This document shows positions 1 to 64,000 of a stretch of 64,000 nucleotides of DNA, piece after piece; the first letter of the stretch is position 1; every line of letters starts with the position of its first letter. The stretch lies in NCBI RefSeq assembly GCF_002778275.1, contig NZ_NESG01000006.1, positions 124,001 to 188,000 of the forward strand, in the 5' to 3' direction. The notes below the pieces were generated by a model, which searched no databases, was not told the DNA's origin, and saw only the letters and a list, made by a program, of their open reading frames with translations. This DNA is from Limnohabitans sp. G3-2 (lineage in GTDB: Bacteria > Pseudomonadota > Gammaproteobacteria > Burkholderiales > Burkholderiaceae_C). A program made the translations under genes and the position numbers.

Positions 1-367
1 CGAGCAGTGCGTGGCCTGGTTGCGCGCCAACCCCGGCCCGGTCATCACCGACAACCACAAGATCGCACCACCTTCGCGCGAAGGCATGAAGTCCAACATG
101 GAAGACTTGATTCACCATTTCAAGCTCTTCACCGAAGGTTTTCGTGTGCCCGAAGGCGAAGCCTACGCAGCGGTCGAGCACCCGAAAGGCGAGTTCGGCA
201 TTTACATGGTGAGCGACGGTGCCAACAAGCCCTACCGCCTCAAAATTCGCGCCCCGGGCTTCGCCCATCTGGCCACCCTCGATGAAATGGCCAGAGGCCA
301 TATGTTGGCCGATGCGGTCGCGATCATCGGGACCATGGACATCGTTTTTGGAGAGATTGACCGATGA
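1..367 (+). CDS. nuoD: NADH-quinone oxidoreductase subunit D, 3' end (partial)
   Basis: The 5' part lies outside the window. The last ~121 codons read in the frame beginning at base 2. NuoD (49-kDa type) sits in the peripheral arm of respiratory complex I next to the quinone pocket and takes electrons from cluster N2. The visible C-terminus carries the family's conserved end: a segment around [11 protein letters not shown], then [14 protein letters not shown], then the terminal DIVFGEIDR. The stop overlaps the nuoE start by four bases (ATGA), so translational coupling is likely. The next gene is nuoE, so nuoC and nuoD are presumably separate genes as usual in betaproteobacteria. Confidence 0.95.
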
Positions 368-852
368 TCTCTGAGTCAACCAAAGCACGCTTTGCGCGTG
401 AAGTTGCCAAGTTCCCCGCAGACCAAAAGCAGTCGGCCGTCATGGCTTGCCTGTCGATCGTGCAGCAGGAACAAGGTTGGGTCAGCCCCGACAGTGAACA
501 AGTCGTGGCAGAAGTTTTGGGCATGCCCGTGATGGCCGTGCACGAAGTGACCACCTTCTACAACATGTACAACCAAAAGCCAGTGGGCAAGTTCAAGTTG
601 AACGTTTGCACCAACTTGCCTTGCCAGTTGCGTGGCGGTGCTCAGGCGCTGGCGCATCTGGAGCATAAATTGGGTGTGCACGTCGGTGAAACCACTGCCG
701 ATGGCTTGTTCACTTTGCAGCCCAGCGAATGCCAAGGTGCTTGCGCAGATGCGCCGGTGCTCTTGGTCAACGATCGCCACATGTGCAGTTTCATGAGCCA
801 TGAAAAGCTCGATCAACTCGTCGACAGCCTGAAGAAAGCAGAGGCCGCCTGA
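364..852 (+). CDS. nuoE: NADH-quinone oxidoreductase subunit E (24-kDa, [2Fe-2S])
   Basis: A 162-residue protein of normal family length. NuoE holds the off-pathway [2Fe-2S] cluster N1a and pairs with NuoF in the NADH-dehydrogenase module on the cytoplasmic side of complex I. The four ligand cysteines are visible as CTNLPC (Cx4C) and, about 35 residues later, CQGAC (Cx3C). The start overlaps the nuoD stop and the stop overlaps the nuoF start (TGATG), so D-E-F are tightly coupled. Only standard complex I features are seen. Confidence 0.97.
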
Positions 853-2252
853 TGAAAGTCGAACAAATTCTCAGCCAATTCCAAGCCACGGGCGTGGAAA
901 CCTGCTTCCACGATCGACACATCAACCCGCAAATTTATGCCGGCTTGAATGGTCAGAACTGGGGCATCCAAGACTACGAAGCACGTGGCGGCTATGCGGC
1001 CTTGCGCAAAATTTTGGGCAAAGACGGCAGCGCACCGAACGCCGAAACCGGCGTGGCGGGCATGACCCAAGACCAAGTGATCGCCACCGTGAAAGAGTCC
1101 GGCCTGCGTGGTCGCGGCGGTGCGGGCTTCCCCACGGGCCTGAAGTGGAGCTTCATGCCCCGCCAGTTCCCGGGTCAAAAGTATTTGGTGTGCAACTCGG
1201 ACGAAGGCGAGCCGGGCACATGCAAAGACCGCGACATCATGGAGTACAACCCGCACACGGTGATCGAAGGCATGATCATCGCGGCGTATGCCATGGGCAT
1301 CAGCGTGGGTTACAACTACATCCACGGCGAAATTTTTCACACCTACGAGCGCTTTGAAGCAGCCCTCGAAGAGGCCCGTGCCGCAGGCTATCTGGGCAAC
1401 AACATTTTGGGCAGCAGCTTCAGTTTCCAGTTGCATGCATCGCACGGTTTTGGCGCCTACATCTGCGGCGAAGAAACCGCTTTGCTCGAATCGCTGGAAG
1501 GCAAAAAAGGCCAGCCCCGCTTCAAACCCCCGTTCCCGGCCAGTTTTGGTTTGTACGGCAAGCCCACCACGATCAACAACACCGAAACCTTCGCGGCGGT
1601 GCCTTGGATCATCCGCAACGGTGGCCAGGCGTATCTGGAATGCGGCAAGCCCAACAATGGCGGCACCAAGATCTTCTCCGTCAGCGGTGACGTGGAACGG
1701 CCTGGCAACTACGAAGTGCCCATGGGCACACCGTTTGCCAAGCTGCTTGAACTCGCTGGTGGCGTGCGCGGTGGCCGCCAACTCAAAGCGGTGATCCCTG
1801 GCGGCTCATCGTCGCCCGTGATTCCTGCCGAGTTGATGATGAAGCTGACCATGGACTACGACAGCATTGCCAAAGAGGGCGGCTCCATGTTGGGTTCGGG
1901 CGCTGTGATCGTCATGGACGAGACGCGTTGCATGGTCAAGGCCTTGGCGCGTTTGTCCTACTTTTACTCACACGAATCTTGCGGCCAGTGCACGCCTTGC
2001 CGTGAAGGCACGGGTTGGCTGTGGCGCATGGTGGACCGCATTGAAAACGGCCAGGGCCGTGCCAGCGACATCGACATGCTCGACAGCGTGGCCGGCAACA
2101 TCATGGGCCGCACGATTTGCGCCTTGGGCGACGCAGCGGCCATGCCCGTGCGCGGCATGCTCAAGCATTTCCGTCACGAATTTGTACACCTCATCGAGCA
2201 CAAGACCTCCATGGTCGGCGCCGATGCAACAGCGGTGAAGACCCATGGTTGA
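852..2252 (+). CDS. nuoF: NADH-quinone oxidoreductase subunit F (51-kDa, FMN and NADH binding)
   Basis: A 466-residue subunit that oxidises NADH through FMN and passes electrons to a [4Fe-4S] cluster (N3). The glycine-rich flavin/NADH region is seen as [10 protein letters not shown] near residue 80, followed by [15 protein letters not shown] in the middle. The cluster ligands are in [12 protein letters not shown] (CxxCxxC) near residue 375, with the fourth cysteine in the downstream TICALGD segment. The length is slightly above the typical ~430-450. The 3' end overlaps the nuoG start by eight bases. Confidence 0.97.
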
Positions 2253-4374
2253 AATAGAACTCGACGGTCAGAAAGTGGAAGTTGCCGAAGGCAGCATGGT
2301 AATGCATGCGGCTGAAAAAGCCGGCACCTACATTCCCCATTTCTGCTACCACAAGAAACTCTCCATCGCGGCCAACTGCCGCATGTGCCTGGTCGAGGTC
2401 GAAAAGGCCCCCAAGCCCATGCCCGCATGCGCCACGCCCGTGACGCAAGGCATGATCGTGCGCACCAAGAGCGACCGGGCCATTGCGGCTCAGAAGTCGG
2501 TCATGGAGTTTTTGCTGATCAACCACCCGCTCGACTGCCCCATCTGCGACCAAGGCGGTGAGTGCCAGTTGCAAGACTTGGCCGTGGGTTATGGGGGCAG
2601 CACCTCGCGTTACGAAGAAGAAAAACGTGTCGTCTTCCACAAGGAAGTCGGGCCGCTCATCTCCATGGAAGAAATGAGCCGCTGCATCCACTGCACACGC
2701 TGCGTGCGCTTCGGCCAAGAAGTCGCCGGCGCCATGGAGTTGGGCATGTCGCACCGCGGTGAGCATGCCGAGATTGAAACTTTCCTGGGCCAGACCATTG
2801 ACTCCGAGTTGTCGGGCAACATGATTGACATCTGCCCCGTGGGGGCCTTGACCAGCAAGCCATTCCGCTACCACGCCCGCACTTGGGAGTTGTCGCGCCG
2901 CAAGTCGGTGGCTGCGCACGATTCGTCGGGTGCCAACCTGATCGTGCAGGTCAAGAACAACCAGGTCATGCGCGTGGTGCCTCTGGAGAACGAAGACGTC
3001 AACGAGTGCTGGATCGCTGACCGCGACCGTTTCTCTTACGAGGCCCTGAACGGCGCTGAGCGCTTGACCCAGCCCATGCTCAAGCAGGGCGGCGAGTGGA
3101 AAACCGTCGACTGGCAAACCGCTCTCGAATACGTGGCCAACGGCCTGCGCAACATCCAGCGTGACCATGGTGCGGGCAGCATCGGCGCTTTGGTCAGCCC
3201 GCACAGCACCGTCGAAGAGTTGTACCTGGCTGGCGCTTTGCTGCGTGGCCTGGGCTCTGACAACATCGACCACCGCCTGCGCCACGCCGAGTTTGCAGCA
3301 GCCGAAGGTGTGCGCACCTTGGGCACATCGATTGCATCGCTCAGCACCTTGCAGCGCGTGCTGGTCGTGGGTGCCAACCTGCGCAAAGACCATCCGCTGT
3401 TTGCGCTGCGCGTGCGCCATGCGGTGCGCCATGGCGCTCAGGTGAATGTGATCACAACACCTGCGGCTTTCAGCCACGCCGACGCCTGGGCCATGCCTGT
3501 GGCGCAGGCCGTGCTGTCCGATGCTTCAGGCTGGGCGCAAGCCCTGGCCGATGTGGCCGCAGCCATTGCCGCAGAGAAGGGCGTGAGCGCTCCCGTCTCC
3601 TTGAGCACCACAAGCGGTGCGGGCAACGTCACCGCCCAAGCGCAAGCCATCGCCAAGTCCTTGATCGGCGGCGAGCGCAAAGCGGTGTTGCTGGGCAACG
3701 CCGCAGCGCACGCTTCGAATGCGTCGAGTCTGTTGGCCTTGGCCAACTGGATTGGTGAGCACACGGGTGCAAGCGTCGGTTACCTGACCGAAGCGGCCAA
3801 CACCGTGGGCGCCCAGTGGGTGGGTGCCCAACCGCAGACGGGTGGCAAGCACGCGGGTCAAATGTTGGCAGGGGGCCTCAAAGCCGCGATCTTGCTCAAC
3901 ACCGAACCTGAATTTGACAGCGCTGCAGGCGCTGCCGCTGCCCAAACGCTGGGCCAGGCCGACATGGTCGTGACACTCAGTCCGTTCAAAGCCAACATGG
4001 CTTACAGCGATGTGCTGCTGCCGATCGCACCGTTCACTGAAACATCGGGCAGCTTTGTCAACGCTGAAGGCCGTCTGCAAAGTTTCCACGCCGTGGTCAA
4101 GCCCCTGGCTGAAACCCGTCCCGCTTGGAAAGTGTTGCGGGTGTTGGCCAACTTGCTCGACATCCCGGGTGTGGCTTTTGAAACCTCACAAGAGGTCTTG
4201 GCCCGTGCCAGCGCACAGCCCCTGTCCGCATCGAACGCCACCCGTGCCGCGATCTCTTTGACCGCCACGACGAGCGCACCCGTGAGCGCTTCGATTTACC
4301 AACTCGACGGCATCGTTCGCCGCGCGCCGTCCTTGCAATTGACTGCAGACGCACGCCAGGAGGTGACGCCATGA
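2245..4374 (+). CDS. nuoG: NADH-quinone oxidoreductase subunit G (75-kDa, Fe-S chain)
   Basis: A 709-residue subunit that carries several Fe-S clusters between NuoF and the membrane arm. The N-terminus has a plant-type [2Fe-2S] site (CYHKKLS, then NCRMCLVEV, then the ACATPV cysteine). It is followed by the [11 protein letters not shown] motif, the [11 protein letters not shown] site and a [11 protein letters not shown] segment, giving the expected N1b, N5 and N4 ligands. The rest, from about residue 220, is the degenerate molybdopterin-oxidoreductase-like domain, which binds no cofactor in complex I. It sits in the nuo operon and overlaps nuoF and nuoH by a few bases each. Confidence 0.96.
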
Positions 4375-5453
4375 TTGACGCTCTGTACAACGGCGGCCTG
4401 AACTTGGTGGCAGCCAGCTGGTGGGCCACGTTGGTGTGGCCTGTGCTCTGGATCTTGCTCAAGATCGTGGCCATCCTCGCGCCGCTGATGGGCGCTGTGG
4501 CTTACCTGACGCTGTGGGAGCGCAAGCTGCTGGGCTTCATGCAAGTGCGTCACGGCCCCAACCGCGTGGGCCCCATGGGCTTGCTGCAACCGATTGCCGA
4601 TGCGCTCAAACTCCTGACCAAGGAATTGATCAACCCCTCTGCCGCCAGCTTGGGCTTGTTCCGCTTGGGTCCGATCATGGCCATCATGCCGGCGTTGGCC
4701 GCATGGGTGGCGATTCCCTTCGGGCCAGAAGTGGCGCTCACCAACATCAACACGGGTTTGATGCTGGTGATGGCCATCACCTCGATCGAGGTGTACGGTG
4801 TGATCATTGCGGGTTGGGCCTCCAACTCCAAATATGCCTTTTTGGGTGCACTGCGTGCGTCGGCCCAGATGGTGAGCTATGAAATTGCCATGGGCTTTTG
4901 CTTCTTGGTGGTCTTGATGGTCTCGGGCAGCATGAACCTGACCGAAATCGTTTTGGCGCAAGGCCGCGGCACCGCGGCGCACATGGGCCTCGGCATCTTC
5001 TCCTGGAACTGGTTGCCTTTGCTGCCCATCTTCATCGTGTACCTGATCTCTGGTGTGGCCGAAACCAACCGCCACCCCTTTGACGTGGTCGAAGGTGAAG
5101 CCGAAATCGTGGCCGGTCACATGGTCGAGTACTCGGGCATGGGTTTTGCCATTTTCTTCTTGGCCGAATACGCCAGCATGTGGCTCGTGTCCATCTTGGC
5201 TGTGATCATGTTCTTGGGCGGCTGGTTGTCGCCCATCGACAGCGCTTTGTTCAATGCGATTCCTGGCTGGATCTGGCTGGGCCTCAAGACCTTCTTGGTC
5301 GTGTCCATGTTCATCTGGATCCGTGCCACTTTCCCGCGCTTCCGTTATGACCAAATCATGCGTTTGGGTTGGAAGATTTTCATCCCGGTCACATTGGTGT
5401 GGCTGCTGGTGGTGGGCGTTTGGCTCCACTCACCTTGGAACATCTGGAAATAA
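4371..5453 (+). CDS. nuoH: NADH-quinone oxidoreductase subunit H (membrane, quinone site)
   Basis: A 360-residue polytopic membrane protein (about eight helices) joining the peripheral and membrane arms and forming much of the quinone chamber. Hallmarks are [19 protein letters not shown] early in the protein, the acidic loop [15 protein letters not shown], and FPRFRYDQ near the C-terminus. The ATGA overlap with nuoG supports the start. A short two-base gap to the putative upstream extension of nuoI keeps the operon contiguous. Confidence 0.97.
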
Positions 5454-5465
5454 GCGGTGCACGAC

Positions 5466-5975
5466 ATGACCACAATGACTGCTTCCTCCTTTTCGATCAA
5501 GGATTTCTTCAAGAGCTTCATGCTCGTGGAGTTGATCAAGGGCATGGCCCTGACCGGACGCTACGCTTTCGCCCGCAAGGTGACGGTGCAGTTCCCGGAA
5601 GAAAAAACACCCCTGTCACCCCGTTTCCGTGGCCTGCATGCACTGCGCCGTTACGACAACGGTGAAGAGCGTTGCATTGCTTGCAAACTCTGCGAGGCCG
5701 TGTGCCCTGCGATGGCCATCACCATCGAAGCGGGTCAGCGCGAAGACGGGTCCCGGCGCACCACGCGTTACGACATCGACCTGACCAAGTGCATTTTTTG
5801 CGGTTTTTGCGAAGAAAGCTGCCCGGTGGATTCGATCGTCGAAACCCACATTTTCGAATACCACGGTGAAAAACGCGGTGACTTGTACTTCACGAAGGAC
5901 ATGTTGCTGGCCGTGGGCGACCGTTACGAAAAAGAGATCGCGGCTGCCAAGGCCGCTGATGCTCCTTACCGTTGA
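5466..5975 (+). CDS. nuoI: NADH-quinone oxidoreductase subunit I (2 x [4Fe-4S] ferredoxin)
   Basis: A 169-residue TYKY-type ferredoxin subunit carrying clusters N6a and N6b, which deliver electrons to N2. Two CxxCxxCxxxCP motifs are visible: [12 protein letters not shown] and [15 protein letters not shown]. The ATG at 5466 (MTTMTAS) was preferred over an in-frame GTG nine bases upstream because it leaves a normal gap to nuoH; the GTG cannot be excluded. The N-terminus contains an amphipathic helix ([11 protein letters not shown]) that rests on the membrane in this family. Confidence 0.95.
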
Positions 5976-6012
5976 ACGCCGCACAGTCCTGAACACTTAA
6001 AAAGACAGACCT

Positions 6013-6663
6013 ATGGACGTCAAGACCGGTTTCTTTTACCTCTTCTCGGTGGTGCTGCTGTTTGCAGCCTTCCGGGTGGTGACCGCACGCAACCCCGTGC
6101 ACGCGGTGCTGTACCTCATGCTGGCGTTTTCGCAAGCCTCTGCGGTGTGGTTCCTCCTCAACGCCGAATTCCTGGCCATCTTGCTGGTGCTGGTGTATCT
6201 GGGCGCTGTCATGGTGCTCTTCTTGTTCGTGGTGATGATGCTGGACATTGGCATGGACACGGTGCGCAAGGGGTTTTGGAAAAACTTCCCGCTCGCAGCG
6301 ACGCTGGGTGCGGTGGTGGCCCTCGAGATGGCCGCGGTCTTGTTGTCGGGTTTCCGCTTGACAGAGGCCCCCGCCATGGCTGCAGGCGCAGTGCAGGTGG
6401 ACAACGCCAAGGCGCTGGGGATCTTGCTGTACACCGAATACGTGATGCCCATTCAGATTGCGGCAGCCATTTTGTTGGTGGCCATGGTCGCGGCCATTGC
6501 CCTGACCTTGCGTGAGCGCAAAGACAGCAAGGCCATTGACCCCTCGGTTCAAGTTCGGGTTCGGGCTGCTGACCGCATGCAGTTGGTCAAGATGACGGCG
6601 ACCCAAGTCGCACCTGAGCCTGCGCTGGCCAGCGAAACAGCCTCTGAAGAGGTGAAGAAATGA
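6013..6663 (+). CDS. nuoJ: NADH-quinone oxidoreductase subunit J
   Basis: A 216-residue membrane subunit with about five helices, part of the proton-translocating arm and the pi-bulge helix region. The characteristic [15 protein letters not shown] and [19 protein letters not shown] segments are present. The C-terminal tail from about residue 175 is polar and variable, as usual. It lies 37 bases after nuoI, and its stop overlaps the nuoK start. Confidence 0.95.
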
Positions 6664-6971
6664 TGACACTGACCCTCGGACACTTTCTGTCGCTTGGCGC
6701 CATGCTGTTTGCATTGGCGGTGATCGGCATCTTTTTGAACCGCAAAAACCTGATCGTTTTGCTCATGGCCATCGAGCTGATGTTGTTGGCCGTGAACATG
6801 AACTTTGTGGCCTTCTCTCACTACCTGGGTGACATGCACGGCCAAGTGTTTGTGTTCTTCATCCTCACGGTGGCTGCGGCCGAATCGGCCATTGGCTTGG
6901 CCATCCTGGTGCTGTTGTTCCGCAACAAGAACAACATCAACGTGGACGAACTCAATTCGCTCAAGGGTTAA
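6660..6971 (+). CDS. nuoK: NADH-quinone oxidoreductase subunit K
   Basis: A 103-residue three-helix subunit with the conserved membrane glutamates in [10 protein letters not shown] and [10 protein letters not shown] that take part in proton transfer. Two consecutive ATG codons (6660 and 6663) can start it. The first overlaps the nuoJ stop, and either gives a family-typical length of 102-103. The gene ends seven bases before nuoL. Confidence 0.96.
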
Positions 6972-6978
6972 CAAGAAT

Positions 6979-9012
6979 ATGAGTCAAACCCTCAATGCCA
7001 GCACACTGCTGGCCGTGCCCCTCGCGCCCCTGGTGGGCGCTGTCCTGGCGGGTGTGCTCGGCACCCAATTCGGTGGCAATTGGATCGGCCGCCGCCTGAC
7101 CCACACGCTGACCATTTTGGGCGTGCTGGTGGCCTTCATCTTGTCGGCCATGACGCTGAAAAACGTCATCGATGGTGCCCGCTTCAACGAAACCCTCTAC
7201 ACCTGGATGGTGGTGGGTGGCTTGAAGATGGAGATCGGCTTCTTGGTCGATGGCATCACTGCCATGATGATGTGCGTGGTGACCTTCGTGTCCCTGATGG
7301 TGCACATCTACACCATCGGCTACATGGAAGAGGACGAAGGCTACAACCGTTTCTTCGCCTACATCTCGCTGTTCACCTTCTCCATGTTGATGTTGGTGAT
7401 GAGCAACAACCTGCTGCAACTGTTCTTCGGTTGGGAAGCCGTGGGTTTGGTGTCGTATTTGCTGATCGGTTTTTGGTACAACAAGCCGACCGCCATTTTT
7501 GCGAACATGAAGGCCTTCTTGGTCAACCGTGTGGGTGACTTCGGTTTCATTTTGGGCATCGGCCTGATCGTGGCCTACACCGGCACGCTCAACTACACCG
7601 AGTTGTTTGCCAAAGCGGGTGAGCTGGCCGCCATCGACTTCCCTTGGTATGTGTTTGGCATGGACGCCATGCTGATCACCGTGATCTGTATTTGCCTTTT
7701 CATCGGTGCCATGGGCAAGTCGGCGCAGTTCCCATTGCATGTGTGGCTGCCCGATTCGATGGAAGGCCCCACGCCGATCTCTGCGCTGATCCACGCTGCG
7801 ACCATGGTCACGGCTGGCATTTTCATGGTCGCGCGCATGTCGCCCTTGTTTGAGTTGTCGGATGCAGCCCTCAACTTCATCATGGTGATCGGCTCGATCA
7901 CGGCCTTGTTCATGGGCTTTTTGGGCATCATCCAAAACGACATCAAGCGCGTGGTGGCTTATTCCACCCTGTCGCAGTTGGGCTACATGACCGTGGCACT
8001 GGGGGCATCGGCTTACTCGGTGGCGGTGTTCCACCTGATGACGCACGCCTTCTTCAAGGCCTTGCTGTTCTTGGGTGCTGGCTCCGTCATCATGGGCATG
8101 CACCACAACCAGGACATCCGCTGGATGGGCGGCGTGCGCAAGTACATGCCCATCACTTGGATCACCTCTTTGCTGGGTTCGCTGGCCTTGATCGGAACGC
8201 CCTTGTTCTCGGGTTTTTACTCCAAGGACAGCATCATCGAAGCCGTGCATCTGAGCACCTTGCCTGCCGCCGGCTTTGCCAACTTCGCGGTTTTGGCCGG
8301 CGTGTTTGTCACGGCCTTCTATTCCTTCCGCATGTATTTCCTGGTCTTCCATGGCCAAGAGCGTTACGACCAGAACCCGGATGCGCACCATGGCCACGAT
8401 GACCACCACGGTCACGATGACCATGGCCACGACAAGCCGCACGAATCGCCTTGGGTGGTCACTGTGCCCTTGGTCTTGTTGGCCATTCCTTCGGTGGTGA
8501 TTGGTTTCATGACCATCCAGCCCATGCTGTACGGCGAGTTCTTCAAAGACGTGATCTTCATTGACGCGGTCAAGCACCCGGCCATGAAGCAATTGGGCGA
8601 GTTGTTCCACGGTCCCGTGGCCATGGCACTGCACAGCTTGAGCACCGCACCGTTCTGGTTGGCCTTGGCCGGCGTGGTCACGGCTTGGTACATGTACCTC
8701 GTCAACCCCAAAGTGCCGGCGTTCTTCGCCCGTGCTTTGCGCCCACTGATCGTGGTCTTGGAGCAGAAATACTTCATGGACTGGATCAACGAGAACATTT
8801 TGGCCAAGGGTGCGCGCGGCCTGGGCCTGGGCCTGTGGAAGGTGGGCGACCGCGCCATCATCGACGGGCTCTTGGTCAACGGTTCTTGGAAAGTCGTGGG
8901 CCTGGTGTCTGGTGTGGTGCGCTGGTTCCAGTCGGGCTTCCTGTACCACTATGCCCTGGTCATGATTTTGGGTGTGTTCGTGCTGATGACGTATTTCGTC
9001 TGGCTCGCTTAA
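6979..9012 (+). CDS. nuoL: NADH-quinone oxidoreductase subunit L (antiporter-like)
   Basis: A 677-residue distal antiporter-like subunit of complex I, with about 14 core helices plus the long lateral helix and anchor at the C-terminus. The ATG at 6979 (MSQTLNAS) was chosen. The same frame is open back to 6805, but that part overlaps nuoK. The proton-channel segment GWEAVGLVSYLLIGFW and the HVWLPDSMEGPTPISALIHA segment are clear. An oddity is a histidine/aspartate-rich loop near residues 469-487 (HHGHDD repeats) between two helices. Confidence 0.97.
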   Translation: MSQTLNASTLLAVPLAPLVGAVLAGVLGTQFGGNWIGRRLTHTLTILGVLVAFILSAMTLKNVIDGARFNETLYTWMVVGGLKMEIGFLVDGITAMMMCVVTFVSLMVHIYTIGYMEEDEGYNRFFAYISLFTFSMLMLVMSNNLLQLFFGWEAVGLVSYLLIGFWYNKPTAIFANMKAFLVNRVGDFGFILGIGLIVAYTGTLNYTELFAKAGELAAIDFPWYVFGMDAMLITVICICLFIGAMGKSAQFPLHVWLPDSMEGPTPISALIHAATMVTAGIFMVARMSPLFELSDAALNFIMVIGSITALFMGFLGIIQNDIKRVVAYSTLSQLGYMTVALGASAYSVAVFHLMTHAFFKALLFLGAGSVIMGMHHNQDIRWMGGVRKYMPITWITSLLGSLALIGTPLFSGFYSKDSIIEAVHLSTLPAAGFANFAVLAGVFVTAFYSFRMYFLVFHGQERYDQNPDAHHGHDDHHGHDDHGHDKPHESPWVVTVPLVLLAIPSVVIGFMTIQPMLYGEFFKDVIFIDAVKHPAMKQLGELFHGPVAMALHSLSTAPFWLALAGVVTAWYMYLVNPKVPAFFARALRPLIVVLEQKYFMDWINENILAKGARGLGLGLWKVGDRAIIDGLLVNGSWKVVGLVSGVVRWFQSGFLYHYALVMILGVFVLMTYFVWLA

Positions 9013-9034
9013 CGGTTTTGAGGACAAGATAAAA

Positions 9035-10510
9035 ATGGGATTGTTAAGCCTTGCCATCTGGATGCCGATCGCTTTCGGCGTCGTCTTGCTGGCCCTCGGT
9101 CGTGACAGCCAAGCCCGCGCCGTGCGCTGGTTGGCTTTGGTCGGATCGATCGCCAGTTTCCTGGTCACACTGCCGCTTTACTCGGGCTTTCAGCTCGGTT
9201 CGTCGGCGATGCAATTTGTCGAGAAAGCCTCGTGGATCGAACGCTTCAATGTGCACTACCACTTGGGTGTGGACGGTATTTCGCTTTGGCTGGTGCTGCT
9301 GACCGCATTCATCAACGTGATCGTGGTGATCGCGGGCTGGGAAGTCATCACCCGCAAAGTCAACCAGTACATGGCCGCCTTCCTGATCCTGTCGGGCTTG
9401 ATGATCGGCGTCTTCAGTGCGCTCGACGGCATCCTCTTCTATGTCTTTTTTGAAGCCACCTTGATCCCGATGTACCTGATCATCGGCATCTGGGGTGGCC
9501 CGAACAAGATTTATGCCGCGTTCAAGTTTTTCTTGTACACCTTGCTCGGCTCTTTGTTGATGCTGATCGCGCTGATTTACCTGTATGTGGCCTCCGGCGG
9601 CAGTTTCGATATCCTGACCTGGCACAAACTGCCTTTGGCTGGTTCGGTGCAAACCTTGCTGTTCTTTGCCTTCTTTGCCGCGTTTGCCGTCAAGGTGCCT
9701 ATGTGGCCGGTGCACACTTGGTTGCCTGATGTGCACGTGGAAGCCCCCACCGGTGGCTCGGCTGTTTTGGCCGCCATCATGCTCAAGCTGGGTGCTTACG
9801 GTTTCCTGCGTTTCTCCATGCCCATCGCACCCGATGCAGCACGCGAGTGGGGCATGTTGATCATTGTCTTGTCCCTGGTGGCGGTGGTCTATGTGGGATT
9901 GGTGGCCATGGTGCAGCAAGACATGAAAAAGCTGGTGGCTTATTCATCGGTGGCGCACATGGGTTTTGTGACCTTGGGCTTTTTCATCTTCAATCCGCTG
10001 GGCGTGTCCGGCGGCATTGTGCAGATGATCGCGCACGGCTTTGTGTCCGCCGCCATGTTCTTGTCGATCGGTGTGTTGTACGACCGCGTGCATTCGCGTG
10101 AAATCGCCAGCTACGGCGGCGTGGTCAACACCATGCCCAAGTTTGCGGCATTTGCCCTGTTCTTCGCCATGGCCAACTGCGGCTTGCCAGGCACAGCCGG
10201 TTTTGTCGGTGAGTGGATGGTCATTCTGGGTGCCCTCAAGTTCAACTTCTGGGTGGGCCTGTTGTCCGCCTCGGCCTTGATCTTTGGTGCGGCTTACACC
10301 CTGTGGATGTTCAAGCGCGTGTACCTCGGGCCTGTGGCCAACGATGACGTGAAAGGCTTGACCGACATCAATGGCCGCGAATTTTTGGTGATGGCCTTGT
10401 TGGCTGCTGCCGTGCTCTACATGGGCGTCTATCCCAAGCCGTTCACCGATGTGATGGACAGCTCGGTGCTGGACCTGCTCAAACACGTGGCCCAGTCCAA
10501 ACTGCCTTGA
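9035..10510 (+). CDS. nuoM: NADH-quinone oxidoreductase subunit M (antiporter-like)
   Basis: A 491-residue antiporter-like subunit of the complex I membrane arm. The conserved VFFEATLIPMYLIIG glutamate segment, the HTWLPDVHVEAPT loop and the DMKKLVAYSSVAHMG region mark it as NuoM. It starts 22 bases after nuoL, preceded by a GAGGACA-like ribosome-binding site. Length and helix pattern are normal. Confidence 0.97.
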   Translation: MGLLSLAIWMPIAFGVVLLALGRDSQARAVRWLALVGSIASFLVTLPLYSGFQLGSSAMQFVEKASWIERFNVHYHLGVDGISLWLVLLTAFINVIVVIAGWEVITRKVNQYMAAFLILSGLMIGVFSALDGILFYVFFEATLIPMYLIIGIWGGPNKIYAAFKFFLYTLLGSLLMLIALIYLYVASGGSFDILTWHKLPLAGSVQTLLFFAFFAAFAVKVPMWPVHTWLPDVHVEAPTGGSAVLAAIMLKLGAYGFLRFSMPIAPDAAREWGMLIIVLSLVAVVYVGLVAMVQQDMKKLVAYSSVAHMGFVTLGFFIFNPLGVSGGIVQMIAHGFVSAAMFLSIGVLYDRVHSREIASYGGVVNTMPKFAAFALFFAMANCGLPGTAGFVGEWMVILGALKFNFWVGLLSASALIFGAAYTLWMFKRVYLGPVANDDVKGLTDINGREFLVMALLAAAVLYMGVYPKPFTDVMDSSVLDLLKHVAQSKLP

Positions 10511-10560
10511 GCAGGGGATGGGTCTCGCATTGCCAGATTTGAAGAATTGAAAGAACACCC

Positions 10561-12048
10561 ATGATGGACAACTCCAGTTGGATGACGGTTTATCCGGAGA
10601 TCGTGTTGCTGGTCATGGCCTGCGTCATCGCGCTGGTCGACCTCTTCGTGAAAAGCCCCAAGCGCACTGCCACCTACGCTCTGACCTTGTTGTCATTGGG
10701 CGGTGTGGCTGCGCTGCATGCGCTGTATGCAGACGCTGGGCACACCGTGTATGGCTTTGGCCGCTTGGTGGTGAGTGACCCGATGGGGCATTGGCTGCGC
10801 TGCTTTGCCACGATCGCCGTGATGGTCACCTTGGTCTACTCGCGCCCTTATGCGTTTGATCGCGACATGTTGCGTGGCGGGGAGTTGTTCAGCCTGAGCA
10901 TGTTCGCTTTGTTGGGCATGAGCTTCATGATCTCGGGTCAGAATTTCATCGTGATCTATCTGGGCCTGGAGCTCTTGACCTTGTCGAGCTATGCCTTGGT
11001 GGCCCTGCGCCGTGACCACACGCAAGCCACCGAAGCGGCCATGAAGTACTTTGTGCTGGGTGCCATGGCCTCGGGTTTCTTGCTCTACGGCATGTCCATG
11101 ATGTATGGCGCGACCGGCAGCCTCGAGTTGTCCGAAGTCTTGAAGGCGATTGCCACCGGGCAAGTCAACCACCAGGTGCTGGTGTTCGGTCTGGTGTTCA
11201 TCGTGTCGGGCTTGGCGTTCAAAATTGGCGCCGTGCCCTTCCACATGTGGATTCCCGACGTTTACCAAGGCGCGCCCACTGCCGCCACCTTGATGATCGG
11301 TGGTGCGCCCAAGTTGGCGGCTTTCGCCATCATGATCCGATTGCTGGTGGAAGGCTTGCTGCCCTTGGCGTTTGACTGGCAGCAGATGCTGTCGGTCTTG
11401 GCGATCGGCTCGCTCCTCATCGGTAACCTCGCGGCCATCGCGCAGACAAACCTCAAGCGCATGCTGGCCTATTCGACCATCGCCCAAATGGGTTTTGTCT
11501 TGCTGGGTTTTGTGGCTGGGGTCATCAACGGCCAAACCACTTTGGCGGCCAACGCGTACAGCTCGGCCATGTTCTACATCGTCTCTTACGTGTTGACCAC
11601 CTTGGCCGCTTTCGGCGTGATCATGTTGCTGGCGCGTCAAGGTTTTGAGAGCGAAGAAATCACCGACTTGGCGGGCTTGAACCAGCGCAGCCCCTTGTAT
11701 GCGGGCGTGATGGCGATCTGTCTGTTCTCCATGGCCGGCATCCCGCCCATGGTGGGTTTCTACGCCAAGCTGTCGGTCTTGCAGTCGCTCTTGGTTTCGG
11801 GCCAAAGCTTCTACATGGGCCTGGCCATCTTTGCCGTGCTCATGTCCTTGATCGGTGCTTTCTATTATTTGCGCGTGGTCAAAGTCATGTACTTCGACGA
11901 ACCCGTCACCGCCACCACCGTGTCCGCCGACACCGATGTGCGTGTGGTGCTGTCCATCAACGGTTTGTTGGTGCTGGTTCTGGGCATCGTGCCGGGTGCT
12001 TTGATGGCGCTGTGCGCCAATTCGGTGGCCCGCATGTTGGCCATCTGA
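10561..12048 (+). CDS. nuoN: NADH-quinone oxidoreductase subunit N (antiporter-like)
   Basis: A 495-residue antiporter-like subunit, the last complex I gene of the operon. The conserved GLELLTLSSYALVALRRD helix, FHMWIPDVYQGAPT and NLKRMLAYSTIAQMG segments are visible. Tandem ATG codons at 10561 and 10564 can start it. The 50-base gap after nuoM is the longest inside the operon. The downstream DUF2818 gene begins ten bases after the stop and is probably co-transcribed. Confidence 0.96.
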   Translation: MMDNSSWMTVYPEIVLLVMACVIALVDLFVKSPKRTATYALTLLSLGGVAALHALYADAGHTVYGFGRLVVSDPMGHWLRCFATIAVMVTLVYSRPYAFDRDMLRGGELFSLSMFALLGMSFMISGQNFIVIYLGLELLTLSSYALVALRRDHTQATEAAMKYFVLGAMASGFLLYGMSMMYGATGSLELSEVLKAIATGQVNHQVLVFGLVFIVSGLAFKIGAVPFHMWIPDVYQGAPTAATLMIGGAPKLAAFAIMIRLLVEGLLPLAFDWQQMLSVLAIGSLLIGNLAAIAQTNLKRMLAYSTIAQMGFVLLGFVAGVINGQTTLAANAYSSAMFYIVSYVLTTLAAFGVIMLLARQGFESEEITDLAGLNQRSPLYAGVMAICLFSMAGIPPMVGFYAKLSVLQSLLVSGQSFYMGLAIFAVLMSLIGAFYYLRVVKVMYFDEPVTATTVSADTDVRVVLSINGLLVLVLGIVPGALMALCANSVARMLAI

Positions 12049-12058
12049 CCTGACGGCC

Positions 12059-12361
12059 ATGAGCACCTCTTCGCAAATTGTCATCTTGGTGTTGCTGGCT
12101 TTGCTGGCCGCCAATTTGCCTTTTGCCAACCAACGCATTTTGGTGGTCGGGCCTCACCGCGAGGCCAAACCCCTTGTGTGGCGGCTGGCCGAATTGGTGC
12201 TGCTGTATTTTGTGGTCGGTGGGGTGGGCTTGGCCCTCGAAAACCACGGCGGCCAAATCGCACCGCAAGGGTGGGAGTTTTATGCGGTGACAGGCACCAT
12301 GTTTGTGACCTTGGCATTCCCCGGTTTTGTTTACCGCTACCTCATGCACCGTCCACATTGA
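12059..12361 (+). CDS. DUF2818 family small membrane protein
   Basis: A 100-residue protein with about three hydrophobic segments (residues ~3-20, ~45-62 and ~80-95), fitting the DUF2818 family that commonly follows nuoN in Burkholderiales. No catalytic motif is visible. Its ten-base spacing from nuoN suggests the same transcript and possibly a link to complex I assembly or stability, but that rests on location only. The function is unknown. Confidence 0.8.
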   Translation: MSTSSQIVILVLLALLAANLPFANQRILVVGPHREAKPLVWRLAELVLLYFVVGGVGLALENHGGQIAPQGWEFYAVTGTMFVTLAFPGFVYRYLMHRPH

Positions 12362-12396
12362 GCGGGTATCGGCCTTCTCAGCCTGCGACATTGCCC

Positions 12397-12981
12397 ATGA
12401 CCGATGCCCATCTGATCGAGCGCCAGGTCAGCCAGGAAGAGTTGCTGCGTGGCCATTTTTTGCACGCGTTTCGAGACACCGTGCGCCTGCCCAACCAAGC
12501 GTTGGCCACCCGTGAATACGTGGTGCACCCCGGCGCCGTCATGGTCATTCCGCTGTTGGAGACGCCTGAGGGCCTGAAGCTGGTCCTGGAGCGGCAATAC
12601 CGTTACCCGGTGGGCCAGGTGATGATCGAGTTTCCGGCGGGCAAGCGCGATGCCGGCGAAGACCCATGGCGGTGTGCACAGCGCGAACTGCAAGAGGAAA
12701 CCGGTTACACCGCAGGCCAGTGGGCCAGGGCAGGGGTCCTGCACCCGGTGATCGCTTATTCCACCGAGGTCATTGAAATTTGGTTTGCCAAAGACTTGCG
12801 CTTGGGGGCGCGTCAACTCGATGCCGAAGAGTTTTTGGACGTGTTCACCGCAACGCCAGCGCAATTGATGGACTGGTGCAGGGATGGCCAGGTGAGCGAC
12901 GCCAAAACCCTCACCGGTGCGCTTTGGTTGCAAAACACCTTGTCTGGGTCATGGCCCTTGGTTTGGCAAAGTTTGGACTGA
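12397..12981 (+). CDS. NUDIX hydrolase, ADP-ribose pyrophosphatase-like
   Basis: A 194-residue cytoplasmic hydrolase. The Nudix box GX5EX7REUXEEXGU is met exactly, ending in RELQEETGY around residues 88-110. The flanking sequence (LVLERQYRYPVGQVMIEFPAG before the box) resembles ADP-ribose pyrophosphatases of the NudF type, which split ADP-ribose to AMP and ribose 5-phosphate. The ATG at 12397 (MTDAHLIERQ) was chosen; the frame is open further upstream but enters the DUF2818 gene. Being downstream of nuo, it may process NAD(H) breakdown products. That link is inference. Confidence 0.85.
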   Translation: MTDAHLIERQVSQEELLRGHFLHAFRDTVRLPNQALATREYVVHPGAVMVIPLLETPEGLKLVLERQYRYPVGQVMIEFPAGKRDAGEDPWRCAQRELQEETGYTAGQWARAGVLHPVIAYSTEVIEIWFAKDLRLGARQLDAEEFLDVFTATPAQLMDWCRDGQVSDAKTLTGALWLQNTLSGSWPLVWQSLD

Positions 12982-12993
12982 GCGCGCGACCCC

Positions 12994-13536
12994 ATGAAAG
13001 TGCTGGATCTTCAATGTGCGCAGGGCCACAGCTTTGAAGGCTGGTTTGGTTCCCAAGACGATTACGACAGCCAGCGCGCCAGGGGCTTGGTGACTTGTCC
13101 TGTGTGCAACGACAGCGACATCACCAAAATGCTCTCGGCGCCTCGCTTGAATTTGGGCCATGGCGCCCCGCCTGCGGCTGCCACCGCGCCCAATGATGCG
13201 GCGCCAGGAGGCCAGCACCTGCCTGCCCCAGCACCTGCCTCAGCACCTGCGCCTGAGCCGGGTTCTCCAGCCGCCGCTTCTGGCCTTGCGCTGAACCCAG
13301 AGACTTTGCGTCAGATGCAAGCGGCCATGATGAAGATGGTCCGCCACGTCATGGCCAACACCGAGGATGTGGGGTCGCAGTTTGCCGAGGAGGCCCGCAA
13401 AATTCATTACGGCGAGCGTGAGGAGCGCAACATCCGCGGCCAAGCGAGCCGTGAAGAAACCGAAGCTCTCATCGACGAAGGCATCGACGTCATGCCCCTT
13501 CCCGTGCCAGAAAACCTCAAAGGCCCGCTGCAGTGA
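12994..13536 (+). CDS. DUF1178 family protein
   Basis: A 180-residue protein with an N-terminal zinc-ribbon-like pattern (CAQGHSFEGWF, then CPVCND) typical of DUF1178. A proline/alanine-rich linker covers residues ~50-95 (repeated APAPASAPAPEP-like residues), followed by a conserved C-terminal half containing AEEARKIHYGE. It begins 12 bases after the NUDIX gene, so it probably ends the long nuo-linked operon. The function is unknown. Confidence 0.85.
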   Translation: MKVLDLQCAQGHSFEGWFGSQDDYDSQRARGLVTCPVCNDSDITKMLSAPRLNLGHGAPPAAATAPNDAAPGGQHLPAPAPASAPAPEPGSPAAASGLALNPETLRQMQAAMMKMVRHVMANTEDVGSQFAEEARKIHYGEREERNIRGQASREETEALIDEGIDVMPLPVPENLKGPLQ

Positions 13537-13596
13537 GTGCCACGGCACACCTTGTGTCACGGTTTCACAGTGCCCCACTGTGCCCTTCTCTGCCCT

Positions 13597-13670
13597 TGTA
13601 GGCGCGAGCCCCCGCTCGCGAATGACTTTCTCGCCACAGCATTTGTTCGGCCGCAGGGGCGAGCGCCCAC
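13597..13670 (+). repeat. Solitary REP-like palindrome pair
   Basis: One unit of the REP-like family lies between the DUF1178 gene and arfB. The left hairpin has head TGTAGG, a GCGAGC/GCTCGC stem and a CCCC loop. After about 23 bases comes the right hairpin with the inverse element (GGCCGC, AGGG, then a diverged arm GCGAGC). The right arm no longer pairs perfectly, suggesting an old copy. The rest of the 150-base gap holds nothing else recognised. Confidence 0.75.
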
Positions 13671-13687
13671 CAAGAAAAGGCTGCAAC

Positions 13688-14089
13688 ATGAAACACGCCC
13701 TGCACATCGACGATGCCGAAGTTGAACTCTCGGCCATTCGGGCGCAAGGCCCGGGCGGCCAAAACGTCAACAAAGTGTGCAGCGCCATCCAGCTGCGCTT
13801 CGATGTGGCCGGGTCTGCTTTGCCCGACGACGTCAAGCAGCGTTGGCTGCAATCCGGCGACAGCCGATTGACGCAAGAGGGTGTCTTCATCCTCAAAGCC
13901 CAAAAACACCGCACGCAAGAAGCCAACCGGGTGGACGCCTGGGCCAGGCTTTACGAAACGCTGGACCTGTACGCCAAGCCCCCCAAAACCCGAAAAGCCA
14001 CCAAGCCGACGCATGGCTCAGTGAAAAGGCGGCTGCAAGGCAAAGCCATCCAGTCAAAGATCAAGGCATCGAGGCAGGGCAGGGACTGA
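13688..14089 (+). CDS. arfB: Alternative ribosome-rescue factor / peptidyl-tRNA hydrolase ArfB
   Basis: A 133-residue RF1-like hydrolase that frees stalled ribosomes on non-stop mRNA. The catalytic GPGGQNVNKV motif is at residues ~22-31. The lysine/arginine-rich C-terminal tail from about residue 100 matches the part that threads into the empty mRNA channel. The length fits ArfB (YaeJ), not full release factors. The ATG at 13688 follows GAAAAGG as a ribosome-binding site. It is a single gene after a REP-like unit, with no tight operon partner. Confidence 0.93.
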   Translation: MKHALHIDDAEVELSAIRAQGPGGQNVNKVCSAIQLRFDVAGSALPDDVKQRWLQSGDSRLTQEGVFILKAQKHRTQEANRVDAWARLYETLDLYAKPPKTRKATKPTHGSVKRRLQGKAIQSKIKASRQGRD

Positions 14090-14140
14090 GTTTTCATGGG
14101 GGTTGGCCATGGATATGCCCTGTGAAACACCGACGGGTGC

Positions 14141-15454
14141 TCACCGCGGCTTGATCGGCACCATGCTCACCAAGCTGCGGGCACTTTGTGTGTAGCCCTC
14201 GGGGGTGAGGTGCAGCAGGTCGGCTTGCATCCAGCCCTTGGCCCACCAGCGTTGTGCCGAGCCCGGCCCGCCCATGGCTTTTTGCCAGTGCCAATGGGCG
14301 CAGCCCTGGGCGATGGCCAGGCGGTATTGGCTGTCGTTGATCAAGCGAACGTGGGTGGATGACTTTTGGGCATCGGGCGGGCCCATCAAAACGCAGCGGG
14401 CCCGGGGGTAGGCGGCCTTGAGGCGGGAGAGGCTCGCGCTGATCTGTTGTTCGTACACAGCGACTTTGAAGTCCGGGTCCAGCGACTCGTTGGTGCCCGA
14501 TTGCAGAATCACCACGTCATAGCCCTTGCCCAGCGGGTCTTCCCGGCGCAGGTATTCAGGGTTGACGGTGCGCCAGCCTTTGGCGGTGGCGCCGGGGATG
14601 CTGAACACATCCAGAATCACCCGGCTTGGGGCCTCGTACACAGGCGCAATGCCATCGATGCGAGCGCCCCCCGCCAAGACCCGCAATTGCAGTGTGGCCC
14701 AAGGCAAGTCGGCCTGTACGCGCAGGCGCGCAGGGCCGCCCGCTGGGACTTGGACAACCGATTCGGTGCCACCGTCGACGGTGATGCCCAAGGTCAAGCC
14801 CTTGTCGGTGCTGTCTTTGGTCAAGTGAATGTCGGCCCATTTCACACGCGTTTGCGGGCTGGGGTAGCGAAAGTCCAGCCACAGAAAAGCCCCGGCTTGG
14901 GCGGTCTGGAGGGCACTGAGTGACTTGGCATGGTTGTCAGGCCCCTCTTTGCTGGTGCGGTAGGCCAGGCTCAATTGCCAATCGTCGCTCAGGCAAACCC
15001 GCCGCAGGGGGTGGCGAACCCCCTTGAGACCCCAAGTCGGGGCCATGAAACTGGGGTGGGTTTGGGCCAAGGGCAGCCGAAGGGCCTCCAGCATGCTGTC
15101 GGCAAAGGTGCCTGAAGCCGTGTGGCTGTCACCCCAAAGCCCTATTTTGAGGGCGTTGGGCTGGGCGTTGGCCGGCGGTGTGGGCATCCAGGCCAATGGC
15201 GTGAAGACGGCTTGGGCCAGCCCAGTGGCTTCGGCGATGGGGCGGCTGGCCTGTTGCCGCGCTTTGGGCTGCGGGCATTGGAGTTCCCCCGGATCGCCCA
15301 GCCCGGCCACGCGCAGCACGGCCGTGTCGGCCGCGGCCAGGGTGCTGGCTGAGCCGAAGGCGGCCACGATGACCCAGGCCAGCGTGTATTTTGGAAGGAT
15401 AGCGTTCAGAAAAAGGTCCCTGCAAGCGCGGTGAGCCATGGTTTTACCACTCAA
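14141..15454 (-). CDS. Secreted SGNH/GDSL hydrolase (first of two paralogues)
   Basis: A 437-residue protein starting at MSGKTMAHRAC or the next ATG (MAHRACRDL). A hydrophobic stretch near residues 20-45 ending in STLAAAD suggests an exported protein. SGNH blocks are visible: GLWGDSHTASG (block I serine), QSGTNES (block III asparagine) and DLLHLTPEGY (block V Asp/His). It is paralogous to the protein at 18875-20329: both share the GDSH block and a downstream VR..RR/VRKTCLS segment. An esterase or acetyl-transfer role on an envelope glycan is likely from the neighbouring acyltransferase and glucosaminidase; the substrate is unknown. Confidence 0.82.
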   Translation of the reverse strand: MSGKTMAHRACRDLFLNAILPKYTLAWVIVAAFGSASTLAAADTAVLRVAGLGDPGELQCPQPKARQQASRPIAEATGLAQAVFTPLAWMPTPPANAQPNALKIGLWGDSHTASGTFADSMLEALRLPLAQTHPSFMAPTWGLKGVRHPLRRVCLSDDWQLSLAYRTSKEGPDNHAKSLSALQTAQAGAFLWLDFRYPSPQTRVKWADIHLTKDSTDKGLTLGITVDGGTESVVQVPAGGPARLRVQADLPWATLQLRVLAGGARIDGIAPVYEAPSRVILDVFSIPGATAKGWRTVNPEYLRREDPLGKGYDVVILQSGTNESLDPDFKVAVYEQQISASLSRLKAAYPRARCVLMGPPDAQKSSTHVRLINDSQYRLAIAQGCAHWHWQKAMGGPGSAQRWWAKGWMQADLLHLTPEGYTQSARSLVSMVPIKPR

Positions 15455-15601
15455 ATGGGAGGATCGGGCGGGTGGATGACACCCAAGTGGGCGAAGGCAG
15501 GCCGGAACTTGGGCCTGGAAATTGCTTGAATGGATCGAACTGTGGAATAACCGTCAATTTTGAGAGCCTGAACAACGCCATCACGGTGCCCCCCTGAAGC
15601 C

Positions 15602-16810
15602 ATGACACTGCTTGCCACGCCATTTGCCCCTGCGGCGTCCGATGCCTCGGACCGCCTGGCGGGTGCGTCTGCGCGTTCAGGCCCTTTGCCTTCATCCACG
15701 GGTGCGCAGCAAGGCGTGGCCTTTTCGCAGGCTTTGTCCAAGCTCAAACCGACAGCGGACGTGGTCACCGTCCGCCCGGGCGACACCCTGAGTGGCCTCA
15801 TCCAAAAGCAGTTGAAAGACACCCATTCACCCCTGCAGCTCTCGGGGGAGCAGTTGTACCGGGTGGCGCTGAAGGTGGCCGCGGACAATGGGATTGCCAA
15901 CGCCAACTTGATTTATCCCGACCAGCGCATTGACTTGTCGTCGGCGCAGCCTTTGGCCTTGGCCGAAGCGCTGAACCCCGACCGTTCGGTTACCCCTTAC
16001 GCCAAAGCCCAGTCCTCCGACTTGAACACTGCGGGCCCCCATCTGGGCGGCCAGGGTCATGCCGTGGGGCAGCGCGCCTTCTTGGCCCAACATGCGCAGG
16101 CGGCCCAGCAGGCCCAAGCCACCAGCGGCATTCCGGCCACATTCATGGTGGCCCAAGCCGCTTTGGAGACGGGCTGGGGGCAGCGTGAGATCCGCTTTGA
16201 AGATGGCCGCAGCTCGCACAACCTGTTTGGCATTCGTGCTGGGGGCAACTGGAAGGGGCCTGTGGCCGAGGTTTGGACCACCGAATTTGTGAACGGCAGC
16301 GCACAAAAAGTGCGGGGCCAATTTCGTGCTTACGGCAGTTACGAAGAGTCATTCAAGGACTATGCCCGGCTGATCAGCCAAAATCCGCGCTACGCGCCCG
16401 CCATGCGGCAACTGGACAACCCGCAAGCCTTTGCCTCTGCTTTGCAGCAAGCGGGTTACGCCACGGCACCCAACTACGCCAGCGTGTTGGCTTCCATGAT
16501 CGAAAAAACGCAACGCCTACAAGGCACTGCGGCGCCCACCTTGGCGGGATTGAACGCGCCAGGCAGGGCTCAGCCCATGGGCGGCATGATGCCGACCACG
16601 GCGCAAATGCTCAGCATGCGGCAAGGCGGACAGGGCACCTCTGAAGCCGCCCTGGGGCTCATGAACAGCGCGCTCAACACTTTGCCTGGGGGGCAAGGTG
16701 CCACCTTGGTGGGACTTCGCCAGTGGCGCCAGTCGCCCTATGCCGAATTGAGCCTGCCCACCCCCACACCGAACCCCTTGAACACGCCCATCCCCATCCT
16801 TCGGCCCTGA
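15602..16810 (+). CDS. LysM-like and glucosaminidase (FlgJ-type) protein
   Basis: A 402-residue cell-wall hydrolase. Residues ~53-112 form a LysM-like module (TVRPGDTLSGLI ... YPDQRIDL). Residues ~160-305 form a glucosaminidase domain like the C-terminal half of FlgJ, with the catalytic-glutamate region AQAALETGWGQ and the NLFGIRAGGNWKG segment. The C-terminus is low complexity and ends in a proline-rich tail. No clear signal peptide is visible, as in FlgJ, so export may use another route or the true start may differ. It lies divergent from one SGNH gene and convergent with the acyltransferase, which suggests a shared role in peptidoglycan remodelling. Confidence 0.85.
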   Translation: MTLLATPFAPAASDASDRLAGASARSGPLPSSTGAQQGVAFSQALSKLKPTADVVTVRPGDTLSGLIQKQLKDTHSPLQLSGEQLYRVALKVAADNGIANANLIYPDQRIDLSSAQPLALAEALNPDRSVTPYAKAQSSDLNTAGPHLGGQGHAVGQRAFLAQHAQAAQQAQATSGIPATFMVAQAALETGWGQREIRFEDGRSSHNLFGIRAGGNWKGPVAEVWTTEFVNGSAQKVRGQFRAYGSYEESFKDYARLISQNPRYAPAMRQLDNPQAFASALQQAGYATAPNYASVLASMIEKTQRLQGTAAPTLAGLNAPGRAQPMGGMMPTTAQMLSMRQGGQGTSEAALGLMNSALNTLPGGQGATLVGLRQWRQSPYAELSLPTPTPNPLNTPIPILRP

Positions 16811-16826
16811 GCGGAGGGGGTCACCC

Positions 16827-18878
16827 TCATTGCTCGGGTGGCTTGGGCTGAGTGCCCGATGGCGAGGGGCTTGGCGAAGCCGTTGACGCAGAGGGCTGTG
16901 CGCTTGCCCCGGGTGTGCTGGAAGTACCGGATGTGCCAGATGAACCGGATGTACCGGGTGGGTTGGGGCGCTCGCCCGCGGAAGGATCGGCGGGCATCCC
17001 CTCTGGGGCCGCGGGCGTGGCCGTTGCACCCGATGGCACCGCCGTTGGGGCAGGCGGGGGCAGTTGCGGGCGTTTGACTTGTCGAAGCGAAGGCCCTGAC
17101 AGGGTCACTTCAGGTTGACCCAGAGCCATTCGGATCTGTTGGTAATAGGCATGAATACCGCTGCCCGAGAGGTGGATGCCGTCTTGCACAAAGTAAGCGG
17201 GGTTGCTTTGGCCCATCTCGTGCCAGTCCACCAAGCGCACGTTGTCAAACGCCTGGCTGACCTTGGCGATCAGCGCGTTGTTGGGGCCGGTCCAGCGCCG
17301 TGCGCCATAGACATTGAGCACCACCACCGTTTTGCGGTCGGCCAGTTGTTCCAGCAAAGCCCGAAACTGTTTTTCACTCAAATAGCCATTGGTGCCCAAG
17401 TGGATGACCGTGGCGTCCCCCAGCTGCGCTTCGCTTTTCAGGCTTTGCACCAGTTTCAGGCCCTCGCTGCCTTGGCGGCCCACTTTGGCTTCGATGCGGG
17501 CCGCAGGCAAATGGCGCAGCAAATAAGGACTGGCACCCAGCAAAACCGAGTCGCCCACCAGCGTGACCCGCTGGTAAGCCGAGCCTGCCGGGTTCGGCTG
17601 GGCTGAGGCCGCGGAGACGGCCGGCTTCGATGGGGTGGGCAAAGCCGTGCGGGGGTTGGGCACGGGGGTCGTGGCCTGCACGGCGGGGAGGGGGGACGTG
17701 GTGGGGGCACTGCCGCTGAGTGTGTGCATGAAACCCAAAACACCGACATTGACGCACACCAGCGCTGCGAGACCGATCCAAGTGCGGCGCCCCCAGGCCT
17801 TGCGAGAGCCGGCGACCCAAGGCTTTTCAACCCAGCGGTAGGAGGCTTCGGCACAGGCCAGCGTCAGTGCCAAGCGGGTAACAAGGACCCCGCTCAGCTC
17901 CAGCGCATTGGCCTGCGGGGAGGGTTTGAGCCAAATCACCACAGGCCAATGCCACAGGTACAGAGAATAAGAGCGGGCGCCGAGCCACAGCATCGGGCGG
18001 GTGGAGAGCATCCAAGCCACCCAAGTGCCTTCACGTGTGCTGGCCACAATCACCAGACCCGTGAGGACGGCGACCCCTAAAAATCCACCTTGGTAGAGCC
18101 CGGGCATGCCTTCGTGGGTTTCGGCCATGGCCCAGATCAGGGTGGCCAAGGCGGCTGTTCCGGCCAGGTTGAGCACTTCGTCGCTGGTGGCGGACGTCAG
18201 GCGAAGTTTCCAAGGGTTCCACCAGGCGGCCAAGGCCGATCCGGTCAACAAGCCCATCAAGTGGGTGTCGGTGCCCAGGTACACGCGGCTGGGATCGCCG
18301 CCGTCGATCTGCGTGAGGTACAGCCAAGCCATCCAAGCCGTGCTGGCCACTGCAATGCCGGCAGCCGCCAATCCCAAACCCGTTTTGCCTGTTTTGTTCA
18401 GCAGCCCCAAGGCCAGCAGCGGCCACAGCAGGTAGTACTGCTCTTCCACGGCCAATGACCACAAGTGCTGGAGCAGCCGGGGTTGTTCGATGGCCTCGAA
18501 GTAGGACTGTTGCGCCACAATTTGCCACCAGTTGGACAGGTAGAAAAATGCGGCGGGCAGGTCTTCCGCCAAGCGCGGCAGAGCCTCCGGCAGCACCATG
18601 GGCGTGATGGCCACCAGCCACAGCAGCATGACCAAGGCGGCCGGAAACAGGCGGCGTGCCCGGCGCAGGTAAAACGCTGCAAAGTCGATGCGACCGGCTC
18701 GCGCGTGTTCTTGCAACAACAGCGCGGTGATGATGAAACCCGACACCGTGAAGAAAATGTCCACCCCCAGAAAACCAGCGGGTAAAAAGTTGCCCAGATT
18801 CAGGTGGTAACCGACGACGGCCAGCACGGCCACACCGCGCAAACCATCGAGACCGGGCAATCGGGCCAATGCGCTCAT
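16827..18878 (-). CDS. Acyltransferase-3 / SGNH fusion protein (OafA-like)
   Basis: A 683-residue membrane enzyme. Residues ~1-370 are an acyltransferase-3 domain with about ten helices: LPGLDGLRGVAVLAVVGYH carries the conserved His, followed by FFTVSGFIIT and FYLRRARRLFP. Residues ~440-600 are a periplasmic SGNH domain (GDSVLLGAS, HLGTNGYLS, DGIHLSGSG). The last ~75 residues are a Pro/Ser/Thr/Gly-rich tail. Such fusions move acetyl groups from the cytoplasm onto surface sugars. Its start overlaps the stop of the upstream SGNH gene (ATGA), so the two form an operon. O-acetylation of peptidoglycan or another glycan is the likely job; the target is not determined. Confidence 0.88.
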   Translation of the reverse strand: MSALARLPGLDGLRGVAVLAVVGYHLNLGNFLPAGFLGVDIFFTVSGFIITALLLQEHARAGRIDFAAFYLRRARRLFPAALVMLLWLVAITPMVLPEALPRLAEDLPAAFFYLSNWWQIVAQQSYFEAIEQPRLLQHLWSLAVEEQYYLLWPLLALGLLNKTGKTGLGLAAAGIAVASTAWMAWLYLTQIDGGDPSRVYLGTDTHLMGLLTGSALAAWWNPWKLRLTSATSDEVLNLAGTAALATLIWAMAETHEGMPGLYQGGFLGVAVLTGLVIVASTREGTWVAWMLSTRPMLWLGARSYSLYLWHWPVVIWLKPSPQANALELSGVLVTRLALTLACAEASYRWVEKPWVAGSRKAWGRRTWIGLAALVCVNVGVLGFMHTLSGSAPTTSPLPAVQATTPVPNPRTALPTPSKPAVSAASAQPNPAGSAYQRVTLVGDSVLLGASPYLLRHLPAARIEAKVGRQGSEGLKLVQSLKSEAQLGDATVIHLGTNGYLSEKQFRALLEQLADRKTVVVLNVYGARRWTGPNNALIAKVSQAFDNVRLVDWHEMGQSNPAYFVQDGIHLSGSGIHAYYQQIRMALGQPEVTLSGPSLRQVKRPQLPPPAPTAVPSGATATPAAPEGMPADPSAGERPNPPGTSGSSGTSGTSSTPGASAQPSASTASPSPSPSGTQPKPPEQ

Positions 18879-20329
18879 GGCGAGGCCAGGCCGAAGTCGG
18901 CCATGAATCGGTTGGCCAGTTCGCGGTATCCGGCTGGGGTGAAGTGGATCAGGTCAGGGGCCATCAGGGGCGGATTTTTGCGGGCCCAAGCGTAGGCGCT
19001 GCCCACCCCCCCCATGGCTTCTTGCATGCTCCAAGCCAGACAACCGTGTTGCGCTGCCAACTCGGTTTGGATGTGCCCGATGTGCGCGTGGATGCGGCTG
19101 TACTTCAGCAATGGGGCCGCTGGTGCTGAAGGGCCAGACCGGGTGGATGGGGTATTTTGGGCCCCTTTGCTTGGGGGCTTGGCCCCTTTTCTGGGGCTGT
19201 TTTTGCTGGATTTGGTGGTTTTGGATTTGACCACCCGGATCCCTCGGTCACCCGGGCCGATCAGCAGGCACTGGGTTTGCGGAAACACTTGGCGGAAGTT
19301 GCCCAAGGCCTTGTTCAGCGTCTCCCGGTACGTCGTTTCATTGAAACGTGGGTCATTGCCCTCGTTGGTGCCAAAGGCGATCAGGGCCAGGTCATAGGGC
19401 TGGTCGGTGAACCATGAAGCCAGATAAGCCAAGTCGCTGCGCGCCCAGCCCCCCACGGTGGCCCCGGGGTAGGCGAACAGGTCCAGGTGCAGGGGGGGTG
19501 GCGTGGGCGCTTCCGGCAGTTTGATGCCCTGGAATCGGAACTGACCGCTGACCACACGAATTTGCAGGGTGGCCAAGGCCTGGCTGGTTTGCAGCACCAG
19601 CGCGTGTGGCCCTGCACGGTTGTCCAAGCTCACCTCGGTTTCGGTTTCGTCGTCCACTCGGATGGCCAACAGCGTGGACCCTAAACCTTCGCCGTGGTAG
19701 AGCAGTTGCAAGCTGTTGTGGCGCGGCTGGCCTTGGGCGTCGCGCAGGTCCATCGCCAGTGTGGCGCCGCTGCCTTTGGCCACCAAACTGGTCATGCCTG
19801 GCCCGGGGGCCGCAGCGGCGTCGGCATGGGCATAAGCCATTTCTCTGCCCCATTCCCCCGACAAACAGGTCTTGCGAACCAGGCCTCGCACGCCACCATG
19901 ACCCACGCCCGATTGAACAAAACGGCTGCTGACCAGGGTGTCAACGGGCACCAGCTTGCGTGCCAGTTGGTCGCTGAAAAAAGCCGCCGCCATGTGGCTG
20001 TCTCCCCAAATGGCGAGGCGCCAGCCATGGGGTCGGGTCAGCAATGGCTGATGAATAAAGGGTTTGGCTGGCAGGTTCGCTGTTGCGTTGTTTGTTGCAC
20101 TTTGCAAGGCCTCATTGACCGCGTCGTCACCCGGAATCTCAGACGGTTCTGCCGCAGGGGTCGGCGCTTTGGCCATTGCAGCGCCTTTGCGAGGACAAAC
20201 CAATGCCACGTCACCGCGGCCCGTGTTGGGCATTTGAACGGTCTGCGACATCAGCCGCACAGGTATGGCCGGCTCCGCAGCCCACGCCATGGGGATCCAC
20301 CCACACCACACCAAAATGAAAAAACGCAT
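18875..20329 (-). CDS. Secreted SGNH/GDSL hydrolase (second paralogue)
   Basis: A 484-residue protein with an N-terminal signal peptide (MRFFILVWCGWIPMAWA, cleavage after AWA likely). SGNH blocks: IWGDSHMAAA, AFGTNEG and DLIHFTPAGY. A lysine/serine-rich low-complexity insert lies near residues 365-400 (KTTKSSKNS). It resembles the 14141-15454 protein along its length, so an ancestral duplication is likely. It is the first gene of a two-gene operon with the acyltransferase fusion, which suggests it acts on, or transfers, the acyl groups that protein exports. Confidence 0.84.
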   Translation of the reverse strand: MRFFILVWCGWIPMAWAAEPAIPVRLMSQTVQMPNTGRGDVALVCPRKGAAMAKAPTPAAEPSEIPGDDAVNEALQSATNNATANLPAKPFIHQPLLTRPHGWRLAIWGDSHMAAAFFSDQLARKLVPVDTLVSSRFVQSGVGHGGVRGLVRKTCLSGEWGREMAYAHADAAAAPGPGMTSLVAKGSGATLAMDLRDAQGQPRHNSLQLLYHGEGLGSTLLAIRVDDETETEVSLDNRAGPHALVLQTSQALATLQIRVVSGQFRFQGIKLPEAPTPPPLHLDLFAYPGATVGGWARSDLAYLASWFTDQPYDLALIAFGTNEGNDPRFNETTYRETLNKALGNFRQVFPQTQCLLIGPGDRGIRVVKSKTTKSSKNSPRKGAKPPSKGAQNTPSTRSGPSAPAAPLLKYSRIHAHIGHIQTELAAQHGCLAWSMQEAMGGVGSAYAWARKNPPLMAPDLIHFTPAGYRELANRFMADFGLASP

Positions 20330-20410
20330 GTCTCGACTTCAAACGCACTTGCGATGCAAATGCCAAGAGTTTAACGATCGAGCCATGCGCTCAAACAGAC
20401 CGGGTCGCTT

Positions 20411-20551
20411 TTACGCCGTTCGCTCAGAAATCACCACCAACACGCGCTGGTTGCCCAGTTGCATGATCACCTGCATGGGGAAGGCCCCGTCGGGTACGGC
20501 AGCCGCTTCAAAACGCAGGGCCTGCTCGTCTTCGTGGGCTACAGAGCCCAT
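20411..20551 (-). pseudogene. Short ORF, probable 3' remnant of a lost gene
   Basis: A 46-codon minus-strand frame (MGSVAHEDEQ ... VLVVISERTA) with protein-like composition sits in the otherwise empty 267-base gap between the SGNH gene and the HEPN gene. Another frame just upstream reads LPLIKLECTDVVDAPWAL before a stop, and a single frameshift would join the two. That pattern fits the decayed end of a longer gene. No family is recognised, and it may still be a real small gene. The remaining ~120 bases of the gap show nothing clear. Confidence 0.35.
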
Positions 20552-20596
20552 GGGGCATCGACGACGTCGGTGCACTCAAGCTTGATCAGTGGCAGG

Positions 20597-21073
20597 TCAG
20601 GCGCCCTGCAAACCACCGATCACTGGCGCAATGCCAGCGAGCAAAGCGAGCAAAAGGGGAACGGCCGAGATGGCTTCATTCAGATAGGCGGCCTTCAGGG
20701 CATCGTCTTCGGGATAGTCGTGTGCAAACCGATTGCGAATGACACGCAGCGCATGCCAATCGTCCAGCTTAGGCAAATAGCCTAATTTTTCGAGCCGGTG
20801 AAGTTTGTCGATCATGGGGCGGTCTTCGTAGGGCTCTTGCAGGTGTTCCAGTAAAGCCGGAAAAAGCCGGGCCCCCAATGTATCTTGCAACTTGGTGAAC
20901 CTGAGAACGAACTGGTCCCAGTCCTGCACAGCTTCGTCGCTGAGTTGGGACAGGGCGTTGGCAGTCAATGGCAGTGTGGGTGTGATGGCTGACATGGCAT
21001 GGGCCATGTGGTGTGCGTGGCGTTGGCATTGCTGCCAAGCGTCAAGCAAACGGACTGGCGCGGTGTGGGTCAT
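20597..21073 (-). CDS. hepT: HEPN-domain toxin of an MNT-HEPN system (HepT-like)
   Basis: A 158-residue helical protein. The HEPN RNase motif Rx4-6H appears as RNRFAHDY near residues 112-119. It also fits RX4HXY, in which the tyrosine is the residue AMPylated by the partner antitoxin in characterised MntA-HepT pairs. The start overlaps the end of the upstream MNT gene by four bases, the usual antitoxin-first order. The predicted activity is RNA cleavage held in check by AMP modification. The chain is slightly longer than minimal HepT, and it ends beside the gene fossil. Confidence 0.82.
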   Translation of the reverse strand: MTHTAPVRLLDAWQQCQRHAHHMAHAMSAITPTLPLTANALSQLSDEAVQDWDQFVLRFTKLQDTLGARLFPALLEHLQEPYEDRPMIDKLHRLEKLGYLPKLDDWHALRVIRNRFAHDYPEDDALKAAYLNEAISAVPLLLALLAGIAPVIGGLQGA

Positions 21074-21375
21074 AGCAAAATGCCCTCTTGAAGCGCCACT
21101 TTGAAAATCGGTGGATGCGAAAGGCGTCCTGGATAGTCGATCAGCACGTCCACTTTTTGTTCACCCAAACGGGTATAAATTTGGCTCAAAAAACGGGTGT
21201 GTGCTTTGGCAATATCGGCCGGATCGGTCATTGTGGATTCGATCAACAGGTCGATATCACCGCCTTTGCGCTGTTCGTCGGCTCGCGAACCAAACAAACG
21301 CAAACGAGTACCGTGGCCAAAACACGCCAAGGCAGCGTGTTTCAAGGTTTCTTTTTCATGTTCAGACAGACGCAT
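21070..21375 (-). CDS. mntA: Minimal nucleotidyltransferase antitoxin (MntA-like)
   Basis: A 101-residue DNA polymerase beta-like minimal nucleotidyltransferase. The GSX10DXD active-site motif is complete: GSRADEQRKGGDIDLLI around residues 28-44. A third acidic residue is in KVDVLID. In MNT-HEPN modules this enzyme transfers AMP to the HEPN toxin and silences it. It is encoded directly upstream of, and overlapping, the HEPN gene. Confidence 0.85.
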   Translation of the reverse strand: MRLSEHEKETLKHAALACFGHGTRLRLFGSRADEQRKGGDIDLLIESTMTDPADIAKAHTRFLSQIYTRLGEQKVDVLIDYPGRLSHPPIFKVALQEGILL

Positions 21376-21432
21376 GGCTCAACCTTTGAAAATCGGTGGG
21401 AAATCCTAGCATCAATCCCCGCTAAAGCGCTT

Positions 21433-22386
21433 TCAAGCCGTCAGCGCCTGCATGGCCATCTGTTTGACCTGATGCACCGCATCGCCCGCTCGGGCATCGA
21501 CCACCACCCGCTCCGGCATGCTGCGCAGCCAAGTGATTTGGCGTTTGGCCAATTGGCGGGTGGCGATGATGCCGTGCTCACGGATCTTGGCTTCTGGCCA
21601 GCCTTCGTCCAGCCCTTGCCAGGCTTGGCGGTAGCCCACACAGCGCATCGAAGGCAGATCGGGGTGCAGGTCGCCGCGTGCCCGCAGGCCTTTGACCTCG
21701 TCCAAGAAGCCCGCTTCCATCATGTGGTCAAAGCGCAGCGCGATGCGCGCATGCAACCAAGCGCGGTCGGTGGGCTCTAGGCTGATGACCGGGATGTGCC
21801 AGTTGGGCGCATCCGGTTTGGCGCTTTGGTGAAACGAAGACAAGCTGCGCCCTGTGCTCGTCCAGACTTCCAGGGCGCGGCCGATGCGCTGGCTGTCGGC
21901 TGGGGCCAGGCGGGCGGCTGTGGCCGGGTCGACCTGCGCGAGTTCGGCATGCAGGGCGGGCCAGCCCAGCTGCTCGGCGCGTTGCGCAATGGCTGCGCGC
22001 ACCTCGGGGTTGGCCGATGGGATGTCGTTCAAACCCTCGAGCAAGGCCTTGAGGTAAAGCATGGTGCCTCCCACCAGCAAGGGCGTTTTGCCCCGGGCCC
22101 GGATGTCCGCGATCAGGGGGGTGGCCTCTCGGGCAAAGTCGGCCGCGCTGTAGCTGTGCAGCGGCTCAAGGGTGTCGATCAGGTGGTGCGGCACAGCGTC
22201 CAGTTCTTGGCGGCTGGGTTTGGCGGTGCCGATGTCCATGCCGCGGTAAACCAGGGCCGAGTCCACGCTGATGATTTCTGCGCCGCCTTGGCCCTGCAGG
22301 CTGTCGGCCAAAGCCAGAGCCGCTGCCGTTTTGCCGCTGGCCGTGGGGCCAACGATGGCGATGGCGTCGATGGGGCGTTGTGTCAT
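21433..22386 (-). CDS. miaA: tRNA dimethylallyltransferase
   Basis: A 317-residue enzyme that adds a dimethylallyl group to A37 of tRNAs reading UNN codons. The P-loop GPTASGKT is at residues ~12-19. The substrate segment [17 protein letters not shown] and the ..[14 protein letters not shown] region follow. The ATG at 22386 ([13 protein letters not shown]) was chosen by family alignment; the frame stays open further upstream inside the exporter gene. It follows mutL and an MFS gene on the same strand, keeping a version of the mutL-miaA neighbourhood common in proteobacteria. Confidence 0.96.
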
Positions 22387-22393
22387 CTCGGGA

Positions 22394-23620
22394 TCAGCGG
22401 GGTTGGGCCAACACGGCTGCAGGCTTGCCATGGCGCTGCACAGCCGTCCAAGCCACCGCAGTGATGACGAGCGCCCACAGCAACAGCCCGTGCGCAAGGG
22501 CCAAAACCGGTTGGTCCATGTGCGAGCCCAGCCAAGCACCCATGAAGAAAGCGCCCAACATCATCAAAAAACCATTCAGCGCCGAGGCCGTGCCCGCCCG
22601 GTGAGGGAAGGGCGCGACGGCGCCGCTTTGGCCACAAGGCTGGTGCACGCCGTGGCCCATCATGAAGATGTACATGGGCACCATCACGGCCCAGGCGCCA
22701 TACCAGTCCTGACCTTGCCCCGCATAGGCCAGGACCGCCATGCTCACGCCGCCTGTGATCGTCAGGGCGGCCGCCATGCCCACGGTCCGGTGCACGCTGG
22801 TGCGCCGCAGCATCCAGCGGCACCAGAACGTGCCCACGATGTAAGACAGCGACATGCTGAGCATGAGAAAGCCATAGGCCGTTTTGCTGTACCCCATGAA
22901 GGTGACAAAGACAAATGAAGAGCTGGCCAAAAAGGTGAACAGCCCCAAATAAGAGCCTGCCGACAAGGCGCACCAAGTGAGAAACACCGGGTTGCGCAGG
23001 ATCTCGAGGTTGGCCCGCAAGAGAGGCCCTGCCCGCAGCGCATGCGGGTCGGGGCGGGCCAAGCTTTCTTCAAAACGCCAGAGCAGCAAGGCCCATGTGG
23101 CAGCGCCGAACACGGCCAGTGCCAGCAGGGCGTAACGCCAGCCCAGTGTGTCGGTCAACATGCCGCCCAGTGGCGCGCAGGCGCAGGCGATGATGCCCAG
23201 GCCCGTCAAGCCTTGAGACATGACCGTGGCCCCCTGAAGCGGCTGATAAAGGTCGCGCACCACGGCGCGTGCGGCCATCACGGCCGCGCCCATGGCCACG
23301 CCTTGCACCGTGCGCCCTGCAATCAACCAGGCCATGTCGGGTGCCAAAGCGCAAGCGATGGATGCCAAGGTGTAAGCCCCCATGCCCACCAACAAGATGG
23401 GGCGGCGACCAAAGCGGTCCGACAGAGGCCCCCACACAAGTTGCGACAGGCCAAAGGCCAACAGCAAAGCGGTGAGTGTGAGCTGGGCCTGGCCCATGCC
23501 GGCCCCAAAACCTTGGGTGATGGCGGGCAGGGCGGGCAAATACAGGTCGGTGGTGACAGGCTGCAGGCCGAGCAGCAGCGCGAGGAGCAGGACGATCAGT
23601 TGGGGCGACATGGCGCGCAT
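22394..23620 (-). CDS. Bcr/CflA-family multidrug efflux MFS transporter
   Basis: A 408-residue protein with about 12 transmembrane helices. MFS motif A is seen as [14 protein letters not shown] between helices 2 and 3, and the N-terminal [13 protein letters not shown] matches the drug:proton antiporter group containing Bcr/CflA. The start at 23620 overlaps the mutL stop (TGATG); MSPQL three codons later is an alternative. It sits between mutL and miaA, so it is probably co-transcribed with both. The substrate is unknown. Confidence 0.87.
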
Positions 23621-25653
23621 CACCGACCTCGCAAAAACAGCGCATCCAGGTCCCGCATCGTCATCTGACGCCAGGTGGGACGGCCGTGGTTGCATTGGTC
23701 GGAGCGCTCGGTCTCTTCCATTTGGCGCAGCAGGGCGTTCATTTCGTTCAGCGTCAGGCGGCGGTTGGCACGCACCGCACCGTGGCAGGCCATGGTGGCC
23801 AAAATCTCGTTTTGGGCGCGTTGCACCACCGTGCTGGCGTCGTGCTGGGCCAGCTCGGCCAACACGCTGCGGGCCAGCTCGACGGCATCGCCTTGCGCCA
23901 AACTCGTGGGCACGGCGCGCACGGCCAGGGTCTTGGCCGATAAGGGCGAAATTGCCAGACCCAACTGTTCCAGCGCTTCGGCGCAGGCCTCGGCCGTGGC
24001 GACTTCGGTGGGTGTGGCGGCAAAGGTGGCCGGGATCAACAGCGGTTGGCTCGCGATGCGCGGGCCTGCACCCTCGGCGGCGGTGAGCTGGTTTTTCAGG
24101 CGCTCGTAGACGATGCGCTCGTGGGCTGCGTGCATGTCCACCACCACCAAGCCTTGTTTGTTTTCGGCCAGGATGTAGACACCGTGCAGCTGCGCCACCG
24201 CCCGGCCCAGCGGCCAGTCGCCCTCGGGCATGGGCGATGCCGGCGTGGTGCTTTCTTGGTCGGAGCGAGCCCCTGCTCGCGAATCCCCTTCGTAGGAGCC
24301 CCCTGCTCGCGAATCCTCTTCGTGGGAGCGAGCCCCTGCTCGCGAAGGGCCTTCGGCTGCCGGGGCGGCCTCCCACATTCCTGCGGCCTCTGCGGCGTGC
24401 GGTGAGGGCTGCCACAGCGCCTTCAGGTCCGCCATGGCCTGCTCGCCATTGACCCGGGGACGCAAAAAATCTGCGGGTTTGAAGGCCGGCGCCTGGAAGA
24501 TCGAGGGGCCGGGCCGTTCAAACGCCATGCCGCCTTGCTGCCAAGTGGCCGACTCGGGCAAGGCTTTGGCGGCGGGGGCTTTCAGGCCAAAGTCGCTGGC
24601 AGGTTCGCCAGCGTCACCGCTCAGGTTCTGCGAGCGGGGGGCGGCCAGCGCATGTTCCAGCGCATGCCGCACCGCCTGGTGGACGGCGCGGCTGTCGCGA
24701 AACCGCACTTCGATCTTGGTGGGGTGCACGTTCACATCCACCAAGGTCGGGTCGATCTGCATGAACAGCGCATAAGCGGGTTGTTTGTGGCCGTGCAACA
24801 CGTCTTCGTAAGCGCTGCGGGCCCCGTGCATGACGACCTTGTCGCGCACAAAACGGCCATTGACATAAGCAAACTGGTGGTCTGGGCGCGAACGGGCGGC
24901 GTCGGGCAGGCCGGCGCGGCCGATCACCTGGAGCGGGCCGGCCTTGTATTCCACGGCGATGGACTGGCTCACGAACTCTTGGCCCAACACATCGGCCAGG
25001 CGCTGCTCCAAGCCCGCAGCACCGGGGTGGACCCGCCACTGCTCGACCAGCTTGCCTTCGTGCCAGATGGCAAAACCCACATCAGGGCGGGCCAGGGCAT
25101 GGCGGCGCACCGCCTCGATGCAGTGGGCCAGCTCGGTGCTGTCACTTTTCAAAAACTTGCGGCGCGCGGGCGTGGAGAAAAACAGCTCTTTGACCTCCAC
25201 CGTGGTGCCCACAGCGCGCGCGGCAGGGCGGATCTCGCCTGTGCGACCGTCCAGCGCAAAGGCGTTGGCTTGTCCGTCCATGCGCGAGAGCAAGGTGAGC
25301 TCAGACACCGAGTGGATGGCGGCCAGCGCTTCACCCCGAAAGCCCATGGTCATGACCGATTCCAGGTCATCCAGGTTGCCAATCTTGCTGGTGGCGTGGC
25401 GCTTCAAGGCGGTGGCCAGCTCGTCCGGTGCGATGCCGCCGCCGTCGTCCTCCACCGAGATCAGCCGGGTGCCGCCTCCCATCAGGCGCAGCGTGATGCT
25501 GCGTGCCCCTGCGTCCATGGCGTTGTCCACCAACTCGCGCACGACCGAAGCCGGGCGTTCGACCACCTCGCCGGCGGCGATTTGGCTGATCAGTTCATCG
25601 GGGAGTTCGCGAATGGGGCGGCGCGCGGTAGCCGGGGTCTGTTGGGAAGTCAC
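23620..25653 (-). CDS. mutL: DNA mismatch repair protein MutL, with a REP-derived linker insert
   Basis: A 677-residue protein. The N-terminal GHKL ATPase shows NAMDAGA, DDGGGI, RHATSKI and GFRGEAL. The C-terminal domain carries endonuclease-type motifs: DMHAAHERIVYE (fitting the DQHAxxExxxxE site with Gln to Met), ACHGAVRAN and CNHGRPTW. MutL is therefore probably a nicking enzyme, as in bacteria lacking MutH. Residues ~427-465 of the flexible linker are encoded by REP-like palindromes, giving SRAGARS-type repeats, yet the frame stays open. The gene heads a mutL-MFS-miaA run. Confidence 0.95.
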   Translation of the reverse strand: MTSQQTPATARRPIRELPDELISQIAAGEVVERPASVVRELVDNAMDAGARSITLRLMGGGTRLISVEDDGGGIAPDELATALKRHATSKIGNLDDLESVMTMGFRGEALAAIHSVSELTLLSRMDGQANAFALDGRTGEIRPAARAVGTTVEVKELFFSTPARRKFLKSDSTELAHCIEAVRRHALARPDVGFAIWHEGKLVEQWRVHPGAAGLEQRLADVLGQEFVSQSIAVEYKAGPLQVIGRAGLPDAARSRPDHQFAYVNGRFVRDKVVMHGARSAYEDVLHGHKQPAYALFMQIDPTLVDVNVHPTKIEVRFRDSRAVHQAVRHALEHALAAPRSQNLSGDAGEPASDFGLKAPAAKALPESATWQQGGMAFERPGPSIFQAPAFKPADFLRPRVNGEQAMADLKALWQPSPHAAEAAGMWEAAPAAEGPSRAGARSHEEDSRAGGSYEGDSRAGARSDQESTTPASPMPEGDWPLGRAVAQLHGVYILAENKQGLVVVDMHAAHERIVYERLKNQLTAAEGAGPRIASQPLLIPATFAATPTEVATAEACAEALEQLGLAISPLSAKTLAVRAVPTSLAQGDAVELARSVLAELAQHDASTVVQRAQNEILATMACHGAVRANRRLTLNEMNALLRQMEETERSDQCNHGRPTWRQMTMRDLDALFLRGR
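24259..24375 (-). repeat. REP-like palindrome cluster inside the mutL linker
   Basis: Three copies of the GCGAGC-CCCT-GCTCGC type element (one with a shortened left stem) and one degraded GGCCGC-type element are packed into ~117 bases of mutL. They are separated by nine-base spacers of the TCCCCTTCG type. The total length is a multiple of three within the frame and introduces no stop. The encoded peptide is rich in Ser, Arg, Ala and Gly (SRAGARS repeats), tolerable in a disordered linker. The same elements form the large arrays at 38.8-42.6 kb. Confidence 0.88.
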
Positions 25654-25690
25654 CGCCTGATTTTAGGCCTTGCGGCCGTTCTGTTTATTT

Positions 25691-25718
25691 GTGGCCGGCT
25701 GCCCCTGCGGCCGAATGC
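25691..25718 (+). repeat. Solitary half REP-like element (GGCCGC type)
   Basis: A single hairpin, GGCCG(G) ... CCCT ... GCGGCC followed by the GAA tail, sits between the divergent mutL and dedA starts. It lies just upstream of the putative dedA -10 box. One base of the left stem differs from the consensus. Confidence 0.6.
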
Positions 25719-25725
25719 CTTCTTG

Positions 25726-25731
25726 GATAAT
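25726..25731 (+). promoter_or_regulatory. Candidate -10 box of dedA, seven bases before the ATG
   Basis: GATAAT preceded by TTG lies seven bases before the dedA start at 25739. If used, transcription would begin at or next to the ATG, giving a leaderless or near-leaderless mRNA. No good -35 is visible; a half REP element occupies that zone. Confidence 0.4.
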
Positions 25732-25738
25732 CGCGGTC

Positions 25739-26377
25739 ATGGACATCCTTTTGCAACTCGTAGATTTCATCCTCCACGTCGACCGCTATCTGGAAGCCTT
25801 TGTGGGGCAATACGGCGCTTGGGTGTACGCCCTGTTGTTCCTCATCATTTTTGTGGAAACGGGCGTTGTGGTCATGCCGTTTTTACCCGGCGACTCGCTC
25901 TTGTTCATCGTGGGCGCCATGTGCGGTGCAGGTTTGATGAACTTGCCGCTGGTCATGGGCTTGCTGCTGGTGGCCGCTATATTGGGAGACCAGACCAACT
26001 ACACGATCGGCCGCTACTTTGGCCCTCGGGTGTTCCAGTGGGAAGATTCGCGGTTTTTCAGCCGCAAAGGCTTTGACCAGGCCCATGCCTTCTACGAAAA
26101 ATACGGCGGCATCACCATCATCCTGGCGCGCTTCATGCCGTTCATCCGCACCTTTGTGCCCTTTGTGGCGGGCGTGGCCGAGATGACCCGCAGCAAGTTC
26201 ACCCTGTTCAATGTGGTGGGCGGCTTCATCTGGGTGGTGGGCCTGACCCTGGCCGGTTACCTGTTTGGCAACTTGCCCTTCGTGCAAACCCACTTGTCCA
26301 AAATCATCTGGGCTTTGATCATCGTGCCGGGCCTGATCGCCATGTTGGGCGCCTGGAAGGCTCGGCGCACGGTTTAG
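25739..26377 (+). CDS. DedA-family (VTT domain) membrane protein
   Basis: A 212-residue inner-membrane protein. The family signature appears as FVETGVVVMPFLPGDSLLF (residues ~40-58) and GGITIILARFMPFIRTFVPFVAG (residues ~122-144), containing the conserved acidic and arginine residues. DedA proteins are linked to lipid-carrier flipping and membrane homeostasis. It is transcribed divergently from mutL and converges on the sugar-kinase gene, whose stop it overlaps by four bases. Confidence 0.93.
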   Translation: MDILLQLVDFILHVDRYLEAFVGQYGAWVYALLFLIIFVETGVVVMPFLPGDSLLFIVGAMCGAGLMNLPLVMGLLLVAAILGDQTNYTIGRYFGPRVFQWEDSRFFSRKGFDQAHAFYEKYGGITIILARFMPFIRTFVPFVAGVAEMTRSKFTLFNVVGGFIWVVGLTLAGYLFGNLPFVQTHLSKIIWALIIVPGLIAMLGAWKARRTV

Positions 26378-27306
26378 AACGCCAACAGTTCAGCGCGTGT
26401 GGGCGGCTGGCAGCCTTGTCGGGTGCAGTTGATGGCAGCCGCTTTCATGGCCAAGGCCAATGTGTCGGCCACACGCGCGCTGGCCGGTGATTCGTTGGCG
26501 GACCAGTCGGCCAATGCGTTTCCCCAAAAGGTGTCGCCTGCACCCACGGTATCGAGCACAGTGACCGAGGGCGCCGGCAGGCCATGGCTGTGGCCTTGCA
26601 CATCCAGATAAGCGCCATCGCCGCCAAAGGTCAGGGCCACGCGGCTCAAGGTGCCCGGCGCGCCCGCGGCGCGCAACTCGCTCACCAAGCGGGGCGATTC
26701 ACCGAGGCTCACGTCGGCCAAACCCATGGTTTTCAGGTCTTCGTCGCTGGCTTTGAGCCAGTCGCTCAGGCCGATCACTTCGCGCACAGCCGCCACATAG
26801 GGTGCCAAGTCGCCCGCCACTTGGGGGCGCAGGTTGATGTCGACGCTGACCGTCCAGCCCAAATCCCGCGCAGCTTGGAGAATGGCCACCACTTTGTGGT
26901 GCTCGGGTGGAATGAGCAGCAAAGACCCCGTGTGCAATATCCCGGGGACGGCTTGTTGACGCAACAGGTCCACGATGCCATCGACCGTGTAGTCGCGGTC
27001 GGCAATGCCCTCGCGGTAAAAGCCATAGCTGGGCTGGCCGTCGTACACTTGCACAACGGCCAAAGAGGTCGGGCGTGGGCTGGTGCCACCGGCCAGCGTG
27101 ACGCCGTCTTGCTGCAGTTGTTTCACCATGCCTTGTCCGAACAGGTCTTTGGACAAGGGGTTGAGGTAGGCCACCTGGGCGCCCTGCAGTGCAGCGGCGC
27201 GGGCCAGGTTGAAGGGGCTGCCGCCCATCAGCGGGCGCAGTTGGCCATCGGCTTGAGCGATGCAGTCCATCAAGGCTTCGCCCAGCACCAAAATCGGGGA
27301 TGTCAT
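26374..27306 (-). CDS. PfkB-family sugar kinase (fructokinase-like)
   Basis: A 310-residue kinase. The N-terminal GGSPFNLARAAALQG and the C-terminal PfkB signature DTVGAGDTFWGNAL, with its catalytic aspartate, are clear. It is the last gene of a minus-strand set with a sugar ABC permease and binding protein, so it probably phosphorylates the imported sugar. Fructose is a reasonable guess given the transaldolase-like enzyme on the divergent arm, but ribose and other sugars fit too. The start at 27306 (MTSPILVLGEAL) was chosen by alignment. Confidence 0.87.
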   Translation of the reverse strand: MTSPILVLGEALMDCIAQADGQLRPLMGGSPFNLARAAALQGAQVAYLNPLSKDLFGQGMVKQLQQDGVTLAGGTSPRPTSLAVVQVYDGQPSYGFYREGIADRDYTVDGIVDLLRQQAVPGILHTGSLLLIPPEHHKVVAILQAARDLGWTVSVDINLRPQVAGDLAPYVAAVREVIGLSDWLKASDEDLKTMGLADVSLGESPRLVSELRAAGAPGTLSRVALTFGGDGAYLDVQGHSHGLPAPSVTVLDTVGAGDTFWGNALADWSANESPASARVADTLALAMKAAAINCTRQGCQPPTRAELLAF

Positions 27307-27323
27307 CTTCAAGCTCCGAGCGC

Positions 27324-28268
27324 TTATTTTTTGAGCAAGTGCTTGCGCCGAACCACGTCGATCCAGACCGCCAGGATGACGACGGCGCCGATGGCCATCA
27401 TTTGCTTGAACTGGGAGACTTCCATCAGGTTCATGCCATTGCGGATCATGGTGATCAGCACCGCGCCCAGCAAACTGCCCCAAATGCTGCCACGCCCGCC
27501 AAACAAGGAGGTGCCGCCCAAGATGACCGCCGCAATGGCGTCCAACTCAAACATTTGCGCCATCTTGCCGCTCGAGGAATCCATGCGGGCCATGAGCACG
27601 ATGGCCGCCAGGGCGCAGCACAGGCCAGAGATCACATAGACACCCAGCTTGTACCAGCGGATGTTGATGCCCACCTGGCGAGCACCCATTTCGTTGGAGC
27701 CCATGGCGTACACGTAGCGGCCCAGCTTGGTGCTTGACAGCACAAAGGCCATCACCACAAAGAAGATGCCGGTGATCAGCGTGGGCATGGGCACGCCCAG
27801 CACATCGCCGTAGCCAATGAAGGGCAGGGGGTCGGGCAAGCCTGCATGGTCAAAGCCGCCCGTCAAGTCAAAGGCCAGCCCTCGCCACAGCGTCAGGCCG
27901 CCCAGCGTGACGATGAAAGCGGGTATGCCGACAAAGGCCACCAGGTAGCCGTTGAACACGCCCACTGCCGCGCCAATGGCCAGCGCCATCAGCATGGCCA
28001 GATAAGGGTCCAGGCCCATTTTGACCATCATGTGACCGGCCACGGCACCGGCCAGGGCTGTGAGTGCCCCCACGGCCAGGTCGACGCCACCGGTCAAGAT
28101 CACAAAAGTTTGACCACCCGCCAGCAAAGCGATGACCGACGCCTGCACCAAGATGTTGGACAGGTTGCCTGCGGTCAAAAAGTAGGGCGAGGCCAAAGTC
28201 AGCAAAGCGCCCAGCACAAGCACCGCTACCAAAGCGCCGTACCACTCTTGTCGGGTGATGGATTTCAT
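27324..28268 (-). CDS. Sugar ABC transporter permease (RbsC/FrcC family)
   Basis: A 314-residue inner-membrane permease with about eight to ten helices. The family hallmarks QTFVILTGGVDLAVGA and GGTSLFGGRGSIWGSLLGA (ATPase-coupling loop) are visible. It lies between the binding-protein and kinase genes on the same strand, 71 bases after the former, with a terminator-like hairpin in that gap. Its ATPase is encoded on the divergent arm. Confidence 0.92.
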   Translation of the reverse strand: MKSITRQEWYGALVAVLVLGALLTLASPYFLTAGNLSNILVQASVIALLAGGQTFVILTGGVDLAVGALTALAGAVAGHMMVKMGLDPYLAMLMALAIGAAVGVFNGYLVAFVGIPAFIVTLGGLTLWRGLAFDLTGGFDHAGLPDPLPFIGYGDVLGVPMPTLITGIFFVVMAFVLSSTKLGRYVYAMGSNEMGARQVGINIRWYKLGVYVISGLCCALAAIVLMARMDSSSGKMAQMFELDAIAAVILGGTSLFGGRGSIWGSLLGAVLITMIRNGMNLMEVSQFKQMMAIGAVVILAVWIDVVRRKHLLKK

Positions 28269-28282
28269 AAATTTCTCAATAT

Positions 28283-28317
28283 TCCAAAAAACAAGCCCGG
28301 ACCCTCAGGTCCGGGCT
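28283..28317 (-). terminator. Intra-operon terminator/attenuator after the binding-protein gene
   Basis: On the minus strand a perfect ten-base stem AGCCCGGACC / GGTCCGGGCT with a four-base loop is followed by TTGTTTTTTGG. It stands between the binding-protein stop and the permease start. It should stop part of the transcripts, giving more binding protein than permease, a common arrangement in ABC operons. Confidence 0.8.
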
Positions 28318-28339
28318 GGCCCTGTCGGGGCCGTCCAGG

Positions 28340-29305
28340 TCACTTGGCTTTGACCCGCATGAACTGGCCCACGCCGGAGTCGGCCGCGAACTTGTCCACG
28401 TTGGCGGGCAGCACCAGGAATGAGCCGGTGTCAATCCGCGCTTCGACTTTTTTGCCCTGTGCGGCCGCGATGGCTGTTTCCACACCCACTTGGCCGATCT
28501 TGGCCAGCATTTGTGCGGCGTTGGCTTGTTGCCAACCTTGCTTCATCATGTCCAGCCCGCCTGGGGAGCCATCAAAACCCGCGATTTTCACGTCGCCGGG
28601 CTTCTTGCCAGCGGCCATCAAAGCCGCTTTGGCACCCAAGGCGCCGCCGTCCCAAGCGCAGGCGATCACCTTGGCGCCCGGGTTGGCACGCAAGGCGGCT
28701 TCCACGCCGTTTTGGGCCATGGTCTGGTCCCAGGTGGTGGCCACTTCAACGATTTTGATGTTTTTACGCCCAGCGTTCAAAGCATCCACAAAGCCTTTTT
28801 TGCGCTCTTGGCCCGTGGATTGACCCTGGTCGCCGGTCACATAGATCACGGTGTCGCCGTCTTTGATCTGTTCTGCCGCCCACTTGCCCTGCACGTTGGC
28901 CGCCTTGATGTTGTCAGTGGCCACATAAGACGTGATCTTGGAGCCGGTGATGCCGGTGTCCACAGCCACGACGGCGATGCCAGCGGCCAAGGCCTTGTTG
29001 ATGGCGGGGGCGATGCCAGCTGAGTCCACAGGGGCAATGGCGATTGCGTTGACTTTGCGGGTGATCATGTCTTCAACGATGGCCAGTTGGCGCGACAACT
29101 CGCCCTTTTCAGCCGCCAATTCGATGAATTTCACGCCCTTGGCACTGCCCGCTTTTTTGGCACCACCGTTGATCAGCGTCCAGCCTTCGTTGGTGTTGCC
29201 GTTGGTGATGTAGGCGACGGTGATGTCTGCGGCCATGGCCGAGGTGAACAGGGTGGCTGCCGCTGCAGCGATGGCCAAGCGGACGAAAGTGCGTTTTGTG
29301 GTCAT
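28340..29305 (-). CDS. Periplasmic sugar-binding protein (RbsB/FrcB family)
   Basis: A 321-residue peripheral-binding-protein-like protein. The start at 29305 gives a signal peptide (MTTKRTFVRLAIAAAAATLF, cleavage after AMA). The mature chain begins ADITVAYI and includes VNAIAIAPVD and the hinge region VIYVTGDQGQSTG typical of class I sugar-binding proteins. It is first on its transcript, ahead of a strong hairpin. The ligand is probably a mono-saccharide. Confidence 0.92.
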   Translation of the reverse strand: MTTKRTFVRLAIAAAAATLFTSAMAADITVAYITNGNTNEGWTLINGGAKKAGSAKGVKFIELAAEKGELSRQLAIVEDMITRKVNAIAIAPVDSAGIAPAINKALAAGIAVVAVDTGITGSKITSYVATDNIKAANVQGKWAAEQIKDGDTVIYVTGDQGQSTGQERKKGFVDALNAGRKNIKIVEVATTWDQTMAQNGVEAALRANPGAKVIACAWDGGALGAKAALMAAGKKPGDVKIAGFDGSPGGLDMMKQGWQQANAAQMLAKIGQVGVETAIAAAQGKKVEARIDTGSFLVLPANVDKFAADSGVGQFMRVKAK

Positions 29306-29388
29306 GGTGTGTGTCTCCGTGTTGGGTTGTACCGGGCAGCAATTCTGTTGTCTGACCGCGAACGCATTGGAAACGAAAAACAAGACTA

Positions 29389-29409
29389 AGTAAACCTAGT
29401 AGTTTTACT
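29389..29409. promoter_or_regulatory. Candidate operator in the divergent sugar promoter region
   Basis: An AT-rich inverted repeat AGTAAA-(9)-TTTACT lies in the 162-base region between the divergent binding-protein and ATPase genes. Its placement suits a repressor controlling both arms, most simply the ROK regulator at 30709-31923. This rests on symmetry and position only. Confidence 0.45.
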
Positions 29410-29467
29410 AATACGAATTCTCCGCCAATCCGCCATGATCGCGGCCATTCACAGTGAAAGTAGCGCC

Positions 29468-30256
29468 ATGTCGACACCTGCTCCCGTTCTTGAAATCCAG
29501 CAACTGACCAAACACTATGGCGGTGTCAAAGCCCTGACCGATGCCCAGTTTCGCCTCATGCCTGGCGAGCATGCCGCCATCGTGGGCGACAACGGCGCGG
29601 GCAAAAGCACCTTTGTGCGCCTGATCACCGGGGCAGAGCAGCCCAATGCGGGCGACATCCTGTTGGATGGCCAAACAGTGCATTTCGAGTCGCCACTGGA
29701 CGCCCGAGATCAGGGCATCGAAACCGTGTACCAGACGCTGGCGCTGGCCGAAGACCTGGACGTGCCCGCCAACATCTTTTTGGGCCGCGAAATCACGCGC
29801 CTGAACTTGGGGCCGCTGTCCATCCTCCACCACAAGGCCATGCGCGAGAAATCGGCCGCCATGCTGGCCACCACCGGCGTGCAGATCCAGGACATGTCCG
29901 AGAGCCTGCGCGGCATGTCGGGTGGTCAGCGCCAGTGCGTGGCCATTGCGCGCGCTGCAGGGTTTGCCAAAAAACTCATCATCCTCGACGAGCCCACGGC
30001 CGCCCTGGGCGTTCAGGAAACGGCCCGTGTGGAAGGCATCATCAAAGGGCTCAAAGAGCGCGGTGTGCCCTTGATCATCATCAGCCACAACCTGCGCCAG
30101 GTGTTTGACCTGGTGGACCGCATCTGGGTCTTTCGCCAAGGCCGCATCATCTGCAGCAGGCGCACCCGCGAGACCAGCCCCGAAGAAATCGTGGGCCTGA
30201 TCACCGGCGCCATCGATCCGGCCAGCCTGCGCTCTGAAGAGACTGCCACATGCTGA
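29468..30256 (+). CDS. Sugar ABC transporter ATP-binding protein (single-domain, FrcA-like)
   Basis: A 262-residue ATPase with Walker A GDNGAGKSTFVRLI, signature MSGGQRQCVAIARA and Walker B KKLIILDEPTAAL. It has one nucleotide-binding domain, unlike two-domain RbsA, and so resembles FrcA of fructose importers. The ATG at 29468 (MSTPAPVLEI) was chosen; an in-frame ATG at 29435 adds 11 residues. Its permease and binding protein are on the opposite strand. The stop overlaps the next gene by seven bases. Confidence 0.92.
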   Translation: MSTPAPVLEIQQLTKHYGGVKALTDAQFRLMPGEHAAIVGDNGAGKSTFVRLITGAEQPNAGDILLDGQTVHFESPLDARDQGIETVYQTLALAEDLDVPANIFLGREITRLNLGPLSILHHKAMREKSAAMLATTGVQIQDMSESLRGMSGGQRQCVAIARAAGFAKKLIILDEPTAALGVQETARVEGIIKGLKERGVPLIIISHNLRQVFDLVDRIWVFRQGRIICSRRTRETSPEEIVGLITGAIDPASLRSEETATC

Positions 30257-30690
30257 AAGGGATAGACCCACTGCTCACACCCGAGCTGCTGATGCACCTG
30301 TGCGCCATGGGCCACGGCGAATGGGTGGCGGTGGTGGACGCCAACTTCACTGCCGACCATTTGAGCCAGGGCAAACCGGTAGTGCGCTTGCCTGGCCACA
30401 GCCTAGAGCGGGTGAGCCGAGCCGTGCTGTCGGTGTTCCCCCTGGCCACCGATGTGGCGCAGCCTGCGGCTTACATGCATGCTTGCCACAGTGCCCCTGA
30501 TTTTCGAACCCCCGCCCAACAAGCGGTGCTGGACTTGGTGGTGGCCGAGGGATTCAAGCCTGAACAGGTCGAAGCGGTGGAGCGCTTTGCGTTTTACGAG
30601 AAAATCAAGGGGGCCAGCCTCATCGTGCAAAGTGGCGAGGGCTCGGGCTACGGCAACGCCGCATTTTGTAAGGGCGTGATTTTTTTCTGA
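30250..30690 (+). CDS. RbsD/FucU-family sugar mutarotase
   Basis: A 146-residue protein. The RbsD/FucU fold is indicated by LLTPELLMHLCAMGHGEWVAVVDANF near the N-terminus (the conserved His-Gly and Asp-Ala-Asn-Phe) and the ending NAAFCKGVIFF. These enzymes speed exchange between sugar anomers or ring forms after import. It overlaps the ATPase gene and lies 18 bases before the ROK regulator, all in one operon. Confidence 0.88.
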   Translation: MLKGIDPLLTPELLMHLCAMGHGEWVAVVDANFTADHLSQGKPVVRLPGHSLERVSRAVLSVFPLATDVAQPAAYMHACHSAPDFRTPAQQAVLDLVVAEGFKPEQVEAVERFAFYEKIKGASLIVQSGEGSGYGNAAFCKGVIFF

Positions 30691-30708
30691 ATCAGAGCAA
30701 CACCAACC

Positions 30709-31923
30709 ATGAACTCCGCAACGCCCACTTCCGCCATGCGGGGCTCCAACCACGTGGGGATGCGCCAGTTCAATGAACGCATCGTGCTGCAGGCCATTCG
30801 CCACCACGGGGCGATCCCGAAGGCCGATCTGGCGCGGCTGACCCAGTTGTCCACCCAAACGGTGGCCATCATCGTGGGCCGTTTGCTGGACGACGGCTTG
30901 CTCCTCAAACAGGACCGCGTGCGCGGCAAGATCGGTCAGCCCTCGGTGCCCCTGTCGCTCAACCCGCAAGGGGCATTCAGCGTGGGCATTCAGGTGGGGC
31001 GCCGCAATCTGGAGTTGCTGGTGGCCGATTTCACGGGCCAGCCTGTGGCGCGCGTCGAAGTCCTCTACGACTATCCCGACCCGGATGTCTTGTTGGAGTC
31101 GATGGCGCAGGGTCTGCAAACCCTGAAAGAGCGCATGGGCGAGCTCTGGCACCGTACCGTGGGTGTGGGGCTGACAGCGCCGCTGTCCTTGCACAAATGG
31201 GCCGACCTGATGGGCGGTCAGGCCGCTCAAGCCTTGGCCCGCTGGGAGCACATCGACCTGACGGCCCAGGTGCAGCGCCTGACCGATTTGCCAGTGGTGT
31301 TTGCCAAAGACACCACGGCCGCGTGCGTGGCCGAATTGCTGCAAGGCCATGGCCGCAGCGTGCGCAGTTTTTTGTATGTGTTTGTGGGCACCTTCATCGG
31401 TGGCGGCTTGGTGCTGTCCGGTCACATCATGAACGGCGAACGAGGCAATGCCGGGGCGATTGGCTCCTTGCCAGTGGGTTGCGCTTCAAGCGGTTCGGGC
31501 ATGCCGCCTCAACTCTTGCAAAAGGCTTCGGGCTGGCAGCTCGAACAAGCCTTGCTGGCCGCGGGACATGACCCTTTGCTGATTCACCAGGCCGCCATCA
31601 TGGACAAGGCCTATGCCGGCCTCACGGCGCCTTGGCTCGCTCAGGCCAGCCAGGCCTTGGCCATGACGGTGGCGAGTTCCGCCGCCTTGCTCGATCTGGA
31701 CGCCGTGGTGATGGACGGCTCGCTGGGCGCGCCGCTCATGACCGCGCTGATGGCGGCCACACAAGACGCCCTGAGCCAGTACCGCTTTGACGGCATGCAC
31801 CAACCGCAGCTGCTGGCCGGGCAGGTGGGCGCCCACGCCCGTGCTTTGGGCGGGGCGCTGCTGCCGCTGCACAGCCAGTTTTTCCCGGACAAAGACATCT
31901 TTCTGAAGCAGGATGCCGCATGA
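30709..31923 (+). CDS. ROK-family transcriptional regulator
   Basis: A 404-residue protein. Residues ~18-75 form a winged helix-turn-helix (AIPKADLARLTQLSTQTVAI). The remainder is a ROK sugar-kinase-like domain with FVGTFIGGGLVL and ERGNAGAIGSLPVG. The usual ROK zinc motif with several cysteines (CxCGxxGCxE) is not seen; only one cysteine stands in that stretch, so sensing may not use zinc. It probably represses this sugar locus, with the inverted repeat at 29389 as a candidate site. It overlaps the transaldolase-like gene by four bases. Confidence 0.87.
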   Translation: MNSATPTSAMRGSNHVGMRQFNERIVLQAIRHHGAIPKADLARLTQLSTQTVAIIVGRLLDDGLLLKQDRVRGKIGQPSVPLSLNPQGAFSVGIQVGRRNLELLVADFTGQPVARVEVLYDYPDPDVLLESMAQGLQTLKERMGELWHRTVGVGLTAPLSLHKWADLMGGQAAQALARWEHIDLTAQVQRLTDLPVVFAKDTTAACVAELLQGHGRSVRSFLYVFVGTFIGGGLVLSGHIMNGERGNAGAIGSLPVGCASSGSGMPPQLLQKASGWQLEQALLAAGHDPLLIHQAAIMDKAYAGLTAPWLAQASQALAMTVASSAALLDLDAVVMDGSLGAPLMTALMAATQDALSQYRFDGMHQPQLLAGQVGAHARALGGALLPLHSQFFPDKDIFLKQDAA

Positions 31924-32597
31924 AGTTCTACCTCGACTCGGCCCAAGCCCGCCAATGGACCTTGCCGGCGGGCTGTCCTCCCGTGCAGGGCGTCACCACC
32001 AACCCCACATTGGTCATGCAAGCCGGTTTGCCGGTCAGCCTGGCGGGCTATTTGCAGTTGGTGGCGCAAGCAGGAGAAGTGCGTATCCCGGAGCTGATGC
32101 TGCAATTGCCCCGCGCCGACGTGGGCGAAGCGGCCCAGTGGCTCGAAGTGCTGCTGCCTGCTGCGGTGCAGGCCCGTGTGCGCCTGACCATCAAGTTGCC
32201 CTGTCACCCCGACTGGCAGCCCGTGCTGCGCGAAGTTCAGGCCTGGGGCGTGCCCAGCTTGCTCACCGGGCTGTCCAATCCGATGCAGCTGCTTTGGGCG
32301 CGCGCCCAGGGAGCCCATTTTGTCGCGCCGTATGTGGGCCGATTGCAGGCCGATGGCCGCGATGTGTGGTCGCTGATCGAGGCGTGTGTGGCGGTGCAGG
32401 CCGACGGTTTGCAGCTGTTGGCCGCCAGCATCAAGTCGGCGGATGTGTTGTCGCGCTTGATCGCCTTGGGTGCCCATGCCGTCACGGTGCGCCCAGAATT
32501 CGCGGCCAGCTTGGCCACCGATGCCTTGACCTTGGCCGCGATGGCGCAATTTGACCAAGATGCGCGGACTGCTGAGCAGTTTGTCGCGTCCCTTTGA
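31920..32597 (+). CDS. Transaldolase / fructose-6-phosphate aldolase-like enzyme
   Basis: A 225-residue member of the small transaldolase family (FSA/TalC size). MKFYLDSA at the start, GVTTNPTLV, and the Schiff-base lysine in LTIKLPC are in the expected order, followed by the APYVGRLQADG segment. It would cleave or make a ketose phosphate such as fructose 6-phosphate. As the last gene of the sugar-uptake operon it suggests the imported sugar is phosphorylated and then split. Substrate assignment is inference. Confidence 0.85.
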   Translation: MKFYLDSAQARQWTLPAGCPPVQGVTTNPTLVMQAGLPVSLAGYLQLVAQAGEVRIPELMLQLPRADVGEAAQWLEVLLPAAVQARVRLTIKLPCHPDWQPVLREVQAWGVPSLLTGLSNPMQLLWARAQGAHFVAPYVGRLQADGRDVWSLIEACVAVQADGLQLLAASIKSADVLSRLIALGAHAVTVRPEFAASLATDALTLAAMAQFDQDARTAEQFVASL

Positions 32598-32600
32598 CGC

Positions 32601-34016
32601 TCAGATTTTCCGGTTGCGCGCCAAGGGCGGGTTGCGCGAGAAGTACTGCACGATGCCGCGCATCAGCGCATCGGTGAGTTGCTGCTGGTAAGCCTCGCTG
32701 CGCAATTTTTCTTCTTCTTGTGGGTTGCTGATGAAAGCCGTCTCCACCAGCACACTGGGGATGTCGGGGGCTTTGAGGACGGCGAAACCCGCTTGCTCAA
32801 CGCGGGGTTTGTGCAGGCGACCCACGCCACCGATTTCGCGCAACAAGCTGCTGCCCAACTGCAAGCTGTCTTTGATCTGTGCGGCCGTGCTCATGTCCAG
32901 CAGGGCGTGCTGCACTTGGGCGTCTTGGGTGCCTAAATTCAGCCCACCGATCAGGTCGGCCTTGTTTTCCTTTTGCGCCATCCAGCGCGCTGCGCTGCTC
33001 GATGCCGCGCCTTGGCTCAGAGCGAACACGCTGGCGCCGCTGGCCTGGGGCGTGAAAAACGCATCGGCATGGATGCTGACCAACAAATCGGCTTGGACGC
33101 GCCGGGCCTTTTGCACCCGCACATGAAGGGGCACAAAGAAGTCGGCGTCGCGGGTGAGGAATGCCCGCATGGGGCTGCCCTGAACGCTGCTGGCGTTGAT
33201 GCGGTCGCGCAGCATTTTGGCGATCTTGAGCACCACGTCTTTCTCTCGTGTGCCAGCCGGGCCAATGGCGCCCGGGTCTTCGCCGCCGTGGCCGGGGTCC
33301 AGCGCGATCACGATCAAACGGTCGCTGTCCTGTGCGCCTTTTTCTGCGCGGGGCGGATGGTTGGGGCTGTCCATCGACACCGCAGAAGGGGGCCACAGGT
33401 CTTGTCGCCGGGTGGAGGGCGCGGGGGCAGAGGGCGCCGGATTCAAAGCGCCCCCAGCGGCAGCCCCGTTGCGCCGCGCGATCAGCTCACCCAAAGGGTC
33501 ATTGACGCTGGTGCTGGTGGCGGGCAAACCCGAGGCCGGCGCGGGCACAGGTGCCGCCGCCGCACGCTCTTGTATCAGTTGCGCCAGCGGGTCCAGGCCG
33601 TCCTTCGGATACAGGTCCAGCACCAGCCTGTGGGCATAAGTGGCCACGGGTTGAAGGGTGAAGACTTGCGGCGCAATGGCCCGCTTGAGGTCAATCACCA
33701 AGCGCACCGTGCTGGGGTTGAACTGGCCCACCCGTATGCCCGCAATGTTGGGGTCAGAAGCCTGCACCTTGCCCACCAATTCACGCAAAGCGGCGTTGAG
33801 CTCCAAGCCTTCGATGTCGATGGCCAAGCGCGGGGGCGAGGCGATGAAGGTTTGCGTGGTTTTGAGGGGCGCGTCCGATTCGAGCGTGACCCGGCTGTAA
33901 TCGGGCGCAGGCCAAATGCGCACGGCCAACATATTGGCCCCGCGTGCCAGCTGCGCTGCGCCCAGGCTCATCACCAGAAATCCGGCTTTGAGCCAGCGGC
34001 GGCGGTCAGAGCGCAT
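32601..34016 (-). CDS. amiC: N-acetylmuramoyl-L-alanine amidase with AMIN domain
   Basis: A 471-residue periplasmic amidase that cuts peptidoglycan at division. The N-terminus RSDRRRWLKAGFLVMSLG looks like a twin-arginine signal, as in E. coli AmiC. Residues ~25-130 form the AMIN domain that localises to the septum. A proline/alanine-rich linker follows, then a zinc amidase_3 domain from about residue 225 (ALDPGHGGEDPGAIGP, with VSIHADAFF and the final ETAFISN glutamate). It overlaps the tsaE 3' end by 11 bases, matching the common tsaE-ami pairing. Confidence 0.94.
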   Translation of the reverse strand: MRSDRRRWLKAGFLVMSLGAAQLARGANMLAVRIWPAPDYSRVTLESDAPLKTTQTFIASPPRLAIDIEGLELNAALRELVGKVQASDPNIAGIRVGQFNPSTVRLVIDLKRAIAPQVFTLQPVATYAHRLVLDLYPKDGLDPLAQLIQERAAAAPVPAPASGLPATSTSVNDPLGELIARRNGAAAGGALNPAPSAPAPSTRRQDLWPPSAVSMDSPNHPPRAEKGAQDSDRLIVIALDPGHGGEDPGAIGPAGTREKDVVLKIAKMLRDRINASSVQGSPMRAFLTRDADFFVPLHVRVQKARRVQADLLVSIHADAFFTPQASGASVFALSQGAASSSAARWMAQKENKADLIGGLNLGTQDAQVQHALLDMSTAAQIKDSLQLGSSLLREIGGVGRLHKPRVEQAGFAVLKAPDIPSVLVETAFISNPQEEEKLRSEAYQQQLTDALMRGIVQYFSRNPPLARNRKI

Positions 34017-34575
34017 CGGCGGCTCCCCCGTGGCCGGTGGTGGCCCAAGAGGCCAACCACGCTTGGCCTCGCTCTGTGCCCGCGCTGATGTGCACCCGGC
34101 GCTGGTCTTCGTCGATCGCCTCGAGCGCCATCACCCAGTCCGGTGCTGGCAGCTGCCCAGCCACTTTGTCAGGCCACTCCATGAGTTTGAGTCCCGGCCC
34201 CGCAAAAATGTCCCGAAAGCCAGCGTCTTCCCACTCTTGCGGATCGCTGAATCGGTAAAAATCAAAATGCCAAACAGGCCACGCCGAGTCGCCCGAGCCC
34301 GCCAAGTGCGGCTCGACCACGGCGTAAGTGGGGCTTTTGATCCGGCCTTGCACGCCCGCTGCGCGCAGCAAATGGCGCACCAAAGTCGTTTTGCCTGCTC
34401 CCAGGTTGCCGCGCAATTCAATGCACGCATCTCGCCCACCGGGCCAGCTTTGCAGGGCTGCGCTCAGCTGCTCGGCAAAGGCTTGTGTGGCCGCCTCGTT
34501 CGGCCACAGACCCTGCCAATGCGCTGGGGCAGTGGGGCTTTCTACAATCGGTGGGTGACTGCTCAACGTACTCAA
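34006..34575 (-). CDS. tsaE: tRNA threonylcarbamoyladenosine biosynthesis ATPase
   Basis: A 189-residue P-loop ATPase that works with TsaB and TsaD to make t6A37 in tRNA. The Walker A motif is GNLGAGKTTLVRHLL near residues 58-72, followed by SPTYAVVEPH and the WHFDFYR motif. It is somewhat longer than the usual ~155 residues, at both ends. The start region overlaps head-to-head with the divergent queG start (21 bases), so one of the two starts may be placed slightly too far upstream. Confidence 0.93.
   Translation of the reverse strand: MSTLSSHPPIVESPTAPAHWQGLWPNEAATQAFAEQLSAALQSWPGGRDACIELRGNLGAGKTTLVRHLLRAAGVQGRIKSPTYAVVEPHLAGSGDSAWPVWHFDFYRFSDPQEWEDAGFRDIFAGPGLKLMEWPDKVAGQLPAPDWVMALEAIDEDQRRVHISAGTERGQAWLASWATTGHGGAADAL
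34543..34548 (+). promoter_or_regulatory. Candidate -10 box of queG, six bases before its GTG
   Basis: TACAAT ends six bases before the GTG at 34555. A transcript from it would begin at, or a base or two before, the start codon, so queG could be leaderless. The box lies inside the tsaE coding region. Confidence 0.4.
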
Positions 34576-35667
34576 TTCGACCTTCTAGAACTGTGGCCCC
34601 AGATTCCGATCTGGGCGCGTGAGCTTGGATTGTCCCAAATTGGCGTGACAGGCATCGATTTGTCCTCGGCCGAGCCCGGATTACAAGCTTGGCTGGCCGC
34701 AGGTTTTCACGGCAGCATGGACTACATGGCCAGCCACGGCATGAAGCGGGCCCGGCCGGCCGAGCTTCACACAGGGACGGTGAGCATCATCACGGCCCGC
34801 ATGGATTACTTGCCCTTGGGCACAGCACCCGACTGGTTGGCCCAAGAAACCGCTCGCAGCCTGCAGCCAGGCGAGGCGGTGGTCTCGCTCTATGCCCGGG
34901 GGCGCGATTACCACAAGGTCTTGCGCAGCCGCCTGCAAAAACTGCAAGAGCGCATCGCCCAAGCCATTGGCCCCTTTGGGCACCGCGTGTTCACCGACTC
35001 GGCGCCTGTGTTGGAGGCCGAGCTGGCCACGCGCAGCGGTCTGGGCTGGCGCGGCAAACACACCCTGGTCCTCAGCCGTGAGGCCGGCTCCATGTTCTTT
35101 CTGGGCGAGTTGTTCGTGGACTTTGCACTGCCTGAGACGCCGCAGGTCTCGGCGCACTGCGGTCAGTGCACCGCGTGCATGGACCTGTGCCCCACCCAAG
35201 CCATCGTGGGGCCCTACCAGTTGGATGCCCGGCGCTGCATTTCTTACCTGACCATTGAGCATGCCGGGCCCATCGACGAGGCGCTGCGTCCCTTGATCGG
35301 CAACCGCATTTACGGCTGCGACGATTGCCAGTTGGCCTGCCCTTGGAACAAATTCGCGCAAATCAGCAGCGTGCCCGATTGGCAGCCGCGCGAAGGTTTG
35401 GGGGCGTCCACCATCGCTGAACTGATGGCCTGGAGCGAGGCCGAATTCTTGCGCCGCACCGAAGGCAGTGCCATCCGCCGCATCGGCCACGCCCGCTGGC
35501 TGCGCAACCTGGCTTTGGCCGCCGGCAATGCCTTGGCTTCGCCGGCGTTGTCTGCAGGCGAGCGAGAGCGGGTGTTGCAGGGTTTGGCGGCCCACGCTGG
35601 GCATGCCGATCCGGTGGTTCAAGAGCAGGTGGCCTGGTCGCTGGCCAAAGCAGCTGCCCCTTTGTAG
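34555..35667 (+). CDS. queG: Epoxyqueuosine reductase
   Basis: A 370-residue enzyme doing the last step of queuosine synthesis in tRNA, reducing epoxyqueuosine with cobalamin and two [4Fe-4S] clusters. The cluster sites CGQCTACMDLCPTQAI and CDDCQLACPWNKF are present. The GTG at 34555 (VTAQRTQFDLLELW) is the only start giving the full N-terminus, since the next Met codons fall too far inside. The stop codon TAG lies within the edge of a REP-like element. Confidence 0.93.
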   Translation: MTAQRTQFDLLELWPQIPIWARELGLSQIGVTGIDLSSAEPGLQAWLAAGFHGSMDYMASHGMKRARPAELHTGTVSIITARMDYLPLGTAPDWLAQETARSLQPGEAVVSLYARGRDYHKVLRSRLQKLQERIAQAIGPFGHRVFTDSAPVLEAELATRSGLGWRGKHTLVLSREAGSMFFLGELFVDFALPETPQVSAHCGQCTACMDLCPTQAIVGPYQLDARRCISYLTIEHAGPIDEALRPLIGNRIYGCDDCQLACPWNKFAQISSVPDWQPREGLGASTIAELMAWSEAEFLRRTEGSAIRRIGHARWLRNLALAAGNALASPALSAGERERVLQGLAAHAGHADPVVQEQVAWSLAKAAAPL

Positions 35668-35690
35668 GAGGCCGCCCCTGCGGCCGGATG
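35663..35690 (+). repeat. Half REP-like element overlapping the queG stop
   Basis: Head TGTAGGAG, stem GGCCGC, loop CCCT, stem GCGGCC. The head supplies the TAG that ends queG, so insertion or decay here may have set the gene's 3' end. The element lies between the convergent queG and AEC-transporter genes. Confidence 0.7.
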
Positions 35691-35721
35691 GTGGGGTGGG
35701 TCAAGGGGGCCTGGCGCCCCG

Positions 35722-36627
35722 TCAGCGCAGCACGCCCAGCGCAAAGGGCAAACTGAGCATGCCCGAGAGCGTGGACAGCGTGACCAGCCCCGCCACATAG
35801 GGCCCGTTGTAGCCCATGCGGGCGGCCAGCACGTAGCAAGTCGACGCGGTGGGCAGTGCAGAAAAGGCCAGCAGTATGGTCGTTTGCATGGCGGTCAGCC
35901 CAAACAATTGCGACATGCCCAGCGCCATCAAGGGCAGCAGCAGGTGCTTGACCAAGAGCACGCTCACGGCCAACAGCTGGCCTTGGCGCAGGGTGCGCAG
36001 CTCCATGCCCGCACCCGCAGCCATCAGCCCCAAGGCCAGGGAAGCGGCGCCGATGCGGCTGACGCTGGGGTCCATCCAGGCCGGAATGCTCAAACCCATC
36101 AAGTTGAAGGCCAGTCCGGAACTGGTGGCGATGATCAAGGGGTTGCGGACCAGTTCGCGCAAAAAACCGGTGTTGGCATGGCGTGCCATGGGCCAAACGG
36201 CGCCGATGTTGAACAGGGGCACGCAAAACCCGATCAACACCGAAATCAGCAGCAAGCCCTCTGCGCCCGCCAAGCGCTCGGCCAGGGCCAGCGCGATGAA
36301 CGAATTGAAGCGAAAACCCACTTGGGCACTGGCCGCATGGTCCCGTTTGTCCAGCCGTTTGCCCAGAATCGGCCAGTAAGGCAAGCTGTAGGACAGGGCA
36401 ATGGCGCAGACCCCCAAACTCAGGCCAGCGCCAATGAGGTTGGACGTGGCAGCCAGATCGAGCGGGCTTTTGACGATGGACCGGAACAGCAGCACCGGGA
36501 ACAGGAACAGGTACACCAAACTGTCGACCTGTTGCCACACCGAGCGGTTCAGGGCGGTGTAGCGGCAAATCAGGTAGCCGCACAAAATCAGCGAAAAATC
36601 GGGGAAGAGGAGTTGGGCAAAGTTCAC
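35722..36627 (-). CDS. AEC-family (auxin efflux carrier-like) transporter
   Basis: A 301-residue membrane protein with about ten helices, fitting the AEC family whose bacterial members move small carboxylates such as malate or malonate. The GTG at 36627 ([19 protein letters not shown]) gives the usual N-terminus; an ATG 11 codons upstream is possible. It is convergent with queG. The substrate is unknown. Confidence 0.85.
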
Positions 36628-36684
36628 CCTGGGAGCATAACGGCTGCAAGCCGCCGTCATGCCGGCCGCTTGTCACCCTGGGGC

Positions 36685-36754
36685 AAGGGGCTGGGGGCGA
36701 AGGGATGGTGGCGGGGGGCTGGTGGCGAAGGGCTGGTAGCGAAGGGCTGGTAGC
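36685..36754. repeat. 14-bp minisatellite, five units
   Basis: Five tandem 14-base units, the last two identical (GAAGGGCTGGTAGC) and the earlier ones differing by one to three bases. They sit upstream of the Bug-type binding-protein gene and the divergent AEC gene. The rest of this ~220-base intergenic stretch holds a pyrimidine-rich segment and an AGGAG ribosome-binding site. Confidence 0.85.
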
Positions 36755-36851
36755 GGGTAATGCCCGGATTTTTGACGGATTTGTGGGTTTGTCCTCTCTC
36801 AAGTCGCCCTTTTTTTTGCATATCATGGGCACACTTTTTAGGAGTTTTGAC

Positions 36852-37826
36852 ATGAAACGTCGCAGTTTGGTTTCGGCAGCCGGTTGGGCTGTCACCGTTT
36901 TGGCCAGTGGTTCGGCATGGGCACAGGCCTACCCCAACAAACCCATCAAATTGCAGGTGCCTTTTGCGCCTGGCGGCACCACCGACATCGTGGCCCGCGT
37001 GATCTCCGAGCCCCTGAGCAAGGCCTTGGGCCAAAACGTGATCGTCGAGAACAAAGCCGGTGGCGGTGGCGTGGTGGGTGCCACAGAAACCACGCGTGCG
37101 GCGCCGGATGGCTACAACCTGGGCATGGCCACGGTGTCGACCACGGCCGCCAACCCGGCCATCAACCCCAAGATCCCGTACAACGTCTTGACCGACTTCA
37201 CGCCCATCATCAACATTGCGGCCACGCCCAATGTGATCGCGGTGCACCCCAGCTTCCCGGCCAAAGATTACAAAGCCTTCCTGGCCGAGTTGAAGAAAAA
37301 CCCGGGCAAATATTCCTATTCCTCTTCGGGCACGGGGGGCATCGGCCATCTGCAAACCGAATTGTGGAAAAGCTTGGCGGGTGTCTTCATCACCCACATT
37401 CCTTACCGTGGTGCAGGCCCTGCCCTGAACGACACCGTCGCAGGCCAAGTGCCCATCATTTTCGACAACCTGCCTTCGGCCTTGCCATTTATCCAAACGG
37501 GCAAGCTGATCCCGATCGTGGTGGCGGCTCCCCAGCGGCTGCCCCAGTTGCCCAATGTCCCGACCTTCAAGGAAATCGGTTTGGAGCCTGTCAACCGCAT
37601 GGCTTACTACGGCATCTTGGGCCCCAAGAACCTGCCCAAAGAGGTGGTGGACAAGATCAGCGCGGGTGTGAAAAAAGCCCTGCAAGAGCCCGGTGTGACC
37701 AAACGCATCAACGACACGGGCTCTTTGGTCATCGCCAACACGCCCGAAGAGTTCAGCGCCCAGATCAAGGCCGAATTCGAGGTGTACAAGAAAGTGGTGG
37801 ACCAGCAAAAACTCAAGCTGGACTGA
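36852..37826 (+). CDS. Bug-family (TTT-type) solute-binding protein
   Basis: A 324-residue secreted protein with a signal peptide ([20 protein letters not shown], cleavage after AWA). The mature part starts [18 protein letters not shown], the hallmark of the Bug family (tripartite tricarboxylate transporter receptors, very numerous in Burkholderiales). The family binds carboxylates and related small molecules. No transporter genes are adjacent, as is common for orphan Bug proteins. An AGGAG ribosome-binding site precedes the ATG. Confidence 0.94.
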
Positions 37827-37836
37827 TCCTTCGTCC

Positions 37837-38745
37837 ATGCACGAGGCCAGCCAGAACGCCATCGACCGCTTTGCCGAGGCCCTCTGGCTGGAGGACGGGC
37901 TGGCCGCCAACACCTTGGCGGCCTACCGCCTCGATTTGTCGCTTTACGCCACCTGGTTGTTTGTAACGCACAGGCTGGCGCTGGCGGCGAGCCAAGAACA
38001 CCACCTGCAGTCGTACTTTGCTGAGCGGCATGGGCAGACCAAGGCCACCTCGGCCAACCGCCGGCTCACGGTGTTCAAGCGTTTTTTCAGATGGGCCTTG
38101 CGCGAGCGCCTCATCCAAGCCGATCCCACTTTGCGCATGCTGGCCGCCAAACAGGCCCTGCGCGTGCCCAAAACCTTGAGCGAGGCACAGGTCGATGCGT
38201 TGTTGTCCGCGCCCGATGTCAGCACGCCTTTGGGTTTGCGTGACCGCGCCATGCTGGAGTTGATGTACGCCAGCGGACTGCGTGTGAGCGAGTTGGTGAG
38301 CCTCAAAACCTTGCACGTCTCGCTCCACGAAGGCGTGCTGCGCATCATGGGCAAAGGCAGCAAAGAGCGTTTGGTGCCTTTTGGCGAAGAAGCGCGCGAC
38401 TGGTTGCAGCGCTACATGGGCCAAGCCCGGTCGGCCATGCTGGGCCCACGCCAGACCGAAGACCTGTTTGTCACCACCAGTGGCACCACACCCGGCAGCG
38501 CCATGTCCCGCGTGATGTTTTGGAGCCTGGTCAAGCGCTACGCCATCGACGCTGGCATCACCGCCCCTTTGTCGCCCCACACCCTGCGCCACGCTTTTGC
38601 CACGCATTTGCTCAACCATGGGGCCGACTTGAGGGCGGTACAGATGCTGTTGGGGCATGCCGACATCTCCACCACCACCATTTACACCCATGTGGCCCGA
38701 GAGCGCCTGAAAACGCTGCACGCGCAGCACCACCCCAGAGGCTGA
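37837..38745 (+). CDS. xerD: Tyrosine recombinase XerD
   Basis: A 302-residue site-specific recombinase that resolves chromosome dimers at dif with XerC. The N-terminal SAM-like domain covers residues ~8-90. Catalytic residues are visible: Arg in ASGLRVSELV, Lys in GKGSKERLVPFG, HxxR in SPHTLRHAFATHLL, the second His in LLGHADISTT and the nucleophile Tyr in TIYTHV. The family-typical length and the absence of integrase context favour a housekeeping XerD. It directly abuts repeat array A. Confidence 0.93.
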   Translation: MHEASQNAIDRFAEALWLEDGLAANTLAAYRLDLSLYATWLFVTHRLALAASQEHHLQSYFAERHGQTKATSANRRLTVFKRFFRWALRERLIQADPTLRMLAAKQALRVPKTLSEAQVDALLSAPDVSTPLGLRDRAMLELMYASGLRVSELVSLKTLHVSLHEGVLRIMGKGSKERLVPFGEEARDWLQRYMGQARSAMLGPRQTEDLFVTTSGTTPGSAMSRVMFWSLVKRYAIDAGITAPLSPHTLRHAFATHLLNHGADLRAVQMLLGHADISTTTIYTHVARERLKTLHAQHHPRG

Positions 38746-38762
38746 TGCGTCTGCTTTCCATC

Positions 38763-39320
38763 TGGGAGGCCGCCCCTGTGGCCAAAGGATGGCTCAGTCT
38801 CAGCATGCATTCGCGAGCAGGGGCTCGCTCCCACATTGGAATGGGCCTGGGTATTTTGTGGGAGGCCGCCCCTGCGGCCGAAGGTGGGTTCACCTACAGG
38901 TTTCATTCGCGAGCAGGGGCTCGCTCCCACAAGGGGCACACTCCCTCAGGGGGTCATTTCCACAGGGGCTCATTCCCATAAGGGTTTCACTCCCAAAGTG
39001 GCCTGCTCCCACATTGGCATGGGCTTTGGTGTTGTGTGGGAGGCCGCCCCTGCGGCCGAAGGTGGGTTCACCTCCAGCTTTCATTCGCGAGCAGGGGCTC
39101 GCTCCCACAGAGGCACCCTCCCACAGTGGTTCACTCCAACAGAGGCCTGCTCCCACATTGGCATGGGCTTTGGTGTTGTGTGGGAGGCCGCCCCTGCGGC
39201 CGAATGTGGGTTCACCTACAGCTTTCATTCGCGAGCAGGGGCTCGCTCCCACAGAGGCACACTCCTACAGGGGCTCACTCCCACAAGAGATCGCTCACAA
39301 AGGGGTTCACTCCCACAGGC
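38763..39320. repeat. REP-like array A with 16-bp minisatellite edges
   Basis: Four units begin at 38763, 38859, 39037 and 39181 (spacings 96, 178 and 144). Each has a GGCCGC-type hairpin, about 20 bases of linker, and an inverted GCGAGC-type hairpin ending CTCGCTCCCA. In the second to fourth units the end of the right hairpin (CAGGGGCTCGCTCCCA) is followed by two to five drifted copies of the same 16-mer, at 38930-39010, 39108-39155 and 39252-39315. No gene is supported in this 585-base stretch; the open frames through it are repeat artefacts. Confidence 0.92.
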
Positions 39321-39330
39321 GCGGGTGTGC

Positions 39331-40107
39331 TCAGCTCAAAGCGGCCAACTCTGCTTCGTCAAAACCTGCCAGCCGCCGGGCGGCCATGTTGAAGGGCGGA
39401 CGCAGTTTGGGGGCCTCGTATTGGGCGATCAATTCGGCATAGGTGCTGACCGGCTCCAAGCCGCGTTGTTCGCACACATGGCGGTACCAGCGGTTGCCAG
39501 CAGCCACGTGGCCAATTTCGTCTTGCAAAATGATGTCCAGGATTTCACCCGCTCTGTGGTCGCCCACACTGACCAGTTTGTTTTTCACGCCCGGTGAGGC
39601 GTCCAGGCCCCGCGCTTCCATGGTGCGCGGCACGATGCCGATGCGGGCCAGAATGTCGTTCTGGGTGCGCTCGGCCATGTCCCACAAGGTGTTGTGGGCA
39701 GGAAAGTCACCGTAGTCAAAGCCCAGGCTCAGCAGGTGTTGGCGCAGCAGGCCAAAGTGCTTGGCCTCCTCTTGGGCAATGCGCACCCAATCCGTGTAAA
39801 AAGCCTCGGGCATGCCCGCAAAGCGCCACACCACGTCGAGTGCCAGGTCGATGGCGTTGAGCTCGATGTGCGCGATCGAGTGCACCAGCATGGCCCGGCC
39901 CTCGGGCGTGGCCATGGATTTGGCTTTGAGCTGGGTGTGCGGCACCAGCAGCGGGCGTGCTGCACGGCCCGGGCCTGCAGAAGGGGCGCTCAGGTTCTCG
40001 AGCGCGCCCACGGGCAAGCTCAGGTCCAGGGCCAATGTGGCCTGGGCTTTCAGGTTCGGGTCGGTTTGCGCCCAGGGGATCAGGGCGGCGGAGCGCAAGG
40101 TGTGCAT
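39331..40107 (-). CDS. DUF455 family ferritin-like protein
   Basis: A 258-residue protein with helical, ferritin-like character. Paired acidic/His motifs typical of di-iron four-helix proteins appear as [26 protein letters not shown] and [12 protein letters not shown]. The family is related in fold to the tRNA hydroxylase MiaE, but the reaction is unknown. An ATG at 40167 would add 20 residues. The start at 40107 is preferred because the only visible minus-strand -10 (40158-40153) lies downstream of 40167. It is transcribed divergently from the carbonic-anhydrase-like gene. Confidence 0.86.
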
Positions 40108-40146
40108 GGCGATCACTGGCTGCGCCCACAGCAGGGGGTGGGCATC

Positions 40147-40160
40147 CCTACAATTGTAGG
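40147..40160. promoter_or_regulatory. Palindrome supplying TACAAT -10 boxes to both strands
   Basis: The perfect 14-base palindrome CCTACAATTGTAGG holds TACAAT on the plus strand (40149-40154) and on the minus strand (40158-40153). It lies between the divergent DUF455 and gamma-carbonic-anhydrase genes, so one palindrome may serve as the overlapping -10 of both, or as an operator. Confidence 0.5.
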
Positions 40161-40193
40161 TTTTCAAGAAAACCCAACCGACAGGAGACCGCC

Positions 40194-40718
40194 ATGGCCA
40201 TTTACCAATTGGATGATCAAACCCCCGATGTGGCCGACAGTGCCTGGGTGGCCGAGAACGCGCAGGTCATGGGCGCGGTCAAGATCTCGGCCGATGCCAG
40301 CATCTGGTTTGGCGTGACGGTGCGTGGTGACACCGAGACGATTGAGATCGGTGAGGGCAGCAACATCCAGGACGGCAGCGTCATGCACGCCGACCACGGC
40401 AAGCCAATCAAGGTCGGCAAACATGTGACGGTGGGCCACATGGTCATGCTGCACGGCTGCACCATCGGTGACGAGTCGCTGATCGGCATTGGCGCGGTGG
40501 TGCTCAATGGTGCCAAAATTGGCAAAAACTGCCTGGTGGGAGCGGGTTCGCTGGTGACCGAGGGCAAGGAATTTCCCGATGGCTCGATGATCATGGGCAC
40601 CCCTGCCAAGGTGGTGCGCGCCTTGACCCCCGAGCAGATTGAGGGCCTGCGCCAAAGCGCCCAGCATTACGTCGAGAACGCCCGTCGTTTCAAAACAGGC
40701 TTGAAAGCCATTTCCTGA
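40194..40718 (+). CDS. Gamma-carbonic anhydrase family protein (YrdA-like)
   Basis: A 174-residue left-handed beta-helix (hexapeptide repeat) protein. The metal-binding histidines are visible in VMHADHG and [11 protein letters not shown]. The repeated (I/V)GxGxx-type turns and C-terminal helix complete the fold. Some family members are true zinc/iron carbonic anhydrases and others have no proven activity. An AGGAGA ribosome-binding site stands before the ATG. It probably has its own promoter, shared back-to-back with the DUF455 gene. Confidence 0.92.
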
Positions 40719-40798
40719 ATGCGTTGTGGACCCTTTGTGGGTCCGCCGCGAACGTTTTAACCACCGAGGATCGGCCCTGTGGGGCTGTTGATTGAACT

Positions 40799-41785
40799 TT
40801 GTCCGAACTCCATAAATTCATTTTCGAAGGCCTGCCGGTGCGCGGCATGTTGGTGCGTCTGACCGATGCCTGGCAAGACATTCTGGCGCGCCGCGCTGCC
40901 AACTCCGAGACGGGCGCTTACCCTGCACCTGTGCGCCAGTTGCTCGGAGAGATGGCCGCAGCGGGCGTCTTGATGCAGGGCAACATCAAGTTCAATGGCG
41001 CTTTGGTGCTGCAGATTTTTGGGGATGGTCCGGTCAAGTTGGGTGTGGTCGAAGTCCAGCCCGACTTGAGCTTGCGGGCCACCTGCACCCAAGTGGGCGA
41101 GGTGGCCGACAACGCCACCCTGAGCCAGATGGTCAACGTGAACAACGAAGGGCGTTGCGCCATCACCCTGGACCCGCAAGACCGTTTGCCCGGCCAGCAG
41201 CCTTACCAAGGCGTGGTGCCGCTGTTTGGCGATCGGGGCGAAAAACTGGAAAACATCAGCGAGGTGTTGGAGCACTACATGTTGCAGTCCGAGCAACTCG
41301 ACACCGTGTTGGTGCTGGCGGCCGACGACAAAGTGGCGGCGGGCTTGCTGATCCAGCGCCTGCCCATCGAAGGCGAGGGCAATCTGGCCGGTCAAACCGA
41401 TTCATTCCTGCGCGAGTCGGTGCTGGGCCAGAGCGAAGATTTCAGCCGCATCTCGATCTTGACCAAGAGCCTCAAGCGCGAAGAGTTGTTGGGCTTGGAC
41501 GCCGAAACCATCTTGCACCGTTTGTATTGGGAGGAGCCCCTCGCGCGGTTCGAGCCCTTCATCGGCGAGACTGGCCCGCGTTTTGCCTGCCGGTGCAACC
41601 GCGAGCGCGTGGGCAACATGATCCGCAGCCTCGGCACCGAAGAGGTGGAGGGCATCATCGCCGAACAAGGTCAGGTGGAAGTGGGCTGCGACTTTTGCGG
41701 TGCGCAATACCGTTTTGACCCGGTGGACGCGGCGGGCCTGTTCACAGGTTTGCCCGCTGACGTGCCCGGCGGCTCGGTCCACTGA
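40799..41785 (+). CDS. hslO: Redox-regulated chaperone Hsp33
   Basis: A 328-residue holdase activated by oxidation. The zinc-binding cysteines form CRC and, about 32 residues later, CDFC (CxC...CxxC), as required. The N-terminus reads SELHKFIFEGLPVRGMLVRL from a TTG at 40799; no ATG gives a full-length protein, so TTG is the likely start and may keep expression low. The 80-base upstream gap has a GGACCC/GGGTCC hairpin at 40728-40744 without a T tract. The gene ends one base before array B. Confidence 0.93.
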   Translation: MSELHKFIFEGLPVRGMLVRLTDAWQDILARRAANSETGAYPAPVRQLLGEMAAAGVLMQGNIKFNGALVLQIFGDGPVKLGVVEVQPDLSLRATCTQVGEVADNATLSQMVNVNNEGRCAITLDPQDRLPGQQPYQGVVPLFGDRGEKLENISEVLEHYMLQSEQLDTVLVLAADDKVAAGLLIQRLPIEGEGNLAGQTDSFLRESVLGQSEDFSRISILTKSLKREELLGLDAETILHRLYWEEPLARFEPFIGETGPRFACRCNRERVGNMIRSLGTEEVEGIIAEQGQVEVGCDFCGAQYRFDPVDAAGLFTGLPADVPGGSVH

Positions 41786-42553
41786 ATTCTGGTGGGAGCG
41801 AGCCCCTGCTCGCGAATGATCGCTCGGGTGCGACAAAGATTCGGCCGCAGGGGCGGCCTCCCACAAGGGGAGCCGCTGAGCGTCAACCGAATTCTGGTGG
41901 GAGCGAGCCCCTGCTCGCGAATGATCGCTCGGGTGCGACAAAGATTCGGCCGCAGGGGCGGCCTCCCACAAGGAGCGCCGCTCAGCGTCAACCAAATGCT
42001 TGTGGGAGCGAGCCCCTGCTCGTGAATGATCGCTCGGGTGCGACAAAGATTCGGCCGCAGGGGCGGCCTCCCACAAGGGGAGCCGCTCAGCGTCAACCGA
42101 ATGCTTGTGGGAGCGAGCCCCTGCTCGTGAATGATCGCTCGGGTGCGACAAAGATTCGGCCGCAGGGGCGGCCTCCCACAAGGGGAGCCGCTCAGCGTCA
42201 ACCGAATGCTTGTGGGAGCGAGCCCCTGCTCGCGAATGATCGCTCGGGTGCGACAAAGATTCGGCCGCAGGGGCGGCCTCCCACAAGGCGAGTCGCGCAG
42301 CGTCCACCGAATTCTTGTGGGAGCGAGCCCCTGCTCGCGAAGGATCGCGCTGCCGCAGCAGAGATTCGGCCGCAGGGGCGGCCTCCCACCAGGCGAGTCG
42401 CTCAGCGTCCACCGAATTCTGGTGGGAGCGAGCCCCTGCTCGCGAATGATCGCTCGGGTGCGACAAAGATTCGGCCGCAGGGGCGGCCTCCCACAAGGAG
42501 AGTCGTGGAGCGTCCACCGAATTCTGGTGGGAGCGAGCCCCTGCTCGCGAAGG
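41786..42553. repeat. REP-like tandem array B, exact 105-bp period
   Basis: Seven full units and a final half unit start at 41792, 41897, 42002, 42107, 42212, 42317, 42422 and 42527, always 105 bases apart. Each unit has a GCGAGC-CCCT-GCTCGC hairpin, a ~22-base linker, the inverse GGCCGC-AGGG-GCGGCC hairpin and a ~32-base unique linker holding GCGTC(A/C)ACCGAAT. Units are nearly identical; the sixth has a diverged inner linker. The array fills the whole 774-base gap between hslO and the NadR-like gene, with no supported gene inside. Confidence 0.95.
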
Positions 42554-42559
42554 ATGGCG

Positions 42560-43228
42560 TCAGGTGGGGCGCTTGGCCAGCAGCCTGGTGAACAGTTGGT
42601 GTTCACAGACCGGGTCGCTGCACGCGTTGCATTGCCACACGGTGCGCCCCTCGTTGATGGCGAACTGGGCATTTTCCCTGGTCATGCGGGCTGCGTCGTC
42701 TTCGCCAGGCTGCCCCAGAGCCAGCAGGGCGTTGTTCAGCCGCTGCTGGCCTTGCCCGTAGACCACCCGGTAGGCAATGCCTGCACGCTCGAGCGCACGT
42801 CGCACCAGGGTGTCGACCGGGCCACGCACCTGCGGGCCGTCCCGTTGCCAGCCATCGGCCACCCAAGGCAAATCGAGGCCGGTCACCAAAGTCTTGTCGA
42901 AAAGCGCTTGGTGCGCCAATGCCATGGCGTAGAGACTTTCATCGCCAAACAAGAGGTGGCTGTAGACCGCTGTCATGAGGGGCGTGGTGTCTGAAATCAC
43001 CACGCCTTGCCGGATGCGCATCACCGCTTGGGCCTGGGCCTGGGCAATGTCACTTTGTTCGTGGGCCAGCGGCGTTCGGCCTTCACGCGCACACCAGTGG
43101 CGCAACACCTCCTCGACCGCATGGACGGTGTGCCCACGCGAACGCATCACACCTGCCAAGGCCTGGGTCAAGCCAGATTTTCCGGTGCTCTCTGCGCCCA
43201 GAATGGCGATGCGCTCAATCGGGCTCAT
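42560..43228 (-). CDS. NadR-like P-loop kinase (probable nicotinamide riboside kinase)
   Basis: A 222-residue ATPase with P-loop GAESTGKSGLTQAL at residues ~10-23 and DTTPLMTAVYS downstream, as in the kinase domain of NadR (AAA_28 group). It overlaps pnuC by four bases, so the pair probably imports and phosphorylates nicotinamide riboside for NAD salvage. The adenylyltransferase and DNA-binding parts of full NadR are absent. The C-terminus has a cysteine cluster (CNACSDPVCEH) that may bind metal and is unusual for the group. The stop lies seven bases from array B. Confidence 0.82.
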   Translation of the reverse strand: MSPIERIAILGAESTGKSGLTQALAGVMRSRGHTVHAVEEVLRHWCAREGRTPLAHEQSDIAQAQAQAVMRIRQGVVISDTTPLMTAVYSHLLFGDESLYAMALAHQALFDKTLVTGLDLPWVADGWQRDGPQVRGPVDTLVRRALERAGIAYRVVYGQGQQRLNNALLALGQPGEDDAARMTRENAQFAINEGRTVWQCNACSDPVCEHQLFTRLLAKRPT

Positions 43229-43809
43229 GCGAGCGATTCAGCCGCTTCGAGGGCCAGGCTTCGTCGCCAGGACCGCCAACCCCAAAGGCTCATGGCGGTG
43301 AACAGGGCGTACAAAACGCAGGTCAACCACAGGCCTTTGTGGGCAAACAAGGCCACGCTGATGGCATTGACCACCACCCAGACCAGCCAGTTTTCAAGGT
43401 ATTTGCGCCCCAACAGGACTTGCCCGACCAAACTCAGGGCTGTGGGCAGTGCATCCCACCAGGCCACATCGCTGTCGGTGAAGCGTTGCAGCAGCACAGC
43501 CAGTGCAGGCCAAAGCGCGGCGCTGCAGACCAGCACCACCCCCCAGCCGCGCCAAGACAGGCGTTGAACAGCGATGGCCGCTTGGGCGTCATCTGTTCTG
43601 CGAAGCCACTGCCACCAACCCCACAGGGAAATGGCCACAAAAACCAGTTGCAGGCCCGCCTCGCCGTACAGCAAGCTGTCCTTGAACACAAAGAAATACA
43701 GAATGGCGCTGGCGATGGACAGTGGCCAGCCCCAATGCCACTGCTGGATGTTGCAAACCACCATGGCCAGGCCGAGGACAAAACCTGCGATCTCGACCGG
43801 GGACATCAT
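43225..43809 (-). CDS. pnuC: Nicotinamide riboside transporter PnuC
   Basis: A 194-residue membrane protein with about seven helices. The conserved NIQQWHWGWPLSIASAILYFFVF and LWGWWQWLRR segments match PnuC, a facilitative carrier whose substrate is trapped by a cytoplasmic kinase. That kinase is the overlapping downstream gene. It also overlaps ftsB by four bases. Confidence 0.92.
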   Translation of the reverse strand: MMSPVEIAGFVLGLAMVVCNIQQWHWGWPLSIASAILYFFVFKDSLLYGEAGLQLVFVAISLWGWWQWLRRTDDAQAAIAVQRLSWRGWGVVLVCSAALWPALAVLLQRFTDSDVAWWDALPTALSLVGQVLLGRKYLENWLVWVVVNAISVALFAHKGLWLTCVLYALFTAMSLWGWRSWRRSLALEAAESLA

Positions 43810-44081
43810 TTGGCGATTTGAACGAAGATCTCGTTGGGTTTGACCATGCCCAGCTCATGCCTTGCACGTTCCTCGACCATGTTCAGGCCTTCCTTGAGGT
43901 CATTGACCTCGGCGCTGAGTTGGTCAATTTTGCGGTGGGCTTTTTCGTTCTCGGCCTTTTGCTCTTGCAAAGACCGCTCGAGCTCGGCAACGGTGGACAC
44001 GCCGCCTTTGCCCAACCAAAGTTGGGCTTGGACGATCACCAGCAAGGCGACCAACACGATCGGAACGAGGCGGTTGCCCAT
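43806..44081 (-). CDS. ftsB: Cell division protein FtsB
   Basis: A 91-residue bitopic protein: a short cytoplasmic start, one membrane helix (LVPIVLVALLVIVQAQLWLG) and a periplasmic coiled coil with heptads (LERSLQEQKAENEKAHRKI). It forms the FtsQBL complex at the divisome. Its place 12 bases after eno is the standard proteobacterial eno-ftsB order. Confidence 0.93.
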   Translation of the reverse strand: MGNRLVPIVLVALLVIVQAQLWLGKGGVSTVAELERSLQEQKAENEKAHRKIDQLSAEVNDLKEGLNMVEERARHELGMVKPNEIFVQIAK

Positions 44082-44093
44082 GGCTGTGCCGGC

Positions 44094-45392
<1,299 letters not shown>

Positions 45393-45431
45393 TCAAATTG
45401 AAAAATAAAAACCGGTTGGGGGTCCAAGGCG

Positions 45432-45719
45432 TCAAACACCTTCGACCACGACCATGCGCATGATGGCCGCACCTGCACGGGCCTCACGGGCTTTGAGGTA
45501 CTCGGGCACTTCATAAAAGGCCTTGGCGGCTTCAAAGGTCGGAAATTTCAAAATCACGATGCGCTCGGGCGACCAGTCGCCCTCCAGCACTTCGACTTTT
45601 CCGCCACGCACGCAGACTTCAGCGCCCGTGGATTGCATGGCGGCGGTGGACCACTTTTTGTACTCTTCGTACTGGGTGGGGTTGGTCACTTGGACGTTGG
45701 CGATGATATAGCCGCTCAT
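45432..45719 (-). CDS. DUF1330 family protein
   Basis: A 95-residue protein of the dimeric alpha/beta-barrel (ferredoxin-like) type. The family pattern [21 protein letters not shown] and [22 protein letters not shown] is clear. The start overlaps the kdsA stop (ATGA), so it is co-transcribed. The biochemical role of DUF1330 is unknown. Confidence 0.9.
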
Positions 45720-46570
45720 GCGAAGTTGTCCTCGAGGAAGGGGTTCTTTTTGGTGACGGCATCGAGCTGCACCAGCGTCTCGAGCAAGGCCTTCATTTGG
45801 CCCAGCGGCACGGCATTGGGGCCGTCAGACCAAGCCTCTGCGGGCTTGGGATGGGTTTCCATGAAGAGGCCCGCCACGCCCACGGCCACGCCTGCGCGGG
45901 CCAGCACCGGTACCATCTCGCGCGCTCCGCCGCTGCTGGTGCCTTGGCCACCGGGTTTTTGCACCGAGTGGGTCACGTCAAACACCACAGGCGCGCCGGT
46001 TTTGCGCATCTCGGCCAGGCTGGTCATGTCGGCCACCAGGTTGTTGTAGCCAAAGCTCACGCCGCGCTCACACGCCAGGAAATTGTCTTCGGGAAGACCG
46101 GCTTCACGGGCCGCGCTGCGGGCTTTGTCGATGACGTTCTTCATGTCCCAGGGCGCCAAAAATTGGCCCTTCTTGATGTTCACCGGCTTGCCCGATTGGG
46201 CCACGGCGCGGATGAAATCGGTCTGGCGGCACAAAAAGGCCGGGGTCTGCAGCACGTCAACCACGCTGGCCACGGTTTTGACCTGTGATTCGTCGTGCAC
46301 ATCGGTGAGGATGGGCACGCCGATCTGGCGGCGCACCTCCTGAAGGATTTTCAGGCCCGCATCCATGCCCACACCGCGCTGGGTGCTGCCCGACGAGCGG
46401 TTGGCTTTGTCGAACGAGCCTTTGTAGATGAGCGGGATGCCCAGGGCCGAGCAAGCCTCATGCAGGCGACCCGCCACTTCGATGGACATCTCCAGACCTT
46501 CGATGGAGCAGGTGCCCGCGATCAAAAAGAAGGGCTGGTTCAGGCCAACGTCAAATCCGCTAAGTTTCAT
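45716..46570 (-). CDS. kdsA: 3-deoxy-8-phosphooctulonate (KDO-8-P) synthase
   Basis: A 284-residue enzyme that joins phosphoenolpyruvate to arabinose 5-phosphate for lipopolysaccharide KDO. The conserved segments [38 protein letters not shown] and [14 protein letters not shown] are present. The ATG at 46570 ([13 protein letters not shown]) fits the family; the frame is open upstream without homology. It lies 22 bases after pyrG, the usual pyrG-kdsA-eno order. Confidence 0.97.
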
Positions 46571-46592
46571 GGCTGTCCTTCGTGCGGGTGTT

Positions 46593-48293
<1,701 letters not shown>

Positions 48294-48303
48294 TCACGTC
48301 TGC

Positions 48304-48309
48304 TACATT
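48304..48309 (+). promoter_or_regulatory. Candidate -10 box of coaBC, seven bases before the ATG
   Basis: TACATT ends seven bases before the coaBC ATG at 48317, so a transcript would have almost no leader. No clear -35 is seen. Confidence 0.35.
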
Positions 48310-48316
48310 CCCCGGC

Positions 48317-49540
48317 ATGAGCACATTGGCTGGAAAACACATCGTTCTGGGCTTGTCGGGCGGCATTGCGGCCTTCAAGTCGGCTGAACTCTGCCGCGCC
48401 TTGGTCAAGGCGGGCGTCACCGTACAGGTCGTGATGACCGAGGCCGCCGAACAATTCATGACGGCGGTCACCTTGCAAGCCCTGTCGGGCCGGCCGGTGT
48501 ACACCTCGCAGTGGGACCCGCGTGAGGCCAACAACATGGCCCACATCAACCTGAGCCGCGAGGCCGACGCCATTGTGGTGGCCCCGGCCAGCGCCGACTT
48601 CATGGCCAAGTTGCTGCACGGCGGCGCCGACGAACTGCTCAGTCTAATGTGCCTGGCACGTCCACTGGAGAAGGTGCCGCTGATCGTGGCGCCGGCCATG
48701 AACCGCGAAATGTGGTCCAACCCCGCCACCCAGCGCAATGTGGCGCAACTCAAAGCCGACGGCATTCACGTGCTGGATGTGGGGCAGGGCGACCAAGCCT
48801 GCGGCGAAACCGGTGACGGGCGCATGCTCGAAGCCGAAGAAATCCTGGAAGAGCTCGAAGCGTTTTTCAGCCCGCAGGTGCTGGCGGGCCAGCAAGTGCT
48901 GGTCACGGCGGGCCCAACCTACGAAGCCATTGACCCGGTGCGCGGCATCACCAACTTGTCCAGCGGCAAGATGGGCTTTGCGATTGCCCGGGCGGCCCGC
49001 TTGGCTGGGGCCAATGTGACCTTGATCGCTGGCCCGGTGAGCCTGGCCACGCCGCGCGGCGTGCGGCGCGTGAACGTGCGCTCCGCCCGCGACATGCTTG
49101 AAGCCGTGCAAGGCCATGTGCCCGAGCGGGGCGTGTTCATCGCCACCGCGGCGGTGGCCGACTGGCGCCCGGCCAACGCGGCCGATCAAAAAATCAAGAA
49201 AGACGGTTCAGGGCAGACGCCCGAGCTGGCCTTTGTCGAGAACCCCGACATTTTGGCGACCGTGGCCCAGTCGGCTGCGGCGCAAAAAGGCGAGCTGTTT
49301 TGTGTGGGTTTTGCGGCAGAAAGCCACGACCTGCTGGCGCATGCCACGGCCAAGCGCGCGCGCAAACAGGTGCCGCTGCTGGTGGGCAACATCGGCCCGG
49401 CCACGTTCGGGCAAGACGACAACGCTTTGCTGCTGGTGGACGCCCAAGGCGCCCGAGAACTGCCGCATGCCAGCAAGCAGGTGCTGGCCATTCAACTCAT
49501 TGAAGACATTGCCCGGCGGCTGGGCGGAGAACAAGCATGA
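48317..49540 (+). CDS. coaBC: Bifunctional phosphopantothenoylcysteine decarboxylase / synthetase
   Basis: A 407-residue coenzyme A biosynthesis enzyme. The N-terminal CoaC flavoprotein half (residues ~1-185) has [26 protein letters not shown] and the lid [10 protein letters not shown]. The CoaB half from about residue 190 has [17 protein letters not shown] and [10 protein letters not shown]. It overlaps dut by four bases, the classic coaBC-dut pair. Confidence 0.97.
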
Positions 49541-49992
49541 CCATGGACATTGACGTCAAGATCCTCGATGCGCGCATTGCCGCGCAAATGCCCACCTACG
49601 CCACGCCCGGCAGTGCGGGCTTGGACCTGCGCGCTTGCCTGGACGCGCCGCTGGTCTTGGCGCCCAACGCCTGGCAACTGGTGCCCACGGGCATGGCCAT
49701 CCACCTCAAGGACCCTGGCTACGCGGCCATGCTCTTGCCGCGTTCGGGCTTGGGCCACAAGCACGGCATCGTCTTGGGCAATTTGGTGGGGCTGATCGAC
49801 AGCGATTACCAAGGACAGCTCATGGTCAGCTGCTGGAACCGCAGCGAGGTGGCCTTCACCATCGAACCTTTGGAGCGCATCGCGCAGATGGTGATCGTGC
49901 CTGTGGTGCAAGCGCGCTTTCACGTCGTGAGCGAGTTCGGTGCTGCGACCGAGCGCGGTGAGGGCGGTTACGGCTCCACAGGCCAAAAATAA
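49537..49992 (+). CDS. dut: dUTP diphosphatase
   Basis: A 151-residue trimeric dUTPase that removes dUTP and supplies dUMP. All five motifs are visible: [35 protein letters not shown] and GYGSTG. The ATG at 49537 overlaps the coaBC stop; MDIDVKIL two codons later is an alternative start. Confidence 0.97.
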
Positions 49993-50019
49993 GCGCCTGG
50001 CAAGGCGCTGTCAAAGGGC

Positions 50020-50553
50020 TCAGTGCAGGGTGGGTCCAGCGGCTGAGCCTTCGTCGCCCACCTCGATTTTGAAAAAGCCGGTGCCGCAGCTGCCGCTGCC
50101 CACTTCGGCCTCGGTCGGCTCGCGCACCGATTCGACCTTCAGGTGCAGGCGCAGCGCAATGCCCGACAGTGGGTGGTTGGCGTCCAGCACCACGTGCTCG
50201 GGGTAGATTTCGGTCACGGTGTAGAGGGCGTTGCGCGGCGCGTCCGGGTTGCACCCCTCTGGCAAAGCAGTGCCTTCGATCGTGAGGCCGGGCTCGAGCC
50301 CTTCTGGGAACAGGGCCAGCGGCTCCAAAAACAGCAGGTTTTCATCGAAGTCGCCAAAGGCGTCTTCGGGCTCCAGGTGCAAATCGACCTTGGCGCCACG
50401 TTCGTGGCCTTGCAGGGCTTCTTCGATCTTGGGCAGCAGGTCTTGTCCGCCAATGAAAAATTCCACGGGTTCGTCCAGCGTGTCCAGAACTTCGCCCAGC
50501 GTGTCTTTGAGTGTCCAGGTCAGTGCGACCACAGAAGGTGTCTTGATTTCCAT
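50020..50553 (-). CDS. FKBP-type peptidyl-prolyl isomerase, SlyD-like
   Basis: A 177-residue protein with the SlyD layout: a split FKBP domain (VVALTWTLKDTLGEVLD; EFFIGGQDLLPKIEEAL) surrounding an insert-in-flap chaperone domain (GDFDENLLFLEPLALFPEGLE). The signature NHPLSGIALRLHLKV is present. The metal-binding His/Cys-rich tail of E. coli SlyD is missing. It probably acts as a cytoplasmic folding helper. The start is six bases from a palindrome that can provide its -10. Confidence 0.9.
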   Translation of the reverse strand: MEIKTPSVVALTWTLKDTLGEVLDTLDEPVEFFIGGQDLLPKIEEALQGHERGAKVDLHLEPEDAFGDFDENLLFLEPLALFPEGLEPGLTIEGTALPEGCNPDAPRNALYTVTEIYPEHVVLDANHPLSGIALRLHLKVESVREPTEAEVGSGSCGTGFFKIEVGDEGSAAGPTLH

Positions 50554-50554
50554 A

Positions 50555-50566
50555 CGACAATTGTCG
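50555..50566. promoter_or_regulatory. Palindromic shared -10 between SlyD-like and cupin genes
   Basis: CGACAATTGTCG is a perfect 12-base palindrome giving GACAAT on each strand. It sits between two divergent genes and is built like the element at 40147-40160. On the minus strand it is six bases from the SlyD-like ATG. Confidence 0.4.
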
Positions 50567-50619
50567 CAGTTTGGCGGCCACTTTTTGGCCGCTTTGGTTT
50601 TGAGATGCGAGAACCCGAG

Positions 50620-51756
50620 ATGAACACAGAACAACCCTTGGCGCTGCTGGGCGGCTTGACACCCAGTCAATTCATGCAGCGCCATTGGCAGAAAAAGCCT
50701 TTGTTGGTGCGCCAAGCCATCCCCGGTTTTACGCCTTGCGTGGGGCGTTCAGAGTTGGTGGCTTTGGCAGGGCAGGAGGGGGTGGAATCGCGCTTGATCG
50801 TGGACTCTCCCAAGGGTTGGAAGATGAAGCATGGGCCATTTGCGAAGCGCAGTTTGCCGCCCTTCGCTCAGAAAAAATGGACTTTTTTGGTGCAGGGCGT
50901 GGACTTGCACCACGATGGCGTGCACGCGCTGATGCAGCAGTTCCGTTTTGTGCCCGATGCGCGCTTGGACGATGTGATGATCAGCTACGCCACCGATGGC
51001 GGTGGCGTGGGGCCACACTTTGACAGCTATGACGTGTTTTTGCTGCAGGCCCATGGCCAACGCCGTTGGCGCATTGGTCGCAACAGGGACTTGACGCTGC
51101 AATCGGGCGTGCCGCTCAAAATTTTGCAAAACTTCGAGGCCGAAGAAGAGTTTGTGCTGAACCCGGGGGACATGCTGTATTTGCCCCCCAAATACGCACA
51201 CGACGGCGTGGCCGAGGGGGAGTGCATGACCTGGTCCATCGGTTTCAGGGCGCCCCAAGAAGGCGAGTTGGCGCGGGAGCTGCTGCTCGGCTTGGCCGAT
51301 GAGGCGTTCGACGGTGTGGGGGAGGCCATTTACCGCGATCCTCGCCAGCCCGCAGTGATGTCTTCGGCGGCTATACCGCCCTCTTTGGCTCTCTTTGCAC
51401 ATCAAGTGGTCGATAAAGCGCTCAAAAATCCGGATTTGCTGGACAGTTTGCTGGGTGAGTACCTGACCGAGCCCAAAGCCCATGTGTGGTTTGAGGGGTC
51501 TGAAAACGCGCCTGATTTGTCAAAAGGGGTTCACCTCGATCGCAGAAGCAAAATGATGTACGACGAGCGGCATGTGTTCATCAATGGGGAAAGCTTTCGA
51601 GTGGGGGGCAGGGATGCCCGTTTTTTGCGTCAACTGGCTGATAACAGGTCTCTTTCTGCCTCATCTTGCGCTAAGTTGAGTGAATCTGCGCAAGAGGCAT
51701 TGCGCGACTGGATGTCGGCGGATTGGTTGAAACCCGCTCAGGACTTACCCCAGTGA
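50620..51756 (+). CDS. JmjC/cupin ribosomal-oxygenase-like protein (RoxA/YcfD type)
   Basis: A 378-residue 2-oxoglutarate/Fe(II) oxygenase of the type that hydroxylates arginine in ribosomal protein uL16. The iron-binding HxD is in GPHFDSYDVFLLQ and the distal His in PPKYAHDGVAEGE. The N-terminal FMQRHWQKKPLLVRQA matches the family, and the C-terminal winged-helix part is present. The ATG at 50620 (MNTEQPLALLGG) was chosen; 50605 adds five residues. It is divergent from the SlyD-like gene. Confidence 0.9.
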   Translation: MNTEQPLALLGGLTPSQFMQRHWQKKPLLVRQAIPGFTPCVGRSELVALAGQEGVESRLIVDSPKGWKMKHGPFAKRSLPPFAQKKWTFLVQGVDLHHDGVHALMQQFRFVPDARLDDVMISYATDGGGVGPHFDSYDVFLLQAHGQRRWRIGRNRDLTLQSGVPLKILQNFEAEEEFVLNPGDMLYLPPKYAHDGVAEGECMTWSIGFRAPQEGELARELLLGLADEAFDGVGEAIYRDPRQPAVMSSAAIPPSLALFAHQVVDKALKNPDLLDSLLGEYLTEPKAHVWFEGSENAPDLSKGVHLDRRSKMMYDERHVFINGESFRVGGRDARFLRQLADNRSLSASSCAKLSESAQEALRDWMSADWLKPAQDLPQ

Positions 51757-51821
51757 GGGGTTTTTTGAAGGTTTCGCGTCAGTTTGGTGCGTTTTGTTTC
51801 TAAGGGGCCTAGGGAAAACGA

Positions 51822-51827
51822 TATAAT
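51822..51827 (+). promoter_or_regulatory. Consensus -10 box TATAAT of the small lipoprotein gene
   Basis: A perfect TATAAT 113 bases before the ATG at 51940. No good -35 is seen at 16-18 bases (TCTAAG at 17). It implies a ~105-base leader, long compared with other genes in the window. Confidence 0.55.
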
Positions 51828-51894
51828 CCAGCGCTGAGTGCAGAAGAGCTCGAGTGCTTTTGTCTCGGTTCAAGTTTTCTTGAATCAGAATTCG

Positions 51895-51917
51895 ACAATT
51901 TCCGGAAATTGTTTTTT
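51895..51917 (+). terminator. Leader hairpin with T tract (possible attenuator)
   Basis: ACAATTTCCGGAAATTGT is a perfect 18-base palindrome (seven-base stem, CCGG loop) followed by six T residues. It lies inside the leader of the lipoprotein gene, 22 bases before its ATG. It could end transcription of the upstream cupin gene or act as an attenuator. The stem is AT-rich and so weak. Confidence 0.4.
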
Positions 51918-51939
51918 AACCCCTACAAGGAAAATCATC

Positions 51940-52116
51940 ATGAACAAGTCCCTCGTTTTGGCCGCCATCATCGCTGCTGCTGCTTTGTCCGCTTGCGGCA
52001 AAAAAGAAGAAGCTGCTGCTCCAGCCGCTCCTGCTCCTGTGGCTGCTCCAGCACCTGCTGCTGACGCTTCTGCTGCTCCTGCAGCTCCAGCTGCTGACGC
52101 ATCTGCCGCCAAGTAA
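51940..52116 (+). CDS. Small Ala/Pro-rich lipoprotein
   Basis: A 58-residue predicted lipoprotein. The signal MNKSLVLAAIIAAAALSAC ends in the lipobox LSAC, and the mature chain starts CGKKEEAAA and continues as alternating alanine/proline/aspartate residues. AAGGAAAA precedes the ATG. It has its own TATAAT promoter, a long leader and a strong terminator, which suggests high or regulated expression. No function is known; a periplasmic spacer role is possible. Confidence 0.85.
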   Translation: MNKSLVLAAIIAAAALSACGKKEEAAAPAAPAPVAAPAPAADASAAPAAPAADASAAK

Positions 52117-52154
52117 TATTTGGCCGCTTTCCCGGTCTTGGCCGGGACTGCAAG

Positions 52155-52182
52155 AAAAAACCCCGCATGGCGGGGTTTTTTT
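52155..52182 (+). terminator. Strong bidirectional-looking Rho-independent terminator
   Basis: AAAAAACCCCGC-AT-GGCGGGGTTTTTT type hairpin with A tract and T tract on either side. It ends the lipoprotein transcript and, read on the other strand, can end bamC, which converges on it. Confidence 0.92.
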
Positions 52183-52205
52183 ATTGGTCAGAGAGATGGC
52201 TCGGG

Positions 52206-53327
52206 TCAGCGCAACTCGTTGGCCAGCAATTTCAAAATGCGCTCGGCATTGCCGGATGTTTCGGGCTGGCCATTGGCGTCCAGCACACGAACCCAACTGG
52301 CATTGCCTTTTTCGGTCAAGGCGATGCGGTAGCGTGACAAAGCGGCTTCTTCTTTTTTGCTGCTGAAAATGCGGGCAAAAAAGCCCGGCTCTTGGCCAGC
52401 GGCGGTACCGGGCGCCACGTAGCGAACAAAGTAAATGCCTTTGGAGCGGTCGCGGTCTTCGACGGTGAAGCCCGTGCGGTCCAAGGCCACACCGGTTCGG
52501 CGCCAAGCGCGGTCCAGGCTGTCAGTGATCTGGATGGTGGGTTGGCCTTCGACCGTGGTCACGCTGGCTGTTTGCGCATGGGCAGCCGATGCCGTGGCGG
52601 ATTTCGCCGCTTCAGGGGACGCGCCCAGCTTGACCATCAGACGGCGCAAGAATTCGATTTCGAGTTCAGGATCGCCGGCACGGGGTTGCCAGACGGTTTG
52701 GTCTTTTTGTGCGTTGGCGTAATTCTCGGCCATGCCGCGGTGTGTGATGTAGATCTCTACGCCGCCTTGCGCATGGCGTTCAACACGGGTGCGGAACTTG
52801 TCACGCTCACCCGAGGAATACAAGGAGTCCAGCACTTTGCCCAAGGTCTTGCGGATGAAATCTTGTGGAATTTTGGCCCGGTTTTCAGCCCAGTCCGTTT
52901 CCATGATGCCCACGTCAGGCGCGTCAGTGATCAGGACAAAACCGTTGCTGGTCCAGAATTCGCGCAGCGGTTCCCACACTTTGTCTGCTGGGCGTAACAC
53001 CACCAACCAGCGTTGGTTGCCTTGGCGCTCCATGCGCACATCGCCCACAACGTTGGCCGCCGTGCCGGCGTCGGCCACCCGAGCGCCAGCACTTTGGAAA
53101 CCCGAGGCGGTGGCCGAGTTGCTTTCGATGGCGTAGCGCGAGTCTTTGCGCAATTGCGTCAGGTCGGGAGGAATCTCCAAGGTGGGGGCCTTGGCGGCGC
53201 TTTTGTAGTCAATTTTGTCTTCTTCGAAAACAGAGCAAGCACTGACCAGCATGGCCAAAGCGGCGACCACCGCCGTGCGATGAACCGTTGTGGAAGACAG
53301 GGGGCGATGGGGCAATTTCACAGGCAA
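52206..53327 (-). CDS. bamC: Outer membrane assembly lipoprotein BamC
   Basis: A 373-residue lipoprotein of the beta-barrel assembly machine. The signal sequence ends in the lipobox VSAC near residue 30, followed by the conserved unstructured start (SVFEEDKIDYKSA) that contacts BamD. Two helix-grip domains follow. The GNQRWLVVLRPADKVWEPLREFW segment and WAENRAKIPQDF are family-typical. It lies 14 bases after dapA, the standard dapA-bamC operon. Confidence 0.93.
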   Translation of the reverse strand: MPVKLPHRPLSSTTVHRTAVVAALAMLVSACSVFEEDKIDYKSAAKAPTLEIPPDLTQLRKDSRYAIESNSATASGFQSAGARVADAGTAANVVGDVRMERQGNQRWLVVLRPADKVWEPLREFWTSNGFVLITDAPDVGIMETDWAENRAKIPQDFIRKTLGKVLDSLYSSGERDKFRTRVERHAQGGVEIYITHRGMAENYANAQKDQTVWQPRAGDPELEIEFLRRLMVKLGASPEAAKSATASAAHAQTASVTTVEGQPTIQITDSLDRAWRRTGVALDRTGFTVEDRDRSKGIYFVRYVAPGTAAGQEPGFFARIFSSKKEEAALSRYRIALTEKGNASWVRVLDANGQPETSGNAERILKLLANELR

Positions 53328-53341
53328 TCCTTAGGTGGAAA

Positions 53342-54238
53342 TCAAATCAGACCACTGGCCTTGAGCGCGGCCTCAACTGCTGGGTGCTGAGACTCGGACA
53401 GTTCGGTCATGGGCAAGCGCAGCTTGGGTCCGCACAGGCCCATGCGGTTCATGGCCCATTTCACGGGGATGGGGTTGGCTTCAACAAACAGGTTTTTGTG
53501 CACAGGCAACAACTGGAACTGGATGCGCATGGCTTCTTGGACTTGGCCTTGGGTGGCGGCCACGCACAATTCGTGCATGAGGCGTGGGGCCACATTGGCC
53601 GTCACGCTGATGTTGCCGGCACCGCCACACAACATGAGGGCCACGGCCGTGGCGTCATCGCCCGAGAACACCGCGAAGGACTTGGGCAGATCGCGGATCA
53701 GCCATTGGGCGCGTTCGATGTTGCTGGTGGCTTCCTTGATGCCGATGATGCCGGGCACTTGGGCCAGGCGCAAAACCGTGTCGTGCTGCAAATCGGCCAC
53801 GGTGCGACCGGGCACGTTGTAGAGGATGACGGGCAAGCCAGGCACAGCTTCTGCAATGGCCTTGAAGTGCTGGTACAGGCCTTCTTGGGTGGGTTTGTTG
53901 TAGTAGGGCACCACCTGCAATTGGGCATCGGCCCCCACTTTTTGAGCAAACTGGGCCAATTCAATGGCTTCTGCCGTGGAATTGGCACCGCACCCTGCAA
54001 TGATGGGAATGCGTTTGGCCGCTTGCTCCACTGAGACGCGAATGATCTCGCAATGCTCGTCCACCGTGACGGTGGGGGATTCGCCAGAGGTGCCGACGAC
54101 CACAATCGCATCGGTGCCTTCGGCCACATGCCAGTCGATCAGTTTTCGCAAAGTGGGGTAATCCACTTGGCCGTCTTCGAGCATGGGGGTGATCAGGGCA
54201 GGGATGCTGCCTTGGATGGGGCGAGATTCGGAGGTCAT
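53342..54238 (-). CDS. dapA: 4-hydroxy-tetrahydrodipicolinate synthase
   Basis: A 298-residue lysine/diaminopimelate pathway aldolase that condenses pyruvate with aspartate semialdehyde. Visible are GTSGESPT, the tyrosine of ILYNVPGRT and the Schiff-base lysine in [10 protein letters not shown]. The ATG at 54238 ([16 protein letters not shown]) fits the family; the open frame ten codons upstream lacks homology. It is the first gene of dapA-bamC. Confidence 0.97.
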
Positions 54239-54324
54239 TTCAGTGGTTTCTGAACATAAAACAACCATTCTAACGAGTGCGAACGGTTTTCAGGCTTTGG
54301 AATGGGCGGGAATGTGTCCCGATG

Positions 54325-54894
54325 TCACGGTGCCGCTTGCGTCAAGTCGGTCTGGGCTTTCAAGGCCCAGCGGGCTGCAACACCCGTGTCGTGGGGTCGA
54401 ACAGCCACGATGCGCTGCACAAAGCGCTCTGGTGAGGCTTCGAACCCCTCTTCGTACGCCACCACATGCATGCCTTGGGTGACCCGGAGCAACTCGCCCG
54501 CTTGCAGCAAAAAGTCGGGCCGAGAGGGTTTGCCCACGGTCTCGTTGCCCGCTGCAAAGGTTTCGTAAATCAGCACGCCACCCGGGGCCACGCTTTGCAC
54601 GATGACGGGCATCAGGTCGCGCCAAAGGTAATTTGTCACCACCACGCCGCCAAATGTCTGGCCGGGGAAGGGCCAAGGGCCGTTTTCTATGTCGGCGCAG
54701 CTGACGCTCCCATAGGCTTGGGCCATTGACACCGCATCGGGGTTGCGATCAACGCCCCAAGCGGTGTGTCCTTGTGCGGCCAAAAAACGCATGTGTCGGC
54801 CTGCCCCACAAGCCACATCCAAAACGTGGCTGTGGGGCGCGATCAAATGCGCCCAGCGTTGCAGCCAAGCTGAGGGGTTTTCGGTGCCGTGCAT
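54325..54894 (-). CDS. Class I SAM-dependent methyltransferase
   Basis: A 189-residue methyltransferase with the SAM-binding motif I VLDVACGAGRHMRFLA near residues 24-39 and the acidic loop HTAWGVDRNPDAV following it. The VVTNYLWRDLMPVI segment is motif-IV-like. The group resembles TehB/YbaJ-type small-molecule methyltransferases. The substrate is unknown. It lies 16 bases after the small membrane ORF on the same strand. Confidence 0.83.
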   Translation of the reverse strand: MHGTENPSAWLQRWAHLIAPHSHVLDVACGAGRHMRFLAAQGHTAWGVDRNPDAVSMAQAYGSVSCADIENGPWPFPGQTFGGVVVTNYLWRDLMPVIVQSVAPGGVLIYETFAAGNETVGKPSRPDFLLQAGELLRVTQGMHVVAYEEGFEASPERFVQRIVAVRPHDTGVAARWALKAQTDLTQAAP

Positions 54895-54910
54895 GGTTTT
54901 CCTCTTGAAT

Positions 54911-55174
54911 TTAGAAACAAGCCCACAGTTGTTCGGCCAGCATGATCACCAGATCGGGCTGGGTATAAAGCCAGAAGGTGATGGCCAGCAGGAGAGCGGC
55001 CACGATGCCAAGCCCGGATTTTTTGTAAAGTGCTCTGGGGGCAGTCGCCCCTGCGGCCCAAGGGGGTGTCAGGCGAGAGGCTTGACAGGGCGTTGGAGCT
55101 TGGCTTGCATGCCCGAGCAGGGGCTCGCTCACACGGGTTGGGTGAGGCGGGCTGTCAGGCAGGTTGGCGCTCAT
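54911..55174 (-). CDS. Small single-helix membrane protein with REP-encoded start
   Basis: An 87-residue protein starting in an ATGA overlap with the MFS stop. Residues ~13-42 are encoded by a diverged REP-like pair, so the N-terminus is low-complexity (VSEPLLGHASQ...). The C-terminal half is a clear membrane helix (SGLGIVAALLLAITFWLY) and a short tail ending AEQLWACF. The helix looks like a real gene, while the REP-derived half looks acquired, so the original start may have been near MKK-like positions now lost. No family is recognised. Confidence 0.55.
   Translation of the reverse strand: MSANLPDSPPHPTRVSEPLLGHASQAPTPCQASRLTPPWAAGATAPRALYKKSGLGIVAALLLAITFWLYTQPDLVIMLAEQLWACF
55037..55134. 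repeat. Diverged REP-like pair inside a small ORF
   Basis: A degraded GGCCGC-type hairpin (CGCCCCTGCGGCC core at 55037-55061) and an inverted GCGAGC-type hairpin (CGAGCAGGGGCTCG, 55112-55134) separated by ~50 bases. Both lie within the reading frame at 54911-55174 and leave it open. Confidence 0.7.
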
Positions 55175-56382
55175 GCTGCTTGGGGTGCGTGGCGCTGAAT
55201 GGGGGCCTCGCGCACCGGCAGATTCACCAGCGCAGCCAACACGCCCAAAGCAATGGCCAGGTACCAGACGATGTCGTAGCTGCCGGTCTTGTCGTACAAA
55301 TAGCCGCCCAGCCAGACGCCCATGAACGAGCCAATCTGGTGGCTGAAGAAAATGAAGCCGCTGAGCATGGACAGGTGTGAAATGCCAAAAATTTGGGCCA
55401 CCGCCGCGTTGGTGACGGGCACCGTGGACAACCAAAGCATGCCCATGACCCCAGAGAAGAGGTAAACACTGGTGGGCGTGAGCGGGGCCAGCAAGAACAG
55501 CACAATCGCCACCGAGCGGGCGATGTAAATGAAAGCCAAGATGTTTTTCTTGGGCATTTTCTGACCCAAAGTGCCCGCGATGTACGTGCCAAACACGTTG
55601 AACAAGCCGATCAAGGCCAAAGCGTTGCTGGCCACCTGAGGCGCCAGGCCGTGGTCTTTCAGGTAGCTGGGCATGTGCACGCCAATGAACACCACTTGGA
55701 AGCCGCACACAAAATAACCGGCCATCAGCAGCTGAAAACTGGGGTACTTGAAGGCTTCTTTCAAAGCCTGGGCGATCGTTTGGTCTCGCTGGACTTGGCC
55801 GGGTGCGTTCAGAGCCGGTTCGCGCAGACCCCAAGCCAGCGGGATGATCAGCATGGCTGCGGCGGCCAAGATGACCAAGGCGGTTTGCCAGCCCATTTGG
55901 CTGATCAGCAAGCCCTCGACGGGCACCATCAAAAACTGGCCGAAACTGCCCGCCGCAGCCGCCACGCCCATGGCCCAAGAGCGGCGCTCGATGGGCACGT
56001 TGCGACCAATCACGCCGTAAATGACCGCGTAGGTGGTGCCCGCTTGGGCCGTGCCGATGATCACCCCGGTAAACAAGGCAAACATCCAAGGGTCGGTGGC
56101 CCAGGCCATGCCCAGCAGGCCCACGGCGTAGACCACGGCGCCCACGGCAATCACGCGGAAGGCACCGAACTTGTCGGCCACCATGCCCGCAAAAATGCCC
56201 ATGAAGCCCCAGGAGAGGTTCTGAATGGCCATGGCAAAGCCGAACTCTTGGCGGCCCCATCCTTGGGCTTGGGTGATGGGCTGAAGCCACAGGCCAAAGC
56301 CGTGTCGAATGCCCATGGACAGGGTGACGATGGCCGCGCCGCAAAGCAGCACTTGGGTCAGAGAGAGGGGTTTGGGTTGCAT
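55171..56382 (-). CDS. MFS transporter (oxalate/formate-type OFA family-like)
   Basis: A 403-residue carrier with about 12 helices. MFS motif A is weak (GMVADKFGAFR), while WGRQEFGFAMAIQNLSWGFMGI near residue 40 and the family pattern resemble OFA/monocarboxylate-type transporters. The 54911 ORF is translationally coupled behind it. The substrate is unknown. It is divergent from parE with a 120-base gap. Confidence 0.82.
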   Translation of the reverse strand: MQPKPLSLTQVLLCGAAIVTLSMGIRHGFGLWLQPITQAQGWGRQEFGFAMAIQNLSWGFMGIFAGMVADKFGAFRVIAVGAVVYAVGLLGMAWATDPWMFALFTGVIIGTAQAGTTYAVIYGVIGRNVPIERRSWAMGVAAAAGSFGQFLMVPVEGLLISQMGWQTALVILAAAAMLIIPLAWGLREPALNAPGQVQRDQTIAQALKEAFKYPSFQLLMAGYFVCGFQVVFIGVHMPSYLKDHGLAPQVASNALALIGLFNVFGTYIAGTLGQKMPKKNILAFIYIARSVAIVLFLLAPLTPTSVYLFSGVMGMLWLSTVPVTNAAVAQIFGISHLSMLSGFIFFSHQIGSFMGVWLGGYLYDKTGSYDIVWYLAIALGVLAALVNLPVREAPIQRHAPQAA

Positions 56383-56489
56383 CCCCTGACTTTAACCAAT
56401 GTGTCAACAACGCCGGGTCGCTCACATGCCTGAACGCCGCGCAGATGGCGGCACTGTTTTTGTATCCAGTATTTGGCGTGAAATCCCAC

Positions 56490-56495
56490 TACAAT
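56490..56495 (+). promoter_or_regulatory. Candidate -10 box of parE, eight bases before the ATG
   Basis: TACAAT ends eight bases before the parE ATG at 56504, so the transcript would be nearly leaderless. A convincing -35 is not visible at the normal spacing. Confidence 0.42.
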
Positions 56496-56503
56496 CCGCC
56501 ACC

Positions 56504-58486
56504 ATGGCCACCCAATCAACTGTCAAAACCTCCAACGAGTACTCTGAAGGCTCGATCCGCGTCTTGAAGGGCCTGGAGCCCGTCAAGCAACGCCCGGGCA
56601 TGTACACCCGCACCGACAACCCCCTGCACATCATCCAAGAGGTGCTGGACAACGCCGCCGACGAGGCGCTGGCGGGGTACGGCAAAAAGATCAAAGTCAT
56701 CTTGCACGCCGATGGATCGGTCAGCATCGAAGACGATGGCCGGGGCATTCCCTTTGGCCTGCACCCCGAAGAAAACGCCCCGGTGATCGAGCTGGTCTTC
56801 ACCCGCTTGCATGCGGGCGGCAAATTCGACAAGGGCAAGGGCGGGGCGTACAGCTTCTCGGGCGGCCTGCATGGTGTCGGCGTGTCGGTGACCAACGCGC
56901 TGTCCAAACGCCTGGAAGCCACCAGCTACCGCGAAGGCCAAGTGGCCACCTTGGTGTTTTCGGGTGGCGACGTGAACGAGCCGCTGGTCAAACGCGGCGC
57001 AGCTGAGGGCGACCGCAAGCAAGGCACAACCGTGCGCGCCTGGCCCGACGCCAAATATTTCGAATCCAGCGCCCTTCCCATGAACGAGCTGACGCACCTG
57101 CTGCGCAGCAAAGCCGTGCTCATGCCGGGCGTGACCGTGACCTTGGTGAATGAAAAAACCAAGGAAACCCAGCAGTGGCAATACAAAGCCGGTCTGCGCG
57201 ACTACCTGACGCAGACCCTGAACGGCGACCCGGTCATCCCCCTGTTTGAAGGCGAAGGCTTTGCCGACGCCCACCACGACAGTTTTGCCGAAGGCGAGGG
57301 CGCTTCGTGGGCCGTGGCCTTCACCGAAGACGGCGCGCCGGTGCGCGAGAGCTATGTGAATTTGATCCCCACCAGCGCGGGCGGCACGCACGACAGCGGC
57401 TTGCGCGACGGCTTGTTCACCGCCGTCAAAAGCTTCATCGAGCTGCATGGCTTGCTGCCCAAGGGCGTCAAGCTCATGCCCGAAGACGTGTTCGCCCGGG
57501 CCAGCTACGTGCTCTCCGCCAAAGTGCTTGACCCGCAGTTTCAGGGCCAGATCAAGGAGCGCCTGAATTCGCGCGACGCGGTGCGCTTGGTGTCCAGCTT
57601 TGTGCGCCCGGCCTTGGAGTTGTGGCTGAACGAGCATGTGGATTACGGCAAAAAACTGGCGGAACTCGCCATCAAAGCCGCGCAAACCCGCCAGAAAGCG
57701 GGCCAGAAGGTGGAAAAGCGCAAGAGCTCCGGCGTGGCCGTGCTGCCCGGCAAACTGACCGATTGCGAGAGCAAAGACATCTTGCACAACGAGGTGTTTT
57801 TGGTCGAGGGCGACTCGGCCGGGGGCAGCGCCAAAATGGGCCGCAACAAAGAAAGCCAGGCCATCTTGCCCCTGCGCGGCAAGGTGCTCAACACCTGGGA
57901 AGTGGACCGCGACCGCCTGTTTGCCAACAACGAAATCCACGACATTTCGGTGGCCATTGGCGTGGACCCGCACGGCCCCAACGACACGCCCGACATGAGC
58001 AACCTGCGCTACGGCAAGGTGTGCATCTTGTCGGACGCGGACGTGGACGGCTCGCACATCCAGGTGCTCTTGCTGACTTTGTTTTTCCGCCACTTCCCCA
58101 AGCTGATCGAAGCCGGGCACCTGTATGTGGCGCGGCCGCCGCTGTTCCGCGTCGATGCGCCGGCCCGCGGCAAAAAGCCCGCGTCCAAAGCCTACGCGCT
58201 GGACGATGGGGAGTTGAGCGCCATCATCGACAAGCTGCGCAAAGACGGTGTGAAAGAGGGCGGCTGGAGCATCAGCCGCTTCAAGGGATTGGGCGAGATG
58301 AGTGCCGAGCAGCTGTGGGACACCACGCTCAACCCCGACACGCGCCGCCTGCTGCCCATCGAGTTGGGCCCCTTGGACAACGCGGGCACTGAAAACCTCA
58401 TGACCCAGCTCATGGGCAAAGGCGAAGCCGCCGCCCGCCGCGAGCTGATGGAACTGCACGGCGACAGCATCGACATCGACGTTTGA
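56504..58486 (+). CDS. parE: DNA topoisomerase IV subunit B
   Basis: A 660-residue ATPase subunit that with ParC unlinks replicated chromosomes. The GHKL motifs are EVLDNAADEAL, EDDGRGIPFG and GGLHGVGVSVTNALS. The TOPRIM part has LVEGDSAGGSAKMGR and DADVDGSHI. The size fits ParE rather than GyrB, and parC follows directly, 86 bases later. The ATG at 56504 (MATQSTVKTSNEYS) was chosen; the frame is open upstream without homology. Confidence 0.96.
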   Translation: MATQSTVKTSNEYSEGSIRVLKGLEPVKQRPGMYTRTDNPLHIIQEVLDNAADEALAGYGKKIKVILHADGSVSIEDDGRGIPFGLHPEENAPVIELVFTRLHAGGKFDKGKGGAYSFSGGLHGVGVSVTNALSKRLEATSYREGQVATLVFSGGDVNEPLVKRGAAEGDRKQGTTVRAWPDAKYFESSALPMNELTHLLRSKAVLMPGVTVTLVNEKTKETQQWQYKAGLRDYLTQTLNGDPVIPLFEGEGFADAHHDSFAEGEGASWAVAFTEDGAPVRESYVNLIPTSAGGTHDSGLRDGLFTAVKSFIELHGLLPKGVKLMPEDVFARASYVLSAKVLDPQFQGQIKERLNSRDAVRLVSSFVRPALELWLNEHVDYGKKLAELAIKAAQTRQKAGQKVEKRKSSGVAVLPGKLTDCESKDILHNEVFLVEGDSAGGSAKMGRNKESQAILPLRGKVLNTWEVDRDRLFANNEIHDISVAIGVDPHGPNDTPDMSNLRYGKVCILSDADVDGSHIQVLLLTLFFRHFPKLIEAGHLYVARPPLFRVDAPARGKKPASKAYALDDGELSAIIDKLRKDGVKEGGWSISRFKGLGEMSAEQLWDTTLNPDTRRLLPIELGPLDNAGTENLMTQLMGKGEAAARRELMELHGDSIDIDV

Positions 58487-58491
58487 ATTTC

Positions 58492-58562
58492 TTGTAGGTC
58501 GGAGCTTGAGCTCCGACAAATGTGTGCGCACCCCACGTCGGAGCTCAAGCTCCGACCTACAA
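58492..58562. repeat. Nested palindrome between parE and parC
   Basis: Two perfect 26-base arms (58492-58517 and 58537-58562) form an inverted repeat around a 19-base spacer. Each arm is TTGTAGG-like head plus its own palindrome (GTCGGAGCT-TG-AGCTCCGAC). The head-outward plan copies the arrays at 38.8-42.6 kb, with a different stem. It occupies nearly the whole 86-base gap. Confidence 0.92.
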
Positions 58563-58572
58563 AACCATTGAC

Positions 58573-60936
58573 ATGACCACTGAGCTCTTAACCCCCGAAC
58601 CCACCGCCGCGCCTGAAGGCGACCACCTGGGCGCCTACGCCCAGCGCGCCTACCTGGAATACGCGCTGTCGGTCGTCAAAGGCCGCGCCTTGCCCGATGT
58701 GTGCGACGGCCAAAAGCCGGTGCAGCGGCGCATTTTGTATTCGATGGACCGCATGGGCTTGTCCTACAGCGGCCCGAACAACAACACCGCGGCCAAGCCG
58801 GTCAAAAGCGCCCGTGTGGTGGGCGATGTGCTGGGCCGCTACCACCCGCACGGCGACACGGCGGCGTACGACGCGCTGGTGCGCATGGCGCAAGACTTCT
58901 CGCAGCGCTATCCACTGATTGATGGGCAAGGCAATTTCGGCTCGCGCGACGGCGACGGCGCCGCCGCCATGCGTTACACCGAAGCGCGGCTGTCGCGCAT
59001 CACCAGCTTGCTGCTGGACGAGATCGACATGGGCACGGTGGACTTCATCCCCAACTACGACGGCTCCACCGAAGAGCCGCGCCAGTTGCCCGCCCGATTG
59101 CCGTTCAGCCTGCTCAACGGTGCCAGCGGCATTGCCGTGGGCCTGGCCACCGAGATCCCCAGCCACAACCTGCGCGAAGTGGCCGACGCCTGCGTGGCCT
59201 TGATCAAAAACGACAAGCTGAGCGACAGCGAGCTGATGGCCATCCTCCCCGGCCCCGACTACCCCGGTGGCGGCCAGATCATCAGCCCGGCCAGCGACAT
59301 CGCCGACGCTTACCGCACCGGGCGCGGCAGCCTCAAAGTGCGCGCCCGCTGGAAGATCGAAGACCTTGCCCGCGGGCAATGGCAACTGGTGGTGACCGAG
59401 CTGCCGCAGGGCGTGAGCTCGCAGCGCGTGCTCGAAGAAATCGAAGAACTCACCAACCCCAAGGTCAAGGCCGGCAAAAAAGCGCTCAGCGCCGATCAGG
59501 TCCTGCTCAAAGCCAGCATTCTGAATGTGCTGGACGTGGTGCGTGACGAGTCCAGCAAAGACGCGGCCGTGCGCCTGGTGTTCGAGCCCAAAACCAGCCG
59601 CATTGAACAGCAAGAACTCATCACTGCTTTGCTGGCCCACACCAGCCTGGAAACGTCTGCGCCGATCAACATGACCTCGGTGGGCATTGACGGCAAGCCC
59701 ATCCAGAAGTCGCTGCGCCAGATGCTGGTGGAGTGGATCAGCTTCCGCCAGACCACCATCACCCGACGCAGCCAGCACCGCTTGAACAAGGTGCTGGACC
59801 GCATCCATATTTTGGAAGGCCGCCAGCTGGTCTTGCTCAACATCGACGAGGTGATCCGCATCATCCGCCACAGCGACGAGCCCAAGCCCGCGCTGATCGA
59901 GGCCTTCCAACTCAGCGACCGCCAAGCCGAAGACATCCTGGAGATTCGCCTGCGCCAACTGGCCCGGCTCGAAGCCATCAAGATCGAGCAAGAGCTGAGC
60001 GAACTGCGGGGTGAACAGGGCAAGCTCGAGGAGATTTTGGGCAGCCCCGCCGCGCTGCGCCGTCTGATGGTCAAGGAGATCGAACAGGATGCCAAAACCT
60101 TTGCCGACCCGCGCCGCACGCTGATCCAGGAAGAGAAAAAAGCCGTGGCCGAGGTCAAGGTGGTGGACGAGCCCGTGACGGTGGTCGTGTCTGAAAAGGG
60201 TTGGGTACGCGCCCGCACCGGCCACGGCCACGACGCCACCAGCTTCGCCTTCAAGGCGGGCGACGGTTTGTATGGCACCTTCGAATGCCGCACGGTAGAT
60301 ACGCTGCTGATTTTTGGCAGCAACGGGCGCATCTACAGCGTGCCCGTGGCCACACTGCCCGGCGCACGCGGTGACGGCCAGCCGGTGACCACGCTGATCG
60401 AGCTCGAACCCACCACGCAAATTGCCCATTACTTCGCAGGCCCGGCCCAAGCCACGCTGCTGTTGAGCGGCTCGGGCGGCTACGGCTTCTTGGCTTCGGT
60501 CGAGAACATGATTTCCCGCAACAAAGCAGGCAAGGCCTTCATCAGCCTGGGTGAGGGCGAAACCGTCTGCGCCCCCAGCCATGTGAGCGGCAGCAGTGCC
60601 ACCGTGCCCGCGGACAAACAGCCCATGCCCGCCGCCAACAGTGTGTGCTGTGCCAGCACGGGCGGCCGTGTGCTGAGCTTTGAGATCGGTGAACTCAAAA
60701 CCATGGAAAAAGGTGGCCGGGGCCTGATGCTCATTGACCTCGAAGCCAAAGACACCTTGGCCGGTGCTGCGGCCTACACGCGCAGCGTCAAGATCGCGGG
60801 CATCGGCCGCGGCGGCAAGGAGCGCGAAGAAACGCTGGAGATCCGCAGCCTGAACAACGCCAAAGTGGCGCGCGCCAAAAAGGGCAAAGTCGCCGATTTG
60901 GGCTTCAAGCCGAACCGGGTCTCGCGGGTGGAGTGA
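58573..60936 (+). CDS. parC: DNA topoisomerase IV subunit A
   Basis: A 787-residue DNA-cleaving subunit. The N-terminal [20 protein letters not shown] segment, [20 protein letters not shown] and the active-site tyrosine in [11 protein letters not shown] are visible, followed by a beta-pinwheel C-terminal domain. The ATG at 58573 ([10 protein letters not shown]) was chosen. It is downstream of parE with the nested palindrome between, which could lower or uncouple its expression. Confidence 0.96.
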
Positions 60937-60960
60937 TCCGGGTGGGGTGATGCTTTTTTC

Positions 60961-61045
60961 AGCACACCCCGCCAGCCCTTGCCGGGCGCGGCTTTGGGGG
61001 CTTGTCCCTGCACTTGTCCACAGCTTTGGGCACGGGGTTTGGGGA
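60961..61045. repeat. 85-bp direct repeat, copy 1
   Basis: Begins AGCACACCCCGCCAGCCC and ends GGGGTTTGGGGA. It matches copy 2 at 61714-61798 with two mismatches. It lies between parC and the RelE-like gene (3' side of the latter). It contains a TTGTCCACA sequence that resembles a DnaA box with one change. Confidence 0.95.
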
Positions 61046-61053
61046 CATTTGTG

Positions 61054-61329
61054 TCAATAAACCGCGTCGTGGTCACCCACATTGATGGGGATGATGGTCT
61101 GATCTTGAATCAGAAGCTCCAAAGTGATGCGGTAAGACAGGTTGATGGACACCGAATGCAGGCCGCTCAGTCGCCCTGACAGGGCATGCAAGCGCAGCGA
61201 GGGGTGTTGCGGGTTGAGCTCAAGCAAAGCCAAGGTTTTGGCGTACTGTGAACGAAGCTCGGGATGCCGCCTGATGAAACGCACAGCCCGGCGCATGTAG
61301 GCGTCGGTAAAGACCAGTGAGTAGGGCAT
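61054..61329 (-). CDS. RelE/YafQ-like mRNA interferase toxin
   Basis: A 91-residue toxin. The fold is suggested by the helix-rich start (DAYMRRAVRFIRRHPELRSQY) and the C-terminal strands with GRLSGLHSVSINLSYRI, typical of the RelE superfamily. Active-site residues cannot be confirmed by eye. It is encoded 22 bases after a Phd/YefM-like antitoxin on the same strand. Confidence 0.78.
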   Translation of the reverse strand: MPYSLVFTDAYMRRAVRFIRRHPELRSQYAKTLALLELNPQHPSLRLHALSGRLSGLHSVSINLSYRITLELLIQDQTIIPINVGDHDAVY

Positions 61330-61351
61330 GCCGTTTGAGCAGCTCGTCGTC

Positions 61352-61624
61352 TCAGTGCGATGGCTTGCGCAGCAGGGCGTCCAGACGGGCCATGTGGTCT
61401 TCGGCGCTTTCTTGTCGGGCTCGGCCAGCGGCCAGGTCGGCCCGGCTCTGCATCAAGGCGGCTTCCAACTCGCATTCGCGCAGGTAGTGGTACTGCGCCA
61501 TGTCCATCACCACAAACCGGTCTTTGCCCCGCACCGAAATGGTGGCTTCGGTTTGCGCAGTCAAAGCCGACTCGATCGCAGCAATGCCGCGCACTTTGAG
61601 ATCGTTGGCCGTCAGTTGGGACAT
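61352..61624 (-). CDS. Phd/YefM-like antitoxin
   Basis: A 90-residue antitoxin. The N-terminal part SQLTANDLKVRGIAAIESAL and SVRGKDRFVVMDMAQYHYLRE resembles Phd/YefM repressors, and the C-terminal tail is charged and likely unstructured when unbound. The ATG at 61624 was chosen. The same frame is open for 64 more codons upstream to an ATG at 61816, through the 85-bp repeat, so a longer protein is possible. Upstream inverted repeats at 61660 and 61698 are candidate operators. Confidence 0.76.
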   Translation of the reverse strand: MSQLTANDLKVRGIAAIESALTAQTEATISVRGKDRFVVMDMAQYHYLRECELEAALMQSRADLAAGRARQESAEDHMARLDALLRKPSH

Positions 61625-61659
61625 GGTGGTGGGCGTGCGTTTTGAAAAAACGTTATTTT

Positions 61660-61679
61660 CAATGCGGTTAAGCGCATTG
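61660..61679. promoter_or_regulatory. Inverted repeat upstream of the Phd-like antitoxin
   Basis: CAATGCG-(6)-CGCATTG, 35 bases before the antitoxin ATG on its strand. The position fits an autoregulatory operator of the toxin-antitoxin pair. Confidence 0.45.
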
Positions 61680-61697
61680 TCAATGGTGCGATTGAGG

Positions 61698-61720
61698 GTG
61701 TGCTCAACGATTGAGCACAC
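61698..61720. promoter_or_regulatory. Second inverted repeat upstream of the Phd-like antitoxin
   Basis: GTGTGCTCAA-CGA-TTGAGCACAC, ten-base perfect arms, touching the start of 85-bp repeat copy 2. It may be a second operator or the scar of a recombination event. Confidence 0.45.
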
Positions 61721-61798
61721 CCCGCCAACCCTTGCCGGGCGCGGCTTTGGCGGCTTGTCCCTGCACTTGTCCACAGCTTTGGGCACGGGGTTTGGGGA
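61714..61798. repeat. 85-bp direct repeat, copy 2
   Basis: Matches copy 1 (60961-61045) at 83 of 85 positions, 753 bases away and in the same orientation. Between the copies lies the complete RelE/Phd-like pair. Its right end holds a TTGGGG -35-like sequence that could serve vapB (TATACT at 61816-61821). Confidence 0.95.
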
Positions 61799-61848
61799 TT
61801 CTTTGGGTGTTGCCATATACTTATGTCATATCCCAAAATGAGGCCGCC

Positions 61849-62082
61849 ATGACCATCACCACCGTCTTCACCAACAACCGTTCGCAAGCCATCCGACTGC
61901 CTGCGGATTTGCGCTTGCCTGAGGATGTCAAAAAGGTGGAGGTGCGTGCCCGAGGTGCCGACCGGATCATCTCGCCAGTGGGGCATTCGTGGGACCAATT
62001 CTTCTTGAATGGACCCCAGGTCAGCGAAGACTTTTTGGCAGAACGTGCCTCGCAAACTCAGCCTGAGCGTGAGTCGCTCTGA
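61849..62082 (+). CDS. vapB: VapB-type antitoxin
   Basis: A 77-residue antitoxin. The N-terminal AbrB/VapB fold is shown by TTVFTNNRSQAIRLPADLRLP, and a C-terminal tail (WDQFFLNGPQVSEDFLAE) wraps the toxin in the family. The stop overlaps the vapC start (TGATG). A TATACT -10 lies 28 bases upstream. Confidence 0.87.
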   Translation: MTITTVFTNNRSQAIRLPADLRLPEDVKKVEVRARGADRIISPVGHSWDQFFLNGPQVSEDFLAERASQTQPERESL

Positions 62083-62492
62083 TGTTGAAGTACCTGCTCG
62101 ACACGAACATCGTGATCTACGTGGTCAAGCGTCGCCCTTTGGAAGTGTTGGCTCAGTTCAATGCCAACGCCGCTCGCATGGCGATTTCGGCGATCACTTT
62201 GTCAGAGCTCTACCACGGTGCTGAAAAAAGCGCCAAGGTCTCACAGAACCTGGAAGTGATCGAAGAGTTCGCCAGCCTGCTGGAGGTGCTGCCTTACACC
62301 GCCAAAGCTTCGCAGCATTACGGCGCTATCCGAAGCGACCTGGAAAAAGCAGGGCAGACCATTGGGGTCAACGATTTGCACATCGCAGCCCACGCCCGCA
62401 GCGAAGGGCTGGTGGTGGTGACCAACAACCTGTCCGAGTTCGCCCGCGTCCCGGGCTTGATGGTGGAGAACTGGGTGGGCTCGTTGAATTGA
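62082..62492 (+). CDS. vapC: VapC-type PIN-domain toxin
   Basis: A 136-residue PIN-domain ribonuclease. Acidic active-site residues are visible: LLDTNIVIY (first Asp), SELYHGAEKS (Glu), and NDLHIAAHA followed by VVTNN (later Asp/Asn). It probably cleaves initiator tRNA or similar RNA when released from VapB. It is translationally coupled to vapB. Confidence 0.9.
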   Translation: MLKYLLDTNIVIYVVKRRPLEVLAQFNANAARMAISAITLSELYHGAEKSAKVSQNLEVIEEFASLLEVLPYTAKASQHYGAIRSDLEKAGQTIGVNDLHIAAHARSEGLVVVTNNLSEFARVPGLMVENWVGSLN

Positions 62493-62511
62493 GGCCCAAC
62501 CCAGAGCCTGT

Positions 62512-63027
62512 TTAGCCCTGCGCACCCAGCAGGTAATCGATCTTGCCCACCTCCACACCGTTGTGGCGCAGGATGGTGTAGGCCGTGGTGATGTGGAAGT
62601 ACATATTGGGCAGCATCCAGCTGGTCAGGTAGTCCTGGCCTTGGAGGGTGCGGGTCTTGCCAGGGCCGGCGGGGAAAGTGATCTCTTTGTCCTCGGTGCC
62701 GTCGATGGCGGCGGCGGGAACGGTGGCGATGTAGGCCAGCGTTTTCTGGATGCGCTCTTGCAACTGGGCCAAGGTGGTTTCGGTGTCGTCGAACTTGGGC
62801 GCATCCACCCCGGACAGGCGGGCTACACCGTTCTTGACGGCGTCGCAGGCGATCAGCACCTGGCGCGTGAACGGGAACATATCGGGGGCAAGGCGGTAAG
62901 TGGTCAGCGCCGTGGGGTCAATCTTTTTGGCTTCGACAAACTGCTCGGCCTTGGCCAGGATGTGGCTCAGGTTGGTGAGCATGCGGGTGCAAACGGGCAA
63001 GCAGGCGCTGGACATGGAAATGTGCAT
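62512..63027 (-). CDS. DUF1993 family protein
   Basis: A 171-residue helical protein matching the DUF1993 pattern (MSSACLPVCTRMLTNLSHIL at the start, RLAPDMFPFTRQVLIACD in the middle and MYFHITTAYTILRHNGVE near the end). The fold resembles DinB-like four-helix bundles and may bind metal through the histidine at HITTAY. The function is unknown. It is on the same strand as the RidA and transglutaminase genes. Confidence 0.85.
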   Translation of the reverse strand: MHISMSSACLPVCTRMLTNLSHILAKAEQFVEAKKIDPTALTTYRLAPDMFPFTRQVLIACDAVKNGVARLSGVDAPKFDDTETTLAQLQERIQKTLAYIATVPAAAIDGTEDKEITFPAGPGKTRTLQGQDYLTSWMLPNMYFHITTAYTILRHNGVEVGKIDYLLGAQG

Positions 63028-63054
63028 GGGAGTCTCCGGTGGATACAGTGAAAT

Positions 63055-63513
63055 TCAGCCGATTTCGGCGATCAATTCGATTTCGACACAAGCGCCCATC
63101 GGGATTTGGGCGACGCCAAAAGCACTGCGGGCATGCGCGCCGACTTGTGGGCCAAACACCTGGCCCAGCAGTTCGCTGCAGCCGTTGGTGACCAGGTGCT
63201 GCTCGGTGAAGTCGCCGGTCGAGTTGACCAGGCTCATCACTTTGACGATGCGCTTGACCTTGTTCAGATCGCCCACGGCCGCATGCAGCGAGCCCATCAG
63301 GTCGATGGCCACGGCGCGAGCGGCTTGTTGGCCTTCGGCGGTGTCGATGTTTTTGCCCAGTTGGCCCACCCAGACTTTGCCGTCTTTTTTGGCGATATGA
63401 CCCGAGAGGAAAACCAAGTGGCCTGTTTGTACAAAAGGCACATAAGCCGCCGCGGGCACAGCCACAGGGGGCAGCTCAATGTTCAGGGATTTCAGGGTGT
63501 CGTAAACGCTCAT
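63055..63513 (-). CDS. RidA family protein
   Basis: A 152-residue trimeric protein of the YjgF/YER057c/UK114 superfamily. Conserved parts GHLVFLSGHIA and VKRIVKVMSLVNSTGDF are present. Archetypal RidA removes reactive enamine/imine intermediates, but the arginine of RidA proper is not seen in the final VEIELIAE, so this may be another subgroup. It overlaps the transglutaminase gene by 38 bases. Confidence 0.85.
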   Translation of the reverse strand: MSVYDTLKSLNIELPPVAVPAAAYVPFVQTGHLVFLSGHIAKKDGKVWVGQLGKNIDTAEGQQAARAVAIDLMGSLHAAVGDLNKVKRIVKVMSLVNSTGDFTEQHLVTNGCSELLGQVFGPQVGAHARSAFGVAQIPMGACVEIELIAEIG

Positions 63514-64000
63514 GGTCAGGGTCCTCTGGGGTCAAAAGAGGCTCCACTGTAACGCCAACCTCGAGCGTGTGGGCGCCGCCGCCTTGCAGCACACCGCGCA
63601 GCGGTGACACATCGGCGAAGTCACGCCCCACAGCCAGCCGCACGTAATCCTCGCCGGGGCTGGCCCAACCGCTGCGGTTGTTGGTGGGGTCCAGATCCAG
63701 CCAGCCTTGGCAGGCGTGGGTGGCCAGCTCGGGCAGGTACACCGAAGCCCAGGCATGCGTGGCATCACTGCCCACCAGCCGAGGCTGACCGGGGGGCGGC
63801 TGGGTCAGCAGGTAGCCGCTCACGTAGCGGGCCGGCAAGCCCAGCGAGCGCAGGCAGGCCAGCAAGATGTGGGCAAAGTCTTGGCACACACCGCGTTGTG
63901 CTTGCAGGGCTTCAAGGGCCGGGGTGTTGATGTCGGTGCTGGCCGACTCGTAGCGCAATTCGCTGTGCATGCGCGCAGTGAGCTCTTGGGCCGCTTGCAC
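63476..64000 (-). CDS. Transglutaminase-like protein, 3' part (partial)
   Basis: The start lies beyond the window. The visible 174 residues hold the transglutaminase core: Cys in GVCQDFAH, His in DATHAWASVYLP and Asp in GWLDLDPTNN. This family (often with an alpha-E or circularly permuted ATP-grasp partner) is usually a cysteine peptidase-like enzyme. The 38-base overlap with RidA suggests coupling. Confidence 0.85.
   Translation of the reverse strand: MQAAQELTARMHSELRYESASTDINTPALEALQAQRGVCQDFAHILLACLRSLGLPARYVSGYLLTQPPPGQPRLVGSDATHAWASVYLPELATHACQGWLDLDPTNNRSGWASPGEDYVRLAVGRDFADVSPLRGVLQGGGAHTLEVGVTVEPLLTPEDPDHERLRHPEIPEH

Follow-up and report, generated by a model that had tools for sequence, protein, structure and literature searches.

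The analyzed window, a 64,000-nucleotide stretch of the Limnohabitans sp. G3-2 genome (G000, a 3.25 Mb draft in 25 contigs), contains two arrays of short hairpins, both of which are located between convergent genes; on three of the four array sides the nearest hairpin lies ~8 to 18 nt from a stop codon. The 23 hairpins found between positions 38763 and 42551 fall into two types, namely 12 copies of type A with the head-stem-loop-stem-tail structure TGGGA-GCGAGC-CCCT-GCTCGC-GAA, and 11 copies of type B with the structure TGGGA-GGCCGC-CCCT-GCGGCC-GAA. The first array begins with a decayed plus-strand B hairpin (38763-38786, TGGGA-GGCCGC-CCCT-GTGGCC-AAA, with one G-T pair and the tail AAA), located 18 nt past the stop codon of a gene for a tyrosine recombinase. 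It continues with A on the minus strand (38810-38833), B on the plus strand (38859-38882), and a minus-strand A (38906-38929) that forms a tails-in doublet with the preceding B. A degenerate tandem array of 16-nt half-hairpins, each comprising the head, the 5' stem arm and the loop (38915-39013, minus strand), runs into an intact A hairpin. Further downstream are B (39037-39060, plus), A (39084-39107, minus), a second 16-nt half-hairpin array (39102-39157, minus), B (39181-39204, plus), A (39228-39251, minus), and a third half-hairpin array with reported periods of 16 and 32 (39236-39318, minus).

The second array (41777-42555) is located between the genes for Hsp33 (ending at 41785) and an AAA_28 protein (ending at 42560), and consists of ~7.4 copies of a 105-bp unit, each full unit having one A on the plus strand and one B on the minus strand. 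Its A hairpins start at 41793 (41793-41816), 41898, 42003, 42108, 42213, 42318, 42423 and 42528 (42528-42551, the last in the array), those at 42003 and 42108 having one G-T pair each; the B hairpins occupy 41840-41863, 41945-41968, 42050-42073, 42155-42178, 42260-42283, 42365-42388 and 42470-42493. This array of tandem modules in alternating orientation is BIME-like. A separate small cluster (24254-24375), in which a plus-strand A (24323-24346) is paired with a decayed minus-strand B (24352-24375), extends into the N-terminal end of a long ORF with an uncertain start position.

The two stems differ at three of their six pairs, all of them compensated (C-G to G-C, G-C to C-G, and A-T to C-G), exactly as the original prediction had described, and the hairpins lie where it had placed them. 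The shared loop CCCT and tail GAA were also correct; however, the proposed head TGGGAG counted the first stem G twice, the actual head being TGGGA. The complementarity of the loops CCCT and AGGG is real, but it arises because one loop is placed inverted, and we therefore dropped loop-loop pairing as special evidence. REPs are defined by a 5' GT(A/G)G tetranucleotide ahead of a palindrome (in the available text of PMC3686654). The copies in the window carry GTGGGA followed by a 6-bp stem, and GTAGGA variants occur in relatives; A and B are thus REP elements with GTRG heads, and together with their high copy number and alternating tandem modules this bears out the proposed REP/BIME identity.

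Enrichment beyond the window, also anticipated, was confirmed by counting: the pattern TGGGANNNNNNCCCTNNNNNNGAA with up to one mismatch matches 357 places in G000 vs. 4 for the reversed pattern, and the pattern ending in GA has 246 exact matches vs. none reversed. Among 148 elements picked on head, loop and tail in 140,749 bases of G000, 131 have all six stem pairs complementary; these stretches (from contigs C1, C2, C12 and C19, and the window) were mostly chosen around matches, so their element densities are not genome averages. The compensatory change of the stems holds more widely: 89 distinct 24-mers, likewise selected by head, loop and tail, yielded 52 arm pairs whose Watson-Crick fraction is 0.715; shuffling gave means of 0.481, with maxima of 0.571 and 0.577 (2000 shuffles each). 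The count includes 21 24-mers that have no more than two pairs in the register used. By reading, these 21 mostly represent bulged stems from one RAYT clade.

The original prediction treated A and B as free-standing types placed inverted to each other; the inversion stands, but the two proved to be the arms of one doublet. In all 27 sampled clusters holding both types, again from G000 stretches mostly chosen around matches and not independent because copies descend from each other, A and B are on opposite strands, and when one pair per cluster is counted there are 27 A-B pairs vs. one same-type pair. Tails-in neighbours comprise 50 A-B, one B-B and no A-A pairs, with a gap of 23-25 nt in 35 of the 50 A-B doublets, and heads-in neighbours comprise 35 A-B and no same-type pairs. 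Since the arms differ at three of six stem pairs, the doublet is not a symmetric REPIN, in which both arms are of one REP type; it fits the asymmetric REPIN form. The repeats are a known kind of mobile-DNA element, already seen in other bacteria. In the literature searched, mostly outside subscription journals, we found neither a treatment of these repeats in Limnohabitans nor a description of a strand-fixed two-stem design for such RAYTs.

The proposed link to RAYT transposases was established via relatives rather than in G000 itself. In two other Limnohabitans genomes, G025 and G039, a RAYT gene next to fdhD has inverted A/B hairpins on either side; among 20 scanned Y1_Tnp loci (L001-L020), such hairpins occur at L015 and L018 only. 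Residues H68, H70 and Y122, which we take to be the HLH motif and the tyrosine expected of the RAYT family, are invariant across nine aligned RAYTs. The gap between the permease gene and fdhD is ~880 and ~970 bp and RAYT-bearing in G025 and G039, vs. ~270 bp and RAYT-free in G000, where the hairpins B, A, B, A are still present; in G037 the RAYT is split. No cognate RAYT was found in the 25 contigs of G000, an absence that is not final as a copy may lie in a repeat-rich gap, and neither of its two NF047646 matches belongs to the cognate clade. One candidate, L006 (C21:208270), was rejected: it scores 79.1 and 80.6 bits vs. a cut-off of 80, represents a longer, genus-wide protein type, and has no hairpin nearby.

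Within the genus, RAYT clades have stems of their own. We read 28 clade-ii RAYTs together with nearby stems, leaving out G050:C3 and G085:C256, where the RAYT is broken or partial and the motif is absent, and found the two strands unlike, i.e., with one or more differing pairs, at 20 loci and identical at eight. Fourteen of the 20 differ at two or more pairs and five at one; L119 stands apart, as it lacks a sense stem when read in the 6-bp register and has an alternative reading of GCTGAGC vs. GCTGAA. A further 65 RAYT loci include 22 with two or more differing pairs, 19 with the same stem and seven that lack hairpins on both strands; these derive from the best 80 of 560 confirmed relatives, after removal of 15 Limnohabitans loci already counted, and therefore represent near relatives of the query and not a random sample.

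We conclude that A and B very probably constitute an asymmetric REPIN that was once mobilized by a cognate RAYT, since lost from G000, leaving an orphan population. Such a REPIN would be a non-autonomous mobile unit of ~72 nt, in which an A and a B REP are inverted relative to each other, with their tails facing, mostly across a spacer of 23-25 nt. In the single-stranded state each arm would fold into a small hairpin behind its GTRG head, and a RAYT single-strand transposase encoded elsewhere would recognize the arms and copy the doublet to new sites. The stems could change provided that both sides change together, which would give RAYT clades stem pairs of their own. In G000, the RAYT beside fdhD would have been deleted, with doublets left at the site and across the genome, and local tandem duplication would have produced the BIME arrays. 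The trees bearing on RAYT loss vs. separate gain contain no strongly supported branch. The exact share of matches minus controls is 0.66 in G000, 0.51 in G025 and 0.58 in G039, and 0.45 to 0.81 in other genomes without a clade-ii RAYT match; the orphan copies thus look no more decayed than those of the RAYT-bearing relatives, and therefore either the loss is recent, or array copying inflates this share, or the copies have some other upkeep.

The asymmetry of the arms is about as likely as not a founder accident, in which one asymmetric doublet happened to be amplified and tandemly duplicated, with no selection for unlike arms. The common descent of the 27 clusters and the same-stem loci (8 of 28 in the genus, 19 of 65 elsewhere) agree with such an accident, as do the between-arm differences, of which 27 of 38 are transversions, near the two thirds expected under equal changes. 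However, an accident does not readily account for asymmetry recurring with many different stem pairs at 20 of 28 loci, for its distribution on the tree (four changes vs. 7.1 when shuffled, with 3 of 500 shuffles as low), or for the single polarity relative to the RAYT that unlike stems keep at related loci. Same-arm variants include four transversions in 11, a suggestive difference from the between-arm set (Fisher p = 0.07) that is not significant, and transversion excess was therefore rejected as proof of selection.

One conceivable advantage of unlike stems concerns folding. By minimum DNA energy, 79 distinct unlike doublets divide into 37 that form two hairpins, 37 that form one long hairpin and five others; as RNA, 78 of the 79 form one long hairpin. 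The notion of an invariable two-hairpin fold of unlike arms was thus not upheld, but the calculations suggest that with unlike stems two separate hairpins remain an option, while identical stems collapse into one long hairpin. We tentatively raise, as a rather unlikely option, that unlike stems are a selected folding lock, which would break arm-to-arm pairing and keep the two-hairpin "clover" form available: inverted REPs with identical stems would form a long hairpin unlikely to be recognized by the transposase, and different stems would leave heads, loops and individual hairpins intact. If true, such a lock would be common among RAYT systems of this kind, having been reached by way of different stems across many lineages, and it would account for the two strand-fixed stems kept by RAYT clades. 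A two-fold idea for REPINs was already proposed (legend of Figure S11 of PMC3116915, a source available in part), and the loci described here would be naturally suited to testing it.

The original prediction left open whether folding occurs as RNA or single-stranded DNA; compensation supports folding, and the calculations together with the RAYT link favour single-stranded DNA. It is improbable that the hairpins act mainly in RNA, as 3'-end structures, terminators or mRNA stabilizers that selection maintains where convergent genes end and whose compensation reflects RNA folding. Their position close to the stops of convergent genes and the long RNA hairpin of nearly all unlike doublets fit such a role, which could have been acquired later; yet it predicts neither stems that match the neighbouring RAYT nor strand-different stems, and the sole Rfam match found in 38000-43500 with an E of 1 or less falls outside the arrays, scoring 21.2 bits vs. 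a threshold of 50. Slightly less credible still is mobilization of A/B in trans by the one strong RAYT of G000 (C24:95323-95736), which would make the missing gene irrelevant. This RAYT is open and scores 175.8 bits vs. a cut-off of 80, and the A/B copies are well preserved; however, it belongs to clade i, not the cognate clade, and has on either side a GTAG-headed palindrome of its own, TGTAGGTCGGTGGCTTNAGCCCCGACA, present at 12 places in the genome, and no A or B hairpin was found in the 15 kb around it. Host signals unrelated to mobility, such as sites for DNA gyrase, IHF or polymerase I (binding reported for E. coli REPs or BIMEs in the available part of PMC3686654) or other chromosome-structure sites, are very improbable, since they leave unexplained why stems change with the RAYT and cluster round RAYT genes.

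A probable orphaned asymmetric REPIN bears on how RAYTs choose and move REPINs and on what becomes of REPINs after RAYT loss. The genus offers matched sets with the RAYT present (G025, G039), split (G037) or not found (G000), as well as RAYT clades with unlike or identical arms, which makes testable the decay of orphan REPINs and a higher transposition from unlike arms via two open hairpins.

Comparison with known systems, based on partial texts of the sources cited, shows likenesses of A/B to both pseudomonad and enterobacterial elements, and the RAYTs of A/B-type arms resemble the pseudomonad ones. The REPs and REPINs of fluorescent pseudomonads share with A/B a GTGGGAG-type head, a short stem and a GAA or GAT tail, and they likewise form inverted doublets and flank the cognate RAYT (PMC3686654, PMC3116915). 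Class PF10, GTGGGAGCGAGCyTGCTCGCGAA, matches type A in its head, GCGAG/CTCGC stem and tail, and both abundant REPs without a RAYT and same-locus RAYTs with different REPs are already described (PMC3686654). In the pseudomonad table each RAYT class has a single REP, and slight ambiguities mark the cases in which two REPs are not the same (PMC3686654), whereas here the arms differ at three compensated stem pairs on opposite strands. The REPs flanking P. putida RAYTs, TGTGGGAGCGGG...CCCGCGAA, are similar, and the copy upstream of a RAYT may deviate from the one downstream (PMC2817692, Table 1), but the listed differences are single bases, in contrast to the whole stem pairs that differ in A/B. 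Other RAYTs, belonging to groups 2 and 3, are reported to bind and cut the single-stranded hairpin (PMC8266576). Enterobacterial BIMEs with Y and Z palindromes resemble A/B in that two unlike REPs alternate in inverted orientation, form tandem arrays and lie on both sides of the RAYT gene (PMC2817692), and enterobacterial REPINs have been termed asymmetric (PMC8049555); however, in E. coli REPs the stem is bulged and the head is GTAG (PMC8266576), in contrast to the short perfect stems and mostly GTGG heads of the A/B arms.

Two types of hairpins, A (TGGGA-GCGAGC-CCCT-GCTCGC-GAA) and B (TGGGA-GGCCGC-CCCT-GCGGCC-GAA), account for the 23 hairpins identified at 38763-42551 of the window. Three of the six stem pairs differ between them, with both sides altered in each, as originally observed. 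The first array (38763-39318) carries B on the plus strand and A on the minus strand, and the convergent genes flanking it encode a tyrosine recombinase on one side and a DUF455 protein on the other. The second array (41777-42555) carries A on the plus strand and B on the minus strand, comprises about 7.4 copies of a 105-bp unit and is likewise flanked by convergent genes, which encode Hsp33 and an AAA_28 protein. One B hairpin and several A hairpins, some intact and others decayed, are also present at 24254-24375. They fall in the N-terminal region of a long ORF on the minus strand that has an MFS domain and whose real start codon may be further in.

The elements are enriched beyond the window, as the original reading required: the genome of Limnohabitans sp. 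G3-2 (G000; 3,248,485 bases in 25 contigs) contains 357 places that fit the head, loop and tail, whatever the stem, at no more than one mismatch, compared to 4 for the reversed pattern. Of 90 genomes of the genus, 66 have one or more exact matches, ranging from single places, often chance-like, to 302 per genome (G032). For the analysis of covariation, we collected every distinct 24-mer fitting the head, loop and tail, with the stem unconstrained. The sources were the window, L006 and loci L021-L174, fetched from G000 and other genomes of its genus. The resulting 89 sequences represent 52 distinct arm pairs; in 21 of the sequences this register allows only two pairs (on reading, largely members of the bulged-stem clade). 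Even with these included, the predicted stem compensation is upheld by a Watson-Crick fraction of 0.715, compared to 0.481 on average after shuffling, with highest shuffled values of 0.571 and 0.577 (columns or arms shuffled, 2000 each), the shuffles being a guide only because related sequences are non-independent.

A and B together make up a single unit, each as one of its arms. In 140,749 bases sampled from G000, which contain 148 elements, inverted neighbours no more than 140 bases apart include 85 A-B pairs and one B-B pair, as well as 8 pairs with an untyped element; direct neighbours include 11 B-B pairs and 2 with an untyped element. These elements form 38 clusters, one of which has two B only, and in all 27 clusters containing both types, every A is on the strand opposite to B; the clusters are non-independent because copies share descent, and such descent by copying is just what would be expected of a replicating doublet. 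In addition, a 16-nt half-hairpin unit, composed of the head, the 5' stem arm and the loop, occurs in tandem copies at several G000 sites (37 places, ordinary hairpins among them, vs. 1 control), including 38915-39013, 39102-39157 and 39236-39318 in the window and loci L088, L255, L256 and L257 outside it. The window arrays and all four fetched examples outside it lead into an intact hairpin on the 3' side; these arrays are possibly scars of slippage at a hairpin during replication.

The NCBI model for RAYT transposases matches proteins in 85 of the 90 genomes, above the cut-off in 50, and by reading the stronger matches constitute two clades, besides a weaker, longer protein type. Clade ii, which we take to resemble the pseudomonad RAYTs, has catalytic-type residues that do not vary among nine aligned members. 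We compared the stems within 1.3 kb of 28 clade-ii RAYTs, read in the direction of the gene. The commonest sense-strand stem of seven related RAYTs is GCGACG or GCGGCG, with GCCCCG on the other strand; three RAYTs have GCGAGC vs. GGCCGC, GGCTGC or GGCTGT, four have bulged GCGCAC vs. GCGCGC, and four have GCCAGC-type vs. GCTTGC-type stems, one of these (G030) with variant stems. The stems are unlike at 20 of the 28 loci (two or more pairs differ at 14 loci, a single pair at 5, and 1 locus is unlike by another register) and alike at 8, and this label changes 4 times on the tree compared to 7.1 when shuffled (3 of 500 shuffles were as low). Hairpins of one RAYT clade (L104, L112, L114, L115 and L118) have a one-base bulge (A, C or T) after two stem pairs, with the stem still paired. 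The best 80 of at least 560 RAYT relatives, minus 15 repeating Limnohabitans loci, provided 65 other loci, of which 22 show two or more differing pairs and 17 a single one, whereas 19 have alike stems and 7 are unscored. At those 22 loci, 194 of 208 elements fit the stem of their own strand, a partly circular count, as these elements also served to define the stems; the clearest case is a Pseudomonas oleovorans locus (41/41).

By DNA energies, the best fold of 79 distinct unlike doublets is two hairpins in 37, one long hairpin in 37 and another fold in 5, and all 79 become one long hairpin once either arm is given the stem of the other in silico. Two hairpins are found on the other strand in 30 of 79; RNA energies yield one long hairpin in 78 of 79. 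The mean probability of a separate hairpin in the weaker arm is 0.18 in 161 unlike doublets, 0.002 in 34 one-difference doublets and 0.000 in 36 alike ones. Given these computed folds and probabilities, the two-hairpin form of unlike arms would be possible, not dominant, and one differing pair would hardly help. According to a proposal by Bertels and Rainey, recognition is poor for the long hairpin, and it is a clover form that is recognised (PMC3116915). The fairly constant heads and loops beside changing stems fit the roles described for the head motif and loop positions in group-3 REP-cutting enzymes (PMC8266576). The kind of change gave no significant sign of selection (transversions in 27/38 changes between arms and 4/11 within; p = 0.07).

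A RAYT gene elsewhere in G000 had been anticipated, and one strong match is indeed present (contig C24, 95323-95736); it belongs to clade i, and a search with the clade-ii RAYT protein of G025 found nothing closer in G000 than this protein (31% identity). With its flanks (L051:7099-7954, equal to G000:C24:95098-95953), it has on both sides an inverted GTAG-headed palindrome that differs from A/B, has a mismatch in the stem and occurs at 12 places in G000; 14-nt repeats of the outer part of the palindrome adjoin it.

In G025 and G039, the clade-ii RAYT adjoins fdhD and is flanked on each side by A/B hairpins, and we compared this permease-fdhD site in ten genomes. The gap measures about 880 bp in G025 and about 970 bp in G039, compared to about 270 bp in G000, which has hairpins B, A, B, A without a RAYT. 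The outer B and A match those of G025 in position, which would fit a deletion of the middle part. The G037 RAYT is in two pieces on two contigs (L173 and L174), and by eye the sequence at the break resembles an IS30-type insertion sequence. Short gaps with neither a RAYT nor, by eye, an intact hairpin were found in G021 and G073, and a longer gap without a RAYT in G063; G080 is uninformative on the RAYT because its contig ends among the hairpins adjoining fdhD, and the stretches fetched from G028 and G036 contain neither a permease match nor a RAYT. An old RAYT presence with several losses is favoured because RAYT-bearing G037 groups with G021, away from G025 and G039, in the fdhD and permease trees, which have no strongly supported branch.

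Decay was measured as exact matches over matches with at most one mismatch less controls, a share also inflated by array copying. The ratio is 246/373 in G000 (no cognate RAYT found), 214/334 in G037 (RAYT split), 27/53 and 86/148 in RAYT-bearing G025 and G039, and 203/282, 122/151, 24/51 and 65/146 in G073, G080, G021 and G063 (no clade-ii RAYT match; G073, G080 and G063 are 82-89% complete). Orphan populations are not consistently more decayed. If REPs decay steadily after RAYT loss, as proposed in PMC3686654, the loss in G000 would have to be recent.

Earlier publications already describe compensated changes in the stems, co-evolution, and genomes in which REPs are abundant but a RAYT is absent (PMC2817692, PMC3686654). 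In the parts of the REP/RAYT literature covered, we found no description of such systems commonly keeping two stems that have several compensated differences and are each tied to its own strand, opposite to the other, with respect to the RAYT. The elements themselves are of a known kind, namely REPs in asymmetric REPINs (inverted doublets) and BIMEs (tandem arrays), and their RAYT is like those of pseudomonads.
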